Source: Candidatus Sulfotelmatobacter sp.
GTDB lineage: Bacteria > Acidobacteriota > Terriglobia > Terriglobales > Acidobacteriaceae
NCBI GenBank assembly: GCA_017883385.1
Contig: JADGNQ010000038.1
Coordinates: 1-39,728 of the forward strand
Reading direction: 5' to 3'
Length of the DNA stretch: 39,728 bases
How positions within the stretch are numbered: position 1 is the stretch's first letter; every line of letters begins with the position of its first letter. A model generated the notes under the pieces. The model was given only the letters and a program-made list of their open reading frames with translations. It was not told where the DNA came from and did not search any database. The position numbers and the translations under genes are program-made. Shown piece after piece: positions 1 through 39,728 of this stretch.

Positions 1-507
1 CAGACCGACATCGTGAACGGCGAGCTGCGCACTCCGACCAAGATTCCGCAAAAAGTCCAGATGATCAAAGAGGACGAGGCGCCACCACCGGTCATGGCTT
101 CGACGGGTGTGGTCGGCGGCGTCCCGGGCGGCGTTCCGGGTGGATCGATGGGCGGCGTGATCGGCAGCGTGCTTAGTGCGACGCCGGTCGCGGTTCCGAA
201 GATTGCCACCCCGCAGCGGGTGCGCGTGTCGTCGGGCGTGAGCACGGGCATGCTCATCAGGAAGACGCAACCGGCCTATCCGCCGCTGGCACGCCAGGCC
301 CGCATTCAGGGCGTGGTGATTCTGCAGGCTCAGATCAGCAAGGATGGCAACATCGAGAACCTGCAGTTGATCAGCGGGCACCCGATGCTGGCCCCGGCCG
401 CGATCGAAGCCGTGAAGCAGTGGAAGTACAAGCCGTACCTGCTGAACGGTGAACCGGTCGAAGTTGAGACGCAGGTGCAGGTAAACTTCACGCTCGCCGG
501 CGGCTAA
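1..507 (+). CDS. tonB: TonB-family energy transducer, C-terminal part (5' end outside window)
   Basis: The frame is open from base 1, so the start lies upstream of the window; 168 residues are visible. A Gly/Val/Pro-rich linker (GGVPGGVPGG, bases about 110-170) is followed by a typical TonB C-terminal domain in the last 85 residues or so. Its marks are AYPPLARQARIQG, a central V-I-L-Q-A strand, and the closing AIEAVKQWKYKP and V-E-V-E-T segments. TonB spans the periplasm and passes energy from the ExbB-ExbD motor to outer-membrane receptors. The N-terminal membrane anchor is not in the window. exbB and two exbD genes follow on the same strand, which supports the call. The GTG at base 13 should not be taken as the true start. 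Confidence 0.93.
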   Translation, partial: QTDIVNGELRTPTKIPQKVQMIKEDEAPPPVMASTGVVGGVPGGVPGGSMGGVIGSVLSATPVAVPKIATPQRVRVSSGVSTGMLIRKTQPAYPPLARQARIQGVVILQAQISKDGNIENLQLISGHPMLAPAAIEAVKQWKYKPYLLNGEPVEVETQVQVNFTLAGG

Positions 508-796
508 ACGCCCCGGCGTGGCGCGAGCAGAACTTTTTGAGTAGAAGTGTGTGCGCGTTGGCCCTCCCCTTCCCACCAAAGCGCGGTGGCCGGGAGCGGC
601 TTTTCGGAAGCTCGGACAACGCCGCCGTACCGCAACATTCTCATCCGGTACAGGCAGGCATGCCCGGGCGTGTGCGGCGAAAGCCGCCCACTGCGGCAAT
701 CGGCATTATCTTGCCAGCGGCCGGCACAGAAAAGCGCATCAGAGTGTCTAAGTATAAGTAGAAGCGTTAAGAGTTCCGAGGAGGGAAAAGCAACTC

Positions 797-1558
797 ATGT
801 TAGCAGCTCACGTAGCAGGAATCACTCTCAGTCACATTACAGCCGCAGCCACCTGGGTCGTCCAGGAAGGCGGCGGCGCCATGGCGACCGATCCATTGGG
901 CTTGTGGAAAGCAATGGGCTGGGTTGCCAGAACCGTAGTCATCATCCTGTTCATCATGTCGGGCTGGTCCATCGGCGTGATGATCGACCGCTGGATGGCC
1001 TACAGTGCCGCCCGCAAACAGTCGCGTGCCTTTGCCCCCGCCGTAGCGGGAGCTCTGCGCGATGGCCGCATCGACGAAGCCATTAAGGTTGCCGAGCGCA
1101 ATAAGAAGAGCCATCTGGCCAAGGTTGTTACCGCTGGCCTCATGGAGTTCAAGGCTCACCAGGACAGCCCCGGCGCCATCCCTGGCGAAACCATTGAAGC
1201 CTCCAAGCGCGCTTTGGAACGCACCGAAGCCATCGTCCACGCCGAACTGAAGCGCGGATTGGGCGGCCTCGCCACCATCGGATCGACCGCTCCCTTCGTG
1301 GGACTGTTCGGAACGGTGATGGGCATTCTGAACGCGTTCATCGGCATCAATAACTCGAAGGCCACCGGTCTGGCGGCAGTCGCCGGCGGTATCGCGGAAG
1401 CGCTGGTTACGACGGCCATCGGGCTGCTCGTCGCCATCCCTGCCGTCATGATGTTCAACTATCTGACCGGTCGCGTGGAAGCGTTCGACGTGGAAATGGA
1501 CAACTCGTCGAGCGAACTGATCGACTACTTCCTGAAGAAGCGCGGCGATCGCAGATAA
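797..1558 (+). CDS. exbB: ExbB/TolQ/MotA-family proton channel protein
   Basis: This 253-residue protein has the layout of ExbB/TolQ. A first membrane segment lies near residues 47-67 (TVVIILFIMSGWSIGVMI). A cytoplasmic stretch follows, then two membrane segments near residues 150-210, including the conserved GLFGTVMGILNAF loop and a Gly/Ala-rich ALVTTAIGLLVAIPAVMMF helix. With ExbD it forms the inner-membrane motor that uses the proton gradient to energise TonB. A purine-rich ribosome site (GAGGAGGG, about 778-785) precedes the ATG. A 289-bp gap separates it from tonB, so it may have its own promoter, but I cannot identify one. Alternative membership in the TolQ branch cannot be excluded by eye. 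Confidence 0.94.
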   Translation: MLAAHVAGITLSHITAAATWVVQEGGGAMATDPLGLWKAMGWVARTVVIILFIMSGWSIGVMIDRWMAYSAARKQSRAFAPAVAGALRDGRIDEAIKVAERNKKSHLAKVVTAGLMEFKAHQDSPGAIPGETIEASKRALERTEAIVHAELKRGLGGLATIGSTAPFVGLFGTVMGILNAFIGINNSKATGLAAVAGGIAEALVTTAIGLLVAIPAVMMFNYLTGRVEAFDVEMDNSSSELIDYFLKKRGDRR

Positions 1559-1702
1559 GACGCACGCCGGTAAACGGCCGCGTCCGGGTTCTGCTGTGAG
1601 TTGCTTGTCCGGCGCTGGAGCTTTCCAGCGCCGGGCCTTCCCAACTTAGCGCGGAGCGCAGTTTCAGCCGGATCGCAGCGGAAGTGCAGGAGATACCAGG
1701 CT

Positions 1703-2164
1703 ATGGGAATTTCAAAACGAGACGAAGGATCGAAGATCAGCTCCGACATCAACGTCACTCCAATGGTGGACGTGATGCTGGTTCTGCTGATCATCTTCAT
1801 GGTGGTCACGCCCATGTTGCAGAAGGGCGTCAGCGTGGACATGGCCAAGGTGAACAACCCGGCGCCCATGGAAGATGCTGACAAAGAAGACGCCCTGCTG
1901 GTTTCGATTACGCGGGACAGCAAGGTGTACTTCGGCACCGAGCAGATCTCGATCGACGGTCTGACCACTAAAGTGAAGGATCGCCTGGCGAACAAGCCGG
2001 ACAAACGCGTGTACGTGAAGGCGGACATGCGGGCTCATTTCGGCGGCGTCGTGCAGGTCGTGGACGCGGTCCGCGCGGCCGGGGTGGATGACCTTGGCTT
2101 GCTCACCGATCAGAGAAAAACAGCTCCAAGCGCCCCGCCAGCTCCGGCTGCGCCAGGGCAATAG
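1703..2164 (+). CDS. exbD: ExbD/TolR-family biopolymer transport protein (first copy)
   Basis: The 153-residue product starts MGISKRDEGS. The ATG at 1703 is preceded by GGAG near 1688, and this start gives a normal ExbD length; the frame is open further upstream but that part looks noncoding. One membrane helix lies at about residues 20-40 (PMVDVMLVLLIIFMVVTPM), carrying the conserved Asp needed for proton translocation. A periplasmic domain with the usual V-x-V-K-A-D motif follows (VYVKADMRAHFGGVVQVVD). The tail is Pro/Ala-rich. It pairs with ExbB upstream. A second, divergent exbD begins 12 bp after its stop, so the two are almost certainly cotranscribed. Confidence 0.94.
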   Translation: MGISKRDEGSKISSDINVTPMVDVMLVLLIIFMVVTPMLQKGVSVDMAKVNNPAPMEDADKEDALLVSITRDSKVYFGTEQISIDGLTTKVKDRLANKPDKRVYVKADMRAHFGGVVQVVDAVRAAGVDDLGLLTDQRKTAPSAPPAPAAPGQ

Positions 2165-2176
2165 AGGAGAACGATC

Positions 2177-2617
2177 ATGGGTATGAATCTTGGCTCGCAC
2201 GGTGGACAGAGTGCGAATATCAACGTCACTCCGCTCATCGACGTGCTTCTGGTGTTGCTGATCATCTTCATGGTGATCTCGCCAGTGACCCCCAAAGGAC
2301 TGGATGCGCTGGTGCCTCAGCCGCCTCCGCCGAACGCCCCCAAGAACAACACCCCGGACCGTACCATCGTCGTTCAGTTGGTCGACCTCGGTGCGGGCTC
2401 GGAGCCGGGCGTGAAGATCAACAACGAAGACGCAACCTGGGACAACCTGCAAGGCCGTCTGACCGACATTTACAAACTGCGGCAGGAAAAGGTGATGTTC
2501 GTGAAGGGCGATGACGCCATCGCTTTCAGCAACGTCGCCAACGTGATCGATATTGCCCACGCTGCCGGCGTGGACAAAGTCGGCCTGATCACCGCGAAGA
2601 TCGAAGCGGGCAACTAG
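2177..2617 (+). CDS. exbD: ExbD/TolR-family biopolymer transport protein (second copy)
   Basis: A second ExbD-like protein of 146 residues follows the first. It shares the N-terminal NINVTPLIDVLLVLLIIFMV helix with the essential membrane Asp. The periplasmic half differs: it has PQPPPPNAPKNN, then VKINNEDATWDNL, and a V-M-F-V-K-G-D motif in place of the first copy's VYVKAD. The start has a clear ribosome site (GAGGAGA at about 2163-2169). Paired exbD genes beside one exbB suggest a heteromeric ExbD motor or two alternative motors sharing one ExbB. That last point is inference. Confidence 0.94.
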   Translation: MGMNLGSHGGQSANINVTPLIDVLLVLLIIFMVISPVTPKGLDALVPQPPPPNAPKNNTPDRTIVVQLVDLGAGSEPGVKINNEDATWDNLQGRLTDIYKLRQEKVMFVKGDDAIAFSNVANVIDIAHAAGVDKVGLITAKIEAGN

Positions 2618-2766
2618 CAAGTTGCCCGTCCGGTAGAGCCCGGAGTGCGTATCTGTATCCGGCCCACAGTACGGGAGCATGGCGCTTCCGTGCCGTCCGC
2701 GGCCCGCGCTTGTCAAATAGCCGTCTCTGGGCCTAGGATGCTGTGGCGAGGGAGACTTATACCGCA

Positions 2767-3609
2767 ATGAATAAGAATCTTAGATTGCTCACGCTGGCAG
2801 CGGTTGCGCTGGCGCTCTGCTCCTCTGTGGGCTGCGACAAACTTCGGGCCCGCGACCAACTCAACAAAGGTGTCAAGTCGTACAAAGACAGCCATTACGA
2901 GCAGGCCATCGATCATTTCCAGCAGGCCGTTCAACTGGATCCCGGCCTCATCAACGCTCGAATGTATCTGGCCACGGCGTTTGTCTCGCAATACATTCCC
3001 GGCGTGGATTCACCTGACAATCTGCGCACGGCCCAGCAGGCCATCGATGAATACCAGAAGGTCATCGACATGAATCCTTCGCGCGATCAGAAGGTGAACA
3101 GCGCGAAGGGTATCGCCTACCTGTACCTCAATGAGAAGAAGTGGGATGACGCCAAGAAGTATTACCGCATGGCGTCGGACCTGGACCCGAGCGATCCTGA
3201 GCCTTACTACTCGGTCGGCGTAATCGACTGGACTGCGTGCTACTCACCGCGCATGGAAAAGCGCGCTGAGTTGGGACTCAAGCCGGAAGAGAATCTGAAT
3301 CCGAAGAACAAGGAGCAGAAGAAAGCTTGCGACGAATTGAAGGTGAAGAACGCGCCCGCCATTCAGGAGGGCATCGACACCCTTAAGAAGGCCATCGAGA
3401 TCCGTTCGGAGTATGCCGACGCCATGGCCTACCTCAACCTGATGTATCGCGAGAGGGGTGACGTTGAGTGCGATGATCTTGCCGCTCGCGCGGAAGATCT
3501 GAAGACCGCGGACCACTGGGTCGACGAAACCCTGCGAGTGAAGAAAGCAATAGCCGACAGAGCAGCGCAAAACGCTGGGGGCGGTATTACGGTGGACCAG
3601 CCTAAATAG
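2767..3609 (+). CDS. TPR-repeat lipoprotein
   Basis: The product is 280 residues from the ATG at 2767. This start places a short Lys-containing n-region and a hydrophobic stretch (LLTLAAVALALCSSVGC) directly at the N-terminus; Cys24 is a probable, slightly non-canonical lipobox cysteine. The rest is helical with tetratricopeptide repeats, for example YEQAIDHFQQAVQLDPG and WDDAKKYYRMASDLDPSDPEPYYS, then IDTLKKAIEIRSEYADAMAYLNL. TPR lipoproteins act as scaffolds at the inside of the outer membrane. It is the last gene of the TonB-ExbBD cluster and is followed by a strong terminator, so it may assist that transport system. The partner is unknown. Confidence 0.85.
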   Translation: MNKNLRLLTLAAVALALCSSVGCDKLRARDQLNKGVKSYKDSHYEQAIDHFQQAVQLDPGLINARMYLATAFVSQYIPGVDSPDNLRTAQQAIDEYQKVIDMNPSRDQKVNSAKGIAYLYLNEKKWDDAKKYYRMASDLDPSDPEPYYSVGVIDWTACYSPRMEKRAELGLKPEENLNPKNKEQKKACDELKVKNAPAIQEGIDTLKKAIEIRSEYADAMAYLNLMYRERGDVECDDLAARAEDLKTADHWVDETLRVKKAIADRAAQNAGGGITVDQPK

Positions 3610-3652
3610 GGGCAGTCTAAATAAGATCAGCCCAAATAGGATCAGCCCAACC
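3596..3652 (+). repeat. Short imperfect tandem repeat, about 15 bp unit
   Basis: The end of the TPR gene and the bases after it contain near-copies of a CAGCCYAAATAGGAT-like unit (CAGCCTAAATAGG, CAGTCTAAATAAGAT, CAGCCCAAATAGGAT, CAGCCCAACC). The first unit includes the TPR stop codon, so the array probably arose by local duplication of the gene end. Confidence 0.6.
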
Positions 3653-3673
3653 AGAGTCCCTGCTCGCGAAATT

Positions 3674-3717
3674 CAGCCTCCTTCAGCACTCAGTGCGAAG
3701 GAGGCTGTAGTTTTTTC
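3674..3717 (+). terminator. Rho-independent terminator of the tonB-exbB-exbD-exbD-TPR cluster
   Basis: An 11-bp perfect stem (CAGCCTCCTTC at 3674-3684 with GAAGGAGGCTG at 3697-3707) encloses a smaller GCAC/GTGC hairpin. It is followed after TAG by a run of six T. It lies 65 bp past the TPR gene stop and before the convergent glycosyltransferase gene. Confidence 0.88.
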
Positions 3718-3747
3718 TAGCGTGCAGTGCCGCGTGTGAGGAGCCGG

Positions 3748-5319
3748 TTACTGCTTGCTGTAGAGGCGGACTTCAGCTTGCGGGAACTGCCACCGCTGCA
3801 TCTTCGGGAACGTCTCCGGGAGCACCTGCGATAGCAGCACGTTCGTAGGGTCGGGAAGCTTCGGCCCGTTGTACATCAACACGACCCACACGCGAGGATG
3901 GCCCGGTGCCTTCGCTCGCACGAAATCCGCACTGAGTTTGCCTCGGAAGTCGCGGTAGTCGAGGCCTGCCCCGTAGTGAGGGTAGAGAATTTCCGGCCCG
4001 ACTTGAGCGGTGAAGCTGGCGCTGGCGGTATTCTCCCCGGCGCGCACCGAGCGGTAGAACTCGTAGGGCACGCGAATCTGTGGAATGTGGAAAAAGATTG
4101 CGTCGCCGGGCTGGGTGTGGTCGAGAACGAAGTTTGTCGCGGCCCCCGCGGCGTCCCGCTCGGTGTCGAAGTCGTGATCGTAGACAAAGAAAATTCCCTG
4201 CGACGCCAGAAGCAGCACACCGGTAAGCACCGCCGCCAGCAGCCACGAATTCCGCAACCGCGCCAGTCCCGCAGCCACCAGGATGACGAGCGCGGGCATG
4301 CAGAAGATGAGGTAGCGGGTTAGAAAGACAGGGCGGATCACGGACAGCACCGCGGTCAGCACCACCGGAAACAGCAGCCACAAGAGCAGAAACTGGCTTC
4401 GCCAGACCTCCCAACTTTGACCGCGAGCCTTCAGTTGCCCAGCGAACGGGGCGACCGCCGCGATGCAAGCTACGGTGTAGATGGCCGGAAGAGGCCAACT
4501 GGCACTTCCGGAGAGGTGTTCGTAGAACGCAAACAGATCATGCAGGCCGGGGCGATGAATCCAGCGGATCGGGCCACCTCCGGTCTTGGCCACGAAAATC
4601 AGCAGGGGCAGCACCGCGATGCCGATGGTCTTCCAGACGCTCCGCATCTGCGCGGAGAGCGGGGCGATGCTCTGATGGTCGGCTTTGCCGCGGCTTTCAA
4701 GCCAGCGCAAGGCCAGCCAATGCGCTGCCAGAAGCAGGAGCGCATAGAAATGTGCGTAGACCGCCAGCACACTGGCCAGGATGTATCCCAGGTGAAGCCG
4801 GCGCGAGGGCTCGCGCACCAAGGCGATCAGGAATCCCGAGGAGAGCGTCGCCAACAGCAGGAAGAGCGCATAGCTCCGTGCTTCCTGGGCGTAGCGAACC
4901 TGGTAGGCATTGAAGCAGAGCAGGGCGGTTGCGATCAGTGCGACCCGCCGGTTATAGAGCAATCCCGCCAGCCAATAGATTGCCGGAAGCGTGGCCGCTG
5001 CCGCCAGCACTGACAGGCTGCGGATGAAGAATTCGCTCTGCCCAAATTGCAGCCACACCCGCAGGAGCACGTAGTACAGCGCCATGTTCGCTTCGCGCCA
5101 CCACAACAACTGCAGGAAGCTGCGCCAGCCCACCCGCGCGACCTCCACGCTGAAGCACTCATCAAACCAGAAGGGCTTGCGAACCAGATACACCAGGCGA
5201 ATGATTGTGCCGGTACCGACCACCAGCAGAAGAGTCAGGCGGTGTACCCAGCGAACAAAACTCGACGGAAACGGCCACGCTTCCACACTTTGGTCCGCCG
5301 CGGCTTGGGGAGGTGGCAT
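3748..5319 (-). CDS. GT39/ArnT-like polytopic membrane glycosyltransferase
   Basis: About 523 residues from the ATG at 5319; a TTG at 5343 is an alternative start. The protein begins with a helix, then a loop with the acidic signature of lipid-phosphate-sugar-dependent transferases (KPFWFDECFSVEVA). Around ten further hydrophobic helices follow, with a YAQEARSYALFLLL segment typical of the DUF2723/GT39/PMT_2 group. The soluble C-terminal part holds FVLDHTQPGDAIFFH. Such enzymes move a sugar from a polyprenyl phosphate carrier onto a lipid or protein on the periplasmic side. The divergent neighbour looks like the enzyme that makes such a carrier, which suggests a donor-transferase pair. The sugar and acceptor cannot be told from sequence. 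Confidence 0.8.
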   Translation of the reverse strand: MPPPQAAADQSVEAWPFPSSFVRWVHRLTLLLVVGTGTIIRLVYLVRKPFWFDECFSVEVARVGWRSFLQLLWWREANMALYYVLLRVWLQFGQSEFFIRSLSVLAAAATLPAIYWLAGLLYNRRVALIATALLCFNAYQVRYAQEARSYALFLLLATLSSGFLIALVREPSRRLHLGYILASVLAVYAHFYALLLLAAHWLALRWLESRGKADHQSIAPLSAQMRSVWKTIGIAVLPLLIFVAKTGGGPIRWIHRPGLHDLFAFYEHLSGSASWPLPAIYTVACIAAVAPFAGQLKARGQSWEVWRSQFLLLWLLFPVVLTAVLSVIRPVFLTRYLIFCMPALVILVAAGLARLRNSWLLAAVLTGVLLLASQGIFFVYDHDFDTERDAAGAATNFVLDHTQPGDAIFFHIPQIRVPYEFYRSVRAGENTASASFTAQVGPEILYPHYGAGLDYRDFRGKLSADFVRAKAPGHPRVWVVLMYNGPKLPDPTNVLLSQVLPETFPKMQRWQFPQAEVRLYSKQ

Positions 5320-5408
5320 GCTTGAGGGTGAGGGATCGGGCAATTTCCAAATGATACTATGCTAGGAACGCACCGAATTTGCAGGTATTTTCCAGCGGAG
5401 CCTTGCGC

Positions 5409-6245
5409 GTGACATCCCTGAATACTGTGCTACAGGCGACTCCGGCAGCGGCGAACGATCGGAGGACCGATCAAAACGACGCTCGCTGGAAGGGATGCGT
5501 GTCTGTGATTGTGCCGGTCTACAACGAAGCCGCGCACGTGGACGATATTCTGCAGGCGATTCATGCCTCGCCGGTGAAGAAAGAAATCATCGTCGTCGAC
5601 GACGGTTCGACCGACGGTACCCGCGAGAAACTGCAAGCGCTGAATCCCGTCGGCGACGTCACGATTGTTTTTCATGAAAAGAACTGCGGGAAGGGGGCCG
5701 CCATTCGTACTGCCCTCGCTTATGCCCGCGGGGAGTACGTGCTGATTCAGGATTCCGACCTGGAGTACGATCCTCAGGATTACGCTGCGCTGTTGCGCCC
5801 GCTCGAAGAAGGCAAAGCGAACGTGGTCTACGGTGTGCGCCCCGATCGTCCGGAGCGCGGGCTGCGTTTCTTCCTGGGCGCCAAGCTGCTCACGCATTTG
5901 ACGAATTTTCTTTACGGTGCGGGGATTCACGACGAAGCGACTTGCTACAAAGTCTTCCGGCGGTCGCTGATCGCACAAATCGATTTGCGGTGTCACCGCT
6001 TCGAGTTCTGCCCCGAAGTGACCGCAAAGCTGTGCCGCCTCGGCGAAAAAATCGCAGAAGTTCCTATCTCGTACCATCCCCGCTCTGCCGTTGAGGGAAA
6101 GAAAATCCGCCACTCCGATGGCTGGCTGGCGATCTGGACACTGCTCCGTTACCGGTTCATCCCCCGCCGCCGCTGGGAGCGATCGGGCCAGCAAAAGTCG
6201 CCTGCGCCCTTCGCAGTGATCTTCTCGCGCTTGCCAGTAGAGTGA
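5409..6245 (+). CDS. Glycosyltransferase family 2, polyprenyl-phosphate sugar synthase-like
   Basis: The GTG at 5409 has GGAG eight bases upstream (5397-5400) and gives 278 residues; a TTG at 5379 is an upstream alternative. The GT-A fold is clear: VSVIVPVYNEAAHVDDIL, then EIIVVDDGSTDGT (nucleotide-sugar binding), GKGAAIRTAL and the metal-binding D-S-D-L-E-Y-D. The C-terminal part has DEATCYKVFRR and FEFCPEVTAKL, as in DPM1/GtrB-type enzymes that transfer a sugar from a nucleotide donor to polyprenyl phosphate. No C-terminal membrane helices are seen. It diverges from the GT39-like gene, so the two may share regulation and act in sequence on the same glycan. Confidence 0.88.
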   Translation: MTSLNTVLQATPAAANDRRTDQNDARWKGCVSVIVPVYNEAAHVDDILQAIHASPVKKEIIVVDDGSTDGTREKLQALNPVGDVTIVFHEKNCGKGAAIRTALAYARGEYVLIQDSDLEYDPQDYAALLRPLEEGKANVVYGVRPDRPERGLRFFLGAKLLTHLTNFLYGAGIHDEATCYKVFRRSLIAQIDLRCHRFEFCPEVTAKLCRLGEKIAEVPISYHPRSAVEGKKIRHSDGWLAIWTLLRYRFIPRRRWERSGQQKSPAPFAVIFSRLPVE

Positions 6246-6843
6246 GACTGCGGCTTTTGGGGTTGAGCGTGTGGGTCCGGGTCTCAGACCCGGACATGCC
6301 GAGCGATAGCTCGGCGGCCACTGCGAGGCCCGCAGCACTCCATCCCTAATTCCGAGGGAAGTCCTCGGGCCCATCCTTGTGGGAGCGGATTTTTGATTTC
6401 TCCACAGCCCCTATGTGACATCTGACCTTGCGCCCCAAACAGAATAGGCAGAACATGGCCCCGGCGGAGACAGTGGTCAGTCCTCCGGCAGCAGAGCTAA
6501 GTGCTTTGTTGTGAATATTTTACCCGTAAGTTATTTAAAATAAAGGATCAAATCGCGCTTTGTGCACTCACGATCTCGCCAACCCGCATGAACACTGGCG
6601 ATGATCGAAAGTAGGGGGGAGGGGGGTACCCACGAAAGAGGCTCGAAAAGGCAAAAAACAGCCTCGGCCCGCACCCAGCAAAACGCTCTCCTCGAATATT
6701 CTTTGGGCCGATATCCACAGACCCTGAAATCCTCCGCGTCCTCCGTGTCCTCTGTGGTTTCGCTTTCCCCCCCGCAGTCCGTTGCGAAAGCGCAATCTCC
6801 TGTAAAATCTTGGGTTCTCCGAGCAGCGCCGCTGCTTTAGCAA
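6246..6843. other. Gene-free region with palindromes and low-complexity CT tracts
   Basis: No convincing coding frame on either strand. The left third holds palindromes at 6275-6315. An AT-rich stretch at about 6510-6547 stands out from the GC-rich surroundings and could hold a promoter, but I see no good -35/-10 pair. Bases about 6725-6780 are a CT-rich run of repeated TCCTCYGTG-like words. The biotin carboxylase ATG at 6844 has no clear Shine-Dalgarno sequence. Confidence 0.6.
6275..6315. repeat. REP-like double palindrome
   Basis: Two perfect hairpins lie back to back. GTCCGGGTCT/AGACCCGGAC spans 6275-6295 with a one-base centre. GCCGAGC-GATA-GCTCGGC spans 6298-6315. The second hairpin matches the GCCGAGC-TAC-GCTCGGC hairpin at 34621-34637, so these are probably members of one dispersed family. 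Confidence 0.75.
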
Positions 6844-8382
6844 ATGTTCAAGAAGATTCTCATCGCGAACCGCGGCGAGATTGCCGTCCGCGTCATCCGC
6901 GCCTGCCACGAGATGGGAATTGCCGCGGTCGCCGTCTACTCTGACGTGGATCGTGCTTCGCTTCACGTCCGCAAAGCCGACGAAGCTTATCCCATTGGTG
7001 CGGCCGCGGCGTCCGAGTCGTATCTCAACATCCAGAAGATTCTCGACGTTGCCGCGCGATCCCGTGCGGACGCCATTCATCCCGGTTACGGTTTTCTTTC
7101 CGAGAATGCGAAGTTCGCCAGGGCCTGCGTGGATGCGGGCGTGAAGTTCATCGGCCCCACAGCCGCAGCCATGGACGCCATGGGATCGAAGACACAGGCG
7201 CGTCAGGCCATGGAGCGCGCGGGTGTGCCTATCGTTCCCGGAACTTCGCGCGGACTGGAATCGTTCGAGCAGGCCGAGCAAGTTGCCGCGCGCATCGGAT
7301 ATCCCGTCATGCTGAAAGCCGCAGCAGGAGGCGGTGGCAAAGGCATGCGTCTCGTGCATGCCCCCGAAGAGCTGAAGTCGGCGCTTGAAGGTGCGCGCAG
7401 CGAAGCGGAGCGCTCGTTTGGCGACAGCGAAGTCTACATCGAGAAGGCGATCGTCAACCCGCGCCACATCGAGATGCAGGTTCTGGCCGATGAGCACGGG
7501 AACACGGTGTATCTCGGCGAGCGCGAGTGCTCGCTGCAGCGGCGTCATCAGAAAGTGGTCGAAGAAGCGCCCTCTCCGATTGTTGATGCCGACATGCGTT
7601 GCCGAATGGGTGAGGTTGCGGTCCGTGTGGCTCAGGCCGCGGGATACACGAACGCTGGCACAGTCGAATTCCTGGTCGACCAGCAGAAGAACTTCTATTT
7701 CCTCGAAATGAACACACGACTGCAGGTGGAGCATCCGGTAACCGAACTCGTTACCGGACTCGACCTGGTGCATCTGCAGATTCGCATCGCCGCTGGTGAG
7801 CTGCTGCCTTTCACGCAGGACGATGTGAAGATTCGCGGCCACGCCATCGAATGCCGCATCTACGCCGAAGATCCCGACAACAATTACTTCCCCAGCCCAG
7901 GAAAGATCACGCTGCTGCTAGCGCCTTCAGGACCAGGAATTCGCCGTGACAGCGGCATGTACGAGGGCTGGACTGTGCCCATGGACTACGACCCGCTCCT
8001 GGCCAAGTTGATCGGGTACGGTAGCGACCGTGATCAGGCGATCGGCCGGCTGACACGCGCGCTCAATGAATACTTTGTGGGCGGGATCAAGACCAACATC
8101 TCGCTATTCCGGCGCATCCTGCGCGATCCGGATTTTCGCGCCGCGAAGCTGGACACGGGGTTCCTCGATCGCATGCTCAAGCAGAAGGAGGACTCGGGCA
8201 CTGATTCTCACGCGAATCCAAGAGCTGTGGAAGTAGCGGTGATCGCCGCTGGCATGTTTGCCGTGCTTGGTTCTGCCGCGGCCGGAGCGGGCGAGCGCGC
8301 CGGAGTCAACAGGAACGTGGGAAACACAGCGAAGGCCGGTTCAAACTGGAAGGGCATGGGCCGCAGCGAGGCAATGCGATGA
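6844..8382 (+). CDS. accC: Biotin carboxylase subunit of an acyl-CoA carboxylase
   Basis: The 512-residue product begins MFKKILIANRGEIAVRVIRA, the usual start of biotin carboxylases. The ATP-grasp fold follows, with the Gly-rich loop AAAGGGGKGMR, the ERECSLQRRHQKVVEEAPSP segment, and the catalytic MNTRLQVEHPVTE motif. It carries out ATP-dependent carboxylation of biotin on the carrier protein. The core ends near residue 450. About 60 further residues (from KQKEDSGTD) include an Ala/Gly-rich stretch and have no counterpart in E. coli AccC. The biotinyl carrier gene follows about 50 bp later. No carboxyltransferase gene lies in the window. The pair could serve acetyl-, propionyl- or another acyl-CoA. 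Confidence 0.93.
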   Translation: MFKKILIANRGEIAVRVIRACHEMGIAAVAVYSDVDRASLHVRKADEAYPIGAAAASESYLNIQKILDVAARSRADAIHPGYGFLSENAKFARACVDAGVKFIGPTAAAMDAMGSKTQARQAMERAGVPIVPGTSRGLESFEQAEQVAARIGYPVMLKAAAGGGGKGMRLVHAPEELKSALEGARSEAERSFGDSEVYIEKAIVNPRHIEMQVLADEHGNTVYLGERECSLQRRHQKVVEEAPSPIVDADMRCRMGEVAVRVAQAAGYTNAGTVEFLVDQQKNFYFLEMNTRLQVEHPVTELVTGLDLVHLQIRIAAGELLPFTQDDVKIRGHAIECRIYAEDPDNNYFPSPGKITLLLAPSGPGIRRDSGMYEGWTVPMDYDPLLAKLIGYGSDRDQAIGRLTRALNEYFVGGIKTNISLFRRILRDPDFRAAKLDTGFLDRMLKQKEDSGTDSHANPRAVEVAVIAAGMFAVLGSAAAGAGERAGVNRNVGNTAKAGSNWKGMGRSEAMR

Positions 8383-8433
8383 CGGTTGACCGGACGACCA
8401 GAGCTGGCAACTGACAACCGGCAACAGGTTCTC

Positions 8434-8928
8434 ATGACTTACGACGTCTCGATCGACGGCAAGGACTACCGGCTCGAACTTGAGCGAGCCGAGGGCCACT
8501 GGTTGTGTCGCCTCGACGGGCGCGAAATCGAAGTCGATGCTGTGCTGGCGCGGCTGGACGTGCTTTCGCTGCGCATCGGCAACAAAGCGTACGAAGTGAA
8601 ATGCGAGCGCGTGGCCAGCGACTTGCATCTCTGGGTTGGCAGCGCCCGCTTTGCGGCGGAAGTTCGCGATCCGCGATCGTTGCGCGGACGCGTTCGAGCG
8701 GTGGACGACCACGGCCCGAAGAAACTAACAGCTCCCATGCCCGGGAAAATCGTACGAGTGCTGGTGACCGAGGGAGCTAACGTCGATGCGGGCGCGGGCG
8801 TGCTTGTGATGGAGGCGATGAAGATGCAGAACGAAATCAAGTCGCCGAAGAAGGGAACGATCCAGAGGATTCTGGTCAGCGAAGGCGCCGCCGTGAACGC
8901 CGGAGACGTACTGGCGATTGTCGAGTAA
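8434..8928 (+). CDS. Biotinyl (biotin/lipoyl attachment) carrier protein of acyl-CoA carboxylase
   Basis: This 164-residue protein (ATG at 8434, GTTCTC just upstream, weak ribosome site) ends in a biotinyl domain with MEAMKM. Lys130 is the expected biotinylation site, 35 residues from the C-terminus as usual. The first 80 residues or so (YDVSIDGKDYRLELERA, then CRLDGREIEVD) are beta-rich and resemble the BT linker domain of propionyl- and methylcrotonyl-CoA carboxylase alpha subunits rather than the Ala/Pro-rich N-terminus of AccB. Together with the gene upstream it therefore reads like an alpha subunit split into two chains. It converges on the parvulin gene, whose stop is 12 bp away. Confidence 0.9.
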   Translation: MTYDVSIDGKDYRLELERAEGHWLCRLDGREIEVDAVLARLDVLSLRIGNKAYEVKCERVASDLHLWVGSARFAAEVRDPRSLRGRVRAVDDHGPKKLTAPMPGKIVRVLVTEGANVDAGAGVLVMEAMKMQNEIKSPKKGTIQRILVSEGAAVNAGDVLAIVE

Positions 8929-8940
8929 GAATCCGAGTAA

Positions 8941-10005
8941 CTACTTCTCTACTCCGTTGGTGTCCAGCACCCTTTTCGCGTAGTAGTTCTCGACCTTGGC
9001 CGAGTCCCGCAAAACCTCGTAGTACGCAGCCTTCAGCAACTGTTCGCGACGGTCGTGGAGTTGCGAGCGGATAGCCTGCTGCACCCGCGGATCTGCCAAC
9101 TCGCGCTGTCCGGCAGGTTCTTTCGATACCAGCTTCACGATGCGGAATCCCAAAGCCTGCTTGGTCTGGGGATTGACTACGGTGATGATGGAGCTGTACT
9201 GGCCGGGTTTGAGTTTCACCACCGCGTCACGGGTAAACGGGTCAGTATTGCGCAGCGAGGATTCGGGTACGGTTCCGAGATCGCCGCCGTTGCCTGAGGT
9301 TTCGGGGTCTTCGGAGTACTTCATTGCCAATGTGGCGAAATCGTCGCCACTGTCGAGGCGGTTCCCGATCATCTGGATCTTCTTGCGCGCGTCCCCCTCG
9401 TTTTGCGCCTTGTCGTTCTGGTTATGCGCCTGCGGGTTGGGCGCCGGAGTCACCATGATCTGGGCCAGGTGATACGTCGGTTCGATCAGATTGAACTCGC
9501 CTTTGTGCGCGGTGTAGTAGTCGGTGATGTCCTGGTCGGTCACGTTGATCTTGGACGAAACTTCCTTGTTCATCACCTTGTCGACCGTGACGGAGCGCCG
9601 GATGTCGCGTTTGAAATCAACCAGCGTGATCTTTTTGTCCTTAAGCCGCTGGTCGAATTCCTCCTGCGTAAAGGGAGATTTGAATTCGTTGTACTTGCGG
9701 TCGACTTCCTCGTCGGTGGCCAGCAGGCCAAGTTTCTCGGCGCGCCGCATCAAGATCTCGTCGTCGATCATTTGGTGCAGGATGTTCAGGCGAAGCGCGG
9801 TGGCTTGTTCGCCCGTCGGCGCCTGCTGCGCTGAGGCGACGTTGTTGTTGTAGTACTTGTCGACGTCGGTGCGGGGAATTTTCCGGCCATCCACGGTGGC
9901 CATCACGTCGCCACCGGCCTGCGAGTTGCAGGCGGCCAGCGCTGCGAGCAGAACGGCGCCTGACAGCGCCGCGCCAGCCCGGACAAAGAACGAGGTTTTT
10001 CTCAA
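8941..10005 (-). CDS. Parvulin-type (SurA/PpiC/PrsA-like) peptidyl-prolyl isomerase lipoprotein
   Basis: Start taken as TTG at 10005: GGAG lies 8-9 bases upstream, and the encoded peptide is a textbook lipoprotein signal (RKTSFFVRAG..., lipobox LAAC). Longer versions from further upstream would bury the signal. The 354-residue protein has an N-terminal SurA-like helical domain (VDGRKIPRTDVDKYY, MIDDEILMRRAEKLGL). The PPIase domain follows, with YHLAQIMV, YSEDPETSGNGGDLG and LGFRIVKLV. It likely helps fold secreted or outer-membrane proteins in the periplasm. It is last in the reverse cluster larE-dsbA-parvulin, and folding plus disulfide formation fit together functionally. Confidence 0.88.
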   Translation of the reverse strand: MRKTSFFVRAGAALSGAVLLAALAACNSQAGGDVMATVDGRKIPRTDVDKYYNNNVASAQQAPTGEQATALRLNILHQMIDDEILMRRAEKLGLLATDEEVDRKYNEFKSPFTQEEFDQRLKDKKITLVDFKRDIRRSVTVDKVMNKEVSSKINVTDQDITDYYTAHKGEFNLIEPTYHLAQIMVTPAPNPQAHNQNDKAQNEGDARKKIQMIGNRLDSGDDFATLAMKYSEDPETSGNGGDLGTVPESSLRNTDPFTRDAVVKLKPGQYSSIITVVNPQTKQALGFRIVKLVSKEPAGQRELADPRVQQAIRSQLHDRREQLLKAAYYEVLRDSAKVENYYAKRVLDTNGVEK

Positions 10006-10090
10006 GAGAATTTCTCCAGTTCCTGACAGCAACCACAAACGAAAATCGAGACCGAGCGTAGCGTCCGGCGCGCCGTTTCTCAACAACTAA

Positions 10091-11035
10091 CTACTTGGAT
10101 GCCGGCGCCGGGGCCGACGGCAAATGTTCCGGCACGGGCTGTCCTGCGTCTTTAAGGGCGGTGTCGAGGGCAGCGCGGACCTCGCTGACCGGAACTGCGC
10201 CGTCGATCTTCTGACCGTTGATGAAGAGGGTCGGCGTTGCGTTTACGCCAAGACCATCCGCCTCCTTCATGGACGCTCTTACGGAATCCTCATTTTGCGC
10301 CTTGACGCACGATTGCAGTTTCACCGCGTCGATGCTGTGCTTCTGGCCTTGCAGGATGGCCATCTTGTCGATGGCATCGAAGCGCGCGGGAATTGTTTTC
10401 TCGTTGTCCACTTCGCGCTTGTTGGCGTGGATATAGTCAGCGAAATCCCAGTAGGCATCGGGGTTTTGCATGGCCAGGCAATTGGCGTCGACGGCCGCGT
10501 GAATCGCCCAGGGATGAATCTCCGACAGCGGATAATCCTTGTAGATGAAAGTGACCCGGTCGCCGTATTCCTTCAGAATCTCGGGAAACAGCGTCTGGTG
10601 CATGCGCGAGCAGAACGGGCACTCGAAGTCGTCGAAGTTGACCACCACGACCTTGGCGGACTTGGCCCCGCGCGACGGCCGGCCGGCGACGTCGATCTTG
10701 CTCATCAACTCGGCAAAAGGATCCTTGGTCAAGTCGAACTTCGTGACACGCAGCATGGTGCCGCGGTCTTTAGAGAGCAGGAACTTGTAGTCCTGTTTCT
10801 TGTTTTCGCCATCGATGCTTACGGCGACGGTGTCGTAGCCAGGCCAGTCCGTGCTCGGAGTGATGGCCCCGACGATCACCTTCACTTCTGCTGGAATGTT
10901 GTAGTAAGCGCGCACCTGGTGCTCGATTTTTCGTGCCGTCTCGGGAGGCGCGGACTGGGCGACACAACCCAGGCAAATGAGAAACAGGACGAGCAACGAA
11001 CGTCGAATTGTGGTCACCAGGAACCGCCTGAGCAT
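10091..11035 (-). CDS. DsbA-like periplasmic thiol-disulfide oxidoreductase
   Basis: The 314-residue protein opens with an Arg-rich n-region and a hydrophobic signal segment (SLLVLFLICLGC). A domain of about 90 residues without a known assignment follows (VRAYYNIPAEVKVIVGAI...). From about residue 128 a thioredoxin/DsbA fold appears, with active site C139-P-F-C142, a helical insert, and the cis-Pro loop ATPTLFING. This is the DSBA/Thioredoxin_4 type related to BdbD. It oxidises or reshuffles disulfides of exported proteins. It sits between a LarE-like gene (59 bp upstream) and a parvulin (85 bp downstream), all on the reverse strand. Confidence 0.88.
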   Translation of the reverse strand: MLRRFLVTTIRRSLLVLFLICLGCVAQSAPPETARKIEHQVRAYYNIPAEVKVIVGAITPSTDWPGYDTVAVSIDGENKKQDYKFLLSKDRGTMLRVTKFDLTKDPFAELMSKIDVAGRPSRGAKSAKVVVVNFDDFECPFCSRMHQTLFPEILKEYGDRVTFIYKDYPLSEIHPWAIHAAVDANCLAMQNPDAYWDFADYIHANKREVDNEKTIPARFDAIDKMAILQGQKHSIDAVKLQSCVKAQNEDSVRASMKEADGLGVNATPTLFINGQKIDGAVPVSEVRAALDTALKDAGQPVPEHLPSAPAPASK

Positions 11036-11094
11036 CGCGAATTGAACACTCGATTATCTCACAGGGCTTGCGGGCGAGCCGCGCTGTCGAGTCG

Positions 11095-11940
11095 CTAGCC
11101 CGTGCGGCGGAGCTGATCTGCGGACAGCAAAGAGTTCATCGATCCGGAGCGAAAACCCTCCAGATCGAGGGTAACGAACTTGAAGCCGAGTGCTTTGAAG
11201 ATCGCCGTGAACTCGACGGCCATGGCGGGATTCAGAGCGCGCTCCAGTTCTTCGCGAGCGATTTCGATGCGGACGATATCCCCGTGATGGCGTACCCGGA
11301 ATTGCCGGAAGCCGAGGGCGCGAATGGCGTCTTCGCCGCGTTCGACAACGTCGAGCGCCTCGCGCGTTACCGGGCGGCCGTATTCGATACGCGAGGAGAG
11401 ACAGGCGGACGCTGGCTTGTCCCAGATGCGCAGGCCAACGTGGCGAGCGAGCTCGCGGATCTCTTGCTTGGTGAGTCCTGCCTTCAGCAACGGAGCCGCG
11501 ACATGATGTGCCTTGGCAGCCTGTTGCCCGGGGCGAAAGTCGCCCTGATCGTCCAGGTTGACGCCGTAGGCAATCGCGTCGAAACCACGCGCGGCGCGGA
11601 GTTGTTCCATCACCGCGAAGAGTTCGTCTTTGCACTGAAAGCAGCGCTGTCCGTCATTACGCGCATATTCGGGACGGTCGAGTTCAGAAGTGGAGATGAC
11701 CTCGACCGGAATCCCCTGCTCGTTGGCGAAGGCAATGGCATCCGCGAGATGAGTGCGGGCCAGGCTGGGAGAGTCGGCGATCACTGCCAACATTTCGTTG
11801 CCAAGCACGCTGTGAGCGGCCCAGGCCAGATACGCAGAATCGACACCGCCGGAGTAGGCGACGAGGACGCGGCCGAGTTGGCGCAGGTCGGCCCGGAGTT
11901 GGGAATCCTTCGCGGCGACGCTGGTCTCGGGAGCCTGCAT
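11095..11940 (-). CDS. larE: LarE-like ATP-dependent sacrificial sulfur transferase
   Basis: The ATG at 11940 gives 281 residues; the longer frame upstream lacks family features. It has an N-type ATP pyrophosphatase PP-loop (S30-G-G-V-D-S35), a D-S-P-S-L segment, RCFQCKDELF, and the conserved WDKPASACLSSRIEYG motif that carries the sulfur-donating cysteine in LarE. LarE adenylates pyridinium-3,5-biscarboxylic acid mononucleotide and inserts sulfur to build the nickel-pincer cofactor of lactate racemase and relatives. larB, larC and larA are not in the window, so the target enzyme is unknown; some LarE homologues occur without lactate racemase. Confidence 0.88.
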   Translation of the reverse strand: MQAPETSVAAKDSQLRADLRQLGRVLVAYSGGVDSAYLAWAAHSVLGNEMLAVIADSPSLARTHLADAIAFANEQGIPVEVISTSELDRPEYARNDGQRCFQCKDELFAVMEQLRAARGFDAIAYGVNLDDQGDFRPGQQAAKAHHVAAPLLKAGLTKQEIRELARHVGLRIWDKPASACLSSRIEYGRPVTREALDVVERGEDAIRALGFRQFRVRHHGDIVRIEIAREELERALNPAMAVEFTAIFKALGFKFVTLDLEGFRSGSMNSLLSADQLRRTG

Positions 11941-12303
11941 GGTTTCTATCCTACCAGCCGAGGCCCGCGACCTGGGCAAGACTTCGGATCAAAGAATGGC
12001 CCGCTGGCGAAAGTAGTTCACTCCAGCGGCGAGCCGGTGGGAAGTGTCACTAGACGCCGCTGCCCGGCTGAATTCGAGTGCAAAGGATCCGGGGTGGGTC
12101 TCAAGGCGATGCAGATCGAAACGCTGGTCAACGAGTAATGGATTTATCGCCAACCCATGCCTGAGGAGTCTGTGTCATAGCTCTTCTTCCGCCCCTCCGG
12201 GGCTTGCCCATTTCCCACTTGAAATTGCGTTCTCGCAGACCGGCAAACTACTGAGAAGGAACGCACGGGAGTATTCTACTGGCCTGCTGTCCGGGAGAAT
12301 GTC
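11941..12303. other. Intergenic region between larE and VOC genes
   Basis: I see no coding frame with family-like sequence here. A small perfect hairpin GCCCC-TCC-GGGGC lies at 12191-12203. A ribosome site (GGGAGA at about 12293-12298) precedes the VOC gene. Confidence 0.5.
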
Positions 12304-12684
12304 ATGAAGATTGTGCCTGTGATCAAGTCCAGCGATTTGCAAAGATCATTACATTTCTACACCGAAGTTCTCGATTTCGAGCGCAAGTGGCCTGGACATG
12401 AAGACGGCGAGATGGCCAACGGAGTCATTGACCTAGTTCGGGACGGGGCCGAACTACAGCTTTCACGTCATTCAGGAGACGGTGTCTTCGGCTCCGTCAA
12501 TCGTGTGTTTGTGGACAACGTTGATGAGCGTTATGCGACCTTCCGCACGCGGGGTCTGAACACGACACAGCGTCCTGAGTCTCCAATTCACACTGCGCCA
12601 GTTGATCAGACGTGGGGACTGCGTGAATTTGCGGTGACCGACCCAGACGGCAACAATCTCTGTTTCTGCATGCCCAAAAGATAA
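12304..12684 (+). CDS. VOC-superfamily protein (glyoxalase/bleomycin-resistance-like)
   Basis: This 126-residue protein shows the vicinal-oxygen-chelate pattern. It opens with a beta strand and the SSDLQRSLHFYTEVLDFE helix, and ends with a WGLREFAVTDPDGNNLCFC strand pair in which the Glu/Arg/Asp-Pro-Asp-Gly-Asn pattern is typical. The family includes metal-dependent dioxygenases, glyoxalase I and drug-binding proteins. The length and the RVFVDNVDERYATFRTRGL segment fit the bleomycin-binding-like branch. The substrate cannot be named, and resistance should not be assumed. It is a lone gene, converging on the Sel1-repeat gene 75 bp away. Its base composition looks less GC-rich than neighbouring genes. 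Confidence 0.85.
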   Translation: MKIVPVIKSSDLQRSLHFYTEVLDFERKWPGHEDGEMANGVIDLVRDGAELQLSRHSGDGVFGSVNRVFVDNVDERYATFRTRGLNTTQRPESPIHTAPVDQTWGLREFAVTDPDGNNLCFCMPKR

Positions 12685-12759
12685 CTGACGAACCCAGGCG
12701 ATTGCACTCAAAACCCCTCGGTCGGCATGATGAGTGTAATCGAGATTCTTCGCCAACGA

Positions 12760-13875
12760 TTATTTCAAATGGAAATCGACCGCAACCTCAATCTGGGTCG
12801 CAACCGGCACCCCATCCTTCGTTCCAGGCTCAAACTTCCAAGTGCTGATCGCGGCGATCGCCTTCTCATCCAACCCTTTCCCAAGTGATGTCACCACTTT
12901 GACATCACGTGTATTGCCGTCGGCGCCGACGATCAGCGAAAGCACACATGTGCCCTGAAATTTGGCCTTGTTTGCCTCATCGGAGTACTCCGGTTCCGGA
13001 TCATAAATCACCCTAGGGGGGCGAATGCCGCCTGGCAGTACGGTGTGATCGGCAGCTTTTTTGTACCAGACTGCCGCTTCGGAGGGATCTTGTGGGACTC
13101 CCAGACCCTTCTCGTAAAGTGATCCGATGTTCCTTTCCGCTTGCGCGTTCCCTTGAACTGCGGCCTTGCGGTACCAGTTCATCGCTTTCGCATAGTCCTG
13201 GCTGACTCCAAGTCCTTGCTCGTAAAGGTGGCCAACGTTCTTCTGCGCCTCGCTGTCTCCGGTATCTGCTGCCCTGGTGTACCAAGCCATTGCTACCGCA
13301 TAACTTTGCTCAACTCCCTGTCCATTCTGGTAAAGCAGGCCGAGGTAGACTTGCGCTTTAACGTTCCCATGCTGGGCAGCCGTCTGGTACCAAGTCGCTG
13401 CCTCTGAATAATCTTGTTTGACTCCGAGCCCGTCGTTGTAGAGGAAACCCATGTTGGTGCTCGCCCTCACGTTCCCTTGTGCAGCCGCGTTGCGATACCA
13501 GGTCATTGCTTCGCCGTAATCTTGTTTAACGCCCCACCCATTTTGATAGAGCCAGCCGATGTTATTTTGAGCTTCGGCATAGCCTCCAATGGCTGCCTTG
13601 CGGAACCAGTTCATTGCCTCCGAGTAGTCCTGCCTTACTCCGAACCCATTCTCGTAGAGCCACCCGATATTGTTCTCAGCCACAGCATTGCCTCGCTCCG
13701 CTGCCTTGCGGAACCAAATCATTGCCGAGGAATAATCCTTCTGGGCCAAATAATCGTTACCGACTCTTGCCTGCGCCTCGGGTGTTGTCGGTTGCGGTGC
13801 GGAGACATTCTGGGCAATGGCGCCAATCGAGAGCAGCGCCGCGGAGACGACTTTAAAGCAATAGCTCTTAGTCAC
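12760..13875 (-). CDS. Sel1-repeat protein with C-terminal TonB domain
   Basis: The 371-residue protein starts with a signal peptide (CFKVVSAALLSIGAIAQNVSA). Seven Sel1-type TPR repeats of 36 residues follow at about residues 33-287. Each has the pattern A-x-x-N-I-G-x-L-Y-x-x-G-x-G-V-x-Q-D-Y-x-x-A-M-x-W-Y-R-K-A-A. The last 85 residues are a TonB C-terminal domain (EYSDEANKAKFQGTCVLSLIV, KAIAAISTWKFEPG). The DNA shows the repeats as near-108-bp units. Sel1 repeats bind proteins. The TonB_C domain here lacks the usual membrane anchor and Pro-rich linker, so it may bind an outer-membrane or cell-envelope partner rather than transmit energy. Confidence 0.88.
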   Translation of the reverse strand: MTKSYCFKVVSAALLSIGAIAQNVSAPQPTTPEAQARVGNDYLAQKDYSSAMIWFRKAAERGNAVAENNIGWLYENGFGVRQDYSEAMNWFRKAAIGGYAEAQNNIGWLYQNGWGVKQDYGEAMTWYRNAAAQGNVRASTNMGFLYNDGLGVKQDYSEAATWYQTAAQHGNVKAQVYLGLLYQNGQGVEQSYAVAMAWYTRAADTGDSEAQKNVGHLYEQGLGVSQDYAKAMNWYRKAAVQGNAQAERNIGSLYEKGLGVPQDPSEAAVWYKKAADHTVLPGGIRPPRVIYDPEPEYSDEANKAKFQGTCVLSLIVGADGNTRDVKVVTSLGKGLDEKAIAAISTWKFEPGTKDGVPVATQIEVAVDFHLK

Positions 13876-13983
13876 GCCCTAATCTCCGTGATCTTTGCGC
13901 GAGAAACGTGCAAGGGCACATTCATTGAAGGGTGCGTAGCCACTTATCTTAGCGCGGAACTCCAGTCTTGGGCTGTCAATTGG

Positions 13984-14019
13984 CGCAACCGGGCCATAGC
14001 ACTCGTTGACCCGGTTGCG
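13984..14019. repeat. 10-bp perfect inverted repeat (hairpin)
   Basis: CGCAACCGGG at 13984-13993 pairs perfectly with CCCGGTTGCG at 14010-14019 across a 16-base loop. It lies 109 bp upstream of the Sel1/TonB gene start, on its promoter side, so it could be a regulatory site or a repeat. No T run follows. Confidence 0.55.
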
Positions 14020-14097
14020 GGTACAGGCCGGGGGATTGACGACAGGACTCCGGGCTGGCGGCGAGCGCGAGTGCACAAGCTGCGGAAGAACTTACGA

Positions 14098-14245
14098 TTC
14101 GTATCAGGGCCTCGCTTCAGCGATGCCGGTAGAAGGAGCGAGCTTCTAACGGCGTTCAGCCGCCGTGTGGGCGCAGCAGCAGGGGCTGAAGCCGGGGTAT
14201 TTTTGCTTGCGAAGCGGCACGGCTGAAGCCGTGCCCTGATACGAA
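14098..14245. repeat. BIME/MITE-like element with inverted ends
   Basis: TTCGTATCAGGGC at 14098-14110 is repeated in inverted form as GCCCTGATACGAA at 14233-14245. Similarity continues inward for about 35 bases on both sides (a CTTCAGC core). The right end includes the perfect hairpin GGCACGGCT-GA-AGCCGTGCC at 14216-14235. This is the layout of paired REP units in opposite orientation. There is no coding capacity inside. Confidence 0.75.
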
Positions 14246-14278
14246 ACGCTGATACAAATCGAGAGCGTTCGAGCAGTC

Positions 14279-16867
14279 TCAGTACAGGCGTTCCTGCCGC
14301 CTCAGGTTGCCGAACGAGCCGATGTTCGCGAGGCTGAAGGTGAAGCGGAACAGATTTTCGTTGCGCACGTTGGCGATGGCATAGCGGCGGTATTCCAGAG
14401 TCACACCGCAGCAGTCCCAGTTGTAACTGGTTTGGGCGGTGGCGAACTGCAGTTGCTTGGTTTCCGCGTCGATGCCAAAGCTGCTGGCGGCGCTGAATCC
14501 GCGGCGGTTGAGCCCGCCGTAGCCGAGCGCCACACGGAATTGCTGGAATTTGCAGGTCACCTGAGTAGTTGTGGACGTGACCGGGCTGCATTGTCCTTCG
14601 CTCTGGGTCGAGGATGTCGTAGTGGAGTTCGCGAGCTGCTGCGGAATCTGAAGAAAGGCGTCGCCGCCCCCTACCGTGAATGGTCCCACGTTGTAATTGA
14701 CCAGCAGGGTACTGGCATTGATGCGGCCCAGCTGAAAGTCGTAGTCGAGGTCCCACTCGGTATCGGTGCGGCTGCTGGTGGCAACCCGCAGCCGCGACAC
14801 CACTGGAGAAAGATGGCGAGGTTGAGTGATGAAGGCGATGCCCGTCAGATCTTCCGTCGTGGTGAAGACGTCGCGCTGCCCAGTCACGAGCGCTCCGCCG
14901 AACGTTGGATCGAGGAAATATTTTTGCGCGATTTCCCAGGTAGCAACCTCCCGCACCTCGGGTCCGGGCGCGCAGGGCAGATTGTCCAGGTTACTGACAC
15001 GTTGCCACGGCACAGTTTGTTCCGCCGCGGCGCTGCCCACCGCCAGTGCGGTCATGGGCGTTTCGCAGTCCTGACTCTGCGACCCGGTTTGCGATGAAGA
15101 ACGCTTTGCGTAGAGCCGGGTGATGAATCCGTACTCGACCTCGTGCGTGTTGCTCAGCAGGTCGCGCTCGTCGAAGTGGAGCACGTTCGCGAAATCATTC
15201 ACGCCCGTCACCAGGCGGTAGACGGCACGCGGTTCAATGACGTGCTTCCACTTCCGTCCCAGAAACTCGTTCTGGAAGACTTTCTCCAGAACCGGCGGGC
15301 GCAGCTCCACCGAGGTTTCGAGGGCCTGCCGGTTCGTGGGATCGTTCAGGGACTGCCCGCCCACAAAGCGCTGGCTGTAGTAAGTCTCGTGCAGAGTCAG
15401 CGCCGGGCGCAAAGACCATCCCTGGAACTGCAGGGGCAGAGAGATCTCCGGGCTGAGATCGAAGCGCGTGAGCAGATTGCCCGTGTGAAAGCCGGGCTCG
15501 CTGCGAGCCAGGCCTCCCAGCGATGCGTCGAATGACCAGACGAACGGGGAGCGGCCCAGTGGGCGGTCCACGCTGGAGACGTCGAAGCTGGGCGCATGCA
15601 GGATCTGGATAGCATCGAAAGCGGGCGGGTTCGTGAGCACGCCGTTGTTGAGGCGCTGAAAAAAGTTCTGATAGCGCTCCACCATGCCGCCCAACGAGAA
15701 ACCATGGACGGCCTTCGAGAGAAAGACCTGCGACTTCACTTCAGAGTTCACGGCCTGGGTGAAGACCTCGTTGAAAGCCAGGCGAAACAGAAATGAACTG
15801 AGATAGTCGACATTGGAGACGGCGCGGAAGCCCTGAAAGTTGCCTTCCGCCATCAGTCGCACCTCCTGACCGCCTTCGCGCAACGGTTTCAAGCCGGCGC
15901 CTTGGCTGATGCCGCGGTCCATCACGCCGAAATAGCTCAGGTCGATGTAGGACGTGTCGGTGGGGCGCGCGCGGAATTCTCCTCGTTGCGCCCAGCCGCG
16001 CCGGGAGAAGTATTCGGCACCTACGGTCGCGTCCATGCTGCGGTTCATTGCCCAATAGAAGGCATCGCCGATGATGTTGCCCTTGGTCGAAGACCGCCCA
16101 ATGGTGGGCATCAGGAATCCAGTGTCCCTGGCTTCCCGGGCCACGGGATGAGTGGCGTAGGGAAGGTAGAGCACCGGGAATCCGTGCAGCCAGAACGTGC
16201 TGCGGTAGATGCTGGCATTACCGCCCACATCCACGACTACTTTGCGGGCCTGGAACTGCCATTTGGGATGGGGGAGTTCGCAGGTCGTAATCGTGCCGTC
16301 GTAGACCAGGTAATGGTCGGAACTCGGCTTCTCCACGATTTTTCCGGTGAAGGCGAAGGGAGCGGTGGAGGTCAGAACAACGCGGTTGCCGCGAAAGCGC
16401 AGCCCGGTGGTTCCAACGACGTCGTAGAAGCGGCCGGTCTCGGCGGTCAGATTATAGGTTCCGTGGCTGGCCCTGAGATGGTCGTCGTTGGGACCGCCGT
16501 CAAGCGTGAGGTGGCCGGAGGCGGTCGCTTCGCCGCTGTCAGAGTTGTAGGTGACGTCATCGGCGCGAAGAATGTAGGTGCGGTAGTGAATTTCGGCGTT
16601 GCCGTGAAGCTTGTAAACGTCACCGTCTTTTTCCTGCTGCAGGGCGCAGATGGTCGTTTCGTCATTGTCTTGCGTCGCGGCCTGGTTGGCGCAGGGCGAG
16701 GTTGAGGTTGCCGACGGGGCCTCCGCTTTTTGGCCTGCCGCTTGAGGGATGGGAGACGCAGTCTGGCCTAGATTTCCGGGAAGCAACTGGCTGGTTACTA
16801 GCGCAGGAGCGGGAAGCTGGTGACAAAGGAACAGCGCCGTGATAAGGAATCTAGTGCGGAGCGTCAT
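14279..16867 (-). CDS. lptD: LPS-assembly outer-membrane protein LptD
   Basis: The ATG at 16867 gives 862 residues with a direct signal peptide (LRTRFLITALFLCHQLPAPA). A more upstream start (16906) would put charged residues in front of it. An OstA/LptA-like beta-jellyroll lies at about residues 85-190 (VYKLHGNAEIHYRTYILRADDVTYN, ATASGHLTL). The long beta-barrel region follows, with FPVLYLPYATHPV and a C-terminal strand ending in Y. LptD with the lipoprotein LptE inserts lipopolysaccharide into the outer leaflet, so its presence argues for a diderm cell with LPS. It diverges from the RDD-family gene. No lptE is visible nearby. Confidence 0.88.
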   Translation of the reverse strand: MTLRTRFLITALFLCHQLPAPALVTSQLLPGNLGQTASPIPQAAGQKAEAPSATSTSPCANQAATQDNDETTICALQQEKDGDVYKLHGNAEIHYRTYILRADDVTYNSDSGEATASGHLTLDGGPNDDHLRASHGTYNLTAETGRFYDVVGTTGLRFRGNRVVLTSTAPFAFTGKIVEKPSSDHYLVYDGTITTCELPHPKWQFQARKVVVDVGGNASIYRSTFWLHGFPVLYLPYATHPVAREARDTGFLMPTIGRSSTKGNIIGDAFYWAMNRSMDATVGAEYFSRRGWAQRGEFRARPTDTSYIDLSYFGVMDRGISQGAGLKPLREGGQEVRLMAEGNFQGFRAVSNVDYLSSFLFRLAFNEVFTQAVNSEVKSQVFLSKAVHGFSLGGMVERYQNFFQRLNNGVLTNPPAFDAIQILHAPSFDVSSVDRPLGRSPFVWSFDASLGGLARSEPGFHTGNLLTRFDLSPEISLPLQFQGWSLRPALTLHETYYSQRFVGGQSLNDPTNRQALETSVELRPPVLEKVFQNEFLGRKWKHVIEPRAVYRLVTGVNDFANVLHFDERDLLSNTHEVEYGFITRLYAKRSSSQTGSQSQDCETPMTALAVGSAAAEQTVPWQRVSNLDNLPCAPGPEVREVATWEIAQKYFLDPTFGGALVTGQRDVFTTTEDLTGIAFITQPRHLSPVVSRLRVATSSRTDTEWDLDYDFQLGRINASTLLVNYNVGPFTVGGGDAFLQIPQQLANSTTTSSTQSEGQCSPVTSTTTQVTCKFQQFRVALGYGGLNRRGFSAASSFGIDAETKQLQFATAQTSYNWDCCGVTLEYRRYAIANVRNENLFRFTFSLANIGSFGNLRRQERLY

Positions 16868-17054
16868 CGGAAAAAAATCAAAGGGAGAAGATCGTTCATC
16901 GGACACCTGCCCTGTTCGGCGTCTTGACGCGGCATCGTGAACTTAGCACGGCACTGGCCGCAAGGCAAAGTGGCGAAAAAGGCTAGGATTCCCGTTGGAC
17001 CATCCCGGTTGCACGTGGCGCATTGACCGGCACGATTTTGCAAGACTGGCTTTC

Positions 17055-18380
17055 ATGAATTGTCCGTTGTGTGGAGATGTTTGCCGCTGTGATTCGGAGC
17101 CCCTTTCCGCTGCTTTGCCGCAGTGGAAGCCCAACGCCGGGGATGTGTCCGCGTCTGCATCGTCGGACGTCTCTAACGAAGAGACGTTGGGGACGCACCT
17201 GGTTGACCCGGAAGCTCCGGATCTGAGTGAACAGAGATTTGCGGCGAGTGTGGAAGGCGCAGGGGAGGACATGCAGCAGACGTCCAGCCTTGCCGAAGAC
17301 TTGCCGGTTCCCCAGATTGCGGACGCGAGTTTCCCCGCGGAATCCGCCCCAGCATGCAATTCGCCAGCCGAGGTTGTTCCGAGCGAAGAGGACAGTTCCG
17401 CCTGGCGCGACGAGCTCTCGGCCCGGCTGAACCGGTATCGCGCGCGGCGCAAAATGCGTCCGCCGCGATATCCTTCGCTCAGGCTGCAGTTTGACGCCGT
17501 TGAGTCATTGGGAATCGCCAGCACCGTCCACACGCCCTTGGCCCCTCCTGCTTACAAGCCGGTCTCGGACCATGCTCTCGCGCTCGACGGGATGGCGCAG
17601 TATCCCTCCTCCTCCGCGTACATGGACGTACAGTTGCGGCAGGAGCGTGCCGCGGAACCGGCGCCGCCAGCTGTCAGCGCGCCAACTGGACATGCTGCGA
17701 GTGGGCATGCTTCGGCCGGACACATTTCGAGCGGACACTCGGCGAAAATAATCGAGTTTCCCCGGTTCGCCTGGGGACCGCCTCCGCCTCCTCCGGATCA
17801 GCTAGCGGAGCCAGTCAGCGACCGCCCGCGCATCCTGGAAGCGCCTGAGATTGCGCCGCCGGCTCCAGCTCTCGGCGGGATCACCATCGAAGCGGCGGAG
17901 CGCCAGGAAGCCGAAAAGCGGCCCGGCATCGATATCCCTCTGCACAGCGCGCCGCTGGTGCGACGCGTACTGGCCAGCGGAGTGGACGGGCTGATCGTCG
18001 CGCTGGCGGCGGCCTTGTTTGGCTTCATTTTCTGGAAGGTGGCAGCGGTGCGTCCGCCGCTGGTTCAAGTCTTGGGACTTGCCGCCGGGATTCCGTGCCT
18101 GTTCTGGGCTGTCTACCAGTATCTGCTGATTGTCTACACGGGCAGCACTCCGGGACTACGGGCTGCGAAGCTCGAGCTTGCCCGCTTCGACGGCACTTCA
18201 ACCAACCGCCGACTGCGCCGCTGGCGCGTGCTGGCGGCATGCCTGTCGGGCGTTTCTCTCGGCATGGGATATGCGTGGGTGTTTCTGGACGAAGACGTGC
18301 TCTGCTGGCACGACCGGATCACGCACACGTACCTGGCGCCGGGGAAGGCTGAGTCCAAACGCGGGTTCCCGAAGTCGTAA
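17055..18380 (+). CDS. RDD-family membrane protein with N-terminal Cys motif
   Basis: The ATG at 17055 starts MNCPLCGDVCRC, a CxxCxxxCxC cluster that could bind zinc. Further upstream the frame is open but less convincing. Residues about 15-285 are Ala/Pro/Ser/Glu-rich and probably disordered (including WGPPPPPPDQLAEP). An RDD domain begins near residue 300 (PLVRRVLASGVDGLIVALAAALFGFIFW). It has a second helix and ends with a third helix and CWHDRITHTYL, matching the family's closing H-D motif. RDD proteins are small membrane proteins of mostly unknown transport or envelope function. The long N-terminal extension is unusual. Confidence 0.8.
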   Translation: MNCPLCGDVCRCDSEPLSAALPQWKPNAGDVSASASSDVSNEETLGTHLVDPEAPDLSEQRFAASVEGAGEDMQQTSSLAEDLPVPQIADASFPAESAPACNSPAEVVPSEEDSSAWRDELSARLNRYRARRKMRPPRYPSLRLQFDAVESLGIASTVHTPLAPPAYKPVSDHALALDGMAQYPSSSAYMDVQLRQERAAEPAPPAVSAPTGHAASGHASAGHISSGHSAKIIEFPRFAWGPPPPPPDQLAEPVSDRPRILEAPEIAPPAPALGGITIEAAERQEAEKRPGIDIPLHSAPLVRRVLASGVDGLIVALAAALFGFIFWKVAAVRPPLVQVLGLAAGIPCLFWAVYQYLLIVYTGSTPGLRAAKLELARFDGTSTNRRLRRWRVLAACLSGVSLGMGYAWVFLDEDVLCWHDRITHTYLAPGKAESKRGFPKS

Positions 18381-18474
18381 ACCCCCGCCGACAGGTGATC
18401 AAGCGAGCGTACTTCGAACGTCAATGAGAGGTATGTCAGCCTTGCCGTAGATCTGCCCCCCAAGAAAACCGAGG

Positions 18475-20217
18475 TCATGGGTTCAGCACAACTCTGGAGT
18501 GCGTGCGGAAAAGCCGATATTCAGAATACTTGTGAGTTTCCCGGAGCGTCGATCCACTCACTTCTGACGTGACCGTTATCTCGCGTGGCAGCGACAAGAG
18601 CGAAGGCACTTCTTTGATTCGTGTGGGCACAAACTGAATATCCGCAGTCAACCGGTGCAGAGAAACCTCGGGAAGGGGTGAAAGAAGATCTGTCCGTAAG
18701 CGCCAAATCCGAAAATCGGAGGCATCAACCCAAGCCACGCCTTGAAGGAACATGGGAGCAGTCTTGCCCTGATATAGGAACATCGCGGGCGATAGCACGG
18801 ATTGCGGCTTTTGTGCAAAGGCCAGGACCAGAGTGCGCTGGCCATCCATCTTCTGTTCTCCCAGATAGCGGAACGTGGCTTGCGACCGATTGAGAGGATA
18901 AAAATGGACCCATGAGGTGGCGAAACCCTGGGATGCGGGTGGGCGACCGGCTTGCGATGCGCCGAGCTCACGGCTGGCGCGTTCCAGTGCGGCCAACGTC
19001 GACGCTTCATTTTTCATCGCCTCATCGGTCTGGAACTTATCGCCGGTTTTGAGGTCTACGCGAAATTCGTTGAGGCCAACTACAGTCCCTTCGACACGCG
19101 TGAGTATCAAGTAATCATAGTCATGGCGCGTTTCGCGGACGCCTTGCTGCGACTGGGTCACGGTCTCCCGGGAAATCAGGTTCGGCGTGTTCCGCGCAAT
19201 GTCTAAGGTCTTCTCCCCAACCTTATCGAGCAGGGCAGCCAATTCCTCCTGATCTGAAGCCGGTATGAGCCCATGGAGCTCGGGGATTGTCTGCTGGAGT
19301 TCCGCGATCGCACACGACGTAAAGTTCGGGAAATTCACTTCCGTGATGCTGGCGACGTTCGGCGCAGCCGGCGTCGTCGGCGGGACGATGTTCGAGGCCG
19401 CAGCATCATCCTTCTTGGGCAAAGACTTGTTGGAAGAAGCCCACGACTTTGGCGTAATGGCTCCATCCTTTATTTGCGGCTCGGCGAAGCGGGCTTCGTC
19501 GATAGGAGCATTGATTTTCACCTCGCGCACGGTCGTTACCAAACTGGAACGTGTCAGCTCCTCGGTGATCTTGAACGGGAGTTTGATTCCGCCCACATCA
19601 CGATAATCCGAGTAGGTAACGCTAGATCCCGCCTTTCCAGAACTGAGAAGAAAATATGTCTCTGCATCAAAGTAATACGTGTCTGACCATCGTGATTTGG
19701 GGTCGTCTGCTTCAATTTCCCATGCCATACGACCCTCAACTTCTTTCTTCTTGATAAGTCGGAGTTTAACGTTCGGTTTGCGCAGAAGGGACGGCGTTGT
19801 GTGAAACCCTTCTTCGCAATCGTACTCGCTGCCGGGTTTGGGTTTGAACTCGCTACGTTTCAAATAAGCATCGATGTACCACGATAGTTTCCCATCACAC
19901 CCGTGCATTGCAATCACCGAGTTATGTTCGGTGAGACTTGAGCTAGATCTGAAGTTGGGACTCTTGAAATGATACTCAAATATTCCGCGCTCTTTGTTTT
20001 GAGTTTCGTACGGAGAGCGAGAGAGGTTACCGTAAAGGTCGCCCATTTCCATGAAGGTGGTGACTGACGGGAATTTGTCTGCACCGATTGCGTCCAGATA
20101 TCTCGCGATCACTTGATCAGCCGTAAAAGGCTCCTGCTGCGCGACTGCCGATGCCAGTGAGAAGTGAAACAATACACCGAGATGGATAGTAACTAAAAGC
20201 CATCTTCGACAGGACAC
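18475..20217 (-). CDS. Large exported protein of unknown function with LolA/LppX-like N-terminal half
   Basis: The GTG at 20217 has GGAGG just upstream and gives a direct signal peptide (CRRWLLVTIHLGVLFHFSLASAVA), so I prefer it over the start at 20325. The protein is 580 residues. Residues about 30-250 resemble outer-membrane lipoprotein-sorting/LolA-like domains, with a QVIARYLDAIGADKF opening and a later W-Y-I-D-A and Y-F-D-A-E-T-Y-F-L-L strand series. A Pro/Ala-rich linker near 290-310 leads to a second domain (LLDKVGEKTLDIARNTPNLISRET) that I do not recognise. The gene appears less GC-rich than its neighbours. It is divergent from the DUF885 peptidase gene. Function unknown. Confidence 0.72.
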   Translation of the reverse strand: MSCRRWLLVTIHLGVLFHFSLASAVAQQEPFTADQVIARYLDAIGADKFPSVTTFMEMGDLYGNLSRSPYETQNKERGIFEYHFKSPNFRSSSSLTEHNSVIAMHGCDGKLSWYIDAYLKRSEFKPKPGSEYDCEEGFHTTPSLLRKPNVKLRLIKKKEVEGRMAWEIEADDPKSRWSDTYYFDAETYFLLSSGKAGSSVTYSDYRDVGGIKLPFKITEELTRSSLVTTVREVKINAPIDEARFAEPQIKDGAITPKSWASSNKSLPKKDDAAASNIVPPTTPAAPNVASITEVNFPNFTSCAIAELQQTIPELHGLIPASDQEELAALLDKVGEKTLDIARNTPNLISRETVTQSQQGVRETRHDYDYLILTRVEGTVVGLNEFRVDLKTGDKFQTDEAMKNEASTLAALERASRELGASQAGRPPASQGFATSWVHFYPLNRSQATFRYLGEQKMDGQRTLVLAFAQKPQSVLSPAMFLYQGKTAPMFLQGVAWVDASDFRIWRLRTDLLSPLPEVSLHRLTADIQFVPTRIKEVPSLLSLPREITVTSEVSGSTLRETHKYSEYRLFRTHSRVVLNP

Positions 20218-20435
20218 ATTGCCTCCAGCGAAGCTTTTTGCTCGACGGATCGTACACCCTCTCGGGTCCGAAAAACAGTTGACGGGAGCATTCGGTTCTT
20301 CCGCCTTGGGGGTAGCACGAGGCATGCCGGTCGAGTCAGAGGGTCCATTCCATGAAAGAGCCCCGGTCCCGGCGAAAACCAGATTTCAAGCAAGCTGTTT
20401 ACCCGTGGATTCCTCTGGTTTACTCTAGTCATCCT

Positions 20436-22187
20436 ATGCGCGTCTCCACGACCTTCCTGCTTCTGATTGCCACAGCCGCTTCCGCTTTTGCCCAAGCTCC
20501 CAAACCGGTGGCGGAGCGCCTTGCGGCGCAGAATGCACTTTTCGACGAGCAGTATGAATCGGACCTGCGAAATTTTCCGGAGCGGGCGACGGCCTTCGGC
20601 GACTACCGCTACAACGACCGGCTCGCCGAGTACTCTCTCGAGGCCATCGCGAAACGCCATGAGACTGACGAAGGCTTCCTGAAACGCCTTGAGGCCATCT
20701 CCACCAGCGATTTCTCCGATCAGGACCAGCTCTCGCATGACCTGCTGATTCGGGTCCTGCAGCAGCGCATTGCTGACTTCGGCCTCAAGGAATACGAGAT
20801 GCCGATCAACCAGCAGAATGGCATCCATACCAATCTTGCGGATCTGCCGCTGGCGGTACCGTTCGATTCCGTCAAGCACTACGAGGACTACATCTCGCGC
20901 CTACACCAGATTTCCCGCGCGCTCAGCCAGGTCACTGAAGTTCTCCGTGCGGGCATGAAGGATAAGCTGATGCCGGTGCGATTCCTGGCGGAAAAGGTTC
21001 CGGCGCAGTGCCAAGGCATCATCGATGCGGATCCGTTTGTGCTGCCGACGAAGAAATATCCGGCGAGCATTTCTCCGGAAGATCAGAAACGGTTGACCCA
21101 GGAAATCAACGACGCGATCAACACCGACGTTCTTCCCGCCTACAAGACCTTCGCCGCCTTCATCCGCACCGAATATGCACCCCTGGGACGGACGAGCCTC
21201 TCCGTCACTTCGCTCTCCGACGGTCAGAAGCGCTACGAGAACGACATTTACGCCCGGACCACAACTCATATGACGCCGGACGAGATACACCAACTTGGCC
21301 TGCGCGAGATCGACCGCATCGAGGCCGAAATGACGGCGATCGCCAAGAAAGCAGGTTTTGCGGATCTCGCGTCTTTCCGGGCTTCGCTCAAAACCAATCC
21401 CAAATACAAACCGACGTCCGCCGAGCAGATTCTCGAGGATTTTCGCCATTACATCGCGCAGATGGGGCCGAAGCTGCCCGAACTGTTCACTCTACTGCCC
21501 AAGTCACCCGTGACGGTGGAGGCCATACCGGAATTTCAGGCCGCGGCGGCGACGCACTACGTGACCGGCACGCCGGACGGCAAGCGGCCCGGCCGGGTCG
21601 TGGTCGCCACTACTAAGTTTGCCGATCGCTCGTTAGTCGACGACGAGGCCATCGCCTACCACGAAGGCGTTCCCGGGCATCACATGCAGCTTTCGGTGCA
21701 GCAGCAACTCGAGGGTTTGCCCAAGTTCCGTCTGCACGGACTGGGCTTCAACGCGTACATCGAAGGCTGGGCTCTTTACGCAGAGCAACTCGGCAAAGAG
21801 GTCGGCTTCTACCAGGATCCGGTCTCGAACTATGGGCGGCTTTCTTCCGAGCTCTTCCGGGCGGTGCGTCTGGTTGTCGACACCGGGATTCACGCCAAAG
21901 GATGGAGCCGTGACCAGGTCGTGGACTTCTTCCGCAAGTCCGGTGCGGTCGATGAGCCTACGATTCAATCCGAGACGGACCGCTATATCTCGTGGCCCGC
22001 CCAGGCGCTGAGTTACAAGCTGGGCCAACTCAAGTTCCGCGAACTCCGCGAGCGCGCCCAGAAAGAGTTGGGCGCGAAGTTTGATCTCCGCAAGTTCCAC
22101 GACGAGATGCTCGACGGCGGCACACTGCCCCTCGATATGCTCGAAGCCCGCACCGACAAATGGATCGCGCAACAAAAAGCAAAGTGA
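20436..22187 (+). CDS. DUF885-family zinc metallopeptidase, exported
   Basis: The ATG at 20436 gives 583 residues starting with a signal peptide (MRVSTTFLLLIATAASAFAQ); an upstream start at 20352 would add 28 residues before it. The DUF885 domain fills the rest. The metal site reads YHEGVPGHH (H409, E410, probable H415/H416) and EGWALYAEQL (E443), the gluzincin-like arrangement known for this family. The C-terminal part has SYKLGQLKF, also typical. It probably degrades peptides in the periplasm or at the surface. An APC-type permease follows 134 bp downstream on the same strand, so peptide breakdown and amino-acid uptake may be linked. Confidence 0.9.
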   Translation: MRVSTTFLLLIATAASAFAQAPKPVAERLAAQNALFDEQYESDLRNFPERATAFGDYRYNDRLAEYSLEAIAKRHETDEGFLKRLEAISTSDFSDQDQLSHDLLIRVLQQRIADFGLKEYEMPINQQNGIHTNLADLPLAVPFDSVKHYEDYISRLHQISRALSQVTEVLRAGMKDKLMPVRFLAEKVPAQCQGIIDADPFVLPTKKYPASISPEDQKRLTQEINDAINTDVLPAYKTFAAFIRTEYAPLGRTSLSVTSLSDGQKRYENDIYARTTTHMTPDEIHQLGLREIDRIEAEMTAIAKKAGFADLASFRASLKTNPKYKPTSAEQILEDFRHYIAQMGPKLPELFTLLPKSPVTVEAIPEFQAAAATHYVTGTPDGKRPGRVVVATTKFADRSLVDDEAIAYHEGVPGHHMQLSVQQQLEGLPKFRLHGLGFNAYIEGWALYAEQLGKEVGFYQDPVSNYGRLSSELFRAVRLVVDTGIHAKGWSRDQVVDFFRKSGAVDEPTIQSETDRYISWPAQALSYKLGQLKFRELRERAQKELGAKFDLRKFHDEMLDGGTLPLDMLEARTDKWIAQQKAK

Positions 22188-22321
22188 CCCCCGTGCGGAG
22201 ACTTGCTAACCCGCAGGGAAGAATCCAAAGATTGATTCCAGGCGGATGAACACAGAACGCGTCGCTGTGCTATCTTCAATGGGTTTACCCTGAAATGCCG
22301 TTTCCGCTATTCATCTGAAGC

Positions 22322-24556
22322 ATGGCTACAGCCCCTGAGGGTACAAAACCGGCAGTAAAGGTCTTCGTTGCCACCACGGTGATGTTGACCTTCATCTCGT
22401 TCTGGCGCGCCTCTGCCATTGTTCTGTCGGATTTGGCGTCCTCGGCCTATTACGCCGGTGGCGACGCCGAGAAGGTGATCGGCAAGAGCGCCCCCTGGTT
22501 CATTCTGGCAGTCATGCTGTTCAGTTACGCCGTGCGGGCTCTCTATATTGAGTCCAGCAGCATGTTCGTGCGCGGCGGCGTGTACCGCGTGGTTAAAGAG
22601 GCCATGGGCGGAACTCTCGCCAAGTTTTCGGTCTCGGCCCTGCTGTTCGACTACGTCCTCACCGGTCCCATCAGCGCGGTTTCCGCCGGGCAATACCTCG
22701 CCGGGTTCATCAAGGACATTGGGGTTTACCTCCACCGCCCGCTGCAGTTCTCAGACGACCACTTCGCGGCGGGACTGGCGGTCATCATCGTCGTGTACTT
22801 CTGGTGGAAGAATACGCAGGGCATCCACGAGTCCAGCCAGAAGGCGTTGCAGATCATGGCCATCACTACCGTGATGGTGGTGATTCTGCTCATCTGGTGC
22901 ACCATCACGGTCTTGCGCGCGCCGATTCAGTTGCCCCCCAACCCGCTGCACGCGGGCGTGGTTCCGCTGAACAAAGAGTCGCTCGGCTGGCTCAACGGGA
23001 CCTGGTTCAGCCACATTACGTGGATCATCCTTTTCGTCGGTTTCGGCCACTCTGTGCTTGCCATGAGCGGCGAAGAGACTCTGGCCCAGGTCAACCGCGA
23101 AATCGAACACCCCAAGTTGAAGAACCTGGAGAAGACCGGGCTCGTAATCTTCGTGTACAGCCTGCTGTTTACGGGGCTGGTCTCGTTCTTCGCGGTGATG
23201 ATCATTCCGGATAGCGTCCGCCCGGATTACTTTGCCAACCTCATCGGCGGCATTGCCATGTATCTGGCTGGGCCGACTAGCTTGAAACTCCTATTCCACG
23301 GCTTTGTGGTACTGGTGGGCGTGCTGATTCTGGCCGGAGCCCAGAACACTTCGATCGTCGGCGCAAATGGCGTGCTGAACCGCGTGGCCGAAGATGGCGT
23401 GCTCACCAGTTGGTTCCAGAAGCCCCATAACCGGTATGGCACCAGCTATCGCATCATCAATCTGATCGTCAGCATGCAATTGCTGACGATCGTCCTGAGC
23501 CGGGGAGATGTCTACCAGTTGGCGGCGCTCTATGCCTTCGGCGTGATCTGGAGCTTCGCGATGAAGTCGCTGGCTGTGCTCGTACTGCGCTTCACCGAGC
23601 CAGGAAACCGCGAATGGAAAGTCCCCGGCAATCTGCACATCGGCAAGACTGAGATTCCCTTCGGCCTGATGGTCATTTCTGTTGTGCTGCTCACGACTGC
23701 CATCGTTAATCTGTTTACCAAGTCGCAAGCCACAATCGCGGGCATCATTTTCAGCGTGGTCTTTTTCACGATCTTCACCGTCTCTGAGCGCCACGTCGCC
23801 AGGGAGCGCCACGGCAGACCCGAACAACTCGACCAATTCCGGGTTTACGGTAATCAGGAACTCGGCAGCGGAGCCATGGGAGTCCGCCCCGGCAATATCC
23901 TGGTAGCGGTGCGCGATCCCCGCAATCTCTATTACTTGCGGCACGTGCTCGGCCACACCCATACGGGCAAGCAGGATGTCGTGGTCATGAGCGCCCGCCT
24001 GTATCATCGCGAGCACAGTTTCAGTGGCAGCACGGTTTTTGAAGCGAGCCAGGTGTTCGACCACTACGAGCAGGAACTATTCACGGCGGCGGTTGCGGTG
24101 GCCGAAAAAGAGGGCAAGCCGATCTCGTTGCTGGTTGTCCCCGCGACCGACGTGTTCGAAGCCATCATGGTGACGGCGCAGCGGCTCGATTCCAGCCGCG
24201 TGATCTGCGGACTCTCTAACAAGCTGACGTCCGACGAACAAGCCAAGCTTACCGGAGACGCCTGGGAGCGCCTGCCCGAGCCGCGGCCACGCCTCGCAAT
24301 GGAGGTCTGCGCTCCGGATGGAACTGTGCGCGAATACGCCCTCGGCCCACACACGCCCCGCATGCGCCCGCAGGATGTCGAACTCATGCACAAGCTCTGG
24401 CTCGAAATTACCGCCGATCCCAAATTCGCCGGAGCGCACCACTACCACATCGTGGCCCTGGCTCTGGAGGAATTGAAGCGCGAGTTAACCACCCACGAGC
24501 GCGCGCAGCTCCTGCAGAAGCTGCACGATGAAATGAACCCTCCCAACCCGCTATGA
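22322..24556 (+). CDS. APC-superfamily amino-acid permease with C-terminal USP-like domain
   Basis: The 744-residue protein has about twelve hydrophobic segments in residues 20-490. They include an APC-type start (WRASAIVLSDLASSAYYAGGDAEKV), FGHSVLAMSGEETLAQVNREI and LAGAQNTSIVGANGVLNRVAEDG. Residues about 520-744 are soluble and begin RPGNILVAVRDPRNLYYL, then DVVVMSARL and PISLLVVPATDVFEAI. This pattern fits a universal-stress/Rossmann-like sensor domain, as seen in some APC transporters. The domain may sense nucleotides or redox state; this is inference. The substrate is not clear. The AhpD-like gene follows after 25 bp with a strong ribosome site, so the two are likely cotranscribed. Confidence 0.85.
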   Translation: MATAPEGTKPAVKVFVATTVMLTFISFWRASAIVLSDLASSAYYAGGDAEKVIGKSAPWFILAVMLFSYAVRALYIESSSMFVRGGVYRVVKEAMGGTLAKFSVSALLFDYVLTGPISAVSAGQYLAGFIKDIGVYLHRPLQFSDDHFAAGLAVIIVVYFWWKNTQGIHESSQKALQIMAITTVMVVILLIWCTITVLRAPIQLPPNPLHAGVVPLNKESLGWLNGTWFSHITWIILFVGFGHSVLAMSGEETLAQVNREIEHPKLKNLEKTGLVIFVYSLLFTGLVSFFAVMIIPDSVRPDYFANLIGGIAMYLAGPTSLKLLFHGFVVLVGVLILAGAQNTSIVGANGVLNRVAEDGVLTSWFQKPHNRYGTSYRIINLIVSMQLLTIVLSRGDVYQLAALYAFGVIWSFAMKSLAVLVLRFTEPGNREWKVPGNLHIGKTEIPFGLMVISVVLLTTAIVNLFTKSQATIAGIIFSVVFFTIFTVSERHVARERHGRPEQLDQFRVYGNQELGSGAMGVRPGNILVAVRDPRNLYYLRHVLGHTHTGKQDVVVMSARLYHREHSFSGSTVFEASQVFDHYEQELFTAAVAVAEKEGKPISLLVVPATDVFEAIMVTAQRLDSSRVICGLSNKLTSDEQAKLTGDAWERLPEPRPRLAMEVCAPDGTVREYALGPHTPRMRPQDVELMHKLWLEITADPKFAGAHHYHIVALALEELKRELTTHERAQLLQKLHDEMNPPNPL

Positions 24557-24570
24557 TCAGCATCTAGCTA

Positions 24571-24577
24571 AAGGAGA
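24571..24577 (+). promoter_or_regulatory. Strong ribosome binding site of the AhpD-like gene
   Basis: AAGGAGA is spaced five bases (from the G of GGAG) to the ATG at 24582. This site serves the reading frame that contains the in-frame TGA. There is no comparable site before any start downstream of the TGA (nearest GTG at 24855). Confidence 0.85.
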
Positions 24578-24581
24578 CTCT

Positions 24582-25172
24582 ATGGCGCGCATTCCCGGCG
24601 CTCCCCGCAATCAGGGCGGCCCGATTCGACGGCTGTTTGTAGGGGTTGTTTATTTTCTGACCCAGCGCAGACTGGGCCGGGTCATCATGCCCATTCAGGT
24701 GACCGCACATCACCCAAGAATCTTTTGGGGATATCTCCAGATGGAGCAGTCGCAGATGGGAGCCAAGCTTGTTGACCACAAGCTGAAGGGATTGGCGGAG
24801 CTCCGCGTTGCGACCCTCGTCGGGTGCCCGTTTTGAATTGACATAGGCTCTGCCGTGGGCAGGGCGGGCGGCATCTCGACCGAACAAATCGCTAACCTGG
24901 CTCACTACCGCACAGATTTCAACTTTTCGGAACTGGAGAGACTCGTGCTGGAATATGCCGACAGCATGACCCGGACTCCAGTCGAAGTCTCCGATGCGCT
25001 GTGTGCCCGGCTGCGTGAGAAATTCAGCGAAGCCGAATTGGTGGAACTCACATCGGCGATCGCATGGGAGAACTATCGGGCCCGCTTCGATCATGCCTTC
25101 GGGATGGAAGCAGAGAGTTTCAGCGAAGGGGCGGTCTGCGCGCTGCCGGTTCGGGTGGGGTCACAATCGTGA
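24582..25172 (+). CDS. AhpD/CMD-family protein, candidate selenoprotein (in-frame TGA at 24834-24836)
   Basis: Read through the TGA, this is one 196-residue protein of the carboxymuconolactone decarboxylase/AhpD family. Residues before the stop are LKGLAELRVATLVGCPF, and after it IDIGSAVGRAGGIS. Family members normally have C-x-x-C here, so the TGA replaces the second cysteine (Cys82-Pro-Phe-U85). The frame stays open for 112 more codons with family-like helices (FSELERLVLEYADSMTRTPVEV, LTSAIAWENYRARFDHAFGME). An 8-bp hairpin lies directly downstream at SECIS distance. The alternative is a nonsense mutation of a cysteine codon, giving a pseudogene; the undamaged downstream half and the hairpin argue against it. 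AhpD-like proteins reduce peroxidase or peroxide via this motif. Annotation pipelines will call it two ORFs. Confidence 0.8.
24847..24865 (+). promoter_or_regulatory. Candidate bacterial SECIS hairpin
   Basis: GCTCTGCC at 24847-24854 pairs fully with GGCAGGGC at 24858-24865 (one T-G wobble), closing a GTG loop at 24855-24857. The loop begins 18 bases after the TGA, and G is the first loop base, as in known bacterial SECIS elements. The hairpin lies inside the coding sequence, as bacterial SECIS do. Confidence 0.65.
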
Positions 25173-25189
25173 TGCGGTCTGGCGCGGTT

Positions 25190-26098
25190 TTACTTCTTCA
25201 GCACGTTCTCGAGCGATGCCCGCAGATCGCTGAAGCGGAAGGGGTAACCACTGGAGATCAACTTGGTGGGCTCGACGCGCTGGCTGGCCAGAAGCAGTTC
25301 GTCCGCCATCTGGCCAAAGGCCAGCCTCGCCGCGAAGGCGGGCATGGGAAAAATTGCAGGCCGGGAGAGCACGGAAGCCAGCGTCTTAGTGAAGTCCGCA
25401 TTGGTCACAGGTTTCGGCGCGACCACGTTCACCGGCCCGGACAGCAAGTCGGTCCGCAAGATGTGATGAATGGCGCCGGCAACGTCCTGCACGTCAATCC
25501 AACTCATCCATTGGCGGCCGTTGCCCACTCTGCCGCCAACGCCCATCTTGAAGGCGGGCAGCATCTTCTGCAGCGCGCCTCCTGTTGAGCCAATGACGAT
25601 GCCAATCCGCATCCGAACTGTCCGAATTCCGGCGGCAGCTGCGGATTCGGTGGCGACTTCCCAGTCCCGAGCAAGATCCGCCGCGAATCCGGTGCCGAAC
25701 GAGCTCTCCTCTTTCAGGACTTCGTCTCCGCGATTCCCGTAGTAGCCAATCGCCGAGGCACAGAGAAAGATCGCAGGCTTGATCTTCGCCTGCGCCAATG
25801 CCTGCGCCAGGTTGCGGGTGGCCGGGATCCGGCTGTCGCGAATTCTAGCTTTTTTGGCTGCCGTCCAGCGCCCGACGACGCTTTCCCCTGCCAGGTGGAT
25901 GACAGCATCGAAGCCTGAAACTGCATCGGGAAAGATGGCTTGGGATGGGTCCCATGGGATCTGCTCTTCATCGTCCCGGGCGCGAGACGGAGCACCCGCG
26001 CGCACTAACCGCACAACCTGGGCCCCACCTGCCTTGAGCGAGGGCACAAGCACGGAACCGACAAGACCTGACGCACCGCTTACCAGCACACGCGCCAT
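25190..26098 (-). CDS. TIGR01777-family NAD(P)-dependent epimerase-like protein
   Basis: The start at ATG 26098 gives 302 residues beginning MARVLVSGASGLVGSVLV, placing the Rossmann GxxGxxG loop right at the N-terminus; a start at 26113 adds five residues. Typical elements follow: FDAVIHLAGESVVGRWTAAKKARIRDSR, then CASAIGYYGNRGDE (the active-site Tyr region) and the closing VLSRPAIFPMPAFAARLAFGQMADELLLASQRV. The family, of SDR-extended type (E. coli YfcH, plant SULA relatives), has no firm substrate. The gene converges on the AhpD-like gene 17 bp away and diverges from rel. Confidence 0.9.
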   Translation of the reverse strand: MARVLVSGASGLVGSVLVPSLKAGGAQVVRLVRAGAPSRARDDEEQIPWDPSQAIFPDAVSGFDAVIHLAGESVVGRWTAAKKARIRDSRIPATRNLAQALAQAKIKPAIFLCASAIGYYGNRGDEVLKEESSFGTGFAADLARDWEVATESAAAAGIRTVRMRIGIVIGSTGGALQKMLPAFKMGVGGRVGNGRQWMSWIDVQDVAGAIHHILRTDLLSGPVNVVAPKPVTNADFTKTLASVLSRPAIFPMPAFAARLAFGQMADELLLASQRVEPTKLISSGYPFRFSDLRASLENVLKK

Positions 26099-26260
26099 GC
26101 GAAGACTGACCATCTTTGGTCACTGTAGCAGCTTGCAGCGTCGGCTCACCAATCTGCGGCGAATTCGACGGATTCAAAACGTCTGAACCAGCCGTCACGA
26201 TGCAAAGGCGGCGTCTCTCGTGTTCGATATCTGGCTGCAGGGAAACGCCTTAGCTTCGGT

Positions 26261-26269
26261 TGGTATAAT
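26261..26269 (+). promoter_or_regulatory. Possible extended -10 promoter upstream of rel
   Basis: TGGTATAAT contains an exact TG-n-TATAAT extended -10. No good -35 is seen 17 bases upstream, as is common for this promoter type. It would give a 5' leader of roughly 55 bases. Confidence 0.45.
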
Positions 26270-26319
26270 CGACGTGGCATCCCGTTGTACCCTCTGCCCG
26301 GAGCCCCTTTCCTCGCGGG

Positions 26320-26325
26320 TATAAT
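26320..26325 (+). promoter_or_regulatory. Possible -10 box directly in front of the rel start codon
   Basis: TATAAT ends five bases before the ATG at 26331. If used, the transcript would begin at or next to the ATG, giving a leaderless message. There is no Shine-Dalgarno sequence before this ATG. Confidence 0.35.
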
Positions 26326-26330
26326 CCATC

Positions 26331-28550
26331 ATGGCGAGCTTGCGCCAACAGATCGCGACCACTGCCCTCACGCTGACCAAGTTCCGCGACCTGATGAAGC
26401 GGATGCAGGAGAACCGTCCGCAGGACGATCTGACGATCGTCAAGAAAGCCTACGATTATTCCCTAAAACACCACGAGGGTCAGAGCCGGGCCTCCGGCGA
26501 ACCCTACTTGGTGCATCCCCTGGAAGTTGCCCTCGTGCTCGCCGAAATGAAGATGGACCCGGTCGCGATCGCCGCTGGCCTGCTGCACGACTCGGTCGAA
26601 GACACGTCCGTCACTATCGTTGACATCCGCAAGGAATTCGGCGAGCAGGTCGCGCACATTGTCGAGGGCGTCACCAAGATCAGCAAAATCGACTTCGCCA
26701 CGCGCGAGGAACAGCAGGCCGAGAACCTGCGGAAGATGATGCTGGCCATGGTCGATGACATTCGCGTAGTGCTCATCAAACTGGCCGACCGCCTGCACAA
26801 CATGCGCACGCTGGAGCATCTGCCTCCCGACCGCCAGCACAAGATCGCCGAAGAGACACTGGAGATCTATGCGCCCATTGCCCACCGTCTCGGCATGGGC
26901 AAGATTCGGGGCGAACTCGAAGACCTGGGCTTTCGCTTCCTCGATCCCCTCGGCTACGAGCAGGTGGAAAAATCGGTCAACGCCCGCCGGAAGCAGGGCG
27001 AGGTCTTCCTCGCCAAGATGGAGCAGACCATCACCGACAAGCTGAAAGAGGCGGGCATCCAGGCGCGGGTGGAGAGCCGCATCAAGCGCCTGTTCAGTAT
27101 TCACAAGAAACTGCAGCGGCAGCGTATCTCCGTGGAGCAGGTCTACGATCTGTGCGCTATGCGCGTCATTACGCGCTCGCTGCAGGATTGCTACGCAGTT
27201 CTCGGCATCATTCACAACCTATGGCGGCCAGTCCCCGGGCGCATCAAAGATTTCATTGCCATGCCCCGTCCCAATTTCTACCAGTCGCTGCACACCTCGG
27301 TCATCACGGAAGACGGGACGCCGTTTGAAATCCAGATCCGCACCGAAGAAATGCACAAGATGGCGGAAGAAGGCATTGCCGCCCACTGGAAATACAAAGA
27401 TGGACCGGTCTCAGCGCAAGACGAGCAGAGGCTCGCCTGGTTGCGGCAAGTGGTCGAGTGGCAGCGTGACGTCAGCGATCCCAACGAATTCCTATCCACG
27501 CTGAAAGTCGATCTTTATCCCGAAGAGGTCTATACCTTTACGCCCAAAGGCAAAGTCGTGGTACTGCCGCGCGAGGCGACGCCGGTCGACTTTGCCTACA
27601 GCGTTCACACCGAGGTCGGCCACACCTGCATCGGCGCGAAGGTCAACGGACGCATGGTGCCGCTGCGCCACAAGCTGCACTCGGGGGACATCGTTGAGAT
27701 CCTCACCCAGCCCGGCCACAAGCCCAGCCGAGACTGGCTTGGCCTGGTCAAGTCTTCTCGCTCGCGCAACAAGATCAAGCACTGGCTTAACGTCCACCAG
27801 CGCGAGCGTGCCATTGAAATCGGCCGCAAGCTGATCGAGAAAGAAGCGCGTAAATACCGCATCGCGCTCAAAGAAATCAAAGACGACGAACTGCAGAAGG
27901 TCGCCTCCGGATATGGCTTGGGCAAAGTCGACGACCTGATGTCCGGAATCGGCTACGGGAAATATTCGGCGCGCCAGGTGCTGGCGCGCCTGCTGCCGGC
28001 GGGCACGACGCCATCGATTTCAGCCGACATCGAAGCCGAGGGCTTGACCTCGCACCCCGGCGGCATCGCCAGCGTGGTTCGCCGAGTCTTCGGCGATCAC
28101 AACGCCATCACCGTCCGCGGACAGGGCGACATGATGGTCTACCGCGCGCGCTGTTGTAATCCCATCCGTGGAGAAAGCATCGTCGGCTACATAACCCGCG
28201 GTAAAGGCGTGGCCGTGCATTCGATCAGCTGTCCCAACGTTACAAATCTGATGTACGAGCCCGAACGTCGCATCGATGTGGAGTGGGCCCGCGACGAAAG
28301 CACTCCGACCGCTTATCCCGTAAAACTTACCGTTTTCTGCGACGATCGCTTCGGCATGCTGAAGAACATCACTGGAGTGATCGGAGACGCCAAGAGCAAT
28401 ATTAAAAACATCGCTGCGCATACCGCCAACAGCCAGGCCAGCGTCGAAGTCGTCCTCGACATCTCCGACCTGAAGCACCTCGAGCAGATCATAGCCGGCC
28501 TGCGAAAAATCCCCGGCGTACACGAAGTGCAGCGACTGCAGAAAATCTAG
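26331..28550 (+). CDS. rel: Bifunctional (p)ppGpp synthetase/hydrolase (Rel/SpoT)
   Basis: The 739-residue protein has all Rel domains. The HD hydrolase has HHEGQSRASGEPYLVHPLEVA and the intact HDSVEDT motif. The synthetase has AMRVIT, GRIKDFIAMPRPNFYQSLHTSV, and the RxKD motif (R-I-K-D) of bifunctional enzymes rather than the ExDD of RelA. TGS follows (VYTFTPKGKVVVLPREATPVDFAYSVHTEVGH), then a Cys-rich domain (RARCCNPIRG) and a C-terminal ACT domain (DRFGMLKNITGVIGD). It makes and breaks the stringent-response alarmone. The start could lie at 26331 or at in-frame ATGs 26394/26403. Both active sites look intact, so it may be the only long RSH. Confidence 0.96.
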   Translation: MASLRQQIATTALTLTKFRDLMKRMQENRPQDDLTIVKKAYDYSLKHHEGQSRASGEPYLVHPLEVALVLAEMKMDPVAIAAGLLHDSVEDTSVTIVDIRKEFGEQVAHIVEGVTKISKIDFATREEQQAENLRKMMLAMVDDIRVVLIKLADRLHNMRTLEHLPPDRQHKIAEETLEIYAPIAHRLGMGKIRGELEDLGFRFLDPLGYEQVEKSVNARRKQGEVFLAKMEQTITDKLKEAGIQARVESRIKRLFSIHKKLQRQRISVEQVYDLCAMRVITRSLQDCYAVLGIIHNLWRPVPGRIKDFIAMPRPNFYQSLHTSVITEDGTPFEIQIRTEEMHKMAEEGIAAHWKYKDGPVSAQDEQRLAWLRQVVEWQRDVSDPNEFLSTLKVDLYPEEVYTFTPKGKVVVLPREATPVDFAYSVHTEVGHTCIGAKVNGRMVPLRHKLHSGDIVEILTQPGHKPSRDWLGLVKSSRSRNKIKHWLNVHQRERAIEIGRKLIEKEARKYRIALKEIKDDELQKVASGYGLGKVDDLMSGIGYGKYSARQVLARLLPAGTTPSISADIEAEGLTSHPGGIASVVRRVFGDHNAITVRGQGDMMVYRARCCNPIRGESIVGYITRGKGVAVHSISCPNVTNLMYEPERRIDVEWARDESTPTAYPVKLTVFCDDRFGMLKNITGVIGDAKSNIKNIAAHTANSQASVEVVLDISDLKHLEQIIAGLRKIPGVHEVQRLQKI

Positions 28551-28551
28551 A

Positions 28552-28675
28552 GGCAGTTCTCAGTCGTCAGTTCTCAGTTCTGAGTGAAAAGCCTAAGATC
28601 GTCGTGGTAGATTAAATTTTCTGAGTTTTCAGGGTCTTTTACCTGAGAACTGACAACGGAGAACTGAGAACTGCC
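28552..28675. repeat. Inverted arrays of the AGTTCTC/GAGAACT heptamer
   Basis: GGCAGTTCTCAGT at 28552-28564 is matched by its exact inverse ACTGAGAACTGCC at 28663-28675. Several more CAGTTCTCAGTT and TGAGAACTGA words lie between. The same heptamer forms the tandem array at the window end. The region could fold into a stem over a 98-base loop. It separates rel and ridA and is directly followed by the ridA ATG at 28678, with no clear ribosome site. Confidence 0.75.
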
Positions 28676-28677
28676 TT

Positions 28678-29055
28678 ATGCGCGAAGTCATTTCTACCAA
28701 AGACGCCCCTCAAGCTATCGGCCCTTATTCCCAAGCCATCAAAGCCAACGGATTCGTATTTGTGTCGGGACAGGTGGCCATCGATCCTGCCACGCAGGAA
28801 GTCATTGCCGGAGACGTTGCGGCGCAGACCGACCGCGTGCTGCGCAATCTGTCGGAGATTCTGGAAGCCGCGGGCAGCGGGCTGGGGAAGGTCGTTCGCT
28901 CGACCGTCTTCCTGAAGAATATGGGCGACTTCGCCGCCATGAATGGCGTCTACGGCAAATACTTCAGCACCGTGCCTCCGGCCCGGTCGACCGTCGAGGT
29001 CGCGCGTCTGCCAAAGGACGTTCTGGTGGAAATCGATGTAATCGCACTGGCATGA
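28678..29055 (+). CDS. ridA: RidA-family enamine/imine deaminase
   Basis: A complete 125-residue RidA/YjgF protein. It starts MREVISTKDAPQAIGPYSQAIKA, then has GFVFVSGQVAIDPATQE, LRNLSEILEAAGSGLGKVVRSTVFLKNM and PPARSTVEVARLPKDVLVEIDVIAL. The conserved arginine (PARSTVEV) used by active family members is present. It hydrolyses reactive enamine/imine products of pyridoxal-dependent enzymes such as threonine dehydratase. It ends 92 bp before the FKBP gene start, on the same strand. Confidence 0.94.
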   Translation: MREVISTKDAPQAIGPYSQAIKANGFVFVSGQVAIDPATQEVIAGDVAAQTDRVLRNLSEILEAAGSGLGKVVRSTVFLKNMGDFAAMNGVYGKYFSTVPPARSTVEVARLPKDVLVEIDVIALA

Positions 29056-29147
29056 CAGGAAACTCGGCACGGAAGCACAGTAAGCACAGAGGAAACTCAA
29101 ATGCCTCCGTTCCCGCGGCGATTGAGATATGTTGGGAGGAACCAAGC

Positions 29148-29621
29148 ATGACGAACAGTCTGGTTGTGGCAGCAGTTGTCGTTCTCGTTCTGGCGGTTGC
29201 GGTCGTCGCGCAAACGCCCACCCACAAACCGGTTCAGGTTGTCCCGAACACGAAGGCTCCAACCAAGGTCACCGGTGACGGCGTTAAAACCGACTCCGGC
29301 TTGCAGTACTGGGACATCAAAGTCGGCCTCGGCCCCTTCGCCAAAGCGGGGGACCACGTGAAGGTGCACTACACGGGATGGCTGACCACGGGCAAGAAGT
29401 TCGACAGTTCGGTCGACGCGCACCAACCCTTTGAATTTACTCTGGGACAAGGCGACGTCATCAAGGGATGGGATGAAGGAGTAGCCGGAATGAAAGTCGG
29501 CGGCAAGCGGCAACTGCGCATCCCGCCTGAACTCGCCTACGGTGCGAGCGGCACTCCCGGTGGCCCTATCCCGGCGAACGCAACGCTAGTCTTCGACGTG
29601 CAGTTGCTCGCAGTGAAGTAA
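29148..29621 (+). CDS. FKBP-type peptidyl-prolyl isomerase, exported
   Basis: The ATG at 29148 with GGGAGGA at 29134-29140 gives 157 residues; an open frame upstream to 29052 lacks sense. An N-terminal hydrophobic signal or anchor (VVAAVVVLVLAVAVVAQ) is followed by a Thr/Lys/Pro-rich linker and a single FKBP domain. The marks are GDHVKVHYTGWLTTGKKFDSS, FTLGQGDVIKGWDEGVAGMKVGGKRQL, IPPELAYG and LVFDVQLL. It assists folding of exported proteins by cis-trans isomerisation of X-Pro bonds. Confidence 0.94.
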   Translation: MTNSLVVAAVVVLVLAVAVVAQTPTHKPVQVVPNTKAPTKVTGDGVKTDSGLQYWDIKVGLGPFAKAGDHVKVHYTGWLTTGKKFDSSVDAHQPFEFTLGQGDVIKGWDEGVAGMKVGGKRQLRIPPELAYGASGTPGGPIPANATLVFDVQLLAVK

Positions 29622-29720
29622 ACCCCGAACCACGGAGGACCCCCTTGCTTCGCTTAGCGCAGGGCAACGCAGAGGAACAAAGCACCTTGGTGGAACTCAG
29701 TGTCTGTGGCTGAGCGGTGG

Positions 29721-29909
29721 TTACGCCTTGACGACTTTGCCGCTGCGCAGGCAGGACGTGCAGACGCGCATACGCTTCCCTTGCCCAGCTACCTTGGCAT
29801 GCACCGGACGCAGGTTGATGTTCCAGCGCCGCTTGGTGACGTTGTGCGCGTGGCTGATGCGGTTTCCCGCTTGCGGCTTCTTGCCGCAGATATCGCATTG
29901 TTGTGCCAT
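29721..29909 (-). CDS. rpmB: 50S ribosomal protein L28
   Basis: The 62-residue protein starts MAQQCDICGKKPQAGNRISHAHN and continues TKRRWNINLRPVHAK, ending in VCTSCLRSGKVVKA. It is a complete L28 with both cysteine pairs (C-x-x-C at each end), the zinc-binding C+ form. It is a structural component of the large ribosomal subunit. It is monocistronic by appearance, downstream of the TetR gene on the reverse strand after a 91-bp gap. Confidence 0.97.
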   Translation of the reverse strand: MAQQCDICGKKPQAGNRISHAHNVTKRRWNINLRPVHAKVAGQGKRMRVCTSCLRSGKVVKA

Positions 29910-30000
29910 AGCTACTCCCGGAGAAGTTCAGATCTTGTAGGGCAAACCTAGATTTTACAGGAGGTTGGCCACATTCGGCAAACCCGCGGGCCTCGGCGCA

Positions 30001-30546
30001 TCATCTTTTTTCGAGTGAGATCCAGCGATCGAGAGCTCGTCTTCCGCGCTCTCCATCCCCCGTCACCAGGTAGACAAGCATCGCGCCTTGAAACAGCTGC
30101 AATAGGGTCTCGACGGCGCCAGCATCAGGCAGGAACTCCCGCAGCATTTCGGTCCACAGCCGCTGCTGTTCTTCAAAAAATCCTCGGGCCCGCTCGGACC
30201 CGCTCCAGCTTCGCCGCGTCAGGTTCATCGCCAGCAGTACAACGCCGCGGGACTCGGCACTGGTCGTCTGTTCCCATAAGGCTGAAACCACCGATTGAAG
30301 TGACGCGCCGGCGGGGAATGCGCTTGCGCGGAATCTTGCCCGCAGCCGGTCTTCCAATAGTGACATGGCCATTTCTTCGAGGCCCTCCCGGCCACCGAAG
30401 TAGTGGACCAGCATCCGCTTGCTGCTTCCGACTGCTTCCGCCAGATTATCCAGACTAAGGTCCAGCGTCCCTGCCCGGATGAAAGCCGCCAGGCAGCCCT
30501 CCAGCAGCTGTTCGCGGGTGCGGCGCTGTTTTTTCTTTGGCGGCAT
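30001..30546 (-). CDS. TetR-family transcriptional regulator
   Basis: The ATG at 30546 gives 181 residues starting MPPKKKQRRTREQLLEG. A longer start at 30579 would overlap the operator and is unlikely. The helix-turn-helix (FIRAGTLDLSLDNLAEAVGSSKRMLVHYFGGREGLEE, about residues 19-55) is typical TetR. The C-terminal ligand domain has no recognised family. Two near-identical palindromes just upstream are its probable operators, and the divergent membrane-protein gene is its probable target besides itself. Confidence 0.9.
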   Translation of the reverse strand: MPPKKKQRRTREQLLEGCLAAFIRAGTLDLSLDNLAEAVGSSKRMLVHYFGGREGLEEMAMSLLEDRLRARFRASAFPAGASLQSVVSALWEQTTSAESRGVVLLAMNLTRRSWSGSERARGFFEEQQRLWTEMLREFLPDAGAVETLLQLFQGAMLVYLVTGDGERGRRALDRWISLEKR

Positions 30547-30559
30547 CTTGCTTATCGAA

Positions 30560-30600
30560 TGTACCATATGGTACAACATTCAATGTACCATGTGGTACAT
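30560..30600. promoter_or_regulatory. Twin palindromic operator for the TetR regulator
   Basis: Site 1, TGTACCATATGGTACA (30560-30575), is a perfect 16-bp palindrome. Site 2, ATGTACCATGTGGTACAT (30583-30600), is the same with one mismatched pair. Centres are 24 bp apart. They lie between the TetR start (30546) and the divergent gene start (30620), so one dimer or a pair could control both directions. Confidence 0.8.
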
Positions 30601-30619
30601 ATGTCACCCGGGGGCGAAC

Positions 30620-31021
30620 ATGACAACGCAGGATAAGTTACTCTTCGGCCTATTTGGCGCAGGCTTTTGGTTCGTCGGAACGATTTGGTATGAGCTGCGC
30701 GGTCCGCATGTGTTTGAGAGCAGCAGCCTGCGTTACTGGATCAACTTCGTGATCACACCCATCCTGACGGCGGCCATCTGTATCATCCTCCTGAAATGGC
30801 GTCACGTCGCCGCGGCGGATTGGGCCTCGGCTGCCCTCCTCATTGCGCTTCCCGGGATGTTCGGCGAAGCCGCGCTGCTCTCCGACTTCGCCAGATTCAT
30901 GCCCCGGATGCATCCCGAGACGGCCGGGCGATATGGCGCATTCCTTTTCGCCAGCTACGCTTTGTTTCTGACGATTGCCGAGATCATCACGCTACGAGCG
31001 GGCGGACCTGTTAAGTACTAG
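30620..31021 (+). CDS. Small four-helix membrane protein (DUF5367-like)
   Basis: The 133-residue protein from the ATG at 30620 has four hydrophobic segments: LLFGLFGAGFWFVGTIWYEL, WINFVITPILTAAICIILL, ADWASAALLIALPGMFGEAALL and YGAFLFASYALFLTIAEII. The motif PGMFGEAALLSDFARFMPRM and the spacing resemble DUF5367 membrane proteins, a tentative family match from memory. It diverges from the TetR gene across a 73-bp gap containing two operators, so it is probably induced by the TetR ligand. Role unknown. Confidence 0.8.
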   Translation: MTTQDKLLFGLFGAGFWFVGTIWYELRGPHVFESSSLRYWINFVITPILTAAICIILLKWRHVAAADWASAALLIALPGMFGEAALLSDFARFMPRMHPETAGRYGAFLFASYALFLTIAEIITLRAGGPVKY

Positions 31022-31106
31022 CGTGATGGGTCTCGCGCGAACGTCGATCCGATTCGTGGGGGCGGATGCAGCGGAGCACAGCGCGGAGCTATGCGATACT
31101 TAACCT

Positions 31107-31499
31107 ATGCAGTCTCCGCTCCAGGCCGCCAGCGCGGCCAGCGATCCCAAGTCGGTAAAGGTGAATCTCACGACCGGCACCGGCGTCGACATCGAATGGA
31201 ACGACGGCCACGTCTCGCACTACAACTTCGCCTACCTTCGCGACGCCTGCCCCTGCGCCATGTGCAACGAGGAACGCGACAAGACCGGACGCAAGCCTGG
31301 CGATCCCGTCACCGCCGCTCCTGGCGCGCTGCTGATCTTCAAGCCCAACGCCAAGCCCGTCTCTGCGGAGGGCGTGGGCAAGTACGCCATCAAGTTCAGC
31401 TGGAACGACAACCACGACCTCGGCATCTACTCGTGGAAATTCCTGCGGGAAGTCTGTCCGTGCGCGGCATGTAAGGCGGCGGGAACTTCGCGATCGTAA
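31107..31499 (+). CDS. DUF971-family (GBBH N-terminal-like) protein
   Basis: This 130-residue protein starts MQSPLQAASAAS. It shows the DUF971 pattern of W-x-D-G-H (IEWNDGHVSHYNFAYLRDACPCAMC), then AIKFSWNDNHDLGIYSWKFLREVCPCAAC. The fold is the small beta domain found at the N-terminus of gamma-butyrobetaine hydroxylase and as a stand-alone protein. The paired Cys motifs C-P-C-A-x-C occur twice and could bind a metal. Stand-alone DUF971 proteins have been linked to iron-sulfur cluster biology in some bacteria, but that cannot be shown here. Confidence 0.9.
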   Translation: MQSPLQAASAASDPKSVKVNLTTGTGVDIEWNDGHVSHYNFAYLRDACPCAMCNEERDKTGRKPGDPVTAAPGALLIFKPNAKPVSAEGVGKYAIKFSWNDNHDLGIYSWKFLREVCPCAACKAAGTSRS

Positions 31500-31592
31500 A
31501 GCAACTTCCCCAGTGGCAACCTCCAATCCTCAATCCCGCGCGTTGCCAATCCCCTGTAAAATTCAATCATCACCATCGGAGTCGTTTCCGCA

Positions 31593-34334
31593 TTGTCTTT
31601 TCTTGACCAACTGAACCCGCAGCAGCGCGAGGCCGTCGAAACTACCGAAGGGCCGGTGCTGATTCTCGCTGGGGCGGGCAGCGGCAAGACGCGTGTCATC
31701 ACCTACCGCATCGCCTACCTGATCGAGCACAAGGGCGTGATGCCGGAATCCATTCTGGCGATGACTTTCACCAACAAGGCCGCTGCCGAAATGGGCGAGC
31801 GCGTCGAAAAGCTGGTCGGCGGATTGAGCATCGCCAAGCCCGTTATCTCCACATTCCATTCTTTCTGCGTCCGCGTGCTGCGCCGCGATATTGAAGCCTT
31901 GCGCATCCCGTCAGCCGTGCCTGGGCAGCCGCCGATCGGCCACACGAAGAATTTCGTCATCTACGACGAAAGCGATCAGCAGGCCGTGGTCAAAGGTGTG
32001 ATGAAGCGTCTCGGCCTCGACGACAAGCAACTTACGCCACGGACTGTGCTGGGGCGAATTTCCTGGGCGAAGAATCACATGCTGGATCCGCAGGAACTTT
32101 ACCTGCAATCCGCCGACCCCAAGACCGAGCGCATCGCCCACTTGTATGAGGAGTACCGCAAGGAGCTGCGCAAAGCGAATGCCCTCGACTTTGACGACCT
32201 GCTGCTCGAAGCTGTGCGCCTGCTGAAGTCCGCGGCGGCCGTTCGCGACTACTACAATCGCCGTTTCCAATACTTGCTGATTGACGAATACCAGGACACG
32301 AACCGTCCACAGTACGAACTCATGCGCATGCTTGCCGGGGAGCGCCACAACGTTTGCGCCGTGGGTGACGAAGATCAGTCGATCTATTCCTGGCGCGGCG
32401 CCGACATTCGAAACATTCTCGAGTTTGAGCAGGATTTTCCTGAGGCCAAGATCGTCCGCCTCGAGCAGAACTACCGCTCCACCCAAAACATTTTGCAGGC
32501 GGCATCGGCGGTGGTCGCGAACAACATCCGGCGCAAAGGTAAGAACCTGTGGACCGCGCGCCAGGGCGGCACGAAGATCGGTTACTACGAAGCTCCCGAC
32601 GGGGAGAACGAAGCCCTATTCGCCGCCGACCACATCGCCAAATATCTGCGCCAGGCCGATCGAACAGAAAACGACGGCGGCGACCGTCCACGCGCCGCCG
32701 TGCTCTACCGGACCAACTCGCAGTCGCGGTTATTTGAGGAAGGCATGCGCCGCTACGGCTTGAAGTACAAAGTAGTCGGCGGGTTCTCGTTCTACGAACG
32801 CTCCGAGATCAAGGACCTGATCTCGTACCTCAAAGTGATCCACAATCCGGACGATTCGATTTCGCTGTTGCGCGTAGTCAACACGCCGACTCGTGGTATC
32901 GGCAAAGGCACGATCGATACTCTGGAGAATCTGGCCCTCGAAACCGGCCTGTCGCTGTGGGGCGCGATCGGAGAGGCCATCCGCCGGCAACTCTTGCCGC
33001 CACGAGCCCTGACGTCACTTAAGAATTTTCAGCAGTTGATCGAAGACGCGCGCGCGATGCTGGCGGGAACCTTTGCGGAGCAGGTGGACCAGGATGTGGC
33101 GCGGGCGCCCGAGCAGGCCGGCAACGAATCAGCACAGGGGCGACCGCCGGAGGCAGTCGAGTACCTCGCAGCCCAAGCTTCCGATGACGAATCGCAGCCC
33201 GAAGACGCCACTGCCTTCGATCCGACGGAATTCGGCAACTTCTCGTTCGATTTCGGCGCTGCTGAACCCTCTCCGGAAGCTGGCGCCGAGGTGCCTGCGG
33301 CCGACCTTCACGAGTCAGAGCCACCGACCAGCCCGCCGGATCCTCAGATCGGATCGACTCCCGATTCATTTCCCGCTCCCACCGTCAGCACCGCCGACAT
33401 CCTGAAATTCCTCATTGATCGCACCGGCTACATCAAGCTGCTTGAGGAAGAGGACACGCCTGAAGCCTTCTCCCGTATTGAAAACTTGCGCGAATTGGTG
33501 AACGCTGCCATGGACTCGCGCGATCGCGGCGAAACCCTCGACCAGTTCCTCGACCATGCCGCCCTCGTCGCCGACGCAGATGACTACGACGAGCGCGCCC
33601 AGATCACGCTCATGAGCCTGCACGCAGCCAAGGGTCTGGAGTTCCCCCTGGTCTTTCTCAGCGGCCTCGAAGAGGGACTTTTTCCGCATTCCCGTACCAT
33701 GCTCGTCCCCGAAGACATCGAAGAAGAGCGACGCCTCTGCTACGTTGGCATGACCCGCGCCATGGACCAGCTCATCCTGACGCGTGCCGTCTACCGGCGT
33801 CGGTACGGAACCGATCTGCCGGAAGCGAGCGTTCCGTCACGCTTTCTGGAAGAAGTCCCCGCACCGCTGCTGGAGGAGTTGGGTGGCCGCCGTCCGGCTC
33901 GCGTGGGGGCAGCCAATGTGGGGACGGGCGCATTCGCCCGTCCCGCGGGGCGAAGCCCCGCAGCTGCTGAGAGCGCTCACTATTCCTACGAAGACGAGGA
34001 CCAGAGCACCGCGTGGCACGCGGGAGATCACGCCCAAGGCAAGGCCGGTGCTCCGAAGCCCACGCCCCAGGCCCGTCCTTACAACTCCATCGAGAACATC
34101 GCCGAGTTTTTCGCCAGCCGCGGGAAGAAGTTCTCCGTTCCGAAGACTCGGGTCGAAGAGCCCACGGGCAAGCGCGGATTCCGGCCCGGCCAGAAGGTCC
34201 GCCACCCGAAATATGGCGAAGGAACGGTCTACCAGCGCGAAGGAGAAGGCGAAGAAGCCAAGATTACGGTACAATTTCCACGCTTCGGATTAAAGAAGCT
34301 GGTGGAGAAGTACGCCCAGCTGGAGCGGGCCTGA
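31593..34334 (+). CDS. uvrD: UvrD/PcrA-type superfamily I DNA helicase
   Basis: The TTG at 31593 (GGAG near 31577) gives 913 residues starting MSFLDQLNPQQREAVETTEG. Walker A is G-A-G-S-G-K32-T; Walker B-type LLIDEYQDTNRPQY, the YRSTQNI motif, LMSLHAAKGLEFP and YVGMTRAMDQLILTRA follow in order. It unwinds DNA 3' to 5' in nucleotide excision and mismatch repair. A Glu/Ser/Pro/Asp-rich insertion of about 100 residues (about 495-605) lies between helicase core parts, where PcrA is much shorter. The end (FRPGQKVRHPKYGEGTV) is the PcrA RNA-polymerase-binding tail. A REP-like double hairpin lies within the gene at 33921-33961. Confidence 0.93.
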   Translation: MSFLDQLNPQQREAVETTEGPVLILAGAGSGKTRVITYRIAYLIEHKGVMPESILAMTFTNKAAAEMGERVEKLVGGLSIAKPVISTFHSFCVRVLRRDIEALRIPSAVPGQPPIGHTKNFVIYDESDQQAVVKGVMKRLGLDDKQLTPRTVLGRISWAKNHMLDPQELYLQSADPKTERIAHLYEEYRKELRKANALDFDDLLLEAVRLLKSAAAVRDYYNRRFQYLLIDEYQDTNRPQYELMRMLAGERHNVCAVGDEDQSIYSWRGADIRNILEFEQDFPEAKIVRLEQNYRSTQNILQAASAVVANNIRRKGKNLWTARQGGTKIGYYEAPDGENEALFAADHIAKYLRQADRTENDGGDRPRAAVLYRTNSQSRLFEEGMRRYGLKYKVVGGFSFYERSEIKDLISYLKVIHNPDDSISLLRVVNTPTRGIGKGTIDTLENLALETGLSLWGAIGEAIRRQLLPPRALTSLKNFQQLIEDARAMLAGTFAEQVDQDVARAPEQAGNESAQGRPPEAVEYLAAQASDDESQPEDATAFDPTEFGNFSFDFGAAEPSPEAGAEVPAADLHESEPPTSPPDPQIGSTPDSFPAPTVSTADILKFLIDRTGYIKLLEEEDTPEAFSRIENLRELVNAAMDSRDRGETLDQFLDHAALVADADDYDERAQITLMSLHAAKGLEFPLVFLSGLEEGLFPHSRTMLVPEDIEEERRLCYVGMTRAMDQLILTRAVYRRRYGTDLPEASVPSRFLEEVPAPLLEELGGRRPARVGAANVGTGAFARPAGRSPAAAESAHYSYEDEDQSTAWHAGDHAQGKAGAPKPTPQARPYNSIENIAEFFASRGKKFSVPKTRVEEPTGKRGFRPGQKVRHPKYGEGTVYQREGEGEEAKITVQFPRFGLKKLVEKYAQLERA
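33921..33961. repeat. REP-like double hairpin within the uvrD coding sequence
   Basis: GGGACGGGCG-CATT-CGCCCGTCCC (33921-33944) is a perfect 10-bp stem. GCGGGGC-GAA-GCCCCGC (33945-33961) is a perfect 7-bp stem right behind it. The preceding TGTGGGGAC word resembles the extragenic family at 34638-34670 and 39235. It encodes an in-frame AFARPAGRSPA stretch. Confidence 0.8.
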
Positions 34335-34337
34335 GAT

Positions 34338-34436
34338 AATTGAGTAATTGGGAAACTGAGTAATTGAGAAATTCTGATGTCGCCCAGTTCTTGGGTTTTC
34401 AATTGTTAATTTACTCAGTTACCAAATTACACAATT
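34338..34436. repeat. AT-rich long imperfect inverted repeat after uvrD
   Basis: The arms at 34338-34374 and 34400-34436 are inverted copies of about 37 bases with several mismatches (AATTGAGTAATTGGGAAACT against AATTGTGTAATTTGGTAACT in the reverse direction), around a 25-base loop. This is a very AT-rich island in GC-rich sequence. It lies between the uvrD stop (34334) and the next gene start (34448), so it may end transcription or be a mobile repeat. Confidence 0.65.
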
Positions 34437-34447
34437 CAAAAGGATTC

Positions 34448-34609
34448 ATGGCAAACACATCAAAGCTGACCAAAGAAGAACGCAAGAAAGCCAAACGCAC
34501 CTCCCGCAAGAAACGGAAGGCGGAAAAGCCGCTCAAGCCCCGCGATTATCCTCGCGGTTCGAAAAAGCCTAAGGTCAAGAAGTTGGCTCGCGGCCAGGCG
34601 AAGCGGTAA
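34448..34609 (+). CDS. Small highly basic protein of unknown function
   Basis: The 53-residue product starts MANTSKLTKEERKKAKRTSRKK and has 16 Lys and 8 Arg. A ribosome site (AAAGGA) precedes the ATG by four bases. The composition suggests a nucleic-acid- or ribosome-associated protein. I recognise no family. The reading frame is not shadowed by another gene and the coding start is well placed, so I think it is real. A REP element follows the stop. Confidence 0.6.
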   Translation: MANTSKLTKEERKKAKRTSRKKRKAEKPLKPRDYPRGSKKPKVKKLARGQAKR

Positions 34610-34620
34610 CGGTAAGAGCT

Positions 34621-34670
34621 GCCGAGCTACGCTCGGCGGACAGCCGAGGGCGGCTGTCCCCACATGTTCG
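34621..34670. repeat. REP-like double hairpin
   Basis: GCCGAGC-TAC-GCTCGGC (34621-34637) and GGACAGCCG-AGGG-CGGCTGTCC (34638-34659) are perfect hairpins in tandem, followed by CCACATGTTCGG. A related copy lies at 39235-39264 in the opposite orientation. Confidence 0.8.
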
Positions 34671-34681
34671 GTTCGCATTCC

Positions 34682-34737
34682 GGCATTTAGCTGGCGATGT
34701 TCTGTGTGGCGGCAAGAACATCCGCCGGCTAAATGCC
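34682..34737. repeat. Long near-perfect hairpin upstream of the permease gene
   Basis: GGCATTTAGC at 34682-34691 pairs exactly with GCTAAATGCC at 34728-34737. The match continues inward (GGCGATGTTCT against AGAACATCCGCC) with one mismatch and one gap, giving arms of about 23 bp around a short loop. It lies 47 bp before the permease start. It lacks a T run, so it is not a classical terminator. Confidence 0.75.
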
Positions 34738-34783
34738 AAGTGCTAATGGCTAGAGGCTCGGTTTTTCAGGAGACCACGACCGC

Positions 34784-36346
34784 TTGTCACAACCCACGGA
34801 ACCCGCTGCCGTCATCCGTACTTCCGACAAACAGATTTTCTGCTGCAAGTCGATCGACAAGCTGATCTCGGAATCCGAGCACCCGGAACACCGGCTCAGC
34901 AAATCCCTGGGTCCGTGGTCGCTAACGGCGCTCGGCATCGGCGCCATCATCGGCTCAGGGATTTTCATTCTCACCGGTACGGCAGCCGCCGGAGAATATT
35001 TCCAGGCGCCTTCCATCCTGCACGCGCAGGCGCTCGACGTAATCGTAAATTTCGTGCGCACCGGCAGCACGGCGGGAGCGCTCATGCATGGCCGCCCGCC
35101 GGCCGGGCCTTCCATTGCCATTTCGTTTCTCCTGGTCGCGATCGCCTGTAGTTTTGCCGGCTTGTGCTACGCCGAGCTGGCCTCGATGATTCCCATCGCA
35201 GGCAGCGCCTACACGTACTCCTACGCAACACTCGGCGAAATCTTTGCCTGGATCATCGGCTGGGACCTGATTCTCGAGTACGTAGTCTCGAACGTGGCGG
35301 TCGCGGTTGGCTTTGCCGGTTATACGAAAGCGCAACTGGCGGTGTTCGGCCTCAACTTGCCGGACAAATGGGCGAGTCCGGTATGGGCTGGCGGGCAGTG
35401 GACGGGCGCCTATTTCAATCTCCCCGGTTTCCTCATCGTTTTCATTCTCACGCTGCTGCTGGTGCGCGGAGTGAAGGAGTCGGCGGAGACCAATAACATC
35501 ATGGTGGCGGTCAAAATCGGCGCCATCCTGACCTTCCTGGTCGTCGGTGGAATGCTGGTGAAGCCCGCGAACTGGGTGCCCTTCGCGCCTTCTGGCTTCG
35601 CCGGAATTGTCACCGGAGGGGCCATCGTTTTCTTTACCTACATCGGATTCGATTCGGTCTCCACCGCCGCCGAGGAATCGCGCAATCCGCAAAAAGATTT
35701 GCCCTTCGGCATCATCATGTCGCTGGTGGTCTGCACGCTGCTCTATGTCGGGGTTGCCGTCGTACTGCTCGGCATGATGAAGTACACGACCTTTGTGTCC
35801 GGTGCAGCCGCCGAAGCGCCCGTGGCCTACGCGATGAAGTATCTGGGGGTGCACCCGTTCTTCCGCTCGGTCATCGTGATCGGAGCGCTAACGGGCATGA
35901 TCTCTTCGTTGCTCGTGTTTCAGTACGGGCAGGCACGCATCTGGTACGCCATGTCCCGCGACGGCTTGCTGCCGAAGTTGTTCTCCGCAGTGCACCCGAA
36001 ATATAAGACGCCGCACTGGTCCACCTGGATCGCCTGTTTCGCCGTAGGAATTCCCGCCGGCCTGGTGGACATTGGAGATGCCGCCGACCTGGCCAACATC
36101 GGGACGCTGTTTGCCTTCGTTCTGGTTTCGCTGGGAGTGATCTTCCTCCGCCGCAAGCAGCCCGATCGCAAGCGTGCCTTCCGCGTCCCGTTTGTGCCGT
36201 GGTTCCCGCTGATTTCGATCCTCCTGTGCGGAGGCCTCATGTTCGGGCTCACCCTGATTACCTGGCTGCGCTTCGTGATCTGGCTGGCCCTCGGCCTGCT
36301 CATCTATGTCTTCTACAGCCGGCATCGCAGCGAGTTCGCAAAATAG
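34784..36346 (+). CDS. APC-superfamily (cationic amino-acid transporter-like) permease
   Basis: A TTG start at 34784 with GGAG near 34769 gives 520 residues. The N-terminal 50 residues are cytoplasmic, then LTALGIGAIIGSGIFILTGTAA, the APC signature of helix 1. Eleven or more further helices follow, including SAYTYSYATLGEIFAWIIGWDLILEY and AIVFFTYIGFDSVSTAAEESRNPQKDLPFGI, typical of the CAT/YfnA branch. It likely imports or exchanges amino acids across the inner membrane. An internal extra stretch (about residues 68-110, QAPSILHAQALDVIVNF) lies between helices 1 and 2, also found in CAT-type members. Confidence 0.92.
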   Translation: MSQPTEPAAVIRTSDKQIFCCKSIDKLISESEHPEHRLSKSLGPWSLTALGIGAIIGSGIFILTGTAAAGEYFQAPSILHAQALDVIVNFVRTGSTAGALMHGRPPAGPSIAISFLLVAIACSFAGLCYAELASMIPIAGSAYTYSYATLGEIFAWIIGWDLILEYVVSNVAVAVGFAGYTKAQLAVFGLNLPDKWASPVWAGGQWTGAYFNLPGFLIVFILTLLLVRGVKESAETNNIMVAVKIGAILTFLVVGGMLVKPANWVPFAPSGFAGIVTGGAIVFFTYIGFDSVSTAAEESRNPQKDLPFGIIMSLVVCTLLYVGVAVVLLGMMKYTTFVSGAAAEAPVAYAMKYLGVHPFFRSVIVIGALTGMISSLLVFQYGQARIWYAMSRDGLLPKLFSAVHPKYKTPHWSTWIACFAVGIPAGLVDIGDAADLANIGTLFAFVLVSLGVIFLRRKQPDRKRAFRVPFVPWFPLISILLCGGLMFGLTLITWLRFVIWLALGLLIYVFYSRHRSEFAK

Positions 36347-36401
36347 CTGTCAGCCATCAGCTCTCAGCCGTCAGCCAAAACACGTTGTCATCCTGAACGA
36401 A

Positions 36402-36433
36402 GCAGGCCGATTCGCGCATGCGAATCGGCCTGC
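36402..36433. repeat. 14-bp perfect inverted repeat between convergent genes
   Basis: GCAGGCCGATTCGC (36402-36415) and GCGAATCGGCCTGC (36420-36433) form a perfect 14-bp stem with a GCAT loop. GTCATCCTGAACGAA precedes and GTAGTGAAGGACCCC follows. It lies between the convergent permease and esterase genes. Confidence 0.75.
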
Positions 36434-36513
36434 GTAGTGAAGGACCCCTGTACTCCCACTCGCCACCCAACAGTCTTACAAGGAGTTCTCAATCGAAATC
36501 TGGCGCTCTCGCC

Positions 36514-38088
36514 CTACTTCACCCACGCTCCCGTCAGGAACAAGTACCGCTCCCGCAGATCATCCTTGTGCGCTGCGGACTTCGCATCCAAATACATGAC
36601 TGGCCATCCGTCCGCGGACGAGTACACGGGCCACTTCGGCAGGCCCGGGCCGTTGGGATCTCCGCTGCGCGCGAAGTTTGCCCAATACTTCTGCATCTCT
36701 TCGCTGAGCTGACGGTCTTCTGCTCTCCACGCGATCCCGGCTTTGGAATCAAGCTGTCCAAATACGTACTCGATCTCTGCTGAGTGATATGCACCCAGTT
36801 GTGGTCCCTTCGGATCGGCGGGCGGGCCCAGGTCGAAACGAAAACGGTAGATCGGCTGTTTGCCAGTCTTGGACTGGGCCTCCATCCACCACCAAGTCGA
36901 CCAGGAAATAAAGCGGTCGCTTGCGAAATCCAGCGCGGAGCGCTGGGCCTGCGCGTCTGTAGTTGCCGGATAGAGGCGCAAGAACTCGTCGGCCTTCGCG
37001 CCGAACTCTTTCTGCGCGGTTGCTTTCAGGTTTTCAGCCGTCGGCTTTTGCGGCGAAAAAGCGATTTCGAAACTGCCTTCGTCGCGGTTCCAGCCCGCCA
37101 GCAGCGGAACGTCATTCTGCTTCCCGGCCGCGAAGAGCGCTGGCGGGGGTTCCGGCAGAAAATATCCGTCGACGTCTGGCCCGAAAGCAAAGTTGTTTTC
37201 TCCTCCAGGCTTGAAGAACGCGTTCAGCAGTTTCTCCGCGGTTATCGCGCGCAGTTCCGCCAGAGTTTGTACTCCTAGGATCGAACTGGCCAACTTCAGA
37301 TCTTTGACCTCACGGAACTTTTCAGCGGCGTCTGGATCAGGGCGTTCACCGGCGCCTCCGCTCTCTCCGATTGCCTTCTGGAACAGGTCCTTGGCAAGAG
37401 GCGAAGCCATCTGTGCACTCACTGAAAATGATCCGGCGCTTTCGCCGAAAATGGTGACATTTCCGGGATCGCCGCCGAACGCCGCTATGTTGTCATGCAC
37501 CCACTTGAGCGTCGCCACCTGATCGAGCAAGCCGTAATTGCCCGCTGCGTTGCGCCCCGACTCCTTCGCCAACTCTGAATGCACGAAGAAACCGAAGACT
37601 CCTAGCCGGTAGTTCATGCTCACCACGATTACGCCCTGCTGCGCCAGATGGGTGCCGTCCTGGCGCGCCTCGGAGGTGGCTCCCGCCTGGAACCCTCCGC
37701 CGTAAATCCAAACCATGACAGGCAGCTTCGCCCCCGACGCTTTTGCCGGAACCCAGACGTTGAGGAATAGGCAGTCTTCGCTGCCGCCGGAATCGCGAAA
37801 GGTCATGTCTCCAAATACGTTTCCCTGCATGCAGTGCGCGCCAAACTCGGTCGACTTGCGTACGCCGGACCATTTCGCAGCGGGCGCGGGAGGCTTCCAG
37901 CGCAGGTCGCCCACTGGCGGAGCGGCGTAGGGGATTCCCAGAAACGCGTGCACCGCCCCATCATCTTTGCCCTCGACCAGGCCGGAGTCGGTTTTCACTT
38001 GCGGTGCCGACGACGCACCCAACAAGGCGAACGGCATGGCCAGCATTGCCCATACAACCAGCGACCTCCAGACTATCTTCGCGTTCAT
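36514..38088 (-). CDS. Type-B carboxylesterase, exported
   Basis: The ATG at 38088 has a strong AAGGAGG (38093-38099) and gives 524 residues with signal peptide WRSLVVWAMLAMPFALLGASS; longer starts are unlikely. The alpha/beta-hydrolase fold has FLGIPYAAPPVGDLRWKPP, SEDCLFLNVWVP, WIYGGGFQAGA and the nucleophile elbow G-E-S217-A-G. The catalytic His is probably in GAYHSAEIEYVFG. The family hydrolyses carboxylic esters, often of broad range; the natural substrate is unknown. The gene has its own promoter region, which it shares with the divergent deaminase gene. Confidence 0.93.
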   Translation of the reverse strand: MNAKIVWRSLVVWAMLAMPFALLGASSAPQVKTDSGLVEGKDDGAVHAFLGIPYAAPPVGDLRWKPPAPAAKWSGVRKSTEFGAHCMQGNVFGDMTFRDSGGSEDCLFLNVWVPAKASGAKLPVMVWIYGGGFQAGATSEARQDGTHLAQQGVIVVSMNYRLGVFGFFVHSELAKESGRNAAGNYGLLDQVATLKWVHDNIAAFGGDPGNVTIFGESAGSFSVSAQMASPLAKDLFQKAIGESGGAGERPDPDAAEKFREVKDLKLASSILGVQTLAELRAITAEKLLNAFFKPGGENNFAFGPDVDGYFLPEPPPALFAAGKQNDVPLLAGWNRDEGSFEIAFSPQKPTAENLKATAQKEFGAKADEFLRLYPATTDAQAQRSALDFASDRFISWSTWWWMEAQSKTGKQPIYRFRFDLGPPADPKGPQLGAYHSAEIEYVFGQLDSKAGIAWRAEDRQLSEEMQKYWANFARSGDPNGPGLPKWPVYSSADGWPVMYLDAKSAAHKDDLRERYLFLTGAWVK

Positions 38089-38200
38089 GCGACCTCCTTG
38101 GGCCTGATATGAGAACTCCGGATTGTAACCGAAAGAATCGTCGGAACGGCGATCGCTGCTCCCTCGCAAATCTTCCGTCAAGTATCTACAATCAGATGTG

Positions 38201-39217
38201 ATGACTTCCGTACCGCTCCGCCCGCCCAATGCCTTCATCCGTCAACTCCCCAAGGCGGAGTTGCACCTGCACCTCGAGGGCGCGGTCGAACCCGCTACGC
38301 TGCTCGAACTCCGCCAGCGCCACGGCGACCGTGCCACACTCGCTGAAGTCGAGGCGCTCTATCGATACACGGATTTTCAGAGTTTCCTGATGGCCTTCAA
38401 GGCGGTCAGCGAACACCTGCGCGGCCCCGACGACTATGAGTTGATTACTTACCGCCTCATGCAGCGGCTGAAGGAAGAAACCGTGCTGCACGCGGAGGTA
38501 TACGTTGCAGTCGGCGTCTGCCTCTACCGAAAGCAGGACTTTGCGGCCATTTTCGAGGGCTTGGAACGCGGCCGCGCCTGCGGCGCGCGAGATTTCGGTG
38601 TCTCCCTACTGTGGATCTTCGACGCTACGCGCCACTTTGGAGTGGAAGAAGCGCAAAAAGTTTTTGAGCTGGCGGTGCGTTATCAGGACCGCCATGTCAT
38701 CGGCGTGGGCATTGGTGGCGACGAGATGAAGGCTCCGCCTGAACTTTTCCGCAGCGTCTTCGGATACGCCGCCGACAATGGCTTACGACTCACGGCGCAC
38801 GCCGGCGAGACGGGACCTCCGGAATCCATCTGGGGAGCGCTCAACCTCCGCGCTGAGCGCATCGGCCACGGATTTACCGCCAGCCAGGATGCCGACCTGA
38901 TCGAAGAACTCGCGCAACGTCAGATTCCGGTCGAGCTGTGCATCACCAGTAACCTTCGCACCGGAGTGTGCAAGGCTGTTGCTGAGCATCCCGCGAAGAA
39001 CTATTTCGATCAGGGCGTCATGATCACGCTCAACACCGATGACCCGGCACTGTTCGGCACCACGCTGTCCCGCGAATACCAGCTCGCCCAGGAAACTTTC
39101 GGATTCACCGATGAACACCTCCGCGAACTGGCCCGCAACTCGTTCGAAGCGTCCTTCTTACCCGCAGAAAAGAAACTGGAGTTGCTAAGCCTGTTCGACG
39201 CCGCCGCGGCAAGGTGA
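38201..39217 (+). CDS. Adenosine deaminase-family amidohydrolase
   Basis: The ATG at 38201 (a GTG directly before it is also possible) gives 338 residues. The metal-binding H-x-H is in LPKAELHLHLEGAVEP. The other ADA landmarks are LTAHAGETGPPESIWGAL, RIGHG and ITLNTDDPALFGTTL. It deaminates adenosine or a related purine nucleoside, or aminodeoxyfutalosine in menaquinone synthesis, by a zinc-dependent reaction in the cytoplasm. Sequence alone cannot fix the substrate. It diverges from the esterase gene across about 110 bp. Confidence 0.9.
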   Translation: MTSVPLRPPNAFIRQLPKAELHLHLEGAVEPATLLELRQRHGDRATLAEVEALYRYTDFQSFLMAFKAVSEHLRGPDDYELITYRLMQRLKEETVLHAEVYVAVGVCLYRKQDFAAIFEGLERGRACGARDFGVSLLWIFDATRHFGVEEAQKVFELAVRYQDRHVIGVGIGGDEMKAPPELFRSVFGYAADNGLRLTAHAGETGPPESIWGALNLRAERIGHGFTASQDADLIEELAQRQIPVELCITSNLRTGVCKAVAEHPAKNYFDQGVMITLNTDDPALFGTTLSREYQLAQETFGFTDEHLRELARNSFEASFLPAEKKLELLSLFDAAAAR

Positions 39218-39234
39218 AGGCTGGCCGGAATGAA

Positions 39235-39264
39235 ACATGTGGCGGCAGCCGCCTCGGCTGTCCG
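39235..39264. repeat. REP-like palindrome (copy of the 34638 family, inverted)
   Basis: The word ACATGTGGCGGCAGCC at 39235-39250, continuing with GCCTCGGCTGTCC, resembles the inverse of GGACAGCCG-AGGG-CGGCTGTCCCCACATGT at 34638-34666, with a few changes. It lies just after the deaminase gene. Confidence 0.65.
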
Positions 39265-39390
39265 ACTGGAGCGCAAGCCCGGTCGACTCGGTCCTGCCGC
39301 CGATTCTCTCCCAGCCTGCGGTGGCATCTCAGCGCTGCGGATGTTGTAGAATCACCCGACGCTTCGCGGCTTGACGTTCATTCGGCGGCC

Positions 39391-39579
39391 ATGAGAACTC
39401 TGAAGATCAGTCTGGTGGCGACGATCGCATCGATCCTGGCCTGGTGGCTTCGCTTTCCGCACAGGATCTGGCCAGCCCATCCCCAACTCGCGGATTTCCT
39501 GCTGGCGCTGATCGTGTGTCTGGTGCTTCAGTTCGCCTGGTCAGATCCGAGAGCTGAAACGAAAAAGGAGAAATTGTGA
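39391..39579 (+). CDS. Small membrane protein of unknown function
   Basis: The 62-residue protein starts MRTLKISLVATIASILAWWLRF and has a second hydrophobic helix (FLLALIVCLVLQFAW), so it is a probable two-helix inner-membrane protein with a Lys-rich C-terminus. No family recognised. The ribosome site is weak (TTCGGCGGCC). An open frame continues upstream of the ATG, so it may be longer or not real. Confidence 0.4.
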   Translation: MRTLKISLVATIASILAWWLRFPHRIWPAHPQLADFLLALIVCLVLQFAWSDPRAETKKEKL

Positions 39580-39633
39580 CCGTGGGGAGTCTGCAGAATT
39601 TTGAATCCAAAATCAACACTCGCAACTCGCTTT

Positions 39634-39728
39634 AACTGAGAACTGAGAACTGAGAACTGAGAACTGAGAACTGAGAACTGAGAACTGAGAACTGAGAACT
39701 GAGAACTGAGAACTGAGAACTGAGAACT
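39634..39728. repeat. Heptamer tandem array (ACTGAGA) reaching the window end
   Basis: From 39634 to the last base the sequence is an unbroken array of a 7-bp unit (ACTGAGA), 13-14 copies over 95 bp, and it probably continues past the window. The same word occurs in inverted groups at 28552-28675. Confidence 0.9.

Follow-up and report, generated by a model that had tools for sequence, protein, structure and literature searches.

A candidate selenoprotein of the CMD/AhpD fold in Candidatus Sulfotelmatobacter sp. (Acidobacteriota)

The window, by which we mean the whole stretch of 39,728 nucleotides analysed here, carries a gene that very probably encodes an oxidoreductase of the CMD/AhpD fold in which the TGA at codon 85 is read as selenocysteine (Sec, U). 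The selenoprotein interpretation of the initial annotation is supported by the conservation of this TGA among relatives, by a covarying SECIS hairpin downstream of it and by the presence of selA, selB and selD in the source genome, a draft of 6.8 Mb in 446 contigs.

Reading frame and gene context

The frame opens with the ATG at 24582, contains a lone in-frame TGA at 24834-24836, which is codon 85, and runs to the next stop at 25170-25172, such that the read-through product has 196 residues. As had been proposed, the two adjacent open frames make one protein when the frame is read directly. The TGA occupies the place of the second cysteine in a C-x-x-C motif, giving GCPF-U-IDIGSA (G-C82-P-F-U85-I-D) in the read-through product. 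The features considered here are the following:

22322..24556, + strand: amino-acid permease (PF13520, by Pfam), ending 25 nt upstream of the selenoprotein gene
24570..24576, + strand: Shine-Dalgarno-like site AAAGGAG, read directly in the sequence
24582..25172, + strand: candidate selenoprotein gene, CMD/AhpD-like, 196 residues with U85 (frame, Pfam, orthologues, model)
24825..24827, + strand: Cys82 codon, first residue of the C-x-x-U motif (Cys in 65/65 aligned rows)
24834..24836, + strand: TGA, candidate selenocysteine U85 (TGA in 13/13 genus orthologues and in 71 of the best 80 of 260 wide-scan loci)
24847..24865, + strand: predicted bacterial SECIS hairpin, stem 24847-24854 with 24858-24865, apical loop GTG at 24855-24857
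25190..26113, - strand: convergent NAD-dependent epimerase/DUF1731 gene (PF01370 and PF08338), a neighbour only

The ribosome site claimed at the outset is thus found before the ATG, and purine-rich sites 5' of the start codon were also seen in the 12 relatives compared. The upstream permease was likewise confirmed, and it is possibly on one transcript with the selenoprotein gene. Among the best 80 loci of the wide scan described below, 11 of which belong to the genus, the permease lies upstream in 7 and the epimerase nearby in 7, all of them genus loci, so that these neighbours give little clue to function and a conserved operon function was set aside. An ORF on the opposite strand (24564-25094), without a Pfam match, was also set aside.

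Conservation of the TGA codon among relatives

A protein search was run on 150 genomes including the source genome, 45 of them of the same genus. All 12 orthologues from other genomes of the genus (71-84% identity) have TGA at this codon, that is 13/13 with our own, although the gene is patchy in the sense that a close orthologue is missing from 32 of the 45 genus genomes. Of the 29 relatives that were read through (L009-L037), 27 carry TGA at the motif, one carries Cys (L036) and one is a decayed copy (L030). In a phylum sample of 396 genomes just 27, the source genome included, have a match at E <= 1e-15; among 28 phylum matches other than our own, 16 contain TGA only, 10 contain no stop and 2 contain another stop, the position of the TGA having been read for part of them and some chance hits to the motif having been left uncounted.

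We then consider a wider scan, in which one genome per species was taken from 84,980 species and the best 80 of 260 relatives were kept. These 80 loci comprise 71 with TGA, 3 with TGC, 2 with TGT, one with Ser (L185) and 3 that are disrupted, apparently by a frameshift; the 71 include L208, despite two TAA codons within its frame. The ranking was by likeness to the Sec query and one of the two patterns included GCPF, so that 71/80 overstates the share of Sec forms, and at least 11 of the loci apparently come from the same assemblies as in the 150-genome search, such that the two counts are not independent. By record label the TGA forms occur in at least eight phyla, among them Acidobacteriota, Myxococcota, Planctomycetota, Binatota, Rokuibacteriota, Gemmatimonadota, Actinomycetota and Chloroflexota. 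The claim that the TGA stands in for the second motif cysteine holds, with TGA or Cys at this position in most of the readable relatives. In an unrooted tree the five Cys rows are explained by three changes, and the tree leaves the direction of the change between Sec and Cys undecided.

When the genus orthologues are compared in 78 pairs, pN/pS comes to 0.24 on the 5' side of the TGA and to 0.18 on its 3' side. These ratios indicate that purifying selection acts on the frame downstream of the TGA and that the 3' half is a working gene.

Two kinds of variant motif were met along the way. A Rokubacterial relative (L185:2501-3061) reads CPCS, with Ser at the Sec position and Cys one residue earlier, and five other loci (L035, L113, L116, L117 and L119) read CEYU, CQYU or CDYU and retain a His four residues after U. 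The latter motifs suggest that at least two CMD subfamilies use Sec and that the AhpD-type His is present in part of them.

The downstream hairpin

The hairpin was proposed as a perfect 8-bp stem with a GTG loop beginning 18 bases after the TGA. The 8-bp stem, the GTG loop and the G as first loop base stand; however, 18 nt is the distance to the loop, the stem already beginning at 24847, 10 nt 3' of the TGA, and one of the eight pairs is U-G. Its folding energy of -14.1 kcal/mol corresponds to a z-score of -1.26, and 20 of 200 shuffled sequences fold as well. The stability of the hairpin alone is therefore unremarkable, and the decisive support is comparative. The bSECIS model sets a loop of 3-9 nt, an upper stem of 4-16 bp, a G in the first two loop positions, a distance of 16-37 nt from UGA to loop and an MFE <= -7.5 (PMC13188914); the candidate has a 3-nt GTG loop, a stem of 8 bp, a spacing of 18 nt and -14.1 kcal/mol, all within these published constraints.

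The comparative evidence was drawn from an alignment of 71 of the 72 TGA rows, one identical row having been dropped. Over the 71 sequences 93.2% of the cells are paired, against 84.9% in shuffles and 39 to 49% in slid controls. Double-changed cells number 31 against 7.5 in shuffles, and neither this number nor the covariation score is reached by any of 500 shuffles; two pairs show a double change, a figure that 88 of 500 shuffles reach, and there are 7 further pair types, a figure that 23 of 500 reach, and kinship among the rows can inflate such covariation counts. Pair 15-31, in which the last base of codon 89 faces the opening base of codon 95, is CG in 33 rows, GC in 15, UA in 12 and AU in one. 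At pair 18-28, U-A is replaced by G-C in three rows (L169, L192 and L201), where the Ser codon changes from TCT to TCG alongside a change of the Arg codon from AGR to CGR, and the pairing is kept. Within the genus the stem codons hardly vary: Ser90 is TCT, Ala91 is GCC and Arg94 is AGR in 13/13 orthologues, the choice between AGG and AGA being the sole variation. The same genus pairs also differ less at silent sites in codons 90-107 (pS 0.48) than over codons 86-190 (pS 0.67). The SECIS, for which a check against a bacterial model had been suggested, thus fits the published model and has a covarying stem.

Selenocysteine machinery of the source genome

The gene selA is found on contig C102 with 551 bits over its two pieces. 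The gene selB is split across the ends of two contigs, C168 and C67, that have 99 bases in common, and scores 337.6 bits plus a C-terminal piece. Contig C117 carries selD (L088, 360.5 bits), which has its own in-frame TGA at AAGUASKLSP, a position that we take to be the usual Sec site of SelD; selD is likely a second selenoprotein of this genome. Beside the end piece of selB on C67 lies an ordinary Cys-type CMD/AhpD-like protein with the motif CHYC (L007:524-1063, minus strand).

The initial annotation had pointed to selA, selB, selC and selD as the genes to look for; selA, selB and selD are present, but selC did not turn up in the assembly, which is fragmented. There, tRNA-Sec was sought with the Rfam model, by BLAST with a relative's gene, with an anticodon-arm pattern allowing one mismatch and with a genus-specific covariance model, none of which recovered it. 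Nor was it recovered by way of the genome's counterparts of the genes that flank it in relatives, including the peroxiredoxin that flanks it in genome G004. The covariance-model searches scored 98 to 150 first-look candidates per genome (for example 150 of 1046), so that a tRNA-Sec may have been missed. ARAGORN assigns the weaker model matches of the source genome to ordinary or other tRNAs, for which reason only matches above 60 bits were counted as tRNA-Sec. Across 30 genomes, 27 have a match that passes the Rfam cut-off (47 bits) and 24 have one over 60 bits, those below 60 bits being G000, G002, G017, G036, G097 and G103; 10 of the 13 genus genomes that bear the orthologue also exceed 60 bits. 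The UCA anticodon was confirmed by ARAGORN in 20/20 of the relatives' loci checked. In G036, selA and a TGA-bearing selD are present, yet no tRNA-Sec match exceeds 60 bits.

The surroundings of tRNA-Sec in relatives bear on its absence here. In G004 a phage-type integrase gene lies beside it (L093:5916-7279), and in G035 there are two copies 12 kb apart (L094:1651-1748 and 13718-13815), the second at a contig end, such that tRNA-Sec genes look like insertion sites in these relatives. One contig of G002 starts with 20 bases that resemble the 5' end of tRNA-Sec (E 0.003). The insertions and this contig start suggest that tRNA-Sec breaks assemblies, and an assembly gap is the reason that we prefer for its absence from the source assembly.

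Contig C134 of the source genome carries an unusual tRNA of 89 nt (L039:1502-1590), called tRNA-Gly(GCC) by ARAGORN, with an 8-bp acceptor stem, a 4-bp T-stem and a long variable arm. It is like the 8/4 allo-tRNAs described in Acidobacteria (PMC7609411). A tRNA-Gly(GCC) of ordinary length is also present (L040).

Fold and active site

The product matches PF02627 (CMD) with 29.8 bits against a cut-off of 23. An AlphaFold model built from 65 sequences, with Cys in place of Sec, reached a pLDDT of 92.6. The predicted CMD domain consists of helices only, with C82 and U85 placed where helix 83-95 begins; the model matches PDB structures of PA0269, Bmp8 and other AhpD-like proteins. The Pfam score and the predicted all-helical fold place the protein in the CMD/AhpD-like superfamily. 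Of 77 readable rows the alignment used here keeps 65; four were removed for further stops and eight as close relatives. G81, C82, residue 85, D87, E155, L156, E163 and R166 are invariant in the 65 rows, and Cys stands at position 186 in 60 rows, two others having a gap there.

According to a study of AhpD-like proteins (PMC3141380), two Cys and a His are invariant, together with a Glu, the proton-relay His lying four residues C-terminal to the second Cys (His55/His137) and the relay Glu twelve residues N-terminal to the first (Glu36/Glu118). The His position is Gly89 in our protein, and over the 65 rows it is Gly in 55, His in 4, Asn in 4, Ser in one and Thr in one. The Glu position is Gly70, with Glu in 9 of the 65 rows. 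By this alignment the relay Glu and His are not conserved in the family. The five Cys forms also lack the relay His (0/5) and three of them lack the relay Glu, so that loss of the relay is not tied to Sec alone.

Relation to known proteins

The protein shares its fold with PA0269 of Pseudomonas aeruginosa (TM 0.88 by target length, rmsd 1.5) and has its two redox residues in the same place; unlike PA0269, it has Sec instead of the second Cys, and the relay Glu and His are not conserved. With the debrominase Bmp8 (6ohi, 6ohj; function taken from the PDB titles), the CMD fold is common over most of the length at 16% identity, the likeness seen here being one of fold. No paper dealing with both Bmp8 and debrominase came up in the literature searched.

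AhpD-like CxxU selenoproteins appear in surveys of 2005, 2006 and 2008 and in reviews of 2022 and 2026 (PMC1088965, PMC1794560, PMC2398784, PMC9312934, PMC13188914), and one survey lists Acidobacteria among the phyla some of whose members have selenoproteins (PMC1794560). The earlier view that the family is not wholly new was therefore well founded: such proteins have been known since 2005, and the acidobacterial gene is a further member. Those of the Sargasso Sea and GOS surveys (COG2128/YciW, pfam02627) have the same CMD domain, a C-x-x-U motif and a SECIS after the UGA (PMC1088965, PMC2398784, PMC9312934, PMC13188914), and the window protein may belong to the same subfamily; these surveys are largely marine, and in their available parts no acidobacterial member is named. 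In the literature searched, whose coverage is partial, we found no acidobacterial or Sulfotelmatobacter report of this protein.

The best NCBIfam match is NF053654 (YciW-related (seleno)protein, 'GroundWater_YciW'), over residues 19-175 with E 5.1e-37. All 65 aligned members match this family, and the window protein scores 127.3 bits against its curated cut-off of 310. Eight other members score 90.9 to 245.3 bits, and all nine proteins scored individually stay below the curated NCBIfam cut-offs. As the window protein obtains 127 bits while the more distant L034 (CVFUQDINAA) obtains 245.3, it seems to stand in a sister subfamily to NF053654.

Discussion

Several readings compete with that of a selenoprotein. 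An ordinary Cys AhpD-like gene could have suffered a nonsense mutation, and interrupted copies of the family do occur elsewhere (L030, L155, L199, L202 and L208); nevertheless, the same TGA in 13/13 genus orthologues and in 71 of the best 80 of 260 wide-scan loci, the purifying selection apparent in the 3' half and the conserved, covarying hairpin make a pseudogene extremely improbable. The draft state of the genome, in its 446 contigs, would leave room for a sequencing or assembly error concealing a true TGC or TGT, to which we give a negligible chance, as TGA stands at the same codon in assemblies of apparently different projects. The codon might also be read in another way, by near-cognate Trp or Cys insertion or by a Cys-loaded selC-like tRNA, and the residue would then not be Sec. 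The missing tRNA-Sec of the source assembly speaks for such decoding, and selC-like tRNA-Cys, some with a UCA anticodon, is described for some other phyla (PMC7609411). We nonetheless consider it very unlikely, since selA, selB and selD are present, selD bears its own TGA, tRNA-Sec has the UCA anticodon in all 20 of the relatives' loci checked, and TGA is the terminator of 8 of the 13 larger window ORFs, the selenoprotein gene included, which argues against a general reassignment.

A further question concerns the substrate of the same selenoprotein, which could be other than a peroxide, with reductive dehalogenation as in Bmp8 or with disulfide reduction. The profile match to Bmp8 (E 4.7e-17), the structural match over 169 columns and the lack of conservation at the AhpD Glu and His positions are consistent with such a substrate, but the closest structures are of the PA0269 type, for which weak peroxidase activity is reported (PMC3141380), and no dehalogenation-linked Pfam family occurs in the 13 window ORFs scanned or in the opposite-strand ORF. 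We regard a non-peroxide substrate as possible, though rather unlikely.

Our best guess for the Sec-containing protein is a selenol peroxidase or reductase. In the mechanism that we propose from sequence and conservation, UGA 85 would be decoded as Sec by SelB and Sec-tRNA(Sec), guided by the downstream hairpin. The selenolate of U85 would attack an oxidised substrate, which is most likely a peroxide or else an electrophile such as a disulfide or an organohalide, and the selenenyl intermediate would be resolved by C82 as an Se-S bond, which a thiol donor would reduce; the nearly invariant C186 may pass electrons on. Sec has a low pKa. Because the Glu and His positions are not conserved, this low pKa, together with the invariant D87, E155, E163 and R166, may take over the role of the relay. 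More tentatively still, the family could be a distinct, mostly Sec-using CMD subfamily (G-C-P-F-U-[ILMV]-D-I-G-S-A, with a C-terminal Cys186) that occurs in eight or more phyla and would do without the Glu/His relay, rely on the selenolate and possibly act on a non-peroxide substrate.

Standard gene calling would split this gene or label it a pseudogene. Read correctly, it extends the redox gene repertoire of soil Acidobacteria and of other phyla by a selenoprotein that is widespread though patchily distributed and, as the proton-relay residues of AhpD are missing here, raises the testable question of whether selenium can replace a proton relay in the CMD fold.
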